Shown one piece after another: positions 1 through 64,000 of a stretch of DNA of 64,000 nt. The stretch is from Hysterium pulicare CBS 123377 (taxonomy: Eukaryota; Ascomycota; Dothideomycetes; Hysteriales; Hysteriaceae): the NCBI GenBank assembly GCA_000467715.1, contig AJFK01000215.1, positions 1-64,000 on the forward strand. Reading direction: 5' to 3'. The notes under the pieces are model-generated. The model worked only from the letters and a program-made list of their open reading frames with translations, had not been told where the DNA came from and made no database searches. The position numbers and the translations under genes were made by a program. Every line of letters starts with the position of its first letter. Position 1 is the first letter of the stretch.

Positions 1-386
1 TGTATCATCGAAAGGAAAACCCGTAGGGGTGGTGAAGCCTGAGAGATGTATGGAGCAGTACCACCCAGTCCATGACATGGTACTGGTTAGCTTACTATTA
101 ACAGTCGATTTCGACTCGGTCTCCAAGTCCTTAGGTAGGTTCGGGTGGTGTAGTGCGAACTCCGACCTTGGCAGTGAATGGCAGGGACGGGACTTCCCGA
201 TATTCCTACCAAATCTGGAGTCCCAACGCCCAAATTGCCTCGTACGTGTAGCTTGTTTATTTTTCATACTTGGTTTGATTTCCTGAACTCTATCTCCATG
301 TCGCTGTAGCAACCGTAAATATTTATACCTTTGATTCCCCCGCCCACGTTCTTTTCTCCACACAAAACATTCTGCCCCGAACCACT
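1..386. other. intergenic, no gene supported
   Basis: An 85-codon open frame (29-286, plus) has no recognisable motif or splice context. I see nothing else in this stretch; it is the upstream region of the small gene beginning at 387. Confidence 0.5.
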
Positions 387-786
387 ATGGAATCAATGGC
401 AAAAGCTGATCAGACTCCAACAAACATGTCTTGCGAAACACAAAATGAGAGGAACCTCATTCAGTTCCTCAAGGACTACATCGTCTGTGAGTCTCCTGAG
501 TGCCATGTGGTTTGCCGAGCCCCAAGCAAATGACACTGACATGAGTTCAGCAAAATGTCAGACCTTTTGGGATGGAGACTATCATTTTGGAGTCGGAACC
601 TTTTTCTTCGAGAGCACCCAAAAGTACCAAGTCCATGTCGTTGCTTTTGTGGAGGTCATTTATCAACACTGGGGCAGCCTGCGTGATTCCAGAGTCGAAG
701 CTCTAGAGGACAGTTCAAAGTCTTTGTGGAAGTTTCAACAGAACAGTCGAGTATGTCCCCTGGTCTTCGCCACTGTTTGGGCATGA
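387..786 (+). CDS. small two-exon protein, possible remote member of the 52.8-60.8 kb tandem family
   Basis: Model: exons 387-486 and 551-786, 111 aa. The 64-nt intron has donor GTGAGT and acceptor TTCAG and splits codon T|CA in phase 1, the same codon and phase used by tandem units B, D and F (H uses T|CG). The end of exon 1 reads NLIQFLKDYIV, like the FxxLKxxII helix of the array members. Exon 2 has YHFGVG, then TQKYQVHVVAFVEV, which lines up with the YDIV and TFQVCLTSYVCEV strands of unit H, then an acidic helix (LRDSRVEALEDSSKSLW) at the place of the AMxxLL helix. The NA-x-LYG motif is absent. No known domain is recognised. Membership in the family is my inference from pattern and splice phase; a continuous 151-codon ORF through the intron is the alternative. 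Confidence 0.45.
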
Positions 787-1694
787 TGGTTTGCTGACTT
801 TGATTCTGGAGCCGACGATTAGAAGGAGTGTCTCCGGACCACTTTGAAGTGCCTTTCTCACAATGGTTGCCTGACTGAGTCTCCGAGAGTTTTCATCATG
901 TGGTGGAACATGAGTGCATGGGGTTTTAGTTGTCGAGTTCTTGATGGGTTTACGTGGTGTTGGTGGCAGCATGATACCCCGATGCTTAGATGCCGATGGT
1001 TAGTCGCATGTATTGATGAAGGGCATGCACAATGTCTTCGAATCCAGAACATTACAATCATTGACCTCTTATGGTCACTAGTGAAAAAGCTTTACCTTAG
1101 TGCCCGTTTCTTTCTAAACCCTATTGTGAATTCCGTCCTAGAATTAGAATTTCCGTGATGCCCGAAGATAACCGAAAGCTTCCAGTGTGATTTGCGTCAC
1201 TGTTTGTCCACCCTATCAATACTCTTTCGCTGTTGTGTTGTCATGTAGTTGGACCGTCTAATTAACGTGGAGGATCTCTCTAAGCTTTCGCGTTGTTTCA
1301 TTTCCCAATTCTTCAAGACGCTATAAGCCGTCATTCCACCTTATAGGTCCATGGACGGAAAGTAGTTTAAAAAGAATCAACTTAAGGAGAAGCTCGCTAA
1401 GAAGCTTGTAAGCACTCCCTTAAGAAAAGTTCCGTAATAATTTCAGAAAGCAGAGGGTATTTAATGTCAGAGTCGAGCGCAAGTCACATTCACATGAGCA
1501 CACAAGAGAGCATCTAGGAAAGCACTAAATAAAGAAATAAATAGCATACACTTAGATTAACCAGTCAAGAATGAAATATCTCCGCTGGATATCTACGACG
1601 CCCCAGCCTCTAAACCACTAAAGATCAAAGAAAAGGAAAAATGAAAACCGTATGAGTCTCGAAACCACAACGAAGGAAAACCATCCAAACGCCC
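787..1694. other. intergenic, no gene supported
   Basis: About 0.9 kb of mixed composition. Short ORFs at 844-1158 (plus) and 858-1061 (minus) overlap each other and look random. The stretch 749-846 can be read as a frame ending near 'LTLILEPT', which has a faint echo at 30.88 kb (see findings). Confidence 0.5.
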
Positions 1695-2336
1695 TCACTT
1701 CTTCGGGGCCGCCTTCTTATTCTTCTTCTTCGGAGCAGCCGCCTTCTTCGTGACCTTCTTCGCTTTCCCCTTCAATGGGCTATTCGACCGGGTCTTCAGC
1801 GTAGATGGAGCGCTACTGACCCCCGAAGTTCCCTGCGAACCTTCCACGGCCGTCGATTCTCTTGTTGCCTTCTGCTTCGGCTTTGGCGCTGGGACTGGGT
1901 TGGGCGTTGGAACCGACGTTCCACTCGTCCTGTCTGTTCTGGGCACATGCTTTCCCTCCTGCACCTTGGTCTTTGGCTTCGCCTTGGTGGTGGTCGCTTT
2001 CTTCTTCTTCTTGGTAACACCAGATTTCGCCGGACGAAGCCCTGCGCTCTTCGCGTTCGCGTTCGCTCTCTCCTTCCTCCTCTTCTCTTTCTCTTTCGCC
2101 TTGTCTGCCGCCTCCTTCTCCGCGGCTCTCTTCTTAGCACGAGTTTCTGCCGCACTCAAGCGTACACCTCCGCGTCCCCATTCGATATCCGCAAAGTTCG
2201 AGGGCGGATTTATAGGCAGATGCCTTTGAGAACGTGTCCTGACATACGGGTTACTGTTGGGACCGCCAATAATGTTGTCCTCGGTAACTTCGGCGCGGTT
2301 GGCTGGCCTGGGGTTACGAGCTGCTTTAGGAGGCAT
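1695..2336 (-). CDS. lysine/alanine-rich basic protein, probably nuclear
   Basis: Single-exon frame of 213 aa starting MPPKAARNPRP. I do not recognise the family. The N-terminal 60 residues are low-charge and contain VRTRSQRHLPINPP and a short FADIEWGRGGVRLS segment that looks like the only conserved patch. Residues about 60-100 are a highly charged Ala/Lys/Glu/Arg helix (likely coiled coil). The rest is Lys/Pro/Ser/Thr-rich disordered sequence ending in KKK clusters, giving a very basic protein with several nuclear-localisation-like stretches. This fits a chromatin- or RNA-associated protein but the function is unknown. The opposite-strand frames across it are compositional shadows of the Lys codons. 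Confidence 0.7.
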   Translation of the reverse strand: MPPKAARNPRPANRAEVTEDNIIGGPNSNPYVRTRSQRHLPINPPSNFADIEWGRGGVRLSAAETRAKKRAAEKEAADKAKEKEKRRKERANANAKSAGLRPAKSGVTKKKKKATTTKAKPKTKVQEGKHVPRTDRTSGTSVPTPNPVPAPKPKQKATRESTAVEGSQGTSGVSSAPSTLKTRSNSPLKGKAKKVTKKAAAPKKKNKKAAPKK

Positions 2337-3242
2337 GGTGGTGATCGATGGTTATCTATGAGATAATTTGAAAAGTGTGCGTGCCAGTAAGCTGAGAGCA
2401 GAGAAAGTCAAGATAAAGCCTGTCAAGTGACTGAACCGTTGATGATCGTGTCAGGTGGTTGGCGGAATTGTGACTTGGGAACAAGGCATTACTCATTAAA
2501 TACCCTCATCCTTCACCCCTACCTGCTTGCGGTAATTCAAAGAAGAGGGTACTTGAGACACAAAGAAGAGAGAATGGCGGTCGCGAACGATGGGATGTCT
2601 CGAATAATTCTTTGTGCGATCGCAGTCGAGGGTTTAAGTCTGTATCAGATGATTCAAAGACCTTCTTTGTCAGAAATCGTGAGCCACATGGCGCAAGGTC
2701 CGTAGCTTTGAATGGAGGCATGGGAGAATTTCCGGGGTTTTGGTATGCCCCCAACCAGGACTGAATCTGTCTGTGCCATTGTGAGCTCGATCGGAGGTAC
2801 TCTGGAGTACGTGTGGTTGATAGAGAGGAACGCGACTGAGGAATGTGATCCAAAACCCGCTTGGCCCGTGAGTAGAAGTAATGAAGCACAGAAGCAAGAC
2901 GACACAAAGTTCGCTTTTAAGACAATAGAAACATGTTCAATGTCAAGAACAATAACGAGATGGCGACAATTATTCCTTTTGGTTCTGCGCCTATGCATGA
3001 TATGTGGGAATACTTGCCAATGCCTCACGCCGCATAAAGATGCAAGGAAATCCTACTGACGCCAACCAATGTCACGATCATGCCCTCGATGAGAAAACGC
3101 CATGCCTAGCTCTCTCTCGCCCATTTCAATAAAAATACCAAGATAACAAACCTTCGAATATCAGACTTACCAGACCTTGACGCCATCGCAATGAGCCCAA
3201 ACCAGACCATAATAATGGACCGAAATCCCAGGATAAACCCCG
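2337..3242. other. intergenic between the basic protein and EXO1
   Basis: Overlapping short frames on both strands (2427-3059 plus, 2506-3028 minus) show no domain, no consistent splice sites and no codon periodicity that I can see. The left part is the upstream region of the basic protein gene and the right part the 3' flank of EXO1. Confidence 0.5.
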
Positions 3243-5593
3243 CTATGCTCCAAAAGCAAATCGCTTCAAGTTCAACAAAGGCTTAGGCCTAGGAGAATTA
3301 TCACTGTCCTCTTCGCTGTCGGGAACAATGTAATCCTCACTCCCCTTAGCCTGAAACTTGTTCGTTGCGCCCGCGAAATCTCCTGCCACGACGCCGATCG
3401 TATCGTTTTGGCATGGAGGAACAACGCTCTCTGTCTCCATGGCTGCCCACGTGGAGTCCTCGATCTCAGGATCACTACCATGTTCCCCAACATTCTGGCT
3501 TAAGGTTTGTTTGCTTGTGTGGCCTCGCCATGCCTGTTTAACCAACTTCTGGTTTTTTGCCATGGATCGAAGTACTGAACTTGATGCGGGTGCTGAGGAC
3601 GTGCGAGCAAGTATTTTACTTGGAGATATCTTAGGTCGAACAGTGGCAAGAAGTGACGATTCGGGTGCGGTTTGATCCGATTGGAATCTAAAGTTCGCAC
3701 CGAGAGCTTGTATTTCTGCAGACATGTGCGCACTGAAGCCAGGGCCTTCTTTGTCGGCTGGCGTCGAACTGCCACCAAAGGAAGTAGCGGGAGTAAGAGC
3801 GCTATCGGTATCTTGCGATTGCCCCGTAAGGGTTGAAGACACCGCTGTAATCTGGGATTCGGTGTTGTTCATGGAAGGCGGCACATCAGCGAAAATGGAC
3901 ATTTTTGGCTTGGGCTTCGGTGGAGCATTATCAAACTCTGGGAGTTCAGCCATTGCATCTTCGATGGAATCGTCGGACCAAAGCTCAAAATCCGACTTCG
4001 AGTTCTTCTTGCCTTTAGTGGGACGCACTGAAGGGCTAGGGTCTATAGGTGATGGTGCAAAGAATCGACTCCGCCCAGACTCAACTTTGGCAAAGCCTTC
4101 GCTAGGAGTTGATATGGTGGGTTCGGTGCAGAGTCTCTGCCGTTTCGAGGGATGTGGAGCAGATGCAGCCCCTGCAAAAGAATCCGATATAGCCCGACGA
4201 GATGGTTGTGGAACTGTCGATGCGAGGGAAGTAGAGCGCCTGGGTAGTTGTGATTGTCCTGGAGCGAGGGCTGCGGACCATGGACCCTGGTTCTGATCCA
4301 ATAACCGTTGCTGGCTTGGAGATGGGGTGAGACTGTTAGGGTCGAGCTCCGCAAGAGGTATTCGCTTAGGTTTGAAGAAGGTATTAATGGGCTTTGACTT
4401 CTTCAAATCTGGTGTTTGCGTTACGATACGTTGCATGGACGGTCTGAGAGGTCTTGATGAAGCCCTGTCCTTGATCTCTACGACGATTGGTTCTTTCGTA
4501 TGTGGATGTAGATCGCCACGAGATACTCCAGCGGCCACGTTTGGCGGAACGTATTGCCCAATATATGGCATATCCTTCGGTTCCACTCCAGGTTCCAGAT
4601 CCTTCAGGTTAACCAATTCATTGAGAGAAGGGCAGAAGACCCATTGGTAGAGAAAAGTCATCTCCGCTTGGTTAAATGCTTCCAAGTAGCCTGCTGGAAC
4701 CTTGAACTTTCCATCAAACTGCAAGGCACGGAGTAAGCGTTCAACGGATTTGTGCTTTCGGAGTAATCGATAGGCAGTCTTGAGGCCCATTTTATCGATG
4801 CTCGAAAGGTAGTCACAGCCACTGAGAATAGTCATGCGTCTAAAGTCCGAGTCCGTCCAACCAACTAAGCTGACCTCTCTGCAAGCAGTGAACTCGTTTC
4901 GGTTGATCATTATACAGTCGCCGTACTGATCGAGTTTGGTAATAAGACACTTGGCTCCAAATACCAACAGATCAGAGTCCTCGGATAGTATCCCGTTGAT
5001 GATACCTTTGCGTTCGAGATATACCAGCTGGGGGTCGGCTTCGTACGGTGCGACGACATAGTGGACGTTGTGGCGCTTCAATTCCTCGATCAACATGCGA
5101 GCCATTTCCGGAGTGACGTCCACGGCCTTTTGCAATTCCAAATGGGCTTGAGAAGTCTTTCCAAGCTTGAGCAATTCCAAACCAACACGTTTGCTTTCTT
5201 TCCTTCGGGCTGCCCTCTCTTTCTCTGTGCCAGCTTTACTCGGCAAGTAGTCTCCATCGAATACGAGGTAAGGTGTGATACCGAAGTGAAGAAGCATTCG
5301 AACACGGCTCATAGCGAAGTCGACATATCTATCACGATATAAGCTTGAGAGATGTACAATGTAAAGCTAGAAACATACTTGGTCGTCGGCTTGCCAAGCG
5401 CCAGGTCTATTGCACAGGCAACGGTCCCTCTATGAAGCCATCCGTAGGCGTCAACCCCAATAGTCTGGCCGGCGAATTTCTTGAGATTACAAGGTCTTTG
5501 TATTGATTTAAGAAGTGGTAAGAGACCTTTGGGGATTTAGACATAGTAGCATCGTATATGGGGAACATCCAAGAACTTACCGGAGATACCCAT
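3243..5593 (-). CDS. EXO1: exonuclease 1 (Rad2/XPG family nuclease)
   Basis: Model: exons 5581-5593, 5379-5526 and 3243-5328, 748 aa. Exon 1 is only 13 nt (MGIS plus one base) and is followed by GTAAGT; exon 2 restores the family start (GLLPLLKSIQRP, then AYGWLHRG). The XPG N-region spans about residues 1-100 and the XPG-I region follows with EADPQLVYLE and SEDSDLLVFG, supplying the metal-binding acidic residues, then the helix-hairpin-helix part with SGCDYLSS. The C-terminal half from about residue 350 is Ser/Pro-rich and disordered, as in other Exo1 proteins where it binds mismatch-repair partners. The enzyme is a 5'-3' double-strand exonuclease and flap nuclease in mismatch repair, end resection and recombination. 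It is divergent from TMA16 with 318 bp between the starts. Confidence 0.95.
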
Positions 5594-5911
5594 CTTGTAC
5601 AGAGCGCGAGAAACTGACAGGGTTGATGCGCCCAAACAATGGAGCTGCTATAGGCTCATTATGGGTGGGCAAGTAAAGAAAAGCACTGAAAAGCAACGAA
5701 ATGCAAAATTTAGAAAAACTGCAAGGCGTAGAGGTCATTACATGCAAAGACAGTGAACGAGTGCCGTTCGACGCGCTCTGGTGACAGACGCGACGTAAAG
5801 CCAAGCCGCCGGAGATAGCGGGGAAATCTCGGAAGATCTCGACGTTTTCTCGAGATCCCACCAAAATTTCCCATCGAGAACCCACGAAACATTCACTTCG
5901 AAAATACAAAG
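5594..5911. promoter_or_regulatory. shared upstream region of EXO1 and TMA16
   Basis: 318 bp lie between the two divergent start codons, so both core promoters must sit here unless they overlap the genes. No canonical TATA box stands out. This is inference from gene layout. Confidence 0.5.
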
Positions 5912-6504
5912 ATGCCGGGCAAGAGCCTGAACAAAGTCCAGAAACAAATCGCGAAGAAAAAAGGGAAGGGCGCTATTCTTCACGATAAGAGCCGGGATAC
6001 GTACCGACTCCAGCGCGCAAGTGCTCGCGATGACAAGCTTAATAGGCTGGCTTCTGTGAGGGAGAAGCAGAATCGGCCATTTTGTATGGCTGTCCATTCC
6101 CAACATTACTTGATTTGAGCTTACATCCGTGTGCAGTGGGCAGAATTGCCTATTTCAAGAGCGCCGCTACCGAACATGCTGCCAGTTTCACGGTTCCAGA
6201 AGTACAAAAACTGATCGAGAAATACCTCCACCGAGATGACGAAGAAATCAACAGTCTGAAAGCCGAACGTCGCCCTGGAAGACCTCCTAGCACACGAGAG
6301 GAGCTGCTGAAGCAGAAGCAGGCTTTGGAAGAGCGTGAATATGTATCTGGATTCTGGGTACCGGATATGGAAGACTTAGCCAACCTTAGCACTCTGAGAG
6401 AATGGAATGAGCAATGGGTTAGCTTGAGTACGATGAAGTTTGCACGGATAGCGAAGAGTGGAGTGAGACACGAGTCTAGCTTCCCTCCCAAGGGACAGTC
6501 ATGA
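5912..6504 (+). CDS. TMA16: translation machinery-associated protein 16
   Basis: Model: exons 5912-6083 and 6137-6504, 179 aa; donor GTATGG, acceptor GTGCAG, codon T|TG. The start MPGKSLNKVQKQIAKKKG and the following LHDKSRDTYRLQRASARDDKLNRLA are characteristic of the Tma16 family, and the spliced junction NRPFLGRIAYF restores the conserved block that neither open frame contains alone. The middle holds PEVQKLIEKYLHRDDEE and an RRPGRPPS basic motif; the end has a WVPDMED-LSTLREWNEQW block. Tma16 is a nucleolar protein bound to pre-60S ribosomal particles. Length agrees with the family. Only the 3' end, after FARI, is of uncertain conservation. Confidence 0.92.
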
Positions 6505-6973
6505 GTCAGGAATGAGAACCTCAGAAGAATATACAACGTGCGGAGAGCACTGCGCCGAACTTTGCACAATGTATGGAGGAGCCGTGATGCTCTAGAGGGG
6601 AAAGAAAAGCGGAAGGGAGAGTTGCGAATGAGTTCGACCAGGAGTTTCAGACAATGACGCCTGGCGCACGCCGCCCCGGTAGGGGGGTGCGGTTCCTTGA
6701 CTTGCTCGCCCTGGTGTTAGAGACGAACAATGGTAAAAGCTGGGTAGAGTGGAAACGCGCTCTCGCTCGCGGGTATTACGATACTGCAAGAGCGTATCTA
6801 AGAGATCTTGCTTCTATTGCAAGTAATGCACTTCAACCGACAACCAACCCACTAACTATTTATTATACACGGCCATAGAACGCCTACAACATTCTTCACT
6901 TCGAAGTCGGCGAATAAGATAGTACAAATAGGGGAAGGTCCCTGATATCCCAGTCCATGCACAATGCAATCAT
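6505..6973. other. convergent 3' flanks of TMA16 and MAM33
   Basis: Tail-to-tail intergenic region of 469 bp. ORFs at 6592-6789 and 6654-6878 overlap antisense and lack any motif. The AT-rich TATTTATTATAC stretch near 6858 could belong to 3'-end signals. Confidence 0.4.
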
Positions 6974-8163
6974 CTACTGTACGAACTCCTTGACGTCTGA
7001 GATTGAAAGTTAGCCTTTGTTGAACAAGATTTCCAAGGGCTCACTTACTGTTCAACCACCTGAGATACTCTTTCTGTTCCTTGTGGTCTATGTAATCTGG
7101 GATGAACAACGCCATACGTGTGTTGATGCCACGTTCTTCCAGGTATTTCTCGAGAAGGATCTGAAGATCTTCATCCAAGTTGCCGAATGGTGGACCGGTG
7201 TAGAGATTTCGTCTCTGCCAGTCCTTCTCCGCAGTAGCTGGATCGGCCAGATCAGATGTGGGGTAAAAGAAGAGGTTCTCAATCACGAAGTCTCCGTCCT
7301 GAGCTACTGCCTCGATGACTAGAGCAGAGCCCTTGGATGGGCGCTCGATCCGGATGTTTGCGCGAGCTGGGAAACTCGGTTCATTTGCTTCCTCATCATC
7401 AACAACCTCGTCCTCCAACTCAGGTCGATCCGCAGGAGAAACGCTGTCTTCAGGCGCAACCTTAATATTGCCACCAGATGTCCGGCCTTGGTTGATAGCC
7501 CCCTTTGTGTTGGCGCCCCCAGATTGTGAGCCGATAACATCGTCCACTGCGTTGTCTGTATCATCGTACATTGCCTGATCATCATACTCTTCCGATTCTG
7601 GAGTATCCATGTTGTTCAGATCGGCGGTCGTGAAGGTTACTTGGATCCTAAGAATTATTAGTTTGAGGAGAGAGTATATGTAGATGTAGCACAACGTACT
7701 TCTCATCCCCGAAATTCCGGGTGAGGACAATCTCTTCGTGACCAGGCTTGTCGTCAATCTGACGGAATTGTCAGTGTCCGCACTCCGACAAAAAGCGTTC
7801 AGCACATACTTCAAATTGGCTGTTCTCAAGATAGTCCTTGATATTGCTGGACAGGTTCTCGTCATCCCTCATATCTTCCTCTAGCGAGATCTCATTCTGG
7901 AGTTTTGCAACGAGTTCTTCATTTACTGGACGTGCGTGATCAGTCTGTGTCTAGCTAACATCGAGGAGTTTGCAATTACTAGAGGCTTCTTGTCTCCTTA
8001 TCGCGGAAATGTGGAATGAGGCAATTCTGGAGATCGAAGGTTGCCATGACGGCTGGGATACAGTTGATGTCCGGAGTAGGGAGAATTGGGGACGAGCAGC
8101 CTTCGTGGACAGGCGCGCAACCGACCGTGGCGCTGAGCGAGCAAAGGTCCGTAGAGAAAGCAT
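6974..8163 (-). CDS. MAM33: mitochondrial matrix acidic protein, p32/gC1qR (MAM33) family
   Basis: Model: exons 7980-8163, 7810-7925, 7700-7758, 7049-7647 and 6974-6996, 326 aa; every junction keeps frame. Exon 1 is an arginine/serine-rich mitochondrial presequence (MLSLRTFARSAPRSVARLST). After it come VNEELVAKLQNEI-like sequence, GHEEIVLTRNFGDEKIQVTF, a long acidic loop rich in Asp/Glu typical of p32 proteins, and the C-terminal family block NLYTGPPFGNLDEDLQ, then EKYLEERGINTRMALFIPDY and KEQKEYLRWL. The last exon is just 23 nt (NVKEFVQ). Family members form doughnut-shaped acidic trimers in the matrix and affect mitochondrial translation and respiration. It is divergent from CTP1. Confidence 0.94.
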
Positions 8164-8665
8164 TTTGCAGTATATTAGAGTAAACGGAGGGAAATCGAGA
8201 TAAGAGAAAAGTGGAATGTTCGTGATGGGCTTGAGAGAATTGACTATGATGTCGAAGAGCTTAGCTTTTTCGCGAACATTATTTCATCAACGATCACGTG
8301 CACGCGTTTTCTGGGAAGTCCGTGCTTTTCCATGATGAATCTACACATACTTCCGCCATCGGCCTTGGAAACGAATAAGCCCCCCAATATTGCTAAATTT
8401 ACCTGCAATTGCTTTTATTTAAGCCACGAAGAAAGACTTTGTTGCCAATTCTTGCAGTCTGTTTTCGCTACACAATTGAAGCTCAGTTGCCGTCTATACC
8501 GGAGGTGCCAAACTTCGTATTCTTGGTTTCTAGAGGAGCGGAAATTCGAATAGAGCAGGACCAAAGCATCATAGTTTCTGCGATCTGACACCTACACGGA
8601 GCAACTATACTTAAGCTTGGAGAGCCTTCATCTAAGTGTCCAAGCCCGGAGCCGGCTTGACCAAA
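8164..8665. promoter_or_regulatory. shared upstream region of MAM33 and CTP1
   Basis: 502 bp between two divergent mitochondrial genes. A perfect CACGTG E-box lies at 8295-8300, and a CCAAT pentamer near 8453. These are plausible binding sites for bHLH (Cbf1-like) and HAP-complex factors, but no function is shown by the sequence alone. Confidence 0.4.
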
Positions 8666-9932
8666 ATGGCTTCAACAACGGGCGAGAAGAAGAAGGTGCC
8701 TAACCTCCTGAAGATGCCCCTGGAACTGTGCTGACCGATATCAAGTCTAGTGCTCTGCGTTCCATCATTGCTGGCGCGAGTGCTGGAGCGGTAGAAATAT
8801 GTACGTCTCTTACATCCTAAACTATAATTCACCTCTGACGTCCGTGTGCAGCAATAACATACCCCGCCGAATGTATTTAAGCCTTCTGAACACAATTACC
8901 CCTCCTATAAGGTCGCCCTGACTCTCGTGCAGTTGCAAAAACTAGATCACAGCTCAACAGACGGTTACCGGACGCGAAGAAGCTTCCGTGGCCACCATTT
9001 GGAAAACAATGGTATGCGGGCTGTACGACATTGATTATCGGGAATTCATTAAAAGCGGGAATACGTATGTCTTGGTCTCGACAACCCGTGGAGAGCATTG
9101 ATGGGCTAACACGGCAGTTTAGGATTCGTTGCATTCGATACATATAAATCGTTCTTGGCGGACTCGGATGGCAAAGTTTCAGGACCAGCAAACGTGATCG
9201 CAGGATTCGGAGCAGGAGCAACGGAGTCATTGTTAGCGGTGACGCCCTTCGAGAGTATCAAGACCCAGCTGTAAGCTCCCCCAAGACTGTAGCTCTCAAA
9301 GTATATGCCTGATCTTGTCCCCAGAATCGACGACCAAAAATCCGCGAACCCGCGCATGCGGGGATTTCTCCACGGTTCCAGGATTATCGCACAAGAGAAA
9401 GGTATCCGTGGCTTCTTCCAAGGATTCCTGCCTACCACAGCACGACAGGCAGCAAACTCTGCGGTACGATTCTCGAGCTACACGGCCATGCGACAACTGG
9501 CACAGTCATATGTTGCGCCTGGCGAAAAACTAGGCGCAATAAGCACCTTTGGAATTGGTGGTATGGCTGGTGTAATAACAGTTTATACAACTATGCCAAT
9601 TGATACAGTGAAAACACGGTAAGTAGAATTCTCGAAGATAGGACCATGAACCTCTAGCTGATATGGAGCAGTATGCAATCAATAGAAGCTCGGTCAGCGT
9701 ACAAAAATAGTTTCGACTGCGCTGCCAAAATCTTCAAAAATGAGGGCATTCTTACTTTCTGGGCTGGCGCCGTGCCACGATTAGGAAGGTTAATCCTTAG
9801 CGGTGGAATCGTGTTCACAATGTAAGTTCCACTTCTCCCAAATGAAGCAAGGTTTGCTGACTTAGGGTAAAAAGGTACGAGAAATCGATGGAATTCATGG
9901 ACAAACTCGATCCGGAAGGGAAGTACATATGA
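8666..9932 (+). CDS. CTP1: mitochondrial citrate/tricarboxylate carrier
   Basis: Eight-exon model: 8666-8695, 8746-8800, 8852-8872, 8933-9064, 9123-9270, 9325-9618, 9672-9821, 9875-9932; 295 aa, the usual length of fungal Ctp1. All three mitochondrial-carrier signatures are present: YPAEFAKTR (created across the third intron), TPFESIKTQ and MPIDTVKTR, each in a repeat with two membrane helices. The QKSANPRMRGFLHGSR and PTTARQAANSA blocks identify the citrate carrier. It exchanges citrate for malate or other tricarboxylates over the inner membrane. The first intron (8696-8745, 50 nt, donor GTGCCT) is atypical but needed: without it ATG 8666 runs into a stop. The whole gene is otherwise covered by canonical introns. 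Confidence 0.93.
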
Positions 9933-10200
9933 GCATTTATTACATAATGCAAAGCAAGCAAGTGAGCATCTTAGAGAAACATGTGTAAGATATGTTACAT
10001 CAGACATCCAATTAATTGAAGGGCTACTGTCAACAAGCCTTGCTTATCCAAACCATTTGAGTTTAGTTGATCGCCAACACACCCACAAACATTGGCATTC
10101 AAACCCGTTAATAACCCAAGGCGCATCCCATACCCAAAGCAATGGCGACGAATGAAAAGGCGAGGCGTTACAAGCCAGATTGACTACAAGAGAGTTCGAT

Positions 10201-12831
10201 CTACATCGTGCTCTCAGTCGCATACTGCAGATCGGTCGGCGAGAACTGCGGGAAACTGAATGGCGGGATCATGATATCGCCGGCATTCATTTCAGGTGGA
10301 AACAACCTATCCCACTCATTCTGAACCAGTTCATTAGTATTCCGCAATCAAATTTGTTTCCAAAACAGGAATAACTCACCCAGTCAATGTCAAGCATATC
10401 CGTATTCCCAGGACTTCCACCAGTCCCCGTTCCGACTCCACCTGCTAGATTTACACTAGGACTCGACTCGCTTCCATGCGGCGGACTCATGGCCGAAGCC
10501 ATCATGCCCGGATTTGTTCCAAATGAGAACGGGTCTGCACCTACTTCGAAGCCCGGAACAGTCGCCATGTTTGCATAGCCGAATTCGATCTCGGGCATTC
10601 GAGGCATCGCATTGTTGTGACTTGCCACCTGACTACTCACACCCGTCACGCTAGATTGAATAGAACTACTCCTTCTCTCTCTTTCCAGCTCTTCGTACCT
10701 CTTGTACGTATCTGTGTACTCTCTAGGACCCGCAGGCTTCATATCCGCTGGCGCACGCACACGTCTAATAGACTGATACATTTCCGACCTATCCTTCAAC
10801 TCGCCCAATATGATTCGAGACTTCTCCGCCCCGTTCAAGGTTGCCGGTAACTCGAACGCGAAATCCAGACATCGCCAAACGCGAGCCTCCTGCGCCGGCT
10901 CTCGGGGCTTGGCATAGAGTTCCGAGAGTAGGAGCAGAGCAGTGTGATACTGATGCAGGGCACCGTGATACCAGGTCCAAATGCTTAGCGCCGGGGTTTG
11001 CTCAATTGCCATACCGCTCTCCAATAACAGGACGCCCGACCCTATCATGATCTGCCTCAAACGTTCGGGCATCAGGCGCTGTGCGTTCGAAGCGAATTTA
11101 GCTAGAATCATGACATGCATGCGTGTGGATAAGATGGTGTATACTTGCATGGCGAAATAATGCAGTGGGATTTTCTTGTCTAGTATGGGCAGGTAGGTCC
11201 GTTCCATTCTCGAAAGAAACGTCTGGACTTTGGCAAGTAAGCTGGTGAGACTAGTTTTCTTCTTCTCGATGCGCTGGCGCTCGGTCCAGATGAGCCGATG
11301 CTCCTCGTAGCACTCGAATCGCATGCGCGTGATGGTCATATCGGTAAAGTGTTTGGCATCCTCGGTGGGTGGGTATGGCGACTCCAGATCCACATCGTCG
11401 ACGTTCAGGGGGTATTTGGTGTCGAATTCTTCGCGTCGGATTTGAGGGCGTGGTCCTGTGGCTTCGCAGGTTCGCAGGTCGAGGAAGCAGATTTGGTACC
11501 AGATTAGACGACGCACGTGGACTTCGACGGGTGAGAGCCCGTAGAGGGAACCGTCTCGGTGGAGACCCATGCATTCGGCAAGGCGGATTGCGGTGCCTGT
11601 TAGTGCAGAGTGGGCACGAGATACCTCGGCGCGGCAAAGAGGGATCTGGTAAATGTGAGCAATACGGTAAAGGGAATGGAGGGAATGAACATACAAGATA
11701 CATGACAAAAGCTTGCAGTGTCTCTAACCTTGTGGTCCTAAGGAAGTTGGCTCGAGATAGAGATGCCTCTGTGCCCTGCTTGAAGTTTTCAACCAGATCA
11801 CTCTTGGCCACTCCATACTCAGACAACACTTTGTCCTCCGGCAGGCTGATAGTTGCGGAGAGCAAGACTGCAAGGACAACGGCTTGGAAGGACACCCGCG
11901 GCTCCACGCCACTGTTAATGTCATTCCAGAACTTTTGATACTGACGCTCGAAGGTCGGCCTGTGTAGTGTACGTGCAACAACGTGAACCGCTTTCCAGTA
12001 GTGCTCGAGTAACTTGTCTGCGAGCTTCCGGGATGGTAGATATTGCATGAGAGATGTTCGTTGGATCCCAGGAACGAATAAGAAACCCGACGAAGGCGCC
12101 ACATAATCTTTCCCTGGTGCCAGGAATGCTCCCGGGGTGCGCATCCCGAAGGTATTTGGATTCAGGTCACTCTCTGATTGGGGGGGTACTTCTTTTAATG
12201 CTTGTGCCAGCTACGCAAATTAGCTTTATTAGGGCGAAAGGAATATATACATGAAAATACTTACCTCCTCCGATAACTTAGGTCTTACCATTCCCCCAAC
12301 TCGTTCAGTGATCCTCATCTTGCCCAGTTGGATGCCGATATCGACTAGGTCATCGTCTGCATCGTCATAATATGCCGCATCTTGAATAGCCAAAGGCGTG
12401 GGCTCTAGATCCTTTTCGTCCTCTGGCGTCGTATCATCGCCGCTAAGATTGCCATCATCGTAATCTTGTAACGGAGGAGAGATAGATGCGGTACCTGATT
12501 TGGCAGAGGCACTTTTTCTACGGGCAACGTCATCTTCTAGGGTTCTCTCCAGCATACCCATCTTCTCCTTCACTTCTGCAAGCTTAGCCTGGCCTGCAGA
12601 GTCCAGAGCGGGAGCAATGAAGATGCAATCCCTCGAGAATTTTGTGCAATTGGTACATGGTTGCGTCTTGTCGCATTTCAGTTTCCGACGCCGACATTCT
12701 AGACAGGATGTGATCAGACGATTCCGGCGCCGTATTCTGGGTTGTTGTGATTTCTTTTCCGGCGACACGGTTGACGACGGAGAGCTTGACGTTCCAAATG
12801 GTGGAGATAGATTCGTGAAGGGATCGGCCAT
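10201..12831 (-). CDS. Zn2Cys6 transcription factor with fungal-specific middle-homology region
   Basis: Model: exons 12265-12831, 11695-12210, 10380-11645 and 10201-10320, 822 aa. An upstream in-frame ATG at 12891 would add 20 residues. The zinc cluster is C43-x2-C-x6-C-x5-C-x2-C-x6-C70 (SCLECRRRKLKC...), followed by a short coiled coil (AEVKEKMGMLERTLEDD) for dimerisation. The fungal transcription factor domain starts near residue 225 with YLPSRKLADKLLEHYW, VARTLHRPTF, and includes AIRLAECMGLHRDG and RRLIWYQICFLDL. The last exon codes for an acidic/aromatic tail (NEWDRLFPPEM). Targets are unknown. It probably binds CGG-type sites as a dimer in the nucleus. 268 bp separate its 3' end from CTP1. 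Confidence 0.92.
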
Positions 12832-13101
12832 GTTGGGTACTCGTCCGTATGCAGGCTTATGCGGGAAGAGGTTCCGCCTTGCGCACGTCAATCCCTTACG
12901 TCCGTATGGAGTAGATGAGTAAGGTAAGAAAGGATGTGAATGTGAATGGTGTAGGAAGGTTCAGACATATATGAGGCGACAAGTTCCTGCCTGTGGGTCT
13001 TCTAGAAGAGCGACTAGACTATCGAACGATGGTGACGCCGTCGACTTCAACAACCATCGACTACGTAGGCTCCCGCCTTTGGGGGCTGTATGTACTGCAC
13101 C

Positions 13102-13612
13102 TCACCCACCAAGCCTCGACTGTCGAATGGGATAGTAAACCTCCGGCTCAACGCGTCCACCACAGCCCGGAATTACGATAAGGCAGTCAATGGCGTTCCG
13201 GGATTGGGAAGCTTTGCGAAAGTAGACCCTCAGCACTGGATATTTGAGCTGAGAGGTTACCAGGTTTGTCATCCACTCATTGCTTACATACCTCGACAGT
13301 GACAGCCCTAGATCGAATATCGCCCGCGAGGACTGCTTCTGCACGGCGATACTTCCTCTCCGTTCTGGCGATGTCGGGGCTTACAGGTCGTAAGAGAAGC
13401 CGAGGTAGCGCCTCCAGCAGAATCTTCTTGTCTTCCACGACCCAGGCATAATCGTACGCCCTTCTATCGCGCTTGTCGTACAGGTACGCCCCAAAACATC
13501 CAATGACGACCGACGATGCGAGAGAGAATCCTTCCGGATGGATGCTCGAAGAGATGCGTTCACGTTCAGTTAATCCCCTTGACTGCCATTTTTAGATCCC
13601 GTCATTTCCACC
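13102..13612 (-). pseudogene. putative two-exon gene remnant with membrane segment and early in-frame stop
   Basis: Reading minus from about 13600 there is a clean frame: ERERISSSIHPEGF, a hydrophobic stretch SLASSVVIGCFGAYLY followed by DKRDRR, then a charged helical region up to VTVE at 13291. A GTATGT donor follows, and an acceptor CTCTCAG leads into a second open exon ending at 13102. The nearest ATG (13612, with a strong GCCACC context) is in the same frame but is separated from the body by a TAA eight codons in. Either the gene is broken, or a 5' exon is missing from the model. I do not recognise the family; a small single-span organelle membrane protein is possible. No GT-AG pair removes the stop while keeping frame. 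Confidence 0.3.
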
Positions 13613-14830
13613 AGACATGGTGGCTTGGATCTGTCCAGGATCCCAATCCTACGAAAATTCAAGGCTAGACTGAGTCATCATTAAGGGATAGTGCTGTACA
13701 GTAGTTGTGGTTGATATCTGGTAATATATTTTCACTGAGCGATGGTCCCAATGACACTGACACCTTGATCACACTTTCCACGTACAACTTTACTTTGAAA
13801 AGGGACGCGGAGGACGTTGGAGCGCGCGTATTGACAAACGAGTAGTCCCAGAGATGTGCGAGCCGTCACGAAATCGCTCTAGCGACATTGCAGTCTCAGC
13901 TTCTCACTCCTTTACAGGAATACCGTCACTGGATGAACGTCCAGCAGTTCTCGAAGCCTATACCTCTCTTCGACTCACCCTCTCGGAAGAAGCTTTTGAT
14001 CGCATTAGCCTCTATCGACGAGACCTAGCCCTATATGTTCACATGTGGAATCTTCGATCAGAACCGTCGCCCCTGGATCTCTCTACCAGACAGTGACCAC
14101 AACAATATATGCTGATGGTCATAATCAAGCATCACTTTCATCAAGGATTGTAGGATGAGAATAATCCCTGTGTTCAACAGCGTAGCAAGAGCGAGCTATC
14201 AGGACAATTGTTTATGATAGGTGCTACAAAAGGTCGCTCAAAGTAGGCCACCTTGTAATGCAAGGCGCCTAGCACACGTTCCCATATTTCCCATGTCTGG
14301 CAATTCATATTCTATCACAATCAAGATGCGCTCTCGACGAAACACCTCGGCAGACGCAACCGTATTCAGCAGTACACGAAGCTTGCAAGGGCCCATTTCA
14401 CCGACCCTTTCTCTGACCAACCAAACGGCGCATCGTCTGAGCGACCGAGTCGGGCAAACCCCGCAATAAGTGAGCAATTGATGCACCCCCAATACTGTGG
14501 TATGTTTTACTGTGCTATGTATATCTGCTCTCAGCATAACCATTGGCACGGACAGCCTTGCCTTGCCTTGCCTTGCCTAGCCTTGCCTCGGCCCAAACCA
14601 TGTAGAGGCGACGTTCCGCAGAGCCCCACCAATGGCCGGGTACTCAAGTAGCTTCATGTATTCACCGCAAATCCATGCGAAAGACAGGCATTTATAGGAA
14701 GGCAACCAGTTTCTAACAGGCCTCTTCTCTGCATTCTCCTCACTTACCTCACATTTCGTTCCTATTCCCAAGCTTCTTTTCGATAAAGCCAATCGATTGA
14801 ATTCAAGCTATACACCATCACTACTTCGCA
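13613..14830. other. intergenic with short tandem repeat
   Basis: About 1.2 kb. An 80-codon frame at 13854-14096 (plus) has no recognisable motif. A CCTTG pentamer repeat sits at 14554-14589. The final 150 bp are the promoter/leader of the A/B-barrel gene, whose ATG at 14831 is in good context (GCAATGGCC). Confidence 0.5.
14554..14589. repeat. (CCTTG)n microsatellite, slightly interrupted
   Basis: About seven tandem CCTTG-like units with interruptions (CCTAG and CCTCG). It lies about 240 bp upstream of the A/B-barrel gene start. Pyrimidine-rich strand asymmetry is clear. Confidence 0.8.
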
Positions 14831-15555
14831 ATGGCCCCGCAACCAGTCACAGAAATCGCCGTGATTCCTCTTGTCCCGGGCCTCGACCTAGAGTCCGGCG
14901 ATCACAAGAAAACCCTCGACGAAGTGCTCTCTACCATATCCTCGCAAGAAGGCTGTCAGAAGGTCTTCTGGGGTCGACAACGTGAAAACCCAGACATCCT
15001 TGAGATTGCTGCGGGTAAAACTACTCTATTCCCCTGTTCCAGGCGTTGAAAAATATCTAATGACCGTATGATACAGACTGGAACACCATCGACGACCACA
15101 TCAAGTTCACTAAGGCCCCCGAATACGGTCCATTCATGAAATCCTTCCAATCCCTCATCACCGCTCCTCCCACCATCAACCACTTCAAGATATCTCCGAC
15201 CCAGCCCTTCGCCGCCCCGGCTTCCGCAGGCATCACCGAAATCTGCAATCTCTATTTCGAAGACTCGTATCCCTCCGAGAAAGTGAAGCAAAACCTCCAG
15301 AAAGTGGCGGAGATCATCCGGGAGAAGGAAAAAACTGTTCAAGGCCTTGCGGGTGGATTCGCCGTCGAAGAGGTTGCGCATGAGAGCTTGGGAGAGGGTG
15401 TCAAGGGGAAGCTCTATAGGATCTTCATTGGCTGGGGTAGCTATGAGGCGCATATGGCGTTTAGGGAGACGGATGTGTTGAAGGATATCAGACCGCTGTT
15501 GAGAGAGGGTGTCAAGGGGATGAACATGTTCCACGTCAAGTACAACGAGTACTAG
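14831..15555 (+). CDS. ABM/dimeric alpha-beta barrel domain protein
   Basis: Model: exons 14831-15014 and 15077-15555, 220 aa; intron GTAAAA...ATACAG, junction codon G|AC. The start PQPVTEIAVIPLVPGLDL is the first strand of a ferredoxin-like barrel half. Then VFWGRQRENPDILEIAADWNTIDDHIKF has the Trp and His pattern of antibiotic-biosynthesis-monooxygenase and stress-responsive A/B barrel domains, with a second half having IFIGWGSYEAHMAFRETD and FHVKYNEY. There are thus two tandem barrel half-repeats, the usual layout of such fungal proteins. No signal peptide is seen; it is probably cytosolic. Substrate and role are unknown. Divergent or neighbouring genes give no functional clue. Confidence 0.8.
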
Positions 15556-15761
15556 AGTGTAGGCAACTGGCAAAGATGAGTGATGGTGTGAATGATGCAT
15601 ATAGAAAATGTATAAGTAGGTAGCCATCTGGCATGGACCAGCTACACAACCGAACCCCTACCAAAGAACAAAACCCAAACAGGGCTAAACAAAACCATGC
15701 AATTTGTTCAAACGTGGATATCCTCGCATATGCAAACACCAAACCCCCTCCCTTCGCCTCC

Positions 15762-16759
15762 TCACCTCCCCATCATAACATTCCCACAAACCTCCGTACA
15801 CCTATGCTCATGATACAACCTACACCGACTCCCCAACCATGGCCTACAAACCTCCTTCCCAGCCTCCCACTCCGCCTTCCCCTTCCCCAGCACCAAGCAA
15901 GTCTGACAAAACCCCCTCTTGCACCCCGTACACTGCGCCGCATATCGCCCCGGCGCCAGCACGCCCTTGCACACCTCACAAGCCTTCGTATACCACCACG
16001 CGACAGGCGTAAGCGGCATCAGAGAGTGTCGAAGCATAGCCGCCTCGCTGGGCCGCTTCTGCGCAACGAATAAATCGCGCATGAAGTCGGGATGCCATTC
16101 GTCTGGATGCTCCTGCACTAGTTTTTCCGTTTTCTTGAAGAGGAAGAGGTCGAGGACTAGCGCTCGCAGTTTACATGTCGCCGGTAGCGTGTCGTACAGT
16201 ATGAAGGTATCCGACGGCGTCAGCACGCTGTTCGTCTGTTCCGCGAGCTCGGCGGTTAGATCTAGGATCTGGTTACGCAGACGCTCCGTGTCGAGGCGGT
16301 CGGCGAGCCCGTATAGGTGTAGCAGGGTGTAGTATGCAGGTTTCTGGTCTTTGAAGAAGAGGCGCGGGTCTAGGGTTGGTTCGTAGACCCATGCTGCGAA
16401 GATTTCGAAGGTGTCGACGCTCTCTGCTGGGAGGGCGATCTTCTGCGTTCGGGATTCGAGGAAGTCGCCATTGAGCGCGGCGGCGAAGAAGGGCGAGTGG
16501 AAGCAAAGCAGTTCTCGGTGGATGTAGAATGCTTTCTGTTTACTTCCAGCTGGGGCTCCAACGAGGACTTCTGTTGTGCGACCGGACGCCGATGTTTTCA
16601 AATGCGATCTGAAGGCGAGGAAGTTGGGTTAGCAGGGTTGGTGGTGACGTGTGGTCGGGTTGGATTAGCCATCCCTTGCGTTGAGACGTACCGAAGTGAG
16701 GAAGGTTGGATGTTGACGGTCGTATAAGGTGGCGGAAGAGTAGTTGGAATGCGCGCCAT
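15762..16759 (-). CDS. BTB/POZ domain protein with C-terminal Cys-rich motif
   Basis: Model: exons 16692-16759 and 15762-16608, 304 aa. The exon 2 frame has no upstream ATG; the 83-nt intron (donor GTACGT, acceptor CTTCAG) joins it to a 68-nt exon starting MARIPTTLPPPYTTV. The BTB fold covers about residues 35-150: TEVLVGAP, FYIHRELLCFHSPFFAAALNG, then FEIFAAWVYEP and LHLYGLADRLD, the fungal BTB pattern. The C-terminal part has CEVCKGVLAPGRYAAQCTGC, then CQTC and further Cys/His, suggesting a small zinc-binding module. BTB proteins act as dimerisation or cullin-3 adaptors; this one has no other assigned partner domain. Stop is at 15762. Confidence 0.88.
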
Positions 16760-17571
16760 TGAAGTACGAGATTTGCAAAGACTGCAGATGATGTCGAAGA
16801 TTGGGCAGAAATATTTATCGCTCCAAGCTCGAACAAGATCAATCGAAGAAAGACAATTGCTTCACAAGGTAGTGACAGGCATCAGCATCGAAAGGGTAGG
16901 GGATAGATACACACAATTTTAGCTAAAGTATGTCCTCTTCTGCGAGCGGAATCAGTGCAAAGCAAGAAAGAGACAAGTGAAGCTGTCGTTAATTCCTTTC
17001 ACAATCGACACCTAGCGATGATCTATTTGCATTTCGTCTCTTTCTTTGCGCGCTGTGGATGTGGCGATTGCATGCGGTGTGTCTTTGTCCAAGGAATGGA
17101 CAAATACCCCCGGAAACAGCACAATGACAAATGCATGGTGAGACAATTGAGTATGGAAAAAGACACCTTTGATAGACTGAGTTTTGAAAGATTCCTCTAC
17201 ACATGATTGAAAGACGTCGGGCTGTAGCCGCGGCCAATCCTGTTCGAGATCCCAACCCTGAGGAAACAGCCGTCCGGAGGGAATGCCAAGACCGCCACCA
17301 CCCAGCCGCCAGACCAAAGAGGATGTAAATGTTTCGCCAGTAGAAAAAAGTAAAGAGAATACATACTTGAAGTTGGAGAAAACTAATCCATTTACGCCAT
17401 GCTTTTTGAACCACAACGAAAGTCTGAGGACCGAAGTCGCCCTTAAGATTTTCATCATAAACCCGACCAACACCTTTTCATGGACGGGACCCAGCGCATC
17501 ACAATCAGATCCGGTGTTTCTCGCTTTCTATATGCATAGGTTAGACCGGAGAACCAAAAGGTTTACCCGAG
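16760..17571. other. intergenic, BTB upstream region and KH gene 3' flank
   Basis: Overlapping antisense ORFs (16955-17206 plus, 16989-17473 minus) show no motif. They lie directly downstream of the KH gene stop and may be its 3' untranslated region. I see no further gene here. Confidence 0.45.
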
Positions 17572-19107
17572 TCAATTTTGGGGAGGGAATGCCGTACCCA
17601 GTCGTTGATAAAGCATGTACAGAGCCATTTGATTACACTCCTGTGTGCCCGTGATCGTCACCAGTCTCTCATTACTGTTGTCTTGAGGCTCGTTGATCTT
17701 GATGACACTTCCGCTAAGCTGTCGAATCTCATTGATCTTGGCACCACCTTTACCAATGATGGCACCGACCATGTCGTTCGGAATGAAGATTTGCTGAGTC
17801 ATAGGCTGGCCAGGTACCATTGCCTGCATGTTCTGTGCAGGGGGTTGAACATGTCCGCCCGGTTGAGCACCGTGGTGTGCACCGTATTGGGTAGGTTGTT
17901 GTGGGCCGACCCCAGTATATTGCCCACGAGCAGGAGAACCAGCGCCGTAGTGCATGGCCGGCTGAGCTGCCTGTTGTGGAGGCTGGCCGTGCATATATGG
18001 CATTCCATATTGGTTTCCAGGAGTACGAGCAGCCTGGTTGTTGTGCTTTCGGTAGTTGTCTTGAGGGCCCCATTGACCGCCGCCAGGCTGAGGTACATAC
18101 GGAACAACTTGCATTCCACCAGGAATGACCCCAGCAGGACCACCACTCCGTGTAGCATACGCAGAAGCAGCGGGACCTCCGAAGCGCTCCGTGAGCTGCT
18201 CTACTAGAGTCTGCGCAACATAATAAGTGGCAATGTGAACAGCATCAGCAACGCCGAGGACAACTAATGAGCGCTCACTAGAAAGGGGCAAAGTAGAATC
18301 AGAGGCGTTAAGACGGGCACCGGAAGCGTCCTGGATCTCACGGATGCGCACACCTTGTTTGCCGATGATCGAGCCGATTAGGATGTGGGGGATCAGAAGT
18401 CTCAGAGGATATGTTTTGGACTTCTCGTTGGAAGCCACCTCAATATCTTCATTGTTCAGCGTACGAATGATGAGACCAAATGCCTGGCAGTGTTAGTACG
18501 ATTTCACCAAAGCGATGCGGGGTAGTTTTCAGTCTCTCACCTTTGACACAGCGTCCACTGCTCCGCTCACAGTTAGGATGCGCTCAACTGCTCCTCTCGT
18601 ATAGTCGCTGACGGTGCACTTCGCGCCAGACATTTTGCGAATCAACGTGACATTCTCGCCTCCTTTGCCAATGACAGTTGCGGCTTCGGCGCTGGAGATA
18701 ATTGCTCGAAGGTGCAGCCAACCGGTTTCGTCTTGGTGTTGGGGTTGCGAAGTTGGGCGGCCATTAGGCCCAGAAGTAGACTGAATAGGTTGGACCTCCA
18801 TATGCATAGATTGTGAAGGAGCATCCGGAACAATGGTGTCTCCTTGGCCATCCGTGGTTCCATTCTGGCTGGATGTATCGACGGCCGGTTTTACATCGTC
18901 CACTTTGACGTCTTCAACTTTAGCATCTCCAGCTTCACCCTTGACAGGCTCGGCAGCCGAGATGTCCTCCACATCGGGGTCTTCCCTAAGCATCTTGTCA
19001 AGAGCCGGGCGTTTAGCATCAGGCTGGTCGCTCGGTCCAGAGGGAGATGATGGCTCCTCCAATGGGCGCTTGGCAGAGGGTGCCGCGGTTGTTGGTGAGG
19101 CAGACAT
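17572..19107 (-). CDS. hnRNP K-like RNA-binding protein with three KH domains (Rnc1/Pbp2 type)
   Basis: Model: exons 18541-19107 and 17572-18483, 492 aa; donor GTGAGA, acceptor TGCCAG, phase 0. The first 120 residues are acidic and disordered, with an NLS-like KRPLEEP and KRPAL. KH1 follows (LRAIISSAEAATVIGKGGENV), then KH2 (LRLLIPHILIGSIIGKQGVRI) and, after a Gly/Gln/Pro-rich linker with QYGMPY-type repeats, KH3 (QQIFIPNDMVGAIIGKGGAKI). All three GxxG loops are intact (GKGG, GKQG, GKGG). Members such as S. pombe Rnc1 and yeast Pbp2 bind pyrimidine-rich mRNA and affect stability and signalling. An acceptor-like AATACAG just upstream of the ATG suggests an intron in the 5' leader. Confidence 0.93.
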
Positions 19108-20016
19108 GTTAGATATCGGCGAGTTTTCTGCTGTATTAGATAGCAATCTTGAGTGTTTAGAAACTCTTCACAAGCCAATCAAGACACTTCAAAGGAAGTA
19201 TTGCCCAAATTTCGATCGTATTCTTTAATACCGTTTATGTACAGCAGGGGGCTGTTCCAAGGAAAACTTGCTGGTGCAGGCGATCGAAGTAGGGGATGGA
19301 GCGGAACTGGGCTGTAAGGTGGACGTGAAGAGGTGCCGTGCCGGGATCTTTGAACGAGAGGGGTTTGAGTGCGTGTTGGAGTGGTGATAGGAAGCGTCGG
19401 AAACCAGCGACTTCTCAGCGAGTGAGAGATTGCCAGGGACTGTGAGGGTGCTACGAAGAGATCGGAGAGGGTATTGTGATGGTGTTGGTGTTTGACGAGG
19501 CTGAAGTAGCAAAGGAGTAGAAACCGCCTGTTAGTGAAAAGTGAAGCTGTCGTAGCTCAAACCTTTGGATCTGCAGTGTCCGGGCGCAGTTATATAGGAT
19601 CCTACTACCGAGTGCCCTGATCAAAGATGTAGATGAAAGAGGAATGGGCGACAGAGGTAGTGGTGAGGGGGAGGAAGGAGTTGATGGAGATGAGGGAGGT
19701 TACGTCGAGGCAAAAGAGAAGAAGTTCATGCGGAGAGAAGCCACTAGCGTCCACTACTGTGTCTTGGCAGAGTTAGGTCACATGTCGTTCTCATTCGGGC
19801 ACTTCACGTAACCGATCAACAACAAAAGAAATCAATAACTACTAGTTTTAAGTGATAGAATTGACGCTACCGCGCTTTACAGCTTAAGTCGTAGAATAAG
19901 GCAGTGTATGAGCGTACTGCTGCGAACACATCTCTTTGATAGGAACTGCGACAAAATCTCCAAACATCAACCACGTCAACTACACCATAATCTGCCGAAA
20001 ATAAAAAAATTTCCCA
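19108..20016. other. divergent upstream regions of the KH and coiled-coil genes
   Basis: About 0.9 kb. A probable leader intron of the KH gene ends at about 19135 (AATACAG on the minus strand). A 95-codon ORF at 19225-19512 (minus) could be an upstream reading frame in that leader but has no conserved feature. Nothing else is seen. Confidence 0.45.
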
Positions 20017-21132
20017 ATGCCGCAATCGGGTAATGAAGTGTTCCAGAAGATACGACAGTATGCTACAGAGGCTCGCGAGTTGAGGGAGAATGAAATGGAC
20101 TTGGACGCGTCCAACACGGATATTGAGACGCGTCTAGACCTCACTTTAAAGGAGCTTCAAACGCGTGTAAAAGAGCAACAGGATGCATTGGAAGAGGTAA
20201 GTTAAGTCTACGATGCAGATATTCTGATAACTCTACTAACTATCCCACAGTTGCGAGCAAAGTCCAAAGGAGCCCCATTCACCGCACCATCACAAGATCG
20301 GGGAGAGCGGCTCATGCAATTGCGCATTCTAAGGGACGCGTATAGAAACCTCACTCAAACCGAGCCAATCCTTCCATCCAAGCAGTCACTCTTGCCTGCT
20401 CTTTTAGCAGGCCGTCATCTCCAGCAAACCGCCTCCGGAAGTAAAGAGGCAATCGCCAGCACGCAGGCGCAACTCAAGCACGCGGAGTCATCACTTCGGC
20501 GAGAAGAGGCCAATTTGCGAGATGCAAACCTGACCACTACAGCTCTGGAGAAGCGCATCGAAAAGCTACGCACTCAGCAACTCGCGAAAACCCAGCAAAC
20601 AGCTTCTCAAGCCGCAGCAGAGATGATCCGGGTCAAGCAAGAAAAGAAGGAAGATTACGACGACGCGATGAAGCAACTCAGCCAAGCATTCGAGAACTTC
20701 GTCGACGACCACCTTGCTCCCATGTTGGCTGCAGAGGAACTGGGCGGGCCTGTCGTTGGTGATATGATGGATATTGGAGACGAGACACTCGCCGCCGGAT
20801 TCACGCAGCAAGGCAAAGCCAGATCAACCAAGAAAACGATTCCTGATTCCAAGCGGCAGAAACGTATTGATGAGATCTGGGGCACTAAGGGCATGATCGA
20901 TGACGACGAAGAACCGCTCAACGAGGCAGAGGCCGCTGGACAGGAGCTCAGAGACCTGGTTCAAGATCTCTTCAGGACACTGACTAGGCCTGGAGGATCA
21001 GGAGCATATGTAGAACTCGATCGGGAGTCTGCGGCCTCGCGGTTCCTGGTAAGGGCGAAGATTGCGCAGCTTCATCCCAAAGATGCGCGGAAGTTGCGGC
21101 TTATTGATTTTGGGCGCGAGCTGGATGATTGA
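20017..21132 (+). CDS. coiled-coil protein, possibly kinetochore subunit CENP-K/Sim4-like
   Basis: Model: exons 20017-20196 and 20251-21132, 353 aa; intron with textbook CTAAC branch site and CACAG acceptor, phase 0. Residues 5-80 and about 130-190 are strongly helical coiled coils (ELRENEMDLDASNTDIETRL; SSLRREEANLRDANLTTTALEKRIEKLR). Between them lies EPILPSKQSLLPALLAGRHLQ, and the C-terminal half has the acidic/aromatic FENFVDDHLAPMLAAEELGG and ELRDLVQDLFRTL. The LPSK-x-SLLPALLA block followed by long helices recalls fungal CENP-K (Sim4) proteins of the CCAN/Sim4 complex. I am only moderately sure; another coiled-coil structural protein is possible. Confidence 0.72.
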
Positions 21133-21683
21133 GTCTTGGGGGCGTGAGGCTTTGAATTGACTTAGTCTTTGCACACATACAAGTTACGTGCGTTTGGCAT
21201 TACCTAATTCGGCCACCATTGCGCGCGCACTTGGGTGACATCCAGTAATGCAGATTTTATGTCGTTCGGCCCCCTTCGTTACTCCAAGGATTCTCTCACG
21301 TAGCACGCCGTTTATTGGCAGATGTGGTGTTCGACCGTCGTTCGCGGCGTCTGGTGTTTCACAAGCAATCTAAATAGATGATCGCAACCGCTTCGATCTA
21401 TTTCACCCACACTCTTGCACCCACTAAACCCATCCTGCTTCAGATTCGCCGAACGGGGGAATCTCGTTCAACGTTGAACCACTTGGTAGGTAAAAAGAAA
21501 GTGGAAATGAGGAGACGCCTATCTGCCGTGTTAAGGATTTGGGTGGGAGTGTGGGTGGCCTTAAATCACTCGAACGCCCCGGCCCTTGCCCTCTAATCTT
21601 TAAGACCTAGAATATATCGCTGTACATCCGAATCACGTATCTCATAATCGAATTATTGATCCCCTTCCAGCGTTTGAAACTCA
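21133..21683. other. intergenic, promoter of the membrane protein gene
   Basis: 551 bp. A 72-codon ORF at 21378-21596 lacks any motif and is more likely leader or chance. The proximal part is presumably the promoter of the next gene. Confidence 0.4.
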
Positions 21684-22686
21684 ATGGCACGGCTCAGGAT
21701 CATGAAACTACAATGGCTTCCATCCGTTTCGATTCTATCTCTATCTCTAACCTTCCCTCACCTATCTCTCGCAGACGGTCCTACGAGTATATGGATAGAC
21801 AAAATCCCAGGCTATTACGCTCTAGCACCATGTGCAGAGGACCGTTTGAGCGCCATCGTCAGAGCGCAGTCTTCAGGATGCGGCGACAACCTCTCCTTGA
21901 CGAGTTTTTCGTGCTTTTGCACCGCATCAAGCAGGTCCGTGAGCAGAAGCTTCAGATGCGTGAACGGTCGATTAGCGACTGATACTAGTGATTTGTAGCA
22001 TAATGAATTCGATCATCTCCACAGCCGTTGAAGCCAATTGCAGGAATTCTTCAGTGCCTACGACTCTAACCACACCGCTTACGGCGAAAAGCACCATTCC
22101 GGAAGTGAGTAGCGCACTCGATGTCTTTCATAGCTATTGCTTGCAAACGACAGACTTCCCATCCAGTAAGTATCTATTTTGTGATTAGTGTGGACCGTTG
22201 TAGCAAGATGGATCTGACAAGACGCAAGCTTCTCCGACTCCCTTCACAAGCTCCTTAGGGCCTAGTCAAGCGGCAACAAGCTCCTCAGGGCCCAGTCAGA
22301 CGGCAACAGTGACAGTAACAGCACCTCCTCAGACATCAACAAGTGCTTCCTCCCCCTCTTCCGTTTCAACACACACAAAGATAGCCGCAGGTGTCGCTGT
22401 CCCCCTTGTAGCATTGGCTCTGATCTCTATTGCCGGCTTCCTCCTGTACAGACGACGAAAGCAGAAGAAACGTCGAGGAGCGGACGCAGTAGAAGTACCT
22501 GCAGCTGTTCCAATACAAGAAGCTCCGGGAGGAGGAAGTGAAGAAAAAGGGGCTTCTTACCCAACAAAATTTGCGCACGAACTAGAAACAAGGGAACACA
22601 ATACACCGTCGGAAATGTATACGGAACATTCTGTTGAACTGCCTGCGCAAGAGGTAACTTCAGAGAAAGGTCATGGTAAAAGATAG
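21684..22686 (+). CDS. secretory single-pass membrane protein with Ser/Thr-rich stalk
   Basis: Model: exons 21684-21934, 21999-22165 and 22208-22686, 298 aa. An internal Met at 21702 gives a cleaner signal peptide (MKLQWLPSVSILSLSLTF). The ectodomain holds several cysteines (APCAED, SSGCGDN, SFSCFC, NCRN, HSYC), which suggests a small disulfide-bonded fold of the kind in fungal Cys-rich surface proteins, though not a clear CFEM spacing. A Ser/Thr/Pro-rich linker with two copies of SSxGPSQ leads to a TM helix (AAGVAVPLVALALISIAGFLLY), then RRRKQKKRR and a polar cytoplasmic tail. The plan resembles cell-wall-stress sensors (Wsc/Mid2 type). The donor of intron 1 is GTCCGT, slightly unusual. Confidence 0.75.
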
Positions 22687-25600
22687 AATGGAATAAAACC
22701 ACTCGGAATGACCCATTTAGTGCTTTTGTAGTCCCAAAAATGGTTTCTACCTGATGATGATCCTTAAGCGTAAAAGGAATATCTTACCAGCCACACTTAC
22801 TAAATCTAATGCTTATATCGATCCGTTCCCAGCTTCCTCTGCGTCCTTATGCCAGGCCCCATAAACTCATGCTTACGAGCGGATACATGGGACCCTTTGA
22901 ACACCCTTTGAGAATCTATTGCGAGTTTACGCATCGGAAGAAGGTTTAAGCTGGTGGGTCCAACTTGCCACTTTTTCACCAGCCACATGCCCCCACTCGT
23001 ACACTTAACTGGTGGACGAATTTCGACGCTGAGTTGGTTTGTCCTGAGGATCTCGCGGACGTGCTCCGAGTTGAGGCAAGCAGATTCCGGGTGCCGGCGC
23101 GCAAAGTGGGGCCCGAAACAACTGTCCGAGCTGCACATTATTAGAAGGCTGAAAGAGCGGTGATGTCAGTTGCCAACTCAACTCAACCTCAACCTCACTA
23201 TCAAACACCCATCGCGATCCCTCTAGACACACCCTCACTCACAAAGTTGCACAAGCCTGTCTCGGATAACGCGCAGTCCCCGTTCCCACATCTCACCTCT
23301 ACCGACCCAGTGGATAACTTTCACAACCCAGAAATATGGCCCCAACCCCCAGCTTATTTATCCTTGGAATCTTGCATGTGGCTGGTCGTCGATGAGGGAT
23401 CCCGCCTGCAGACGTTCACCAACGTGGCAGACGCATCACCGCTCTTTGAGCCAACCGGCATCGTTCCACTTTGCACTTGCACTGCACAACTCATGCCCTT
23501 GCATTGCGCTCGACCAGCAGTCCCCACCATTGCCCCACTAAAGTATACACATATGCAGACACGAAAAGCCGAGGAAGAGCGTGCATGTCGGCTTTCTCGC
23601 CGAGGGAGCTGAAAATGCGCACTCCGTATGTATTTTCTCATTGGACGGATTGCGCGATTTTGAAGAATAGCCTGAAAGTGCTTTCTGCAACGTTTTGCGT
23701 TGTTGGATCCCGTGATCCACCTGAATCCTCGGAGTCGTGGTGGCCATGATCCCTTAATATCCGTTTCCCATGTCTATACGATGGAGGGGGAGATTTGGGA
23801 ATCCGCCGCGCTTCAGAACGAGAAAATGGAGATTTGCTGATGTTGGTAATCTTGGAATAATGCGGATACAGGTCGGTTGTGGCATGTTTGATGCCTGGGA
23901 AGGATGCTGCAATGCATATGTGCGTAAGCTATGAGGTTGTTGGGAGATAGTGGTATGATTCACGTCGCAGAAGATGTGCAGAGAATATTGCTATGCAATG
24001 GGATGCTCTCCCGAACCAATCGCCTAAGTTTCCGGGATACAATACGCATTTAGACATGCCCGATCTTTCGATTGGACACTGTAGAGGAGAGGAAAGAGGG
24101 GTACGAGATGTTGCGTGAGATAGGTAAAGAGTCCGGGTCAGTCTCGAATAGATGTGGCTGTGCAATGAGTTCGGTAGTTCATAGTGAAAGCTTAATTCAA
24201 TCATCACGAGCTGCCATAGAAACCTCCGCGGCGTACAAGGTACTTTTTTATGGGAACTTCATACATCACAAACACACCGCTTGCAAAGCGAACGCGACTT
24301 AGCAGTGGCGAACATCAAGCCCGAGAAGGACCCAAGATCTAAGACTCGGGGTTCTGCCCGATAGCGACGAGTAGATGGACCAGGAGCAATCTTCCGACGA
24401 GGTACGGCGACAGATACATCCTAGACGAAACACCTGCAACCTATCGCCAATAACTTAGCACCTACTTAGCATCGTGCGTGGCACCTCCACCGCCACTCAA
24501 GACCCTTTCTAGCTGTCACGCTGTGGCGAGTGCATGATTGTGGCGGACAAGTTTTAAACTTCCCGTGTGGTGTGGCGAGATCAGCTGTGGCTCAACTGCC
24601 ACATCTAGCAGCAGATATGCTGATCACGCAGATCATGATGTCTAGTTACATTTCTGTTCTAGAAATAGAATTATTGGGTAGCCGACTGACGACTTGGCTT
24701 TGCTTGGTGTCGCATTGGCTATCATGGATTTGGATAATGGTTCTGATGCCAGGGCCCCGCGTATCATGTAGCACAACAGTAAACAGAAGTAAGGCCAATG
24801 GCGGAGTGGCGACAACTTCATTTTAACACGGAGATTCATGACCGCAATTGATGAGCTTGATAGGGGGAAGAAGCCACAGCCACGACGGAAGCGGCACGGG
24901 AAGTACGGTACGCTTGGTTCCTCTCGTCGGAAGGCTTCGTGACCAGTGAGCCAGCCTAAACGACCTGCCGCTGTTGTCGGTAGGACATGCGGATCATGCG
25001 GTGAGAAAGAGACGTTGACAGGTGTCGAGGGGCGAAACTTGAAACAACAGGGCCATAGGGCGGGTCGCTCTAGAAGTCCAGAATTCCATCCTGCCGAATG
25101 AACCTTCCGATGCCGGTGAACGCGGCGTAAGTTCATCTGTGAGCAGCACCGAGTTGATTGGTTAGTTGCACAAATACATTGATGATAATTTGGACGCCAA
25201 ACGGCTTAGAGAGGAGGGGGAATAGGGGTTGAGAGATACGTAGCGCAACCCTGGCGCTTGATCTGCCCGAATACTAACTTTAACCCTAAGTCTACTAATA
25301 TTAATGAACAAAGGCAAAAAGTACCGCACCGATCAGAGAAGATAGAAGGAAAGGGATGATGTGTAGGCTCCCAATTGGTTGCCTGGAACGAAGCAAGTGT
25401 TACAATAATCCGCCCATGACTCGCGACTAGCGCAGGGGTATAATTTATCTCCAAGACCAAGTAAAGCCCAGTAGGTTGAGTAGTAGAAAGAACTCTTTAA
25501 GATGAGACGGCTCGATATCGATGAACACAAGGAGATGTGCCGATTTAAGATGATAATGTTAGAGATTAATGAGAAAGAGGCAAGACAATAAAGTATCAAG

Positions 25601-25998
25601 TAGATTGCAAAGAAATCATTCTGAGCCAAATGTACGCTCACGCCAGAGGCGGAGAAAGACCCTTTTTCGCTTCCATCCATCCTCCGTTGTCGCCCTACTG
25701 TGTATATATGTATGTGCTTCAAATTCCGTGCGTGTACCACCCAATATTCTTAAAACGTCAGAAAGTACCTTGGTAGGTAGAATGGGTATCTAAAACAAAG
25801 AGAAAAGAAAACGCCCTTGATTGAGCTTCGTGGTATCTTCGACTAAAAATTAATAACGCCGTTTGGTAGTATTCACCAGTGTCCCTATAATCGAGCATCC
25901 GGCGCTTAGAGTGTACGAATAGTACATTGTCATTATTGTTGGTCATCATCGGTTGAGTAATGGAGGCGGTGCGTGGTAGTGGTGATGGGTTATTTTTT
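22687..25998. other. 3.3 kb gene-poor region
   Basis: Many short overlapping ORFs on both strands, none with a domain. Those at 22806-23138 (minus), 23160-23612 (plus) and 24642-25136 (minus) are the longest and I could not give them a product. The last contains a hydrophobic run after MKLSPLRHWPYF that looks like a signal peptide but has no conserved downstream part. Several GTGGCG words occur around 24.3-24.8 kb, as near 30.45 kb. The right end is the 3' flank of the CP2 gene. Confidence 0.45.
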
Positions 25999-28812
25999 TT
26001 AGAAGAGAAGCCGGAGCTCGTAGCCTGTGGAATTGACGTTCTCGATCACGCTTATATCGCCGTCGACCTGGATGTCGGTAGGCCCTGCGTCCCATTCTCT
26101 CTTAACAGGAGATTGTCGTGCGGAGATTTCGTGGAATTCGGCCGTCATGTCTTGCTGTTCTGGGAGTTCCTGAACAGCCTCATCGTCGAAGAGAATCTGA
26201 AGGCCTTTCTGGTTGACGCGGACAGTGCGCATGACGGTGGTAGGTTCGATGTTCAATTTCGCGGCAATTCCACTGACGAAATCTTTCAAAGTGCGATTCA
26301 TGAGATATACAGCTCTGAAGTACTTGTCTTCAGGTATCTTGCCGGCAATCCTTGGTTGCACGAAGAAACAGGCGACTGTAGAATCGTAGATTAGTAATTT
26401 GAACCAATGATGAGAAGAAGTCAGGGTATCTTACCGGGCTTCAACATGCGTTCGGGCGGTGGTTGATAGGATTGATCGACGCCCAAGGCTTCAATCCACC
26501 CCGAAAGTGCGTGCTCATCACCATAAGGCCTTTGTACTTTGGTGGGTATGTCAGAGCCACCGAGAGGTTGTCCTTGCACTATAGGCTGAAGATCACCTGT
26601 AGCAGTCTGGGGAAGACTTCGCCATTCGTTTGATGACATTCTTGAAGGAGGACCGAAAGGACTAGGCTTTTGGAAAGAGGATTTGCGACGTTCGCCACCA
26701 GATTGTAGGGATTGAGAACTCGGTGTAGGAGACACAATCGAAGATGTTGCTCCTGTATGTGAGCTTTGCCTTTCCCACATTGCTGCATCCAGGGATGTAT
26801 CGATTTTTGTGAGATCTGAAGGCTCTCCGGAGAGTTGAACTGGGTGCACATCCGGATCATCCAACTCATTGCCTTTCAAGTATAGAACACTGGCAGGCCT
26901 TGTAGAGCTGAACATATCTTGCAGGGTAGCCAACTTTAGATGCAAATCCTCTTCAGCGGGTGCTCTGTTTCCAGTTGAACCAGTTGACGACATTGACCAT
27001 GTCCTCTTGTGCTTTGGAACTTTGCCTGGTCTCGCACTGGGTGCTTTCGAGATCGAGCCACTCCTCTTCCTTTTCCCAAAATCTTTCATGCCCGATTCTA
27101 CTTGCGCGATCTGCTGTTTCAACTTGTCTATTGTCTTTTTGACGTGGGCAACATCGTTTGAAAGTTTTCGCTCTGCGCCGTGATCTCGGAAGAGCTTGAC
27201 TTTACAATAGCATAATTCGGGCTTCGACGTCTCCGGTGGCGATCCAGGGAGGCCAGTAAGAAGCTCAGTTTTGGCGGTAAGCCGAACAGGAATGCCTTTT
27301 ACGCCTTTGGAATGACTGAAGTCGGTGGAAAGAAAGTTGAAACGAACAGCGACCGAGCACTCGGCAGTGTTAGGAACAGGAGTCCATGTTACTGAGAATC
27401 CATCGAAGGAGGCAGAGTCAAGCTCGATTCTCGGGCGACCTTGTGAGTCACCGCCTCCAATTTGGCTTGGATCAACGAATTCGACAGCTTGCAGTCTACC
27501 TCCTCGTTGATGTGCTTCGTTAGTGCCTCGACCTTCCTTCCACAGCTGCCAACAAGCTGAGGGTCGTTGTCGCTGCTGCTCATCTTCGAAGGAGATTCGG
27601 ATAAAAGTGCGGTACTTTGGGGGAGCTGTTAAAGTTTGGACGGGCGCCGTGTCTACAATTGCAATCGAATACGCTTGACCCTTGTTGAGATACGTGACGG
27701 GAATCTCATCCGTATGCTTGATCATTGCAGTCGGTGCATTGAGAGTAACGTGATATCGGAAGCTAGATCTTGTTAGTATTTTGTGCTGCATAAATTCGGG
27801 AAGTGCACCAAGCTCCGCTTCATCGTGTGGGATTCACTTACTTTTCGTGTGGCTGTTGTGCTAGAGCTGGGCGTATATTCTCGTCATAAGATTGTGGCGC
27901 AAATGTCATGATCGGCGACTGCCCTTGCATCTCAACATCGGGCAGGACAGAATCCAAAGGGGAGCTCTCATGGCCTGGGCCCATTGGTTCAAATGCAGAA
28001 GGCTGATGCGTGAATTGATGGGGTGCGAACGATTGATGATGAGAGGGAAGAGTAAAGGGATTGGGGTTCTGGAAATGATGAGTACCGAGAGCATGAGGAT
28101 TAAAGCCATGTAAATGACTGGGAGCAGCTTGGCCAGCATGAACACTGCCTTCGGAGGTTGGGAGCGACAATGGAGTTCCTAGGCCGAAGCTGAATCCCGG
28201 CGTATGGAGGTCTCCGGCTTGATTGTGATAGAGGGTGTTCGTTCCACCAGGAGTTGGGGTGTAGTATCCAGGCGGTTGATTTGCGAATGATGCGAATGCG
28301 AAGCTGTTTGGGTCGAGTAAAGAGGGAGTGAACCTCCATGGTTCGTTGCTCCCTCGGGGAGTTGGATCTTGGTCTTTAATATCTTCATGGTCTCCATAAT
28401 GACTGAAATTAAATCAGAAGTTAGCAGACAGATTAACAGAACAAGCTCGATGCGCATTATTATGGACAGAAGTCGAGCGCGAAAATGCGCAAAATGGCGC
28501 ATTCGCGCCAGCCCATGTCCAGCGGAGCGGTGGGAACGTACCGAGCATGATGTTGAGCTACGTCCAGAGCATCAGTGAGCGTGGGTCCGCTTTGGCCAGA
28601 AATCGAGGCCCGAGATGTAGTCGCGAGGTGCGGAAAGGTCGCCTTGAAGTTCTCGAGCAGCTCGTCGTTCGGCTTCTGCGAATTCGTCCTACTGTCACAG
28701 TTAGGTGATTAACTCTTTGCGAGGGTTGGGCGCGCAACGCGATCCGGCGAAGACGCGCCGTGAGGCAGGTACAGCAGAAAGCAGAACAAAGAACATACCG
28801 GTTTCGAAACAT
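25999..28812 (-). CDS. CP2/Grainyhead-family transcription factor
   Basis: Model: exons 28799-28812, 28542-28691, 27842-28402, 26435-27762 and 25999-26375, 809 aa; all junctions keep frame. Exon 1 is 14 nt (MFRNR). The N-terminal 260 residues are Pro/His/Gly-rich activation-type sequence. The CP2 DNA-binding domain begins at the exon 4 junction with NFRYHVTLNAPTAMIKHTDE and IPVTYLNKGQAYSI, and includes RTFIRISFEDEQQRQRP, FDGFSVTWTPVPNTAECS and KGVKGIPVRL. A basic/coiled-coil segment follows, then a Ser-rich stretch, and the last exon gives a C-terminal ubiquitin-like/dimerisation part (YFRAVYLMNRTLKDFV). Fungal relatives such as Neurospora CSP-2 regulate cell-wall remodelling and conidial separation. 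Confidence 0.93.
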
Positions 28813-30364
28813 CGCTGGAAGGATCGAGGCAGACCACCTAGGTGTTCAGAGGCATCGAAAGAGGTGAGGCAGTAAGTAGACGGGGAGGCTCTGGGAGGTA
28901 ATGAAACGGCTGTTATGCCACAGTTGAGAGTCAAGCCACAGGTGTGCAGGGCGGGCCAGGCATGGGCAGGTCAGGCGTCTTTTATCGGGCTAGCGACACA
29001 GCGCGCTGCTGGGTCAAACGGCAGCCCTTGGAGGCCCGCGCGTCAGTGGGTGGAGGTTGCTGCCGGATCGCTCTGCTGGGATGCGGAATGCTGGAAAGTG
29101 GAAGAGAAGGAGGGCCTGGCCGCGCTGGCTGCCAAGGGCTCCCCCGATTCTGCTGCTGCTGCTATGCTACATGCGAGACAAACCCACCACTTCGTCGGGC
29201 CCATCACCCTCTGCACAGCCACAAGCCCTACGTAGTCGGTGATCCTCGACGACCCCCAACGCGGTGCGATGTGCAGCGCAGTGTTGGTCGCCCGCCCAAG
29301 AGCCTTCAGACGGGCGACTTGTGCCACGCGGTCCCAACCCGTCGTTTTCTCGAATCCACCGCCAGTGCCACACCAGTGTTTGTGCAAGGCCTGTGGCTCG
29401 TGGGCCCGCTTGCTGTGGAGTGAAGTGCGCGCGAGGCACAAGGCCGTCCGCCCGCAGGACCATGGCTCGATGTTTCCGGTAATTATCTTCCCAAAAGAGG
29501 CTGACCCGCACGCCGTCCTCTATGCCAGTGTGCATGCAAAGGCCCAATTTCTCCATTGCTTGCGTGTGCCCGAGAAAGCCCCTCGACATTGCCATCAGCA
29601 GCCAGCTCATCTCCCCTTCCCTCCATCGGTGATCGGCTGAGGTTGCTGCAAGTTGCTGGTACCTTGCTCGCGCCGCCGCCTCATCTCAACCTCGAGTGGT
29701 ACTTCTGCCGCCGGCGAAATGAGCCTCAGCGAACAGTTCGCGGGCCTCCGTCCCCTCCTTTCATTTTGACTCTGTCATAGTCATTTCCCCTGCTGTGGGC
29801 GACTGATGAGCGACGAGGATACGCCCCGCGATCAACCCGCCAAACGGCTGTCTGGCGGCCAATCCTGTGGCTGACAGGACTCGAAACTATATCAGCCGTA
29901 ATCGCTTGGGCGATATTCCCTTGCCCAGGGGAGGTTTAGTATCGCTTTATTTCTGGTAACTGTTGAACCGAGATTAAAGAGAACTTTTCGAAACGGGCGC
30001 TTTCCCGAAACGTGTTCCATCTCGGGCGGCTTCATGCTCTCCTTTGGCTCTTCTTCGTCATCATGCCTTTGTTCTTTTGATGACCTGTTGCGCCTCAGCG
30101 TGATAATGCTGCATTACATTTCTTTTGTCAGCCACTATGCCCACTCGCAACACCACAGAGTCAGTGTAACGGCGTGAGGCTTCGGAAGGCTCCGTCCAGT
30201 TCTCATGAGGACGGGGGTTATCCGCTTGCCGCTGTCACGCTTTGACGGAGCCAACAAGCGTCGGGGCGCTGGGATCGAAAGATTCAATTCGGTTCGCGGG
30301 ATCTGTTGCACATCACCATCATCATCACGCGATACGAGGCTGGGCACCGCTTCCTGCACCTGGG

Positions 30365-30386
30365 CTGTGCCACAATTGTGGCACAG
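30365..30386. repeat. 22-bp perfect palindrome
   Basis: Two 11-nt arms, CTGTGCCACAA and its reverse complement, meet with no spacer at an AATT centre. It resembles a dimeric protein-binding site and could also extrude as a small cruciform. No gene starts within 500 bp downstream on either side. Confidence 0.75.
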
Positions 30387-30436
30387 TGTGGCTGTGCGAT
30401 ATGCCGAGCCGTCTGGAGTTGACGTTATTTGGGTTT

Positions 30437-30484
30437 AGATGTGGCGTCAGGTGTGGCGGTAGGTGTGGCGGTAAGTGTGGCTCA
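30437..30484. repeat. 12-bp tandem repeat, about four units
   Basis: Units follow the pattern GTGTGGCGGTAG with small changes (GATGTGGCGTCAG, GTGTGGCGGTAG, GTGTGGCGGTAA, GTGTGGCTCAG). The same GTGGCA/GTGGCG word forms the palindrome 55 bp away. Confidence 0.7.
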
Positions 30485-31184
30485 GTCAGATAAAGGACCG
30501 CGTACGCCTACATCGCAGCTAGTGGCATTTCTCAACGCTCTCGATCGTTCTGGAGAGCTTCTTTACATAGATGGATCAACACCAACATGTCATATTAACG
30601 TAAGTTAACTTGGAAAAATTGAGGTACCAGCTGAGGGTACGTATCACTATTGTGCCACTGGTTGGTCTGCCGAATGTGTTCACTTCCCGTGAGAAAAGTG
30701 AGGCCAAAACATTGCGTATCTCACAGACGGAAGTTCTAGATGCTGATGTGAGATATGCTCGCGTATGTGGGCTTTGCCATTATCGTTCTGACAGTATTCT
30801 GAGGCATTTGAGGACGTGGCCCGAGGCCCTTTCAAAACAACTATTGCAGGGTTACCCTTTTCTGTGCGCAGAACGAAATTGGAGTTCTGATAACTCTGGA
30901 GCCGACCCCAGAGATATGGTGATTAATCCCTGCCATAACAAGCGAACAGTCCATATCTGGAGATGAAAGAAATTTCTTGATGAATGTGAAACAACAATTC
31001 AAACGAAAATGGACAAATGACAACTTGTGGAGGTAGACTGATCCATGGTATACCCACAACTAAGTTCGGTACTGTCAGAGCGGTGTCCGAGCCGAGTCGA
31101 GTGCCGGAACTGTTCATGGATCCGTTAAGCTTAGACCCTCCCAAGGCGTCACGCTGGACTCGTGACTCCGTACCACAATCATTC

Positions 31185-33224
31185 TCACTTCTTATCCGCT
31201 GAGGATTTTGTAACCTCCTGACTATTTGGCTGTTCGTTTTCGGACTGGCTCCTCCTAGATCTTGGGCGGTAAGCTCGCGCTGCAGAGGACCCGCTTCCGG
31301 AGCTTTGCTTGCTGGTTCTCTTTGGACCGGTACGGCCATTATTCTCTGGACTCCGCTGGGCTCCTTTACCGGCCGCTCTTGCTGCTGCTAAAGCAACGGT
31401 GTTGTTGCGGAGGCTGGTTTGCCGGTCTCCTCGCTGGTGCCCAGTCCTACCTGCGCCATGCAATGAGCTTCTATTTGAGGTCGGCTGGTTGCTGTTGTTG
31501 GAGTTTTGACGGACTGCCGTAATTATAGAACTGGTAGTAGAATCTCGGCGTCGGTCATCCTCTTGGCGAACGGCTGCGGGCAAGCTTGAGGGAGAGTTTT
31601 CTCGTCGAACTCTAGCCAGGACGGATCCTTGCACTGGTGAGGGAATTTTAGAACGCTTTCGCATACCGCGCATGTCGCTGCTCAATGAAATGGATGTATT
31701 CAATGAAGTTTCAGACCTTGGTGTCCCGACATCCGATGGTGTTTGTGGCTTCGATAAGGAAGGAACATGTAGTCCTTGGGCGAACAGCTCTGTTCCTTGA
31801 TCATCGCCGGGCACAAATGAGAAATGTCTGCGGCGAATTTGATCAGAGGTAAGATGAGGCTGAGATCTAAAGTGCCTTAACCGGCGTTCGTGAGTCCAGT
31901 CCCCCAAGTCATCAGGACTATGCTCCTCATTCAATATCGCAGTCTCGGTCTGAACTCTAGGAGCTTGCGTCTCCTCTCTGCCCGAAAGGAGGTCCATCAG
32001 CTTCGGAAGAAAAGTATCAATTTTCATTCCTTGTCGTCGGGCAACAAGCACAGCGAGATCTCGAAGGGCGATGAAAGCATCTCCCTCTACTCTGACATCC
32101 AAAAGCGGAGCGGCGGGTCGGGCCACTTCGTCAGGCAAGGGATCTCCCCCGAAGCTGAAAGTTGAACCATCGGATGGCGCAATAGAAGGGTGAGTCCGCT
32201 CCGAACTCTTCCCTTGCATTGGATGTAAATCCTCGTCACCGATATGCCAAAAACTACGATCTCTGTCTGGTGGGGTTCCAAAAGGCAAATCATTGTGAAA
32301 GCTTGTTTGTCTCAACTTTCTTGAAAGCATCCTCATATTGCCGGATGGAGAGGATGGACGATGGAGGAACACTACGTTTTAATGTTAGCCACTAATACCT
32401 CCTAATAGATTTTACGCCACGAATGACGGCCTACCTCTCTGGCTTTGTCTCATGATCTCTTGGTCTACCTTCTCTCTAGTCAAAAACTCAAACGCTGTTT
32501 CGAGTCGTTCTTGGGAAGGCGTCTTCCTCGGTCTACGATCACGTTTGATAAGACTATGTTGCCTTGCTCTGATAAGTCCTGTTATTCCTTGACTGCTCTG
32601 CGTGATGATGTGTTCGAGCCGTTTGATTTCTGCCAGGTATTTCCCTTCCGATGTCGTCCAACTCTGTTCAGCTTCCTTCCAGCCATTAAGTGTCTTCTTC
32701 CACTCTTCTTGGACATTCTCCTTGTCTTGCCGCAATTTTCTATAGTCCTCGAAGATATGTAACAAGCCACTGTTGTGCTGTATGGGAAGAGATTGATGCG
32801 GAAACCTGCACAGGTGGGCTTGCACAGAGTGTAAGACCACTGACGGGTCTACCTTTGGCCCGAGTTCAAAGGAGTCCCCTACATTCAGCCAAAAATCGGA
32901 CGAGAATTCAGACTCTAGGTGAACACTAGTGGCGAGATAGCTTGAGATGTATTTTGACACTATAGGCCTACGACGGCGGGGCGTGGACGCGTCCGATCCA
33001 TGCTCACTCCGACTTGCTTCTGCTTCTTCGACGATTGGACTTCTCGCTCGAGTTGGAGTGCTGGGTCGCGACATGTAGGTACTTCTTCGCCAAGCCTCCA
33101 CGTCTGCCCCATGATGGCTACGTCGTTCGTCTGTATCCTCAAAAGCCGATACTTTTGGCTGAGATGGTGTCCTTGGGCGAGCAGACATATGAATTCTCTT
33201 CCGCCATCCGATCTTGTCCGCCAT
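31185..33224 (-). CDS. large, mostly disordered protein of unknown function
   Basis: Model: exons 32435-33224 and 31185-32371, 658 aa; donor GTAGGC, acceptor ACGTAG, codon G|TG. I do not recognise a domain. The first 90 residues are Arg/Ser/Pro-rich with repeated SRPSTP/ARPRTP motifs, typical of kinase sites. A structured block covers about residues 90-270: VSKYISSYLATSV, SDFWLNVGDSFELGP, LHSVQAHLCRFP, then a coiled coil with YRKLRQDKENVQEEWKKTL and WTTSEGKYLAEIKRLEHII. A second compact block (DVRVEGDAFIALRDLAVLVARRQGMKI) lies near residue 350. The C-terminal 250 residues are Ser/Arg/Asn-rich. A cytoskeletal or signalling scaffold is possible; this is only inference. Confidence 0.8.
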
Positions 33225-35707
33225 GGTCAGGTTTGGCTCCGTCGTAATTCTTCACTGGGTATTGTTGCCAGTTGATGGCTTGCTAACGTAGAGTTACGTA
33301 GCTAAGTCAGAGGCTGAACTTTTTGTTTATAGGGAGGGTGGAGCACAGCGAACAACAGAAGTTATTGTTGCAGTAGTGAGGGTTCGGTATTGCAGAGAAG
33401 GTATTGGGAGAGAGTGAAGTTGAGAAAATGACGTGACGGTAGGCCGGCTGGAAAAGGAAGGAACGCTGGCGGGACATCACCACCCCTCGTTCACCGACTA
33501 AAGAGAACTTCACCCCTATTTACCATGATCGCTACTCTTGGCGCTCAAGCAGTTTTACTTGGGACAAGAGAGAAACTGAGCAAGCCGTGGTAACCACAGT
33601 AGGTATAAGCAATTGTCGCCCTGGACGATGTGGGTGCCTGCTCATTCCAAGGTTCTCGCCGTATACTGAACTACTTGCCTCTGTGATAGCCTTTGAGTGG
33701 ATTCCCCTACCGCGAGAGGTTCACTCTTACTTACTTGTTCTTACGCCTGAATCGAGGTAGTAGAGAAATAGATCAAGATAATGGGCTAAATTTCCTAGTC
33801 AACTTTTATCGAAAGTGTAATTCCCCAACCAGCGGTATACCCTTAAGGTCTCATTGTATATTACTCTGTGCAATCGCAAGTACCCGGCTCTAGAAATGAT
33901 CGATAGCGTTCTCAATACCTTCGAAGGCAGGTTGCACAACTCATAACTTGATGGTGATCTGATCTCCATTCCATCTTAGATTGGAGTGTATGCAACAACA
34001 CTACATGGGAACATATCAGAGAAAAGAGAGTTGTTTACTTCCCTTTTGCGGAGCTCATACGCGCGTTCATTAAGCCGCGGTATCGGATCTCTGAGTCCTG
34101 GCTCATGTTGTAAGCGCAACAACTTGCGTAGCATGCCGTGAACTACTCTTGGGGACGGGGTACATTGCATCGTGATGGGCTGCTTCAACTGTATCGGAAT
34201 GCAGTCGTAGAGAAAGCCTGGAACAGGTCAATCAATAAATGGGAGACTTTAAGTCACCATGTTCTGGTGGCTTCGATCGGTAGGTGGAAGCAAAGATTTT
34301 TTGAAAGGTCGGAATGATTTTCATGAATTCAGACTATGCCATTGAGATGAAGTAGAGAAGACGGCCGTGAGAAGGGCACAACAGTAAGTGGAACGAGATG
34401 TTTGCACAATAATGAATCGAGTTGGTAGAAAATCGGAGAGATATCTAATACCCCCATAAGTTGACGTGCGTTCAATCAATCAAAGACAGCATGCCATCAC
34501 CCTTTCAGAAATTCGTATGTTTCGCCCTCTAGTAGTAAAGAAATGGAAAAGAAGTACCATTACTCCGTAGAAAAGACTAATTCTGCGAATGTTTACGTAC
34601 ACTACTCCCTGCTACTGCCGGCGCGCTTCACCAAGGAAATTTGCAGGCGAATTTTTTTGCATTCGCCTGATTTGGCCTAGCCCCAAAGGACGACACTCCA
34701 ACGCCTGCCAACGACGCTCACTCATCTCTCACAAACCGTCTTCATCATTGTGGTAATCACACCGTATGAACAATCGAGAAATAACGGTATCGACCCTACT
34801 CTTGTTAACACAACTTGTTCTGCGTCATCGGACTTCGCATCTTTTTCAGTACGCGTTTTGGCTATGTTTGAGGACAGTTTCATCGGCCGCTCGCTATCAA
34901 CATTCCACCTGGCAGAGAAATAAATTTAATTAGGAAGATAGCCTACACAAACTAACCTGTGTACCGTTCTTTAGTAGTCAATCAGTCTTGAGAAGCAGAA
35001 GTGCCTTCCCAAATTATTGCACCTCACTACAGCGTCTTCAAGTGCATATACATCAGAGGCCATGTCGAAGTCGATTTTAAGTTGATCGTCACCGAGCTAA
35101 TCGGGTAACAGGAAATGAAATTGGTGGCTGAAATCCTAATCATGCTGGGGAATAGGCGCTGACAGTCCGTAGGTCTGAGGCATGGAATCTGTGGAGCCTG
35201 ATACATTCAATGATGGCAAACCCAGGAGAGCCACCACCCTTCAACGTCAACCTCTCCAATGCCATGGCCACTTTGGCCCCAATGCGCCCACGACACCACG
35301 TCCAAGCGCCTAAAAGGAGATTTTGGCGGTCGATCCCAAGCAGATCCACACGTTATGCAGCCTTCCAGCCTCCAGGAATTGACAGTTCCGGTTTCAGCCC
35401 GAGTCCGATACTGTGTTAGTCTCAAGCGACAAGCTTTTTTCCAAGACAGTCGAAGCCTCAGTAGTCTCAAAGCTGATACACGCATGAAAGCTTAGTCACG
35501 GCAGTCTGGGCATTGTACAAAAGGTGAAAGTCCCTTGACAGATGTTGCTCTCTTTTTTTCTTGTTATCCACGCCATTCTCTATTACACCCGTTTTAACTA
35601 AAAGCCACGTTCTTTTGTCGCCGGCCGACCGTTTACATTCCCTCAACATCTTCAATTTTCAAAGCTACTTCAAGTCTTCGACCTTTATACCTTAAACCTT
35701 AGTCAAC
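33225..35707. other. 2.5 kb intergenic region
   Basis: Upstream of the disordered-protein gene and of the secreted-peptide gene. All ORFs are under 95 codons, overlap and lack motifs (for example 35207-35485 minus and 35259-35495 plus). A pyrimidine-rich leader with CTTTT and CAAC words precedes ATG 35708, as usual in highly expressed fungal genes. Confidence 0.45.
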
Positions 35708-35915
35708 ATGAAGTTCTCCATCGTCGCCGTTATCCTTTCCGTGGCTGCCTTCGCCATGGCTGCTCCCATTGCTTCTGATGGTATGCTCTAGGATCTATTC
35801 TGTATCAAGCCTATCACGGTTATCTGACATATTCACAGAAGTCGTTGAGCGCCAGAACCACGGCATGTGTGTCAAGTCTACTGCAGAGGGCGGTGTCGAG
35901 CAAATCAGCTGTTAA
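35708..35915 (+). CDS. small secreted peptide precursor with two cysteines
   Basis: Model: exons 35708-35780 and 35839-35915, 49 aa; donor GTATGC, acceptor TTCACAG, codon G|AA. The first 18 residues (MKFSIVAVILSVAAFAMA) form a canonical signal peptide with an AMA-A cleavage site. Then comes a short acidic spacer APIASDEVVERQ, where ERQ resembles the processing end of many fungal secreted propeptides, and a 20-residue tail with cysteines at positions 35 and 49, the latter being the last residue. One disulfide loop of 15 residues could form. The start context (CAACATGAAG) is strong. No homology is claimed; an effector, a defence peptide or a signalling peptide are all possible. Confidence 0.62.
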
Positions 35916-35930
35916 ACGGATCATGATGGA

Positions 35931-35957
35931 GGGGTCGGGCAAGGGGGAGCTTGGGGG
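35931..35957 (+). other. G-quadruplex-forming tract
   Basis: Four G-runs (GGGG, GGG, GGGGG, GGGGG) separated by loops of 2, 3 and 5 nt lie just 15 nt past the stop of the secreted-peptide gene, so in its likely 3' untranslated RNA. More G-runs follow to 35982. Confidence 0.6.
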
Positions 35958-36202
35958 AAGTGAAGAGGAGGGGCCGGGGTCGACACACCTTAGATGGTTT
36001 TCAAAGCTTGATTACGGGAGTTGTTCTGGAGGACGATGGCTCGTTTGTTAGCCTTTAAGGGTGTACTAATACCCAAATTGAATCAAAGTCTTGGGGTTTA
36101 CGGAAACTACCAAATTCAATAATGAGACACGCATCCATGGAGCGTGCAGTTGATGCCAATCTGTATTTGCAACATGAAATGACTATACGACCCACTGTGA
36201 AT

Positions 36203-37735
36203 TCAATAGGTTTCCGACATCGTGCCTGCCCCAAATCCACACGCAATTTCATACCTCTCTAAAAACCTCTCCACCAACATCATCTCCTCCTGTCTGCCCC
36301 CCTCAACCTTCCTCACAAACTCCCCCAACAGTCCCAACTCTTCTTCTCCGCCATAATATTTACTAGAATCTCCACTCATCTCCGCCTCTTTAAGAAAAAG
36401 GCTCCGCTCTCTCCACCCCAACTGAATCATATCCAAGAACTGCTCGACCGCCCGACCTTCCCCGCCTTCAAATGCATAAGTCTGGAATTGCCAAATCTTC
36501 TGCCAAAGAACCTCTTTCGGCGCCCAATAGCAGAAATCAACAAATGCGGTGAGGAGTTCGATATAAGCTGTAATCCCAGCATAGTCAAGGGTGCCGGCTT
36601 GAGAGCGGAAGAGGATCGAGGAGCAGATACCTACTTGTTCATTCTCTCCTCCGGGCATATTTGTCGAATTTGCGGTGGAGTAGGGACCGAGTAATCTGCG
36701 AATTGCGTCGTCAGCGCTGGGTTTTTCTGGCTGAGAGTTAGTAGATCTGAAAGAAGAGGGCGATGCGGTAGGTGAGGATCCAGGTGTAGCATTCCCACTC
36801 GTCGGAAGAGGAGGTGGAAAGTCTACGGCCATCTCTCTTTTACCGTTCTCCATCTCATTCAAGAAATATCGGAGACTAGAGGGTGAGATAGCGGCCGAGG
36901 AAACGATATTGCACCAACCAAGCGGTTCATCCAGCTGCCTCTCCAGCTCCACCCTCCTTACTAGATCCTCAAGCTCCTTTGCTTTCCCCTCATCTCCAAC
37001 CTTTCCCTTCCCAACTTCAGAAATCCTCCTCCTAGCTCCCTCAACCCACTTGCCAAACCGAGAATTCCGATGTCTAAACCATCTCGCAAACCCCCAAAAC
37101 CTAACCAAATTCTCCACTGTATTAGATCCCTTCGTAGCCTTAATCAATACCTTCTCAAACCCCACCAAGCCCATAAGAAAACGTTCGATGCTCTGTCGAT
37201 CCCATCCTCCAATGGCACTGTACCAGTCCTTGCCTGGTCCAATCGACACTCGCAATTGGCAAGTTTCGTTGCATAGGAGGCGGAAAGGGAAGGATTGGTC
37301 TGAGTCATTGAAAAGTTTCTGAATCGTGTTCAGCAGCGCCGCTAACTCATTCTTCCATTTTGAGGTTTGGCAGGCAAAGGAGGGAGAGGTCAGCTTGATA
37401 CCAAGGTACCAGCAATCTTTAGGTAGAAGTTTAGTTTCGGAATGGGTGAGAGAGATGGATGGGTCGGAACTTAGGAGCCAGTTGAGTTCATCTGGTGGAT
37501 GTTGGATGTTTTCTTCGTTGGTATCCACCATCATTTGGACGGGGATGTTTGAATGCTCTAACTGTAGGATTTTGTGCATGGCATTTAGGGGTCGGAGAGG
37601 GTCAGTCCAGTGGTAGATCAATTCCGGCACCTCCGAGGAGCCTACAAGGATAAAAGGAAGTGAGATCGAGACAGTGAGAGCCGGAGTAGGACAGTATTCG
37701 AGCGGATTAGTGATTGCTGATGATGTGTCATCCAT
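36203..37735 (-). CDS. amidoligase-like protein, probably catalytically degenerate
   Basis: Single exon, 510 aa. The region YLGIKLTSPSFA, W-x-NELAALLNTIQKLF, LLCNETCQLRVSIGPG, then a long helix IERFLMGLVGFEKVLI and NLVRFWGF matches the order of motifs in fungal amidoligase-enzyme proteins (ATP-grasp/GCS-like fold), where the third motif is normally CGLHVHVG. A later AGTLDYAGITAYIELLTAFVDF also fits the family's GTLD-x-x-EI ending. The usual N-terminal GVELE motif is missing and His residues of HVHV are replaced, so an active site is unlikely. The linker around residues 330-400 is Ser/Pro-rich. The assignment is from pattern memory; an unrelated orphan is the alternative. Confidence 0.6.
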   Translation of the reverse strand: MDDTSSAITNPLEYCPTPALTVSISLPFILVGSSEVPELIYHWTDPLRPLNAMHKILQLEHSNIPVQMMVDTNEENIQHPPDELNWLLSSDPSISLTHSETKLLPKDCWYLGIKLTSPSFACQTSKWKNELAALLNTIQKLFNDSDQSFPFRLLCNETCQLRVSIGPGKDWYSAIGGWDRQSIERFLMGLVGFEKVLIKATKGSNTVENLVRFWGFARWFRHRNSRFGKWVEGARRRISEVGKGKVGDEGKAKELEDLVRRVELERQLDEPLGWCNIVSSAAISPSSLRYFLNEMENGKREMAVDFPPPLPTSGNATPGSSPTASPSSFRSTNSQPEKPSADDAIRRLLGPYSTANSTNMPGGENEQVGICSSILFRSQAGTLDYAGITAYIELLTAFVDFCYWAPKEVLWQKIWQFQTYAFEGGEGRAVEQFLDMIQLGWRERSLFLKEAEMSGDSSKYYGGEEELGLLGEFVRKVEGGRQEEMMLVERFLERYEIACGFGAGTMSETY

Positions 37736-38248
37736 GATTCTTTAGGGTGGGAAATCCCCCTTGTTGAATGAGCACGCTACTTACCCAATAGTGATCAGCT
37801 CAGATGACGGTTGTTTAATATTGTTATACCAGATCAGCTCGTGTGCGTAATCAAATTTCGTAAGACTTTGAGAGAGCCTGAATAATGTTCTTCCATTCTG
37901 TTGAGGGAATATTAATGAGATGGACTGGAGGATTGAACAATGTATTCACTTGACGACATCGGAAGGCACGTGAAAGCAATTTCACAATGCAACAAAGAAG
38001 AATCTCTATACGTCAAAGCATCACAACGGGAACAAAGACTGGAAATCGACAGAAGAGAGCATGTAGGTGTCATTATCTAAGCCAAATACGAGTCTTCGCT
38101 ATTGCTCGTTTTGTGTTTCGAGACCGCCAAAACCTCGAATGTCTAAAGTGACGTTGCAGGCAATAAGAAACCAACCTCAAGCGGGGTGATGAATAATAGT
38201 GAACGAAGAGTGCCTATGGGTTAAATCGGGCATTGTCGTTTGAAAGCA
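37736..38248. other. intergenic between the amidoligase-like gene and SEC14
   Basis: 513 bp containing the upstream region of the amidoligase-like gene and the 3' flank of SEC14. No ORF, repeat or motif worth reporting. Confidence 0.5.
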
Positions 38249-39431
38249 CTATGCCGCCGCAGGAGCGGGTTCGGTGGTTTGCCCATTAGCTGGTGCTGCT
38301 GGCTCTGTAGATTGCGTTGTAGTCTCCTTTTGCTCGGCGTTGCCCTCCTTCGCCCACTTGGGTGGTTTTACCCATTGAGAATCTTGCCAAGGACCCTGGT
38401 CCCTCATCATGCATCCACCCTCACATTCGCAGGTGCCCCCGAACTCCTTTGGAAGATTCTCCTTAGGAACTTGTTCAAGCACCGCTTTTTGGTACCCGCT
38501 TCCCAATATATGTATCTTGGCTACGGTGACGGGATCCAGGAAACTCTTGATCATTCCGAAAACAGTAGAGAATCCCCAAGGCGCGTTTATGACATATAGT
38601 TTACCGAGTCGCTCGGGGTAGTAGTTTTGTGAAATGGCAGATGCGGCTTGCACATAGCCATATACCGAGGAGGCTTTGCTTAGCCCAACCCCTTTGAGGT
38701 CCATAATTGTGCAGCAGGTTTCCAATAGACATCCTGCCTTTCGCGAGCAGGCAGGGAGACGAGGATCGGCAACCTTCTCATATTCGCACACAAGGTTCGA
38801 TAGCATGCGGTCTTGGGAAGTAATCTTATACAAAGCATTAAGGTCGACTTTGCCTAGTTGTTCGATGTAAACAGGTCGTCCATCCTGAATGGCAGTTAGA
38901 AAAGACGGAGGGGAAATGCATATCTAAAGATGCTTACTTTGTCCGTCTTGTGATAGTATTGAGGGTAGTACTTGAAGACTTCGGGCTTCTCCTTGTAATC
39001 AAAGTTGCGAACTAGATTGTCAACCCCTCCACCGAAATCTTTCCGCCACTTTTCACAATCAATGAACCTTTTGCAATGAGTCAATGGATATGTAGAGAAT
39101 CTAGGTGAATCGCGTGGGCCTACATCTTCTTCGTTGCCTCTACATCGAATTTCCTGGCGCGGAGAAACCTCAACTACAATACGATGTCTTAGTTTGGTGC
39201 AATGCACAGTGGCGCTTCGAGTATGGTGCGTACCATAGTCAAAGTATCCAGTCTCTCAGTATAGCCAGCCTGTTCCAACATGGATCGCAACTGGAATACC
39301 TTTGCGTCTTGGTCGGGGGTGGTGTGGCCCGGGTGTCCACTCTGTTGCGTAGGGGATGTGGTAGGGAAATCATAGTCGTCGTACTTAGGGTCGAGTTTCG
39401 TTTCATGGTTTTTGGTCTCTGCGGAAGCCAT
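38249..39431 (-). CDS. SEC14: phosphatidylinositol/phosphatidylcholine transfer protein
   Basis: Model: exons 39234-39431, 39124-39173, 38938-39067 and 38249-38884, 337 aa. The CRAL-TRIO N-domain is rebuilt by the introns: [20 protein letters not shown] then [35 protein letters not shown]. The lipid-binding domain has [79 protein letters not shown] and [11 protein letters not shown], then ENLPKEFGG, matching yeast Sec14 closely. An extra CECEGGC motif and an Ala/Pro/Thr-rich tail end the protein. It moves phosphatidylinositol and phosphatidylcholine between membranes and supports Golgi export. The 50-nt second exon is small but well supported. Confidence 0.96.
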
Positions 39432-40317
39432 GGTGGGCTATTATGTTGATTTTGTTGTGTTTTGAGGAAGAATATGAGGTGGAACCGAAGTGTTTGCGGC
39501 GGAGGAAGAGTTGGCGAAGTTGTGTAGAGTATGACGAAGTTCAAGGTGGGCAGTCGAACGCACGTGCAGCCTTCGAACACAGTTTTTTGGCGAGGGGCTG
39601 GAACATGCACTGCACCTAACCTCACATGCCGAACACGATCAAAGGATCCGTTTTCAAGAAACCACTCTCTCGTAAGTCTCACATTTGAATTAGATTTCAT
39701 CATTGCCCGACGAAGGTCATTGCAATCTGGGAATCAGCTGTGAAAGGTCAAGTCAAGTTGCCATATCAGGATTGACTGACTGGCACTTTTGATTGCTACC
39801 TATATCTGATACAGCGAAGAACGGTAGTGCCAAAGTACAAGAAAGCCTCAGAACACCTGAATCCCTAAGTCTGTGAAGCAGACAAGCCAACAAGACAATA
39901 GCGGAATACCTAATTCAAGGAGAGAAGAAGAGGAAATATGACCCATCAACAAAATTGGGGGAAAAGCACAAAAAGAACAAGATATGAGATTTGTATACTA
40001 ACCCACCCGAGCCACTCCATCAGATCCGGTCATTGTTCAAACCCTTTTGCCTCTATCTGAATGCTCACCACCAACGGGTCCAGAAAGAGAACAATACCAT
40101 CCGATGATGAGGCACGATAAAACCGACAACCGAACACCCGAAGATTGACGCCCGGAAATTTGACGATGGGGAAATCCATGCCCCCGGCCATAGGGATTTA
40201 TTTCCAAACAGAAAGCAGTACACCAGCTGCATAGCCCGTGACAGTGCAAGGAGATAGATGTCTAGCAAGCGAGTCAAATAATTGACCGGTACAAGATTAT
40301 AGTTTTGAAGCGATTTT
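39432..40317. other. intergenic, SEC14 promoter and CCR4 3' flank
   Basis: About 0.9 kb. A 154-codon frame at 39239-39703 (minus) crosses the SEC14 first exon in another frame and is a shadow there; the rest shows no motif. Confidence 0.5.
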
Positions 40318-42738
40318 TTAGGACCGGCGGTCACGATCTCTATCTCGTTGCGGACCGAAGTCTGCCTCAACGACCTTCTTCTCTTTGCGACCCTTGATCA
40401 AGAACTGAGATAAAAGGGCGAGATGGTCACTCGGGAAATGGTAGTTCGGGAATCCGGGGACTCGCTGTAGGTAATCCTTGTCCACCTCACCGAGGATACC
40501 CGTGACCTGGAGCGTATTGGTCGAATACCAGATGTAGTCCAGCACGCCAGTGAAGCCGGGGGTGTAATTCGTAAAACTCAATTCACCTATTGCCGAATAG
40601 CTGGATTTGAGGCTGAATGGATGAGATATCCCGTCCCGGGTGAAGTTTCCGTAGTTTCGACTGCCCAGATCAGCGTGCGATTGGTCAAGAGCTCCGTGCG
40701 TAATGAGATCGTATACACCGGAGTTAGGAGTTGAATTGAAGTCTCCGCACAGAATCAAAGGTATTTGAGTCCCATCAGAATACTCCATGGACGGTCCAGG
40801 CTCTTGGTTTGTTTCCTGACTCTCCTGTCCATCTTCGCCATCCCCATTTGTGAAGCGAAATACCTCTTTATCGGTACATGCAGGCCACTTGGCATATTTA
40901 TTTGCAAGCCTTGTGATATGGTCCATGAGAATAGCGACCTGAACAACCTTTACGTCTGTGAAAGCGGTGTTCCAGAAGATATGAGTGTTGACCACAATTA
41001 TGCGTGATCCGGTTGCTCGATTCTCTAAGAAAGTGACCACAGCGATGTCGTCTCGAGGCATGACACGGTTGAAGATGTCGTGTTCTCCTTTCATGTCAGG
41101 CCTATTGATGGCAGTATTGGCGAAGTCGATGAGCTGTTTGTCCAGCAAAATATATCTATAACCATTAGTCCACCAAATTTTAAGCGAAAGATGATACCCC
41201 TAAACTTACTTGCTGTTTTTGTAGAATGTTGCGCACCCATCGACGGCTTTTGCCTCTTTTTCTCCCATCGTCCTCGCTCTTGACTTCGGCCAGAACACTC
41301 CCTTGTAATCATTGTGTGCCAGCGCTCCTCGGAAATAGTCATGAAAATTTTCCTGGTCAATTTCTTGTAGACACAGAAAGTCTGCATTTCGCTCTCTTAA
41401 TTCACCAAGTATCACCTCTTTCCGGTGATCCCATGATAGGGCTGCGCTAGGTGTATAACCGTACTGGGATTGTGTGCAATACTTGTCGCACAGTGTGTTA
41501 TAAGTGAGCGCTGTAACAATCTCTTGAGAAGGATCGGAAACTTCATCAAGGACGATCCAGTCACGTTCTGCGGGTGGTTCTGGTCCTGTTCAATGGTTAA
41601 TGACTGCAATATTTCGGTTTATAACTGAACCCCTTGAACCTAAAGAGAAATCATGCTTACCTTGAGCATTCTCGCGGAAGTATTTGATCAATTCGACCGT
41701 TCCGTGTTCAACAATAATAGATTTTAGATCTTCTGGGAGAGGGTTGCCTTCAATGCCTAGCATATCAAGGTGGTACAGGGAACCCATCTCATACGGGAGG
41801 GTGTCCAGATGATTATCGAATAGTAAAAGCTGCCGTAGATTGACCAACATGCCAATCTCAGGGGGAAGCAGTCGCAACTCATTGAGCGAGAGGTCAAGAT
41901 GAGTAAGGCTTCTTAATCGGCCGATCGACGGCGAGACGAAGGAAAGTTTATTGCAGTTCAGATAGAGCTTGGTTAGAAAAGTGTATTGAAACAAAGGTGC
42001 AGCCATCACTTTGAGATTCTGGCCTCCAAAATCCAGTATCGTCCAGATATGCTTCACCTCCTCGGTAGTGACCGCGCCTCCCCGATTTCGCTCTTCTTTC
42101 TCGGATTCCTTTGGGATGCCATTTGTTGTACCGGCGACCACATTCTTATTAACGCTGGGGTGATTCCGCGCATGTGAATGCGATTGGGTCATTTCCCTCG
42201 CCCGCTGTGCTAGTTGTAATTGTTCTGCCCAGTGCTCGTTCGGGGGTTTATTTAGTCCACTATGTACACTTCCTGGAGTTCCGTTCTGTAAATGACTTGA
42301 CGTGAAGTGTGGTGTTGCATTCGTCAAACCGCCACTCGATATCGTGTGTTGATGATTTCCAAATTGGCCCCCATGCGCACCTCCGGTGTGGTCCTGGTGT
42401 TGTTGATTGTGGTGTCCATGGTGTTGATGGTTCTGATGTGCTTGAAACGGTTTGCCTAGGTTCATCTGCATAGCGAATCGTTGATGACTTGAACCGCCAT
42501 TCATCATTACATTGTGGTTTTGGTTATGATGTCCCTGGTTGAACATTCCGTACTGCTGAGGCGACTGTGGCCCAGGTGACCGTGTAGGGGAAGGAGTGTC
42601 TGTATTAAAAGGTATTCGTCCACTATTCGGAGGTGATCGGACTCGACTGGGGATAGTCCTGGAGTGATAAGTCTGCTGGGCGTGTGACGAAAAGAATTGA
42701 CCGGCTCCCCGTTGGTAGCCCTGATAACCATCGGCCAT
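40318..42738 (-). CDS. CCR4: CCR4-NOT complex deadenylase catalytic subunit
   Basis: Model: exons 41661-42738, 41210-41585 and 40318-41155, 763 aa. The first 190 residues are Gln/His/Asn-rich and disordered. Leucine-rich repeats follow (LTKLYLNCNKLSFV, LTHLDLSLNELRLLPPEIG, LRQLLLFDNHLDTLPYEMG) and bind the Caf1/Pop2 partner. The exonuclease-endonuclease-phosphatase domain starts after IVLDE and has the catalytic motifs TYNTLCD, FLCLQEID (metal-binding Glu), VVNTHIFW, LCGDFNSTPNSGVY and PSDHLALL. It removes poly(A) tails from mRNA in the cytoplasm. The C-terminus ends with an Arg/Asp repeat (RDRDRD). All splice sites are canonical. The gene is divergent from the methyltransferase gene, 1.3 kb apart. 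Confidence 0.96.
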
Positions 42739-44057
42739 CTAAAGGTTGTGCACCGTAGTACTGAGCGTTTCCCCAGGGCGGTAGAAGTGATGAAGGGACG
42801 GAGCCCAGAAGTGAGTTCAACTCGAGCGTTAGGTAGGCGGCGGGGAGTGACAAAGCTGTTTTCTTCGTTTTAACATCGGCGGGTGTGCAAGCGGCACTCA
42901 TAGAAATTGTTGGCTGTAGCCTGCCGCTGAGCGGCTTGGGGTATATGTGCCCTTGCGACTCGTGTGCTCCTTCTATAGACAAGCTGGAGTCGTTTCGGCA
43001 GACCGTTGATCGACTGTTGTGGGTGGCTTTCGCGTACGGCTTCGAGGAGGGGATGAGAGCTAATCTACTCGAAGTATTGTGCTATCGATAATCGGCGCTT
43101 TTCGTTGAGTATGGTCAGCATTCACACGCGTATGAGGGGAGTGGATGGAGATGGGATGCAAGAGGGAAGCTGGCATCGGGAAGAAGAGTGACGCACAGCT
43201 GTCAGAGAAGGAGAGGCAGATGCAGCTATGCAAGTCGAAGTCAATTGTTTCAGAGAGACAATATGCCGCACCAAGAGAGTGATCTGAAGAATAGTGGTTT
43301 GTAGGTGATGCTGGCCTTCAAGCGCTGCTCGAGAACAACCGTAGAGGACCGCAATGCCAAGCTAGCTTGCACACGTGACTACGGATGAGGCTGGAGCGCA
43401 CTTTACTTGCTGAAAACATGTCTCATTGACGACTGCAGGTCTCACATTCATAGTCAGTTGAGGGTGCTTGATATATCAGTCTTCCTACCTGTCTTGTTAT
43501 TGTTCGCAATCGCCCTCAGTCATGTGTCTCGTTGTCTCCCCTACCTGCGGCAATGCTTCAGCGCCCTTGGCAGAGATTTTTGCGGCTAGCTCCGCATTCT
43601 TCACATCGAGGCACCACAGCCAGGTCAGCATCGTCACGAAGCATCCTCCTGCGACCCGAGACACCAACGGTTGAGGTTACTGTATTGATTTCTGAAGGAT
43701 GTCCCATCACGACTGTGATTGGAAGTTGAACAAGACCGCACCTCGGCTTGAACCAAACAAAATTGCTTGGATGTCCCTTTGAGGGGTTCACCTGCCCACC
43801 TGAGGCGTCGTAGTGTGAACAGGCTCTATACAGCCGGAGACTAACACCTATCCATCTGTCGAGCTCCTCCATCATCGATTTTGACGTACATTTTGTCCCA
43901 AGACCGCCCTCATACACCTGCGCACCCGTCTTCGTCGCTCCAAGAGTATTACTCTGGGCAAATCCCCGGCCACACGTGCTTATCTAACCGCTTAGGCAAG
44001 GCGACTGATTCGAATAATATCAAACATACGCTAAAAACAGCGGGGCAAGGGGTGACC
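42739..44057. other. divergent upstream region of CCR4 and the methyltransferase gene
   Basis: 1.3 kb. ORF 43558-43917 (minus) and ORF 43881-44354 (plus) show no motif; the second overlaps the methyltransferase N-terminus in a different frame and is a shadow. Long leaders for both genes are likely. Confidence 0.45.
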
Positions 44058-45451
44058 ATGGCGGAATGGATGATGGTACATCTCCTCCATCCATCCCGAG
44101 CTTCAGTACTTGCTAACCTGAAAACAAGTACCGCTATCATACCGCCTCCAACGGCCCATCTACAAGACCAAAGACCGCATCTGCTGAGCCTGCTGCAAAG
44201 CAGTGGGATCTCACCACTACTGACGCACTTGGGCGGACCATATCCGGGGCATCGAGCTCGAATGCTTCAGCACCGGGAAACTCAATGGACGCAACGCGAG
44301 GCTCCATCTCGAGCTCCTCGACCCAGAGCACCAAAGATGACAGCATCTCTCTAGCAAATCCCTTTGTCTTACGGCATGGCCGTCGTTACCTACGTGACCT
44401 GCCGTACCCCCTCCCTTGCGACCTCCCAGAACTACAGCGACAGAATCTCCATACCCTCCTCTCAACCTCCGTGTTCGGCCGGGCTTTGGCCTCCACACCT
44501 TCCTCCAAAAACCCGCCAACTAAGATACTAGAGATAGCGTGTGGTAGTGGATACTGGTCGTCGTTATGTCACGACTACCTTTCGGAGAAAGGCTATGATG
44601 ATGTGTCTTTCACGGGCCTGGATATCGTCCATCTAGCTGGGGATTTGCGAAGACAAGGGATTGACTGGCGTTTCGTACAGCATGATTTGCGCAAAGTACC
44701 ATTGCCATTCGATGACGGAGAATTCGATATTGTTGTAATGAAGGACCTCAGTATAGTGGTGCCATTAGGTTCGCCATCCCAGAGAATACTGGACGAATGT
44801 ACGCGGATATTGAAACAGGGAGGTACTCTGGAAGTCTGGGAAACAGACTACATCATCAGGTCAATACTCCCGCATCCTCCTCCACCGCCAGGCAAGAATC
44901 CAGAAGAGTATGCGTACGCAATGTCGACAGGAACATTCCTGATATCTCCAGGAACTCCTTTTGCGGAAGTGCAGAACAAATACCTGGCGGACTCGAACTC
45001 ATGGATTCAAGAAGCACTGGATAGGCGGAAGCTGACACCCACTGCTTGCGCTCGTGTGACGCAGATATTACTTCAAGAGCCAGAAACACTGTGTGACGTA
45101 GGATACCGACGTGTGGCGATTCCATTGGGCGAATTGCGTTGGGAACGCGAGGCTGCAGCGCAAAGGGACTCTTCAAAGCGGAGAGGTAGTGAAGCAGCGA
45201 AGGGAAAGAAAGGGAGCGTAGCCGACAGCGCCACTCTTACGGAAGAACAGGCCGCTTTAAGGTATACGGCACTATTAGTTGTGATTCAGATGATTGAAAG
45301 TCTCGAGCCGCTGCTTAAAGAAGTCAGCGGAAAGAACCAAGAAGAATGGCAGCGATGGTGGGGTTGGATGATGACTGATCTGTTGGAACAAAAAGGTGCT
45401 TCAAGTGGAGAGTGTCTGGAGGTGGGGGTTTGGTGGGCTCATAAGGTGTAG
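44058..45451 (+). CDS. SAM-dependent methyltransferase (class I)
   Basis: Preferred model: exons 44058-44075 and 44129-45451, 446 aa. The 18-nt first exon (MAEWMM) is joined by a 53-nt intron with a GCTAAC branch site and ACAAG acceptor to a frame that stays open well upstream of ATG 44285; a single-exon 388-aa protein from 44285 is the alternative. The Rossmann fold shows motif I KILEIACGSGYWSSL, motif II VSFTGLDIVHLAGDL, then IDWRFVQHDLRKVPLPFDDGEFDIVVMKDL and LKQGGTLEVWETD. The C-terminal part is helical with a basic insert. Similar fungal proteins are uncharacterised; a small-molecule or protein substrate cannot be told. N-terminal 60 residues are Ser/Thr/Pro-rich. Confidence 0.87.
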
Positions 45452-45640
45452 TAAGACGAATTTCTGTGCTTCTGGCCCAATTCACTCAAAGCTTCGTATC
45501 CTACGTCGGTGGAACAAGAGCGAGGTTGAACGGCATGAATTGATACGCTGACCGTGGTTTGAGACGAATACTTACGAGAGTCATTGTTATTTATTGAGCG
45601 GGGAGCGTTTGCTGGGCATAGCATTGGGATACGGCATTCT

Positions 45641-46078
45641 CTAAGCCCTGGGATATCTTTTGTTTATCGTTCGATATTTTTTCAGGTAATATCTGCGTCG
45701 AGGATTCTTTGTAAATAATTGTTCTTCAATTTCGACACACATGTGCAGTCAACTTACAATGCCTCGATTTCTAGATATCTCATCTTAGTTCAACGCGTGG
45801 AAGGCACTAATGCAGCCTCAATCGCTCACCTTTCTTCACGAATTCGGCCCTCTCAATCCTCTTCTTGATATCCTCTTCATCCTTCAATTCGCTCTGACTT
45901 GCAAATGCCTTATGAAGGCGTGATCTGAAAAAGTCGTAGCCCTGGGGATATTCTCGGCCTAGATAAAGTAAATCTATGACGAGTCAGAGAGATGCTCGAG
46001 ACATATCAAGACTCAAATAAACTTACCTTTGTAGATTCGAATGACCTGGTGTCGCAGCCCCGCGTTGTTGGAAGTCAT
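45641..46078 (-). CDS. LYR-motif protein, LYRM5/ETFRF1-like electron-transfer-flavoprotein regulator
   Basis: Model: exons 46027-46078, 45830-45973, 45758-45770 and 45641-45692, 86 aa. Exon 3 is a 13-nt microexon. The spliced protein reads [64 protein letters not shown], closely matching human LYRM5 in length and motif order (YLGRDYP..., EFVMKELEALYFLRKYR). LYRM5/ETFRF1 binds electron-transferring flavoprotein in the mitochondrial matrix and removes its FAD. No open frame longer than 60 codons reveals this gene, so simple ORF calling would miss it. It is divergent from the thioesterase gene, 316 bp away. Confidence 0.88.
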
Positions 46079-46394
46079 TGCTATTTGAACCACGATGCAA
46101 TGCAATTGTCCAACGAAATTATGAGGCCAAGGATGTTGAGGAGTTGGATGTGATGTGGCTGCTCCATAGGGTAGGCATGCAGAGCTTTGGCCTGATATTT
46201 GAGGGCGGGGCTGCCAATCGCGAAGCTTTGCTGATCTGACGTAGCTGGCCAGGGCAGCCTCGGCGAAATACTCCAGGTCTTCATCGACCCTCAAGACGCC
46301 ACAAACATTGTGCAATTGAGCTCAAGTCAATCGCAAGGGCATCAAATGTGTTTGTCCAAGTATTGCTGAACTATCTCACCCAATTGAATCCAGC
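46079..46394. promoter_or_regulatory. shared upstream region of the LYR gene and thioesterase gene
   Basis: 316 bp between divergent starts of two mitochondrial proteins. A CCAAT pentamer lies at about 46380, close to the thioesterase ATG. Nothing else stands out. Promoter role inferred from layout. Confidence 0.4.
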
Positions 46395-47574
46395 ATGCGG
46401 TCTCGGCTCCTTCGACCTACTTTCGTACTCCCCATAACTCGATCCAGATTCCAGCATGCCAGCCACGCGCGGTATTTGTCGACGTCCCGTGAGAACAACG
46501 AATCAGCCACTACTGCTCTCAACCCTAGATGGCTGTCAGAGCTCAAGTCTCGAATCGGAAAGTGTATAATGTTTGGCTTAAACCCCGGGCAAACAGGAGA
46601 AGCCGGCTCAATACTGCAAGAGATTGCCTTGGATTGGCGAGAATTGGTAGCGGGGAGCGAAGGTTTCCTCACGGACAAGAATAGGAGGGGGCTCTACAGG
46701 CAGGCGGTTGTATGGGGAGAAATGGTACCGTTACCCGTTCCCGACAGTTCTGTAGAATTGGGAGCACGACAGCTAATGCATGGTTCGTTGGGCGCCTAAA
46801 GGATAGTATGGTGAGACGACAGTCAACAGAAGCGTCCTGTTACAGGAAGAACTAAATGTGTTCAAGGGTATTGACATGAGCCGACCCTTCGAGATTGGAA
46901 CAACATTCTGACTTGTGCAATAAGGTCACGTAAACAATGTCGTCTATAACCGATACGCCGAATCCGCGCGTTGCAATTGGGCACACGGAATGGCAATACT
47001 TGACCCCACACACAAACGTGAGTGGGCTCAACTACTGACCTCCCAAGGCGATGGCCTTATTCTGCGAAGTAGGTCGATGTTCTGCAGCCCGTAACCGCTT
47101 GAAAGCTATTGATTGACCACCTAATATAGGCATTCGTACAGACTATAAGTTTGTCCGGAACCCTTTTCTTTATAGCTAGTAGTCTCATCACAGAAGCCTT
47201 GCTAACAAAACCATTTCCAGCCGATGACATGGCCCGATCATGTCACAGTGCTCCACAAGCTACGCACTGAGCCAAAGCCAAATACGGACCATTTTATTCT
47301 GGATGTCTTAATACTGTCCGAACTGCATCGTCGACCTGCAGCTAGATGCGTAGAAGATATCGTCGTGTACGACTATAAGAAAGCACGAAAAACGCCACTT
47401 AGGCCTTTTATGATGGACAAGTTCAGGGAAACGTGGGAATTACAGGAAGCGGCAAAGGAGAAGCACGGCAAGCGAGTCTTAGACCTGATCACTCGGGTGC
47501 AGCAATTGGAGAAAGATAGTTGGGATAGACCTGATGCGAAGGAGGACTTTGGTAGTGTGAAGTCGAATCCATAA
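46395..47574 (+). CDS. mitochondrial hotdog-fold thioesterase (4HBT-like)
   Basis: Best frame-consistent model: exons 46395-46724, 46773-46782, 46925-47068, 47130-47152 and 47221-47574, 286 aa. The N-terminus is an Arg-rich presequence (MRSRLLRPTFVLPITRSRFQ). The hotdog core starts LYRQAVVWGEM, then GHVNNVVYNRYAESAR, as in 4HBT-type thioesterases, then AQLLTSQGDGLILRSIRTDYKFPMTWPDHVTVLHKL and LHRRPAARCVEDIVVYDY. The piece linking WGEM to GHVNN is uncertain: a 10-nt microexon (LMH) keeps frame, while a nearby 9-nt candidate would give the expected DSM with the catalytic Asp but shifts frame by one. The remaining junctions are sound. Substrate unknown. Confidence 0.82.
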
Positions 47575-49253
47575 TCCTTCCCATGGGCTTTTGAGTTCTT
47601 GGTTCCTCATCAAGTGTGCTTGCTCGTAGTAACTCTGATTTTAACAGTCTTCACAAGGATTTGACCTTGGCAAAGGCTTCAGAATATGTGAGCGTTCTCA
47701 GAGGAAATCTAGAAAGAAGCACAATAAGCGTTTTTACTCTAATAGGTCGAAAGACGGTCGAGGTTGCGGGGTCACGACTTCACGCCTATCTTATCTTTCA
47801 AACTTCAAGAAGTCCATACAGTTTTGCCTGGATGTCGCGGCTCGACTTACGGCTAACTAACAGGATGATCTGCAGTATGCATCCACGTTGGGCGCGTGAC
47901 CAGCCACTTCTTCGTTCGACAAGGAGAGGCAGGTGTCATTGGCTTCATCGTTTGTTAGAATAATGGGCCGGGCCTTTAGTGTACTGGTGTGGAAGAACGA
48001 ACGACGTGATGGAGGGGCGGAAAACCTTTCGAACAAGGAGCTAGGAAAATGTTCCGAGCAACAGAACTACCGATCTCAAAACCAAGATACGCAATATTAA
48101 ACATATTGCGACGTACCTAGTATCCCCAGAGGCTTTAGGTATAGAGGCAAGGGATAGCTGCATAAAGTGCATCTGACAAAGAATAGCTGGCGAGCTGTAA
48201 GACAGACGCCGCGAAGGATGCAGCATTCCGAATGCATCTGAGAAGCATGATGCGGTGTGCAGTACGGCCCAGAAATGATGGCAGAAGCCTATTCGCTGCC
48301 GTGGATATCCGCCTAGATAAAATGAGGCATATTGTTCAGGGTTTCCTTGCGCTGTACAAATGAATAAGAAGGCTAAAAAAGGTGGGCGAAGGCCTTAATT
48401 GGCCCCACGATGACTGTTTGTTTGCACTGCGCCTGTGAATTGAGCCCAGCAAGAAGACTGCGAAGTCCGTGAGAATAGCGCGGTGGAGAAATACGACGAT
48501 GGTTTCTCAGACGGCGCCACATTGGAACTGTCGCAAGCCGGCAACACAATGGAAAAGAGCATGAAATCCATTGTGGATGACTGTAGCAAAGATGCTGCTT
48601 TCGTCTTCCTTTGATGCTTTGAAACGGGTGACCCCTACGGTCGGAGCCTCTTTCGGTGCTGTGCTTGCAGTGAGGATGGCTGCGAATGGCTAAGCTCGGG
48701 ATCGACAGCACATGAGTGGAGTGATGGCTAGGTAGGCAATCTGAATGTGTGCCGAGCTACAGGAAAAGCCGGAGTTTTGCATCTTGTGAAGTGTGTGTCC
48801 TGCTGTCGGCCTCCAGCTTGTTTCGCGTCGCAACTCTGGAAATAACCTTATAACCTTATCTGGCGCGCACTAGCAGTAGACAGCACGAAACTCACCACCG
48901 CCGTTGGATGAAGCCCTGTTTGGCTTTGGCTGACATCGATTGGCGACCAGTTTAAGGGGCCGAGCAACTGTCCCATGGTCCCCCGCCGTGCCATCATCTT
49001 TGACTCGAGTAACATGCACTGGCAGGTGCCGTCGCTGTAGCCTTTCGCTTGTTTAGGTTGGCGTGCCCAGCTTGGCTTCAGAGCCTTTCGACTCTCACTA
49101 CTCTCCTCCACAACACCAACCCCAAGACTCCCCCCCGATCCCCTCAATCTACGCTCGCTGATCCCAGGACCCCGTTTCTCCAGTCTGGCTCGTCTTGTGA
49201 AATCACATCGAGCTGGCCCTGGGAGACTGTCCGCCGTCTAACACGGCCCTCTG
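47575..49253. other. intergenic, acrB upstream region
   Basis: 1.7 kb. ORFs at 47616-47963, 48373-48711 and 48848-49147 have no recognisable motif. The last 200 bp before 49254 are pyrimidine-rich with CTCTCC and CAACACC words, typical of a fungal promoter/leader. Confidence 0.45.
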
Positions 49254-52248
49254 ATGCCACCGAAGGGCAAGAGGAACGCGAACCTGCACGACAAAAGGCA
49301 TGAGAATGGCCTCGCGGCTCCCGGAAAGCGCATTCAGAAGCAAAAGTCCAATCCCGCCCTCAACGGACACGCCAATGGAAATCCTGATCCTCCGACGCCG
49401 CCGCTGCCTTCAGATGTAGCCCAGCATATGACGTTCAAGCCGGCCACGCCAGATTCTACTCATGGAATGTCGGCACAAGCGAACATGGCCGGCCACATAC
49501 CAGGGAGACCCGTTGGAGAAAGAGCGAGAGCAGTTTCGGAAGTCTCTCTCGATGGGTTGGAGGCGTGTCGTTATGACAAAACCAACGGCTCACTCGACCG
49601 CGCTCTACCGAGTACTCCTCGTAGGACCGATGCCAACGGCAACAAGGTTGCACCGGCCTACAATGGAAATATGCTAACTGTAGCTACGACCATTCTCACG
49701 TCCTGTCCTCTGCGGGACGTTCTCGCAATCCTCATTATCCTGCTTCAGCTACCCCCTACCGTGCTTACCGTAGTACAATTCCTTTTCGCAACACTCACAT
49801 TTGTCCCACCTCAAACTGGGACATCCCTCTCCGCCCTCTCTGCCCTGCCGTCGTTGACCGACATCTTCCAAGGTTCCGGCGGTACGCCTTCCCTCTTCAC
49901 CATCGTTTTCGCCGATGTCTTCATTCTTATACTCTGGCTCCTGCTATGGGTTCCTGTACAAAACTTTTTCTTGGACCTTGCTCAGGCTGTCATTGCTATA
50001 GCACTTGGAGGAGCTGCGGCCGGGAAAAGTGGAACGACAAATAGTGTCTTTCTATGCTTCGTCATCATTCTTTCCTCCCATCTCTTCCGATTCCGGCCTC
50101 TCCGGCAACATATAGTTCACTTTCTGTGGCAAGGGCTCGCCCGGGGAGGCCTTGATTTTTTAACGAGCCCACCAAGCATACCAACGTATCAAGAAAATTT
50201 CTCTACACCACATGGGTGGCCCAGGAGTTTACTGGGTATACATATTCTCGCGCAAGGTGTCGTGCGCATCATTCGGCGTTCTCTTTCAAGACGAGAGGCA
50301 TCTCAGTCTATGCCAACCAGCAAACGGTCCGACCCCGAAGCTGCCGTTCATCACCAGTTACCACGACTCAACTCCGTCAATATTGACTCGAATCTGGATG
50401 TAATCAGTAGTTCGAGTACAGACGGTCGTCCGCCCGGGCCTTCGCCTGCGACAGCTAACTTCAAAGAAAAGGGAATGACGAGTAGGAAGAAGAGGAAACA
50501 GGCGACTCATGTTCGGAGTCAGCAGCCGTTCTGGGCTGCACTTGCTAGTACAAAAGTTACAGTTTTGAAAGAGATGGAGCATAGCCGAGCGGCGAATGAT
50601 GCCGGGGAGGCTAACGCAAAAGATGCAAATCACATTGGAAACGCCGTTTGGAGATCAGATGATGACCGAGTTTGGATCTCGGAAGTAGGTCCCACTGACA
50701 TATCTTTTCGTGTCAGTTTGTATGGAGGGGGTGATTATGATGTGGACTCTGTGGAGGATCAAGTTGAAAATACCGGATCCGGTATCGACAAGTCAAAGCC
50801 ATTCTACCTGCGCGTCAACGGGGCAGATTGGAGTTCCACTAGGATTCGCCAAAGCAATTCGCACGGTTACTTGGGAGAGGAGGGAACGGGCATGTGGACA
50901 GGAGAGATTTTTGGTCTCACGGCCCTGTCGAACTACTATTGCGAATTCGTCAGGACTGACGATCATGAGATCTTCTATTCTGCCAGCCTTATTACCTCGG
51001 CTGCCCCCAGTGCGGAACTAGGTAAGCATAGCATCATACATATACTTCATATCAAACTTACAAGGAGCCTCAGCTTCTGTTGCTTCTCCGTCAGCCCACC
51101 AGACTTTACGACCTTCGTCGCCAGCCACTACTTTGAAAAACTCGATTGCTGCCGCCGATCAGAAACTTCAAGACCATCGTAATCGACTTAAGCGGAATCG
51201 GAAGGATCACAAGACCGCAATAACTGCTATTAAGAAAGAGTTGGATACGCTAAGCAACCGCCTTTCCAACGCTGGAGGAAGTGATGAACGCCAACGTCAA
51301 CGAGCTCTCCAGTTCACCCAGAATATTCGCCAAGCTGATGATGCTACTGCTGATTTCGCACTTCAGTTAGACTCGCTGGGAGATATTCCAGAGGATGAGG
51401 TTGAAGAAGCTGCTGCCATGAAGAGCAAATGGAGAAAGGAACGAGATCATCAAACCGCTGTCAATAACGAGTTCGAGAATGCCAAATCCGAAGCCGACCG
51501 CCAATTAGCCAGCATCCAATCCGATATTGCGTCTGCTATCCAAAAGCGGGAACGTCTCCAACAACGCCAGACTAGGTTGAACGAACAGCATGAACGTCTG
51601 ATCGCTGCCAACAATGAAGGTCTCTCTGCCAAAAGCAGAAAGCAACAAACTCGCCTCAGTCTAGTCTCGGAGCGGATGAACATTGAGAATCAATACCGGA
51701 GCAATATCAACGGCTACGAGCGCCGTGCCACCGAGCATGCTCTCGCAACTTCTCAGATCAATCAGACGATTCAACATTTCGAAGCTCTGCTTCTCCAGCA
51801 ATCTCAGCAGCACCATTCTGTTCCCACCACTCCTGAAGGTCTCCTTCCGGGAGCCGCCTCTGCTTCCAATGGCATGGCACCCTTCACAGCCTTTCAGTTC
51901 CCCTCTCTCACAGCTCAAGTCAACATCAGCACGCCACCCTCGCTTCGCGGCCGCGGTCGCTCTTCCTCAATGCTCTCGAACGTCTCCGGCTTCACGGACG
52001 CCTTCGACGACCCCGTCTCACCCTCCGCCCCGATCGCGAACAATCCATTCAACTCGTACGCGGGTGCACACCTTGTCAATGGGAGAAAAGGGAGCAATGG
52101 CAGCGGCAGCGCTGGAAGCAGTGGGACCAGCTCGGGCAGTTCAAGTCAGCGGGATCCAATGAGTCCAGTTCCGGGTCCTAAGGCTATGATGATCAGGAGT
52201 CCTACGAGTGGAAGTGCGGGTCTCGGCAGTCCGGTCGGAAGTAGGTAG
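49254..52248 (+). CDS. acrB: ubiquitination network signalling protein AcrB
   Basis: Model: exons 49254-51021 and 51065-52248, 983 aa; 43-nt intron, donor GTAAGC, acceptor TACAAG, codon G|GA. The first 145 residues are polar. Hydrophobic helices follow: about residues 145-185 (RDVLAILIILLQLPPTVLTV, then VQFLFATLTFVP), 220-240 (FTIVFADVFILILWLLLWVP) and 245-262 (LAQAVIAIALGGAAAG). A basic KKRKQ stretch and a beta-rich block (VWISEVGPTDISFRVSLYGG, FYLRVNGADWSS) come next, then a long coiled coil (about 600-830) and a Ser/Gly-rich tail. In Aspergillus, AcrB works with CreD in a ubiquitin network that affects carbon source use and drug resistance. It borders the tandem family island. Confidence 0.9.
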
Positions 52249-52771
52249 CGGTAGGCAGACAGGTGGGAGGATATCTTGGTAGCCCCAATGTGATTTTGCT
52301 TTCTTTTGGGTCAAATATCTCTCTTCATTCTTTGTCATGGTCATGTGATGCGTGAAGATACGTGTGCTGACAGCCAGATTGTTGCGATACCGAAGTAATC
52401 ATTGGTGAGTAGAAAAATTGTCACTTATTTCTAGACAGGATTCCGATTTAGTTGCTGATGTGGTGTGTGAAAAAAGTTTTTTCGCATTACATATCACTAG
52501 CTGCTCAGCGTACGCCAATAGTACTTAGGTATGATCCGTTGCACCCTTTGAGGTATATCCCTTTCCTTTTCCCTTAAGATCATACTACTTCTCACCCATT
52601 GCTTTCAAGGTTCATACGTATCCACCCTCATCCTACGGATTGACTTTGATTCTTGCGCTCGTATGTAGCACCAGGAGAAACAAACCCTCCACTCTGTTTC
52701 TTGCGATCGTAGGTAGCACCAGGCGAGACGTACCCTTTCTCACGTCAACAAAGTTCCCAGCGAGCGCGCCA
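52249..52771. other. intergenic between acrB and family unit A, with a 31-bp direct repeat
   Basis: 523 bp. A roughly 31-bp sequence (TCTTGCGNTCGTANGTAGCA...) occurs at 52651 and again at 52699, 48 bp apart, with about five differences. Otherwise only convergent 3' flanks. Confidence 0.5.
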
Positions 52772-53148
52772 TCACAGAATCTCAAAAAAAAAACCCCAGA
52801 GCGACTTACCCAACTTTTTATACATATCTCTCATCAGACTATCCGCAAACATCTCCATGGCATCAACCAAAGAAGATGATCGATCCCCAAAGCATAGCAA
52901 TCTCCCTTTCGGATCATCTAGCTGCACGTGGGCGACGAGAAAGATCACGTATTCTCCGTCTTCCGTCCCGGAGAGAAATTGGAGTTTGGCTGCGTCGCCG
53001 CCGACGCGCGCGCCGTACAGCTCCATGGCGTTGGCTGTTGCCGTTAGTCGTGTTTTAGAGCTTGGGAGGGGAGGGAAAGCGGCTTACGCATTGCGAATTT
53101 CTTTAGCTTCTCGAAGCGGTCCATGTCCTCGTTTGTGATACCGGACAT
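52772..53148 (-). CDS. tandem family unit A
   Basis: Model: exons 53088-53148 and 52772-53034, 107 aa; 53-nt intron with GTAAGC donor and GACTAAC branch site, phase 1 (C|CC). Exon 1 encodes MSGITNEDMDRFEKLKKFAM. Exon 2 opens with NAMELYG, then a strand ending EYVIFLVAHVQL, a loop, and the helix SSSLVDAMEMFADSLMRDMYKKL. The stop lies after KSLWGFFFEIL; a GTAAGT right after KKL could instead begin a further intron as in units F and H. No known domain is recognised and no signal peptide is present. Nearest the conserved acrB gene, this is the left end of the array. Confidence 0.72.
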
Positions 53149-53872
53149 TGTGGTCTTCGCGGTCGTTGAGCGAGACAAGAGGTGAGTCTTTCACAGACGC
53201 GGGTCAAGTGAAAGTGGGCCGACTTTTGCTGCACCAAATGGCGAGTATTGAGCTGCTTGACTGTTAGACGGGAAGGAAGTTGCTGATGTTCACAGGGCTT
53301 TGCTTGTACGAGATCGGGAATTGATCTGGGAGAGTCTGTTGATTAAGTTGATTGGTGTTCGTCAGTTCGGGCTTTGGGATCATGCTAATGGGGGTAGGAG
53401 TTGGTCAATATCGCACAGTTGATGAGCTTTAGAGGCTTTTGCCAGAGCTGTCGAACAGCGAGTTGATTGTGGTGGGACTGTTGTTTACTTCGCGGTGTTG
53501 GAAGTATGTGGGCATGGATGGCGGCTTCCTAAAGGAGCACTACCTAAGAGACCCTTCATCCATAGGGCAACTCCCACTTTAGTGGATGAACTCATCCGGC
53601 GTAAGCTCGTATCTAGAGCGACTTCAACACTGGGGGCAATGATGTTCTAGGTCATAGCGAGCAGGGTCAGTACGATCCCCAGAATGTTTTCATTCGAAGC
53701 CACTATCTAATACGCGTTGAGAAATGAGCACTCCCTCTGCCTTGGATCCAGGTATCGTCGCGAACCATCTCCTCTCAGTCCCCTATATTCTCAAATTCCA
53801 TTTGTCTGTGCCGCTCTATGATAAAGATGACGCGGAGGTCGCGTGTTGTCTGGCAAGAGAATATTAGCAGTG
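53149..53872. other. spacer between family units A and B
   Basis: 724 bp without an ORF longer than 60 codons on either strand. It must hold the unit A promoter. No relic of the NA-x-LYG core was found here. Confidence 0.5.
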
Positions 53873-54283
53873 TTATGCAACACACACAGCAGCAGCAATG
53901 GCTGCCAACTCACTCATCAAAGCCCGTATATCTATCTCCAACATCCTCATCAAAGCATCCATAGCCTCTTCCAGGCTTGCCTCCCATCCACCTCTTCGCT
54001 GAAGGCGGCCATGAGCAGTCGGAGTCGACATACGTTGGACGAGGTACGCTTGGTGGCCAGGCATAGGGCTACCATCATGGGCCGTTGTCATGTCGTGTCC
54101 GTAGCCGGTAAGAATGTCCCATTGGCTGCTGTCGCCATAGAGAGCTCTGGCGTTTGCTGTCACCAAGCGTGTTAGTTTGAGAGTGTTTCCTAGTCGGCGT
54201 GGACGAACTGGGTGAATCAACTTACAGATGATGAGGTATTTGTAGTTCTGGATGTCAGAAGGTTGCATCGCCATTTTTTTCAT
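53873..54283 (-). CDS. tandem family unit B
   Basis: Model: exons 54226-54283 and 53873-54156, 113 aa; intron donor GTAAGT, acceptor GTGACAG, junction codon T|CA. Possible starts are Met at 54283, 54274 or 54268; the first gives a 58-nt exon closest to the family norm. Exon 1 ends IQNYKYLII. Exon 2 has NARALYGD, a WDIL strand, HQAYLVQR, then ASLEEAMDALMRMLEIDIRALM and a hydrophobic Ala-rich tail. The intergenic loop between strands is longer than in other units. Function unknown. Confidence 0.7.
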   Translation of the reverse strand: MKKMAMQPSDIQNYKYLIICKLIHPVRPRRLGNTLKLTRLVTANARALYGDSSQWDILTGYGHDMTTAHDGSPMPGHQAYLVQRMSTPTAHGRLQRRGGWEASLEEAMDALMRMLEIDIRALMSELAAIAAAVCVA

Positions 54284-54625
54284 GGATATTGTAGTAGAAG
54301 CTGGGAGTAGAAGGTTGGGATAGAAGTTGGGGTAGAAGTTGGGCGTATATTTGCTTGCTGTATCCTGCTTCAGAAGAATGTTGGTACGATGTGGAAATCC
54401 GACGACAGGTTTGTTTGACAATGGTCAAGAAAAGGGAAGTTTCGAAGGACACGTTCTTGTCAAGAAGTGTGTCGACTGCCGTGCAACCACACTCAAAAGA
54501 GTGAGTGACGCATTGTGCGTAGAAGGTCTACCGGCATCCATAAATAAACACATTGGAAAGAGGCAAGTGAGAGAAAACAGTACGTGTAACTTCAGTCCTG
54601 GACTCTAACATATTTCTCAGACGTT
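54284..54625. other. spacer between family units B and C
   Basis: 342 bp. Upstream of B, the sequence has three TGGGATAGAAGTTGGGGTAGAAGT-like GAAGTTGGG words (54300-54345), a short imperfect tandem repeat. No gene. Confidence 0.4.
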
Positions 54626-55113
54626 CTAGGGTATCATGATCAAAGCATCAACATCGACCATCCATCCTTCCTCCCCGCCGCTCATACACGTCCTGCTATA
54701 TGCTTGGATCGGAACGTACTCATCTCCTCCAACTCGTCTTGACCGTTCCTCGTTCGTTAGCGACGCTCTATTCGTCTCGCAGAGATAGGACTCACCGTAC
54801 GCTTCCGCAACGTCCTTTTGCGTCAATTCCAGCAAGCGCGCCATAGCCTCGTTCAGCGTGAGAGCTCTTCCACTTTCCTGCAGCATCCTTCGTTGCTTCC
54901 ATGGTCACACATCAGTAAGACACGGTATGTGTTGCGAGAAGTCATGATCTCGTAATGTTTGGAGGTGCCGTAGAAGGCTCTTGCGTTGACTAGTGAGTAT
55001 CTTTAGTTCTTCATTCAAGAGGGAGCACTGTTGAGAAGGTATGTCAATGTACCTATGATCATCTTTTCCAGTTGTTTGAAGTGCTCTATCTCTTCAGCGG
55101 TTATACGGTACAT
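54626..55113 (-). pseudogene. tandem family unit C, reading frame disrupted
   Basis: Exon 1 (55053-55113, 61 nt) encodes MYRITAEEIEHFKQLEKMII, and a 63-nt intron in phase 1 (G|TC) leads to NARAFYG, HYEIMTS and YRVLLM. The frame then ends at 54853, while the expected terminal helix ALTLNEAMARLLELTQKDV sits in another frame, up to a possible GTGAGT donor at 54795. No intron of normal size joins the two parts. So the unit is probably broken by a small indel, or has an unusual short intron. In other respects it is one of the best matches to the family pattern (identical exon 1 length to A and D). Confidence 0.6.
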
Positions 55114-56339
55114 CGTGATGTTCTCTTGTAATACGGATCCACGATATTCTTAGATTGGTAACGAAGTTGAGAAGGACGGTGCGAATTGATGGTTGGTTAC
55201 AAAGGAGATGCTGAACAGGTTTGTTTCCAAGAAGGAGTTCATCTACAAACAACGTAAGTGTTATCTATTACATGTTTGCTTGACTGCCAATCAAAAATAA
55301 GCCTTACATATGCTAATGAGTGTCCTAATGCGGTTTACAGGGCAATGTCTCATGATATAGTGGCTTGACTGCAAGAGCAACGTCCATGCTAACATGCGGA
55401 TAGGGGCCTGCATAGGTACTTTGCATGCCGATATTAGAACCACCTCTCATACCGCCGTTCGCACCATGTTCGTATTGAGGTCTCCGCTAGTGCTTCTCGC
55501 CCCTTCAAGTTCAGAATATACACATCCGAAGCCTTACACCATCAGCTATTAGTACCCATCTTCATATCCGGCCGTAAGGCTCACCGACCCTACCCATACC
55601 TGTCTTGTGCACTGTCCTAAGCAGTGCCTTTATGGATCCACTAAGAGTAGCTGTCGGATGGTAGCGAAGAGTGAAAGGTGGGTGTCAACAAAGGAGCTGT
55701 CTTCCATGCCTAAATCTAGGCTCTATGTTTACGGAGGTCATTTGAGGTGTGGGAAGCGAGATTTTTGGCGCCCGTATGCCTATAAGCACATAGCCCAGCT
55801 TCATTCCTCCCCATTTAGTTTCAGGTTGAGAAACAGCTTCTCTTTTTATATTAACTACTACTTTGCTTTTTCTAGTGCTAATAATTTACAAGACTCTTTG
55901 ATATAAAGTATCTTTGGGCTTTGGGAAATTAGATGAACGGCGCCTGCAGCGTGGTAGGTACATTTCCTTTGCTTATTGCTCTATTTCTAAATTCAGGTAG
56001 ATAAGAAAGATACTTAGTTTTTATTCATCTTCTATTTGAATTCTCTTCTACCTGTCTGGCTATAAGACTCTGCATGAGAAGCACACTCGAGCTCTGTGTT
56101 AGAGCCAAATGGTGCTTGTAGCCCCATGGTACATGTCTCTTGCCTTCTTCTCGGTTTTTAATGTGAAGTGGGTGGGAGAACCGGACTTAGCAAGCGCAAA
56201 GGCTTACCAGATAGGTCCGTACCCCTCCACTTCAATTGACATGGCAGCGCTAACGTCCTATCAACCCGCTCAAGTCTCCGTACGAAGTAAGAAACCACCA
56301 CCTACGTCTCGTTGATCAACTGACCCTCAGTCTTTGTAC
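55114..56339. other. spacer between family units C and D
   Basis: 1.2 kb, partly AT-rich (around 55840-55900). ORFs 55607-55906 and 56109-56315 (plus) have no motif. No NA-x-LYG relic was found. It is the widest gap in the array and could hide a strongly decayed unit. Confidence 0.4.
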
Positions 56340-56769
56340 CTACACCATAAGCATAAGAATCAACAGTCCAGTCTTCGCAAGGAAGAAGAACCTACGCAAT
56401 ACCGTATTAGCATCCTGAAACAACCCCTGAAGCAACGGCCGCATCGCCGACTCAAGATTTGCTCCATTACTCCTCCGCAACAACGTGCCGACCAGGCAAA
56501 GGGGTTGACGACCGGGAGGACCATCCTGTGTAAATCGAGCTTGCCAGCTATACCCGATTAGATTTACCGTGCGGAGTGAGCCCAGAAGACCGATGACGAT
56601 GTCGTATTTATCGTATTCGCTATCGATGTAGAGGGCTTTTGCGTTTGCTGGAGCAACATATCAATACAGAGGCACGGAGACGCTATTTATTCACGGATAT
56701 GCACGTACAATAGGCAAGGTCTTTCATGGTTTTGTATGTGTCCATCTCTTCCTTGGTAATGGATGCCAT
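56340..56769 (-). CDS. tandem family unit D
   Basis: Model: exons 56709-56769 and 56340-56647, 122 aa; 61-nt first exon, 61-nt intron (GTACGT...CTCCAG), junction T|CA. Exon 1: MASITKEEMDTYKTMKDLAY, very close to the unit A start (MSGITNEDM). Exon 2: NAKALYID, KYDIVIGL, a strand TVNLIGYSWQ, a Pro/Gly loop, and the helix ANLESAMRPLLQGLFQDANTVL, then a hydrophobic tail (FFFLAKTGLLILMLMV) not shared by other units and possibly beyond the real coding end. Function unknown. Confidence 0.72.
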
Positions 56770-57317
56770 GAGTTTTCGTTTGACTAAGGCATGCGTGGTA
56801 TGAGTGAGATGGCCAATGGTGTTTGGCACTGCTTGCTCTTACCTTGATGTAAGGGGATTTAATAATAATTGTGAGGGGGTGAGTTGTGTCTATCGCTGGG
56901 ACGCTACTCAGGCAGGAAAACTCTGGTGGCAAGTGGTTGTTGTTATAGCGCAGGTACTTTACGAGAGTACATTCACTCGTGATGTTGCTATAGGAGCCAA
57001 GCTAATCTAGATCTGCAGGAGATGGCTTGGTGTCACGGTCTTTCATATACATCCATCCGCCCCCTTCTATAATTAAAACACTAGAGGTTCTCGTTCCAGT
57101 AGAATCCGCTTCGCTTTCGGTCATTGACAATGTCTCGAAACAGACTTCCACGAGACTGAATAGAGGTGGAATGACCAGTCTTCTAGGTCGGCAAGGACTG
57201 ATCCCCTTGAAACTTCTCCCTAGACCGCTTCTCTTCTACAAGACAAGTCAGCTTGGTCATCTAACCTACTCAATCTGAGAAGATTTCACGTACCCATCGT
57301 TGCTCCTGCTTCGCTAC
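56770..57317. other. spacer between family units D and E
   Basis: 548 bp. It holds the unit D promoter and perhaps lost 3' parts of unit E. ORFs 56804-57010 and 57027-57278 (plus) are antisense and have no motif. Confidence 0.4.
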
Positions 57318-57582
57318 TCAACCACAGCGCCATAGTACCCAGCGCTTGGTGGCGAAGCCCAGTATCTGACCTTCTCCATTCTCATAGGCGACCAGGTATA
57401 CCTGATGCTCTTGATCGTCGGTGCCTGTGTGACACTGGACGATATCGTATTCGTGGTGTCCGCCGTAGAGTACTTTCGCATTTGCTGGAGGAGTGTTAAT
57501 ATAGGAGACTGAACGATCGCTGATTAACCCACCTAGCTAGCATTCTGTCTTTGAGAGGAATGTCCTCTGGGTGGTAATCCAT
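57318..57582 (-). pseudogene. tandem family unit E, incomplete
   Basis: Exon 1 candidate 57533-57582 encodes MDYHPEDIPLKDRMLA, and exon 2 (57318-57484) has the clearest core in the array: NAKVLYGG, YDIVQC, HQVYLVAYENG. But exon 1 ends in phase 2 while the core needs phase 1, and the frame stops before any AMxxLL helix. So it is either a broken copy or one whose true exons I cannot resolve. The core is well kept, so loss must be recent or the model wrong. Confidence 0.55.
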
Positions 57583-58464
57583 TCTGGGTTTGAGGTTGGA
57601 TCCGGTCAGTGGGAGTTTCAGAGGATGGGAGCTGGGGCACTGTTCTTAAAGCCCGAAGGCAGAACTCGATTGAATGTACTGGCATTGTATAGTCGTTTAG
57701 CTCACAAACAGAGTTTGATTTATCTATATTGGCAATCTTGATTGCCAGTAGTCTCAATTATCTTTCTTTCCATCCTTGTCAAGCAACAACATTTCTCTGA
57801 GCTTGCCATATCAAACTTACCTCTCTCAGCAGCTCTCCCTCCACCGAATGAACTTCTTCTAGATTCCCTTCTACGCGGAGAATCTCTGCTACACCCAAGC
57901 AACTCTATCAGCCGCAAGCAATCCGTCAAGTCCATTGAAACCAACCCGGAAAAGAGCCTTCTAGCAAAAGCTCCAATCTCCTCCAGCAGGATCCCCACAA
58001 GTTGTCTTTCCATAACCATGAGGTCACCCCAACACCTTCTTAGCCTGCAACTCTCCTTCTTCGCACCTGATACCAGTGATTTCGCGCAATAGCCTACAAG
58101 ATCTACCTCCCAGTGCATCAAAATCCGAAGAAGCCCGTCGCTACGTGCTAACCCACGGGAGAAGGGGTTCACGCTGGGGGCGAATGCCCTTCGAATCTCA
58201 CAATGATCATGGAATGCGACAAAAAGGAAAGATGTTGATTCTTGATATCGTCATGTACAAACTATTTGTTGGGAAGCCACCATGGGCTTTACAGATTTGA
58301 TTGGAACATTCCCGGAAATACAACTCCTTATAGGAACCCATGTCTATCCAGAAGAATTTAGCAGAGACATGATCTGCTATAGTGCCACTCGAAATTTCCA
58401 CTATACACTGCTTTGTTGACCATGGGTTCTGCTTTCAGCCCGTAATGAGATACATAAGTGTCGA
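57583..58464. other. spacer between family units E and F with an unassigned ORF
   Basis: 882 bp. A 150-codon minus frame (57720-58172) and a 116-codon plus frame (57742-58092) overlap antisense. The minus one has an amphipathic run (MERQLVGILLEEIGAFARRL) that could be a fragment of a larger helical protein, but no domain is identified and neither can be preferred. Confidence 0.35.
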
Positions 58465-59480
58465 CTAAGCTGGATAACCCATTGTATAGCTGCTTCGTCG
58501 CTGGGCAAAATGTGCAAGAGGATCGGTCATTGTCGGGGGACGAAGGGGGACGTTGGATGCCTGGGACCGATCTTCTGCAGTCGTACCTGGGCGAAGTGTC
58601 CTCCCAGGAGCAGGCGAAAGGAACGTAGCCGTGCGCGAAGGTTGGGGTCGAGCAGAGCCTGAAGAAGTCATACCACTAGCGCTCAGGCCTCCACGCGATG
58701 ATGGACCCAGTTTTGCAGTGCTGCTGATGGGCTTATGGCTTAAGTGAGCCTTCGCTAGCTTTCGGAGGTCATCCATTCCGACACGGTGGCGAGGATAGTC
58801 TGCTGGAGGCATCGTGCTACCGCCAGCGAAGGAGCGAGCATCATCCCGTTTCATTTCGGGTCCCTTGGCATCCTTGGACTTCTTGCCTTTCTTCTCGATC
58901 TTCTGCTCATTCTCCACCTCATTGTTCTCACCGGCGCCGGCGGCCTTCTCAGCTCCCTCCTTGTACATCTTGTGTGTAGTATTGCATATGGTTGAGTGAT
59001 CCGGTGCCTTCAAATCCTTCATCCAATTGCCATCCCCGGTGATCTTGTCTCCCTCCTGGATGTTGTTTTGGCCTTTAAAGACATAAATCAGTATGTTGCT
59101 AGTTCAATAGCTATAAAACAAAAAGGGGGATCCTACACAAAGCCGCGCACTGATGACTTTCAAGACCGACAAGAAGAGATTTCATCGCAGGGAGAACTGC
59201 ATTTGCTTCACTCTTACGTCTGACCTCACCCACACAGCCGAGCATAGGGACCTCCTGGCGCAGGTAGCTGAGCAAGTAGACCTGGTGGACTACCGGAGTG
59301 CTATGAGCATCCTTAAGGGCCACGACGTCGTAGTCGAAATTCGCGCCGTAAGTCATTTTGGCGAGTGCTTGAATGAGTGTTAGAGACGAAATCATGTGAA
59401 GAGAACGTGTGCTTACACAGGATTTGCGCTTTCAGGTTGTCGAATGCGGACATTTCCGCCATGGAGCCAAAGATAGGCAT
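58465..59480 (-). CDS. tandem family unit F with long basic Ser/Pro-rich extension
   Basis: Model: exons 59417-59480, 59137-59367 and 58465-59072, 300 aa; both introns in phase 1 (T|CA and T|GC). Exon 1: MPIFGSMAEMSAFDNLKAQIL. Exon 2 is the core: KMTYGANFDYDVVAL, then VVHQVYLLSYLRQE and the helix NAVLPAMKSLLVGLES. Exon 3 adds about 200 residues found in no other unit: IQEGDKITGDGNW, a Lys/Glu helix (EKKGKKSKDAKGPEMKRDD), an HRVGMDDLRKLAKAH patch and a Ser/Arg/Pro tail rich in SRTATF-like sites. The extension may be nuclear or signalling-related; this is inference. Same three-exon layout as unit H. Confidence 0.75.
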
Positions 59481-59599
59481 GTTGTTCAGTGAGAGAAGTG
59501 ATCGGTGTAGGTTCGGATGGCGTATATGTCAAGGCAAAGCGGCGTTGTATAAGGTGAGAGAGAACCGATGGTATAATGAAGATGCAATGTACGATATTC

Positions 59600-59709
59600 C
59601 CACCAGGCGACGGTGAAGTAGAGGTGAATAGTCTTGGCGCGAAGGCGTTTGCAGTACGAGCAAGACCGGTGAGATTAATTACTTGCTTGAACTCCTTCTC
59701 TGAAATCAT
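59600..59709 (-). pseudogene. tandem family unit G, short relic
   Basis: A frame starting MISEKEFKQVINL matches the exon 1 helix of other units (compare unit C ITAEEIEHFKQL). Only about 20 nt later comes ANAFAPRLF and then NIVHC, echoing NA-x-LYG and the YDIVxC strand. There is no proper intron between the parts and no terminal helix; the sequence runs on in frame without family features. It is best read as a decayed copy. Chance resemblance cannot be excluded. Confidence 0.3.
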
Positions 59710-60098
59710 GAAGTGCTTACTTGAGAATTCTTAAAGCAATGCTCGTTCAAGGAAGCTGCCGGAGCACTTCTATTCACCTAAAGTCGTCTGAAATCGCCCC
59801 CATGACTCTGCTTGTCAATGATACTTAGCCTGGTCACCGCTATTATCCAATGTTTAGGAGAGGTTGCACACTCTAGCACTTTTGATTCAAGTCTCAGAGA
59901 GTCTCTTATTCTGACGATGGTATGCCGGGCTACTTCTACCTTAACAAGGAGCCCATATCATTGATCCGAATGTACTGCCGAACTGACCCAGGAATGGCAC
60001 CATAGACATCACATCGTTATTGAAGACTCAGTATTTTCCGACCAACTCCGTCGTTACCACACTGTCCACCCTGACATCTGCAAGGAAGTCTAGGACTA
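59710..60098. other. spacer between relic G and unit H
   Basis: 389 bp, no ORF, repeat or motif recognised. 3' flank of unit H. Confidence 0.45.
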
Positions 60099-60840
60099 TT
60101 ATTGCTCCCCTAGAGGATAGATTGGCTCGTACTCCATTCCCGGGCAGAGACGTCGAAGGTGCGCAATCTGGCTGTTGATCTTAGCCACGTAAGCCGCCTT
60201 CTCGGCTTCCCTACGAATGGGATCCTGCTCGTCGCTGTAGAAGGGACGGACCAGGAAAGGACGAATCCCACTGCAGCGCGCGTTCTTCGGCATCTCCGTT
60301 AAATTGGATTTCCCGCCGTCGTTTGTCGCATGCTGAGATTTTTCCATGGATTCAGAAGCAGAGTCGGCACCTTCAGCGCTATCGTTGGCCGGTGTTGGGA
60401 TTGGCATTGCCTTTTTTCCGTTTTCTTCTGTGCCTGAACCACTAAGTTAGCTCGCTTCTAGGTCCAGACTACTTGCAAGTACCTACAAATTTTCTTGTAG
60501 ACATGTTTCTGCGTCTTCTCCAAAAGATTCTCCATAGCAAGATTGACGGTTAGGGCCTCATCGCTCTTCTCCAGCACTGGTACCTTTGGCGCGCTGACTT
60601 CGCAGACATAGCTGGTCAAGCAGACCTGAAAGGTAGACCCCTTGGAATAGCAGGTCACGATGTCGTACTTGGCATTGCCATAGAGCTTCGTAGCATTCGC
60701 TGAGTATTGAATTAATGGGATTAGCCTTCACTGCCCAAGTTTTTGACAGTGAGACAAGGAGGAATAGGGGACTCACAAATGATCATCTTCTTTAGTCCCT
60801 CGAAGATCTGGATCATTTTGACGGTGATGTTCGTCATCAT
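60099..60840 (-). CDS. tandem family unit H with short C-terminal extension
   Basis: Model: exons 60777-60840, 60487-60699 and 60099-60433, 203 aa; both introns phase 1 (T|CG and T|GC). Using the second of two tandem Met codons gives the family's 61-nt exon 1. Exon 1: TVKMIQIFEGLKKMII. Exon 2: NATKLYGN, KYDIVTCYSK, TFQVCLTSYVCEV, and helix LTVNLAMENLLEKTQKHVYKK. Exon 3: a Ser/Ala/Glu linker, then GIRPFLVRPFYSDEQDP, a helix RREAEKAAYVAKINSQIAHLRRL and CPGMEYEPIYP. The exon 3 extension differs from that of F although intron position and phase agree. Right end of the array. Confidence 0.75.
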
Positions 60841-61405
60841 GAGTCTTCGCGGTTGGATACAGACTTCGATGAGCAAACAAGTGGTTGGTTGAAAGTGAGC
60901 AGCCCAGAAGGCAATAGATCGGTGGTATTGAACGAGATAGCCGACGTTATACCGGACCTTGTCGTTGCCTAGGTGAGTCAAAAAGAAGTGAATGGTGAGC
61001 TTCATCGCAGCCATATCAGGCACGCTTATTGGTCTGTTGCGGCACGAAGCAATCCGAGAATGAGAGGAGATGCAGAGCCTCAAGTGGGATCTATTTTTTA
61101 CGGTTCGGGAAGCTCTTTGACACCGGTGGTTGCCATCTCCCGGACAGTACACCATAAAACGGGCTATGTTATTATACGAGGCACAAAAAAGAAGATGAAA
61201 TTTAGTTACGACATTGTAAAGTTATTATATGAGCGTCTTCTTGCTTACCAATACAAGATATGATGCCAATCAAACGCCTCTAGTGCTATATATACAGCTA
61301 AGATACCAGCATTCCTATTTATCGTCTTTACATATCATACATCCTTTCACAGGTATCTGGACGCCCAGAGGGTTTCAAAATCGATTCGGGAGCGGATCTT
61401 CTATA
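60841..61405. other. spacer between unit H and mL49 gene
   Basis: 565 bp. A minus ORF continues upstream from unit H to 61155 (MVYCPGDGN...), probably leader sequence. The stretch 61150-61330 is AT-rich. No other gene. Confidence 0.45.
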
Positions 61406-62194
61406 TCAAAGACCTTTTGACTCCAGGTATTTCGTAATCGTATCTTTATGGGAGCCCTGCAGAAGGAGAAGTTAGCGAGCCTGTTAAAGCGCAGTTCCAT
61501 GTAGAAACCGGAAGTTGCAACTGACCTTGACAACAAGATTTCCAGTCAGCGGGTTGATTATAATATCTTTCTTCCGCTGAACCTGCAGCAGCTCCTTCAG
61601 TTCATCCCTCAAGGTCTGCGCATCCCCCGTAATCTTCCTGACTAATGTCTGATGGAGATTTCCACCTCGCTTGAAGTCAGTATAGATAGGCAAATTGTTC
61701 GTGACCGTGCGTGCGACATGGAATTTTAGCTTTTCTGGCACTGGCGCTGGAGTCTCTGGTACCGGGGCCACCTCTTTCGGGGAAGCACGCAGTTTCACGC
61801 TTCTGGAAGGTTTGAAGGGTTTTCGGGGGCGTTTGGATGGTAGTCGCGGTTTTGGCGCTGGTGCTTGGGCGCTATCAGCATCTGTAGACGCTTCTGCTGC
61901 GGCGATGTCGGCGGCACGAGAAGCTTCTTTCGGGGTTTGAGGGATAGGAGATTTCGATATAGAGGCGGAGGAAGAGGCGGCAGCGGGTTGTGGAACGGTG
62001 GCGCTTATTGTTGAAGTTATAGATGCTAGATAGCAATTAGAAAGAGTTAACTTCAAGGTAAATTGGCTTGGACAAGACGTACATTCGACTCGTAGTCTTG
62101 ATGCGGTGGAAAAGCGGAGGAGTTGGCGGAAGGTTGACGGTCTAGGAGGGCCCAAAGGCCGCAGAAATGGGAGAATTGGCTGCGAGAGAGCCAT
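61406..62194 (-). CDS. IMG2: mitochondrial large ribosomal subunit protein mL49 (IMG2)
   Basis: Model: exons 62083-62194, 61526-62025 and 61406-61456, 220 aa. Start MALSQPILPFLRPLG with an Arg-rich mitochondrial presequence. The 57-nt first intron (GTACGT...CTATCTAG) is a multiple of three and was left open in the simple frame. An Ala/Pro/Lys-rich linker leads to the family domain: KFHVARTVTNNLPIYTDFKRGGNLHQ, then LVRKITGDAQTLRDELKELL, IINPLTGNLVVKG, and the last exon supplies GSHKDTITKYLESKGL, the usual end. It is a structural protein of the mitochondrial large ribosomal subunit. The longer frame beginning at 62401 is upstream noise. Divergent from eIF3e with 269 bp between starts. Confidence 0.93.
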
Positions 62195-62463
62195 TGGGTC
62201 TTGGATAACACGCAAACGCCCCGTGAACAATAGATATCCCGGAGATACGTTTAGAGACTGGGGTGGTGTTGATGGATGGAAGTCACAAGTGACGATGGCC
62301 GGTCCAACACCACAAAAATTTAGCGAGCCAATTCCCGGCGGCGCGCACAGAACCTCATTGTTCACTTCAACAACAACAACCCCCACCAAAGAACTTTCCA
62401 CACATCCACAACTGCGACAGCTCCTCTTCGCGCGATCGGCTCTGCTGCGAAAAGAACTACATT

Positions 62464-63906
62464 ATGGCGGAAAATGGCACAGACGGTGTCTCGGACATCG
62501 TAGAACAATACAACCTCCTCCCAAAACTGATTCCCAACCTCGACCGACACCTAATCTACCCTCTTCTGAACTTCAGCCCAGACGAAGACAGTGAGCTGCC
62601 AGTCTCTCAGAGGAAGCTCCTACTCGAACTGCTCAAACCCACCAATATGACCGATTTCGTGGGCCAACTGGACCAAGACATTCGCGGTCTTGATGAGATG
62701 CCTGAGGAGTACCAGAAGAAGCGGGCGAATGTTCTGAAGCAGCGGGATCAGTTGGAGCAGGATACAGAGAAGATATTAGGGTTGTTGGAGGATGAACAGG
62801 TGTTATCGAATTTGCGGAGTGACAAGACGCAGAATTTTGCGTACCTGAAGGAGAACCATGGTGTCACGGTTGAGATGGTGAACCAGCTGTATGAGTTCGG
62901 AAACTTTCAGTATAGCTGTGGTGTGTATCCGCATGCAGCAGAGCTCTTGTATCGATTCAGGATATTGGTAAGTTTTTAATCGGGTGTTTGTTGAGCACGG
63001 CGTCTGCTGAGATGTATGGAACGGATACTGATGTTCAACATAGTCTTCAGACAACGACAAAGTAGCCGAAGCCACCTGGGGTAAACTTGCCTCCGAAATC
63101 CTCTCCGTAAACTGGGAGGCCGCCATGGAAGAGATTAAAAAGCTGCAAGAATCAATCGACACGCGTCTCTTCGCCAATCCTCTCGCGCAACTCCAGCACC
63201 GCACTTGGCTGATCCACTGGTCGCTATTCCCTTTCTTCAACTACGACGGCGCAAAGGATACTCTCACAGACATGTTCTTTTCCCCGACCTACATCAACAC
63301 AATCCAAACGAACTGCCCCTGGATCTTGCGATACTTAGCAGCTGCGGTCATTACGAACAGGAACAAGGCTCGCAATTCGAACCAGTATCAGAAGCAACTC
63401 AAGGATTTGGTTAGGATAGTTAGGCAGGAAGGGTATGAATACCGAGACCCAGTGACCGACTTCATCAAAGCGCTCTACATCGATTTCGACTTCGAGGAGG
63501 CGCAGAAGAAACTTTCAGAAACAGAAGAGATACTCAAAAATGATTTCTTCCTACTTGGAACCGCGGATGTCTTCGTGGACTCGGCTAGACATTTGATTTC
63601 GGAATCATACTGCAAGATCCATCAGAGAATCGACATCAAGTATGTTCCCTTCCACTTCCTACTATCAGTGATATGTGCTAATTATGATATAGCGATCTTT
63701 CAACCCGTCTCGGCCTCTCCCAAGATGAAGGTGAGAAATGGATCGTCAACCTCATCCGGGATACCCGTGTCGACGCCAAAATCGACTACCAAGCCGGCAC
63801 AGTTGTCATGAACCATCCCCCGCAATCCGTCTACCAGCAAGTGATCGAACGAACCAAAGGCGGCTTTTTCCGAACGCAGGTGCTCAGTGCTGCTGTAGCA
63901 AAGTGA
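62464..63906 (+). CDS. int6: translation initiation factor eIF3 subunit e (Int6)
   Basis: Model: exons 62464-62967, 63044-63639 and 63693-63906, 437 aa, normal family length. The N-terminal helical repeats show [20 protein letters not shown], then [15 protein letters not shown], and [29 protein letters not shown]. Exon 2 continues with [35 protein letters not shown] and [16 protein letters not shown]. The PCI domain at the end has [17 protein letters not shown]-like sequence ([14 protein letters not shown]), [14 protein letters not shown] and [31 protein letters not shown], the winged-helix part. eIF3e sits in the eIF3 PCI/MPN core on the 40S ribosome. All junctions canonical (codon AA|C for the last). 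Confidence 0.96.
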
Positions 63907-64000
63907 GCTTTCCATCGTGATGGATTCGTTTATGCAGCGTTAGATCCCGACTACGAGGGGCTAGGGAGCAGGCGTGGGGATGCGGGTATCATGTGAAGGG
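63907..64000. other. 3' flank of eIF3e to window end
   Basis: 94 bp downstream of the eIF3e stop. No feature seen. Confidence 0.5.

Follow-up and report, generated by a model that had tools for sequence, protein, structure and literature searches.

The island of small minus-strand genes described here consists of units that, by profile comparison, are related to one another beyond chance, and in one of them, unit F, the third exon is derived from the genome's own eIF4G gene, with the downstream stretch of that gene placed first, as judged by DNA alignment. We consider it probable that these genes form an old tandem family, each coding for a small protein by way of a short exon 1, a symmetric core exon 2 and a freely changing exon 3. 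The window, i.e., the whole stretch of DNA that was analyzed, comprises 64,000 nt (bases 1-64000) of the 68,310-base contig C170, in an assembly of 37.2 Mb and 596 contigs. Features are listed in Table 1.

Table 1. Features of the island and its flanks, in window coordinates.
Feature	Position	Strand	Structure and basis
Flank gene, presumed acrB	49242..52248	+	first ORF without a Pfam match; name tentative
Unit A, 130 aa	52628..53148	-	exons 53148-53088, 53034-52810, 52734-52628; splice model
Unit B, 119 aa	53791..54283	-	exons 54283-54226, 54156-53914, 53849-53791; splice model
Unit C, broken	54629..55113	-	exon 1 and phase-1 intron; profile fragments
Unit D, 116 aa	56302..56769	-	exons 56769-56709, 56647-56396, 56339-56302; splice model
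Unit E, broken	57318..57582	-	exon-2 start recognizable, early stop; profile match
Unit F, 300 aa	58465..59480	-	exons 59480-59417, 59367-59137, 59072-58465; splice model
eIF4G-derived part of F exon 3	58469..58893	-	eIF4G ORF residues 1127-1138, 1172-1235, then 708-719, 745-797
Unit H, 203 aa	60099..60840	-	exons 60840-60777, 60699-60487, 60433-60099; splice model
mL49 open frame	61487..62461	-	Pfam match (Img2); island flank
eIF3e gene	62464..64000	+	runs off window; comparison of one exon (stretch 63044-63808); start by eye

Common ancestry is most directly visible when a profile built from four units is used to score the fifth. The scores were 24.9 bits for A, 24.8 for B, 29.6 for D, 32.9 for F and 48.0 for H, and the five-unit profile gave 35.0 bits for a piece of C and 28.1 bits for a piece of E, against 10.0 bits for the best shuffle (2000 shuffles per test, seven tests). 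The units thus find one another above chance, as the initial annotation had proposed, and its description of their mutual identity as very low is matched by pairwise protein values of 16-34%. When all six frames of the window were scanned with the profile of the five units, on which A, B, D, F and H score by construction, E was recovered at 27.5 bits and C as three fragments (10.9, 13.9 and 14.8 bits), while the best other match in the window reached 6.1 bits and the best match in reversed sequence 5.0 bits. Mismatch at codon positions 1, 2 and 3 was 0.59, 0.47 and 0.64 over 895 codon pairs, compared with 0.73 for random pairs, in a protein-guided alignment that itself favors such a pattern. 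Among 21 pairs of upstream flanks (300 nt) none scored above its own shuffles and two tied with them, so the duplications look old. Directly upstream of the start of unit B lies a tandem repeat of a 12-13-nt unit (54293-54347).

The five units first read as intact, A, B, D, F and H, are indeed open as spliced models, with translations free of inner stops. Three further units had been called broken. Two of these, C and E, stand: the exon-2 core of C is divided over two reading frames, and inspection of E by eye gave no phase-1 join to an upstream ATG. The third, G, gave no match up to E 20 in the six-frame scan and was dropped. Between E and F there is also a 176-codon candidate open frame on the minus strand (57723-58250), with no other match in the own genome.

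The units share a gene plan, for which all splicing was read from the sequence. Exon 1 measures 61 nt in A, D and the broken C, 58 nt in B, and 64 nt in F and H, the last being 61 nt if counted from its second Met, so that the length of exactly 61 nt claimed for A, C, D and this shorter reading of H is as measured. Intron 1 is in phase 1 in A, B, C, D, F and H, and the splice models bear out the split codon T|CA in B, D and F and T|CG in H. A second phase-1 intron, missed by the initial annotation, is common to all five intact units, and because both introns are in phase 1, exon 2 is a symmetric 1-1 exon. The eleven introns examined range from 49 to 77 nt, and seven of them contain CTRAY 6-40 nt before the acceptor, a motif found at that distance for 25 of the 244 YAG sites of the region; the four introns lacking it are A2, C1, D1 and D2, and the acceptor of A2, being without this branch site, is uncertain. 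The intron 2 donors of D, F and H start with GTAGG.

The third exons had likewise been missed, and they differ between the units; that of A runs to 52628, beyond the span of 52772..60840 originally assigned to the island. Most of this exon is a 46-nt direct repeat (window 52643-52736), 83% identical with a spacing of 48 nt (YVSPGATY.../FVSPGATY...). B and D have short ends of 12-19 residues, H ends in 110 unmatched amino acids with no other match in its own genome, and F continues with an unmatched stretch followed by the eIF4G pieces, so that it combines the shared domain with an eIF4G-derived tail.

This tail, also absent from the initial annotation, was traced to the own eIF4G locus on contig C353, a 1274-aa open frame with Pfam matches to MIF4G at residues 890-1128 and to the eIF_4G1 region, which binds eIF4E, at residues 623-694. 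The first DNA search showed a match to 162 bases of F exon 3 at 80% identity, and a two-sequence comparison extended this to four blocks, occupying exon positions 178-212, 209-399, 405-440 and 441-602 in the order of the residues in Table 1. The two long blocks are 80% identical over 162 nt (E 3e-37) and 76% over 195 nt (E 2e-33), the short ones 86% over 36 nt (E 7e-7) and 76% over 38 nt (E 0.055 for this first block alone). All four are read in the frame of eIF4G, and the gaps within both halves are whole codons. Part of F therefore shares its ancestry with eIF4G. The likeness lies in the 76-86% identical DNA and the common frame, but in F the stretch just after MIF4G precedes the one that in eIF4G lies between MIF4G and the eIF_4G1 region. 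The eIF4E-binding region is left out entirely, as is the MIF4G match except for its final two residues (Pfam finds no MIF4G domain in F), and the pieces are joined to an unrelated domain. The tail has no place in the own genome other than eIF4G, and a protein comparison of the rest of the island with eIF4G gave nothing below E 4. The swapped order could have arisen simply, in one step, if an eIF4G stretch was joined head to tail, as a tandem copy or a circle, and only the sequence around the join persisted; two separate insertions may instead have been involved.

How the tail has evolved since can be estimated from the same alignment. Over 139 codons dS is 0.40 and dN 0.22, a ratio of 0.55 (bootstrap 0.34-0.88). 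This value is expected if one branch is constrained and the other free, and so does not demonstrate a function of the tail; the extremes among the blocks are a very low ratio (11 codons) and one of about 1 (the last block, 53 codons). When the post-MIF4G block was polarized with the three MIF4G proteins that F matched in the protein search described below, F was the derived sequence at 14 sites and the own eIF4G at 2. The two sites where F keeps the older residue indicate that the copy had separated from the own eIF4G line by the time eIF4G changed there, and the excess of the others that it has since changed faster in protein. The tail is changing fast, and may be nearly unconstrained. In simulations of random mutation over the 423 eIF4G-derived nucleotides the chance of no stop was 0.17-0.43 for 35-76 changes, so the absence of stops alone is weak evidence. 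The keeping of the frame suggests that the tail is translated.

The setting of the island is in part as first described. The named flanks were confirmed on one side, where mL49 and then eIF3e follow, the former through its Img2 match and the latter through the one exon compared. They were not confirmed on the other side, where the 646-aa ORF had no Pfam match; like the initial annotation we presume it to be acrB. That eIF3e adjoins an island in which one unit bears pieces of eIF4G is probably a coincidence; human eIF4F makes contact with eIF3e (PMC10948362).

Within its own genome the family is, as far as that genome was searched, confined to one island. A search with the domain consensus returned units F, H, B, D, A and E, exon 1 of A (E 1.2) and a weak place on contig C591 (E 0.88), with C not among the rows; as single queries D and the start of C matched only themselves, H matched itself and a weak place on contig C507, and F matched itself and eIF4G. 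The units gave nothing above cut-off in Pfam and NCBIfam, and the family is unrecognized in the libraries searched. Lineage-specific tandem families that evolve by birth and death occur in fungi, and this island shares with that general class tandem and broken copies, strong divergence, conserved introns and the lack of a known domain, but differs in that its third exons have no visible relation to each other and one of them is a recognizable piece of another gene. Homologous tandem units, some intact and some broken, strongly diverged, at a single locus and without a curated match, make this look like a birth-and-death family, and that part of the original proposal holds. Its restriction to the lineage has been tested weakly, and there is about an even chance that orthologues exist in related species but have diverged beyond the reach of the searches made. 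Among about 5.8 billion proteins no relative of the shared domain was found up to E 10, and F as a protein query returned only three MIF4G-bearing proteins, through its tail, which speaks for restriction; however, these searches need shared 5-residue words, which orthologues diverged like these units, at 16-34% within one genome, would rarely have. The five-unit profile found no relative among 1907 candidates, and the consensus none among 8. The further suggestion of a role in immunity or allorecognition fared worse: nothing found supports either in particular, and no effector domain was matched.

The fold of the core is best seen in F, where the exon-2 model has the order alpha-beta-beta-beta-alpha with moderate confidence for this one exon of one unit (pLDDT 74.5, pTM 0.57); the corresponding model of H (pLDDT 58.7) is too poor to test the fold. 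The structural list for the F model is dominated by double-stranded-RNA-binding domains (dsRBDs), in ties with other proteins, and Foldseek was not significant. The units might be strongly diverged dsRBDs, binding dsRNA or, more likely, protein, a reading we regard as doubtful. The predicted order of elements and the overall shape of F exon 2 resemble the dsRBD (PF00035), but the units lack a sequence-profile match to it: Pfam gave no dsRBD match for four proteins or five domain sequences, and hhalign placed the units against the dsRBD at the level of shuffles. In dsRBDs the KKxAK lysines stand at the start of helix 2, and by eye they are absent here, the residues just before the conserved AM being acidic, small or hydrophobic in A, B, D, F and H; an RR 9-11 places upstream of AM is seen, also by eye, in B, D and F only. 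Two dsRBD matches were reported in the own genome, mL44 and a 175-codon open frame (L030 1186-1713, minus strand; G000:C250), the latter below threshold at 18.3 bits for a cut-off of 23.

A somewhat less probable reading, and on balance an unlikely one, is that the island is a decaying relic whose units drift without function, the eIF4G pieces being passive debris that landed in frame. It would account for the two broken units, for a dN/dS of the F tail near the free-branch value and about 1 in its last block, and for F being the changed side at 14 of the 16 polarized sites, and the chance that luck alone spared the tail a stop lies between one sixth and two fifths. It does not easily explain why the full frames and both splice junctions of five units are preserved at such low protein identity, why these units differ least at second codon positions, or why branch sites are found in 7 of 11 introns; moreover, the four eIF4G blocks share a single frame across four gaps, two of them large and two of one codon, which random gap lengths would allow about 1 time in 81. 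Much more remote is the idea that F is an integrated decoy, its eIF4G bait kept because something, e.g., a virus protein, attacks or uses eIF4G. Integrated decoys are known in plant immune receptors, and F resembles them in carrying pieces of a host factor, without MIF4G or the eIF4E-binding region, attached to a protein from a rapidly evolving tandem family; but F has no matched receptor domains, the attacker is hypothetical and the decoy role putative, and the tail drifts away from eIF4G instead of tracking it. We give the same very low probability to the wider version that makes the whole island a conflict locus related to translation or dsRNA, with dsRBD-like sensors or adaptors and F contributing a scrambled eIF4G bait as integrated decoy.

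Our best guess is that the units are small binding proteins in which the core plan stays constant and the tail can be exchanged. Exon 1 would carry a helix, and exon 2, as a phase 1-1 exon, the conserved core (alpha-beta-beta-beta-alpha in the model of F), so that any third exon with a matching start can be joined to it. The core would serve as an intracellular protein- or RNA-binding module, the fast-changing core and the replaceable tail would together set the range of partners, and units would continue to be born and lost, since both parts are open to drift and replacement. In the case of F, the biochemical effect, if any, would most likely be to bind a partner that ordinarily contacts eIF4G through its flexible linkers.

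The island is a clear case of tail-exon replacement in a fast-diverging family, in which two linkers of a housekeeping gene were taken up in swapped order and in frame, and this scrambled capture of eIF4G is the part that would surprise a specialist. If the dsRBD-like core holds, it would point to fungal proteins with a diverged dsRBD fold that are invisible to sequence searches, and a decoy-like F would mean that integrated decoys exist outside plants too, here for a translation factor.
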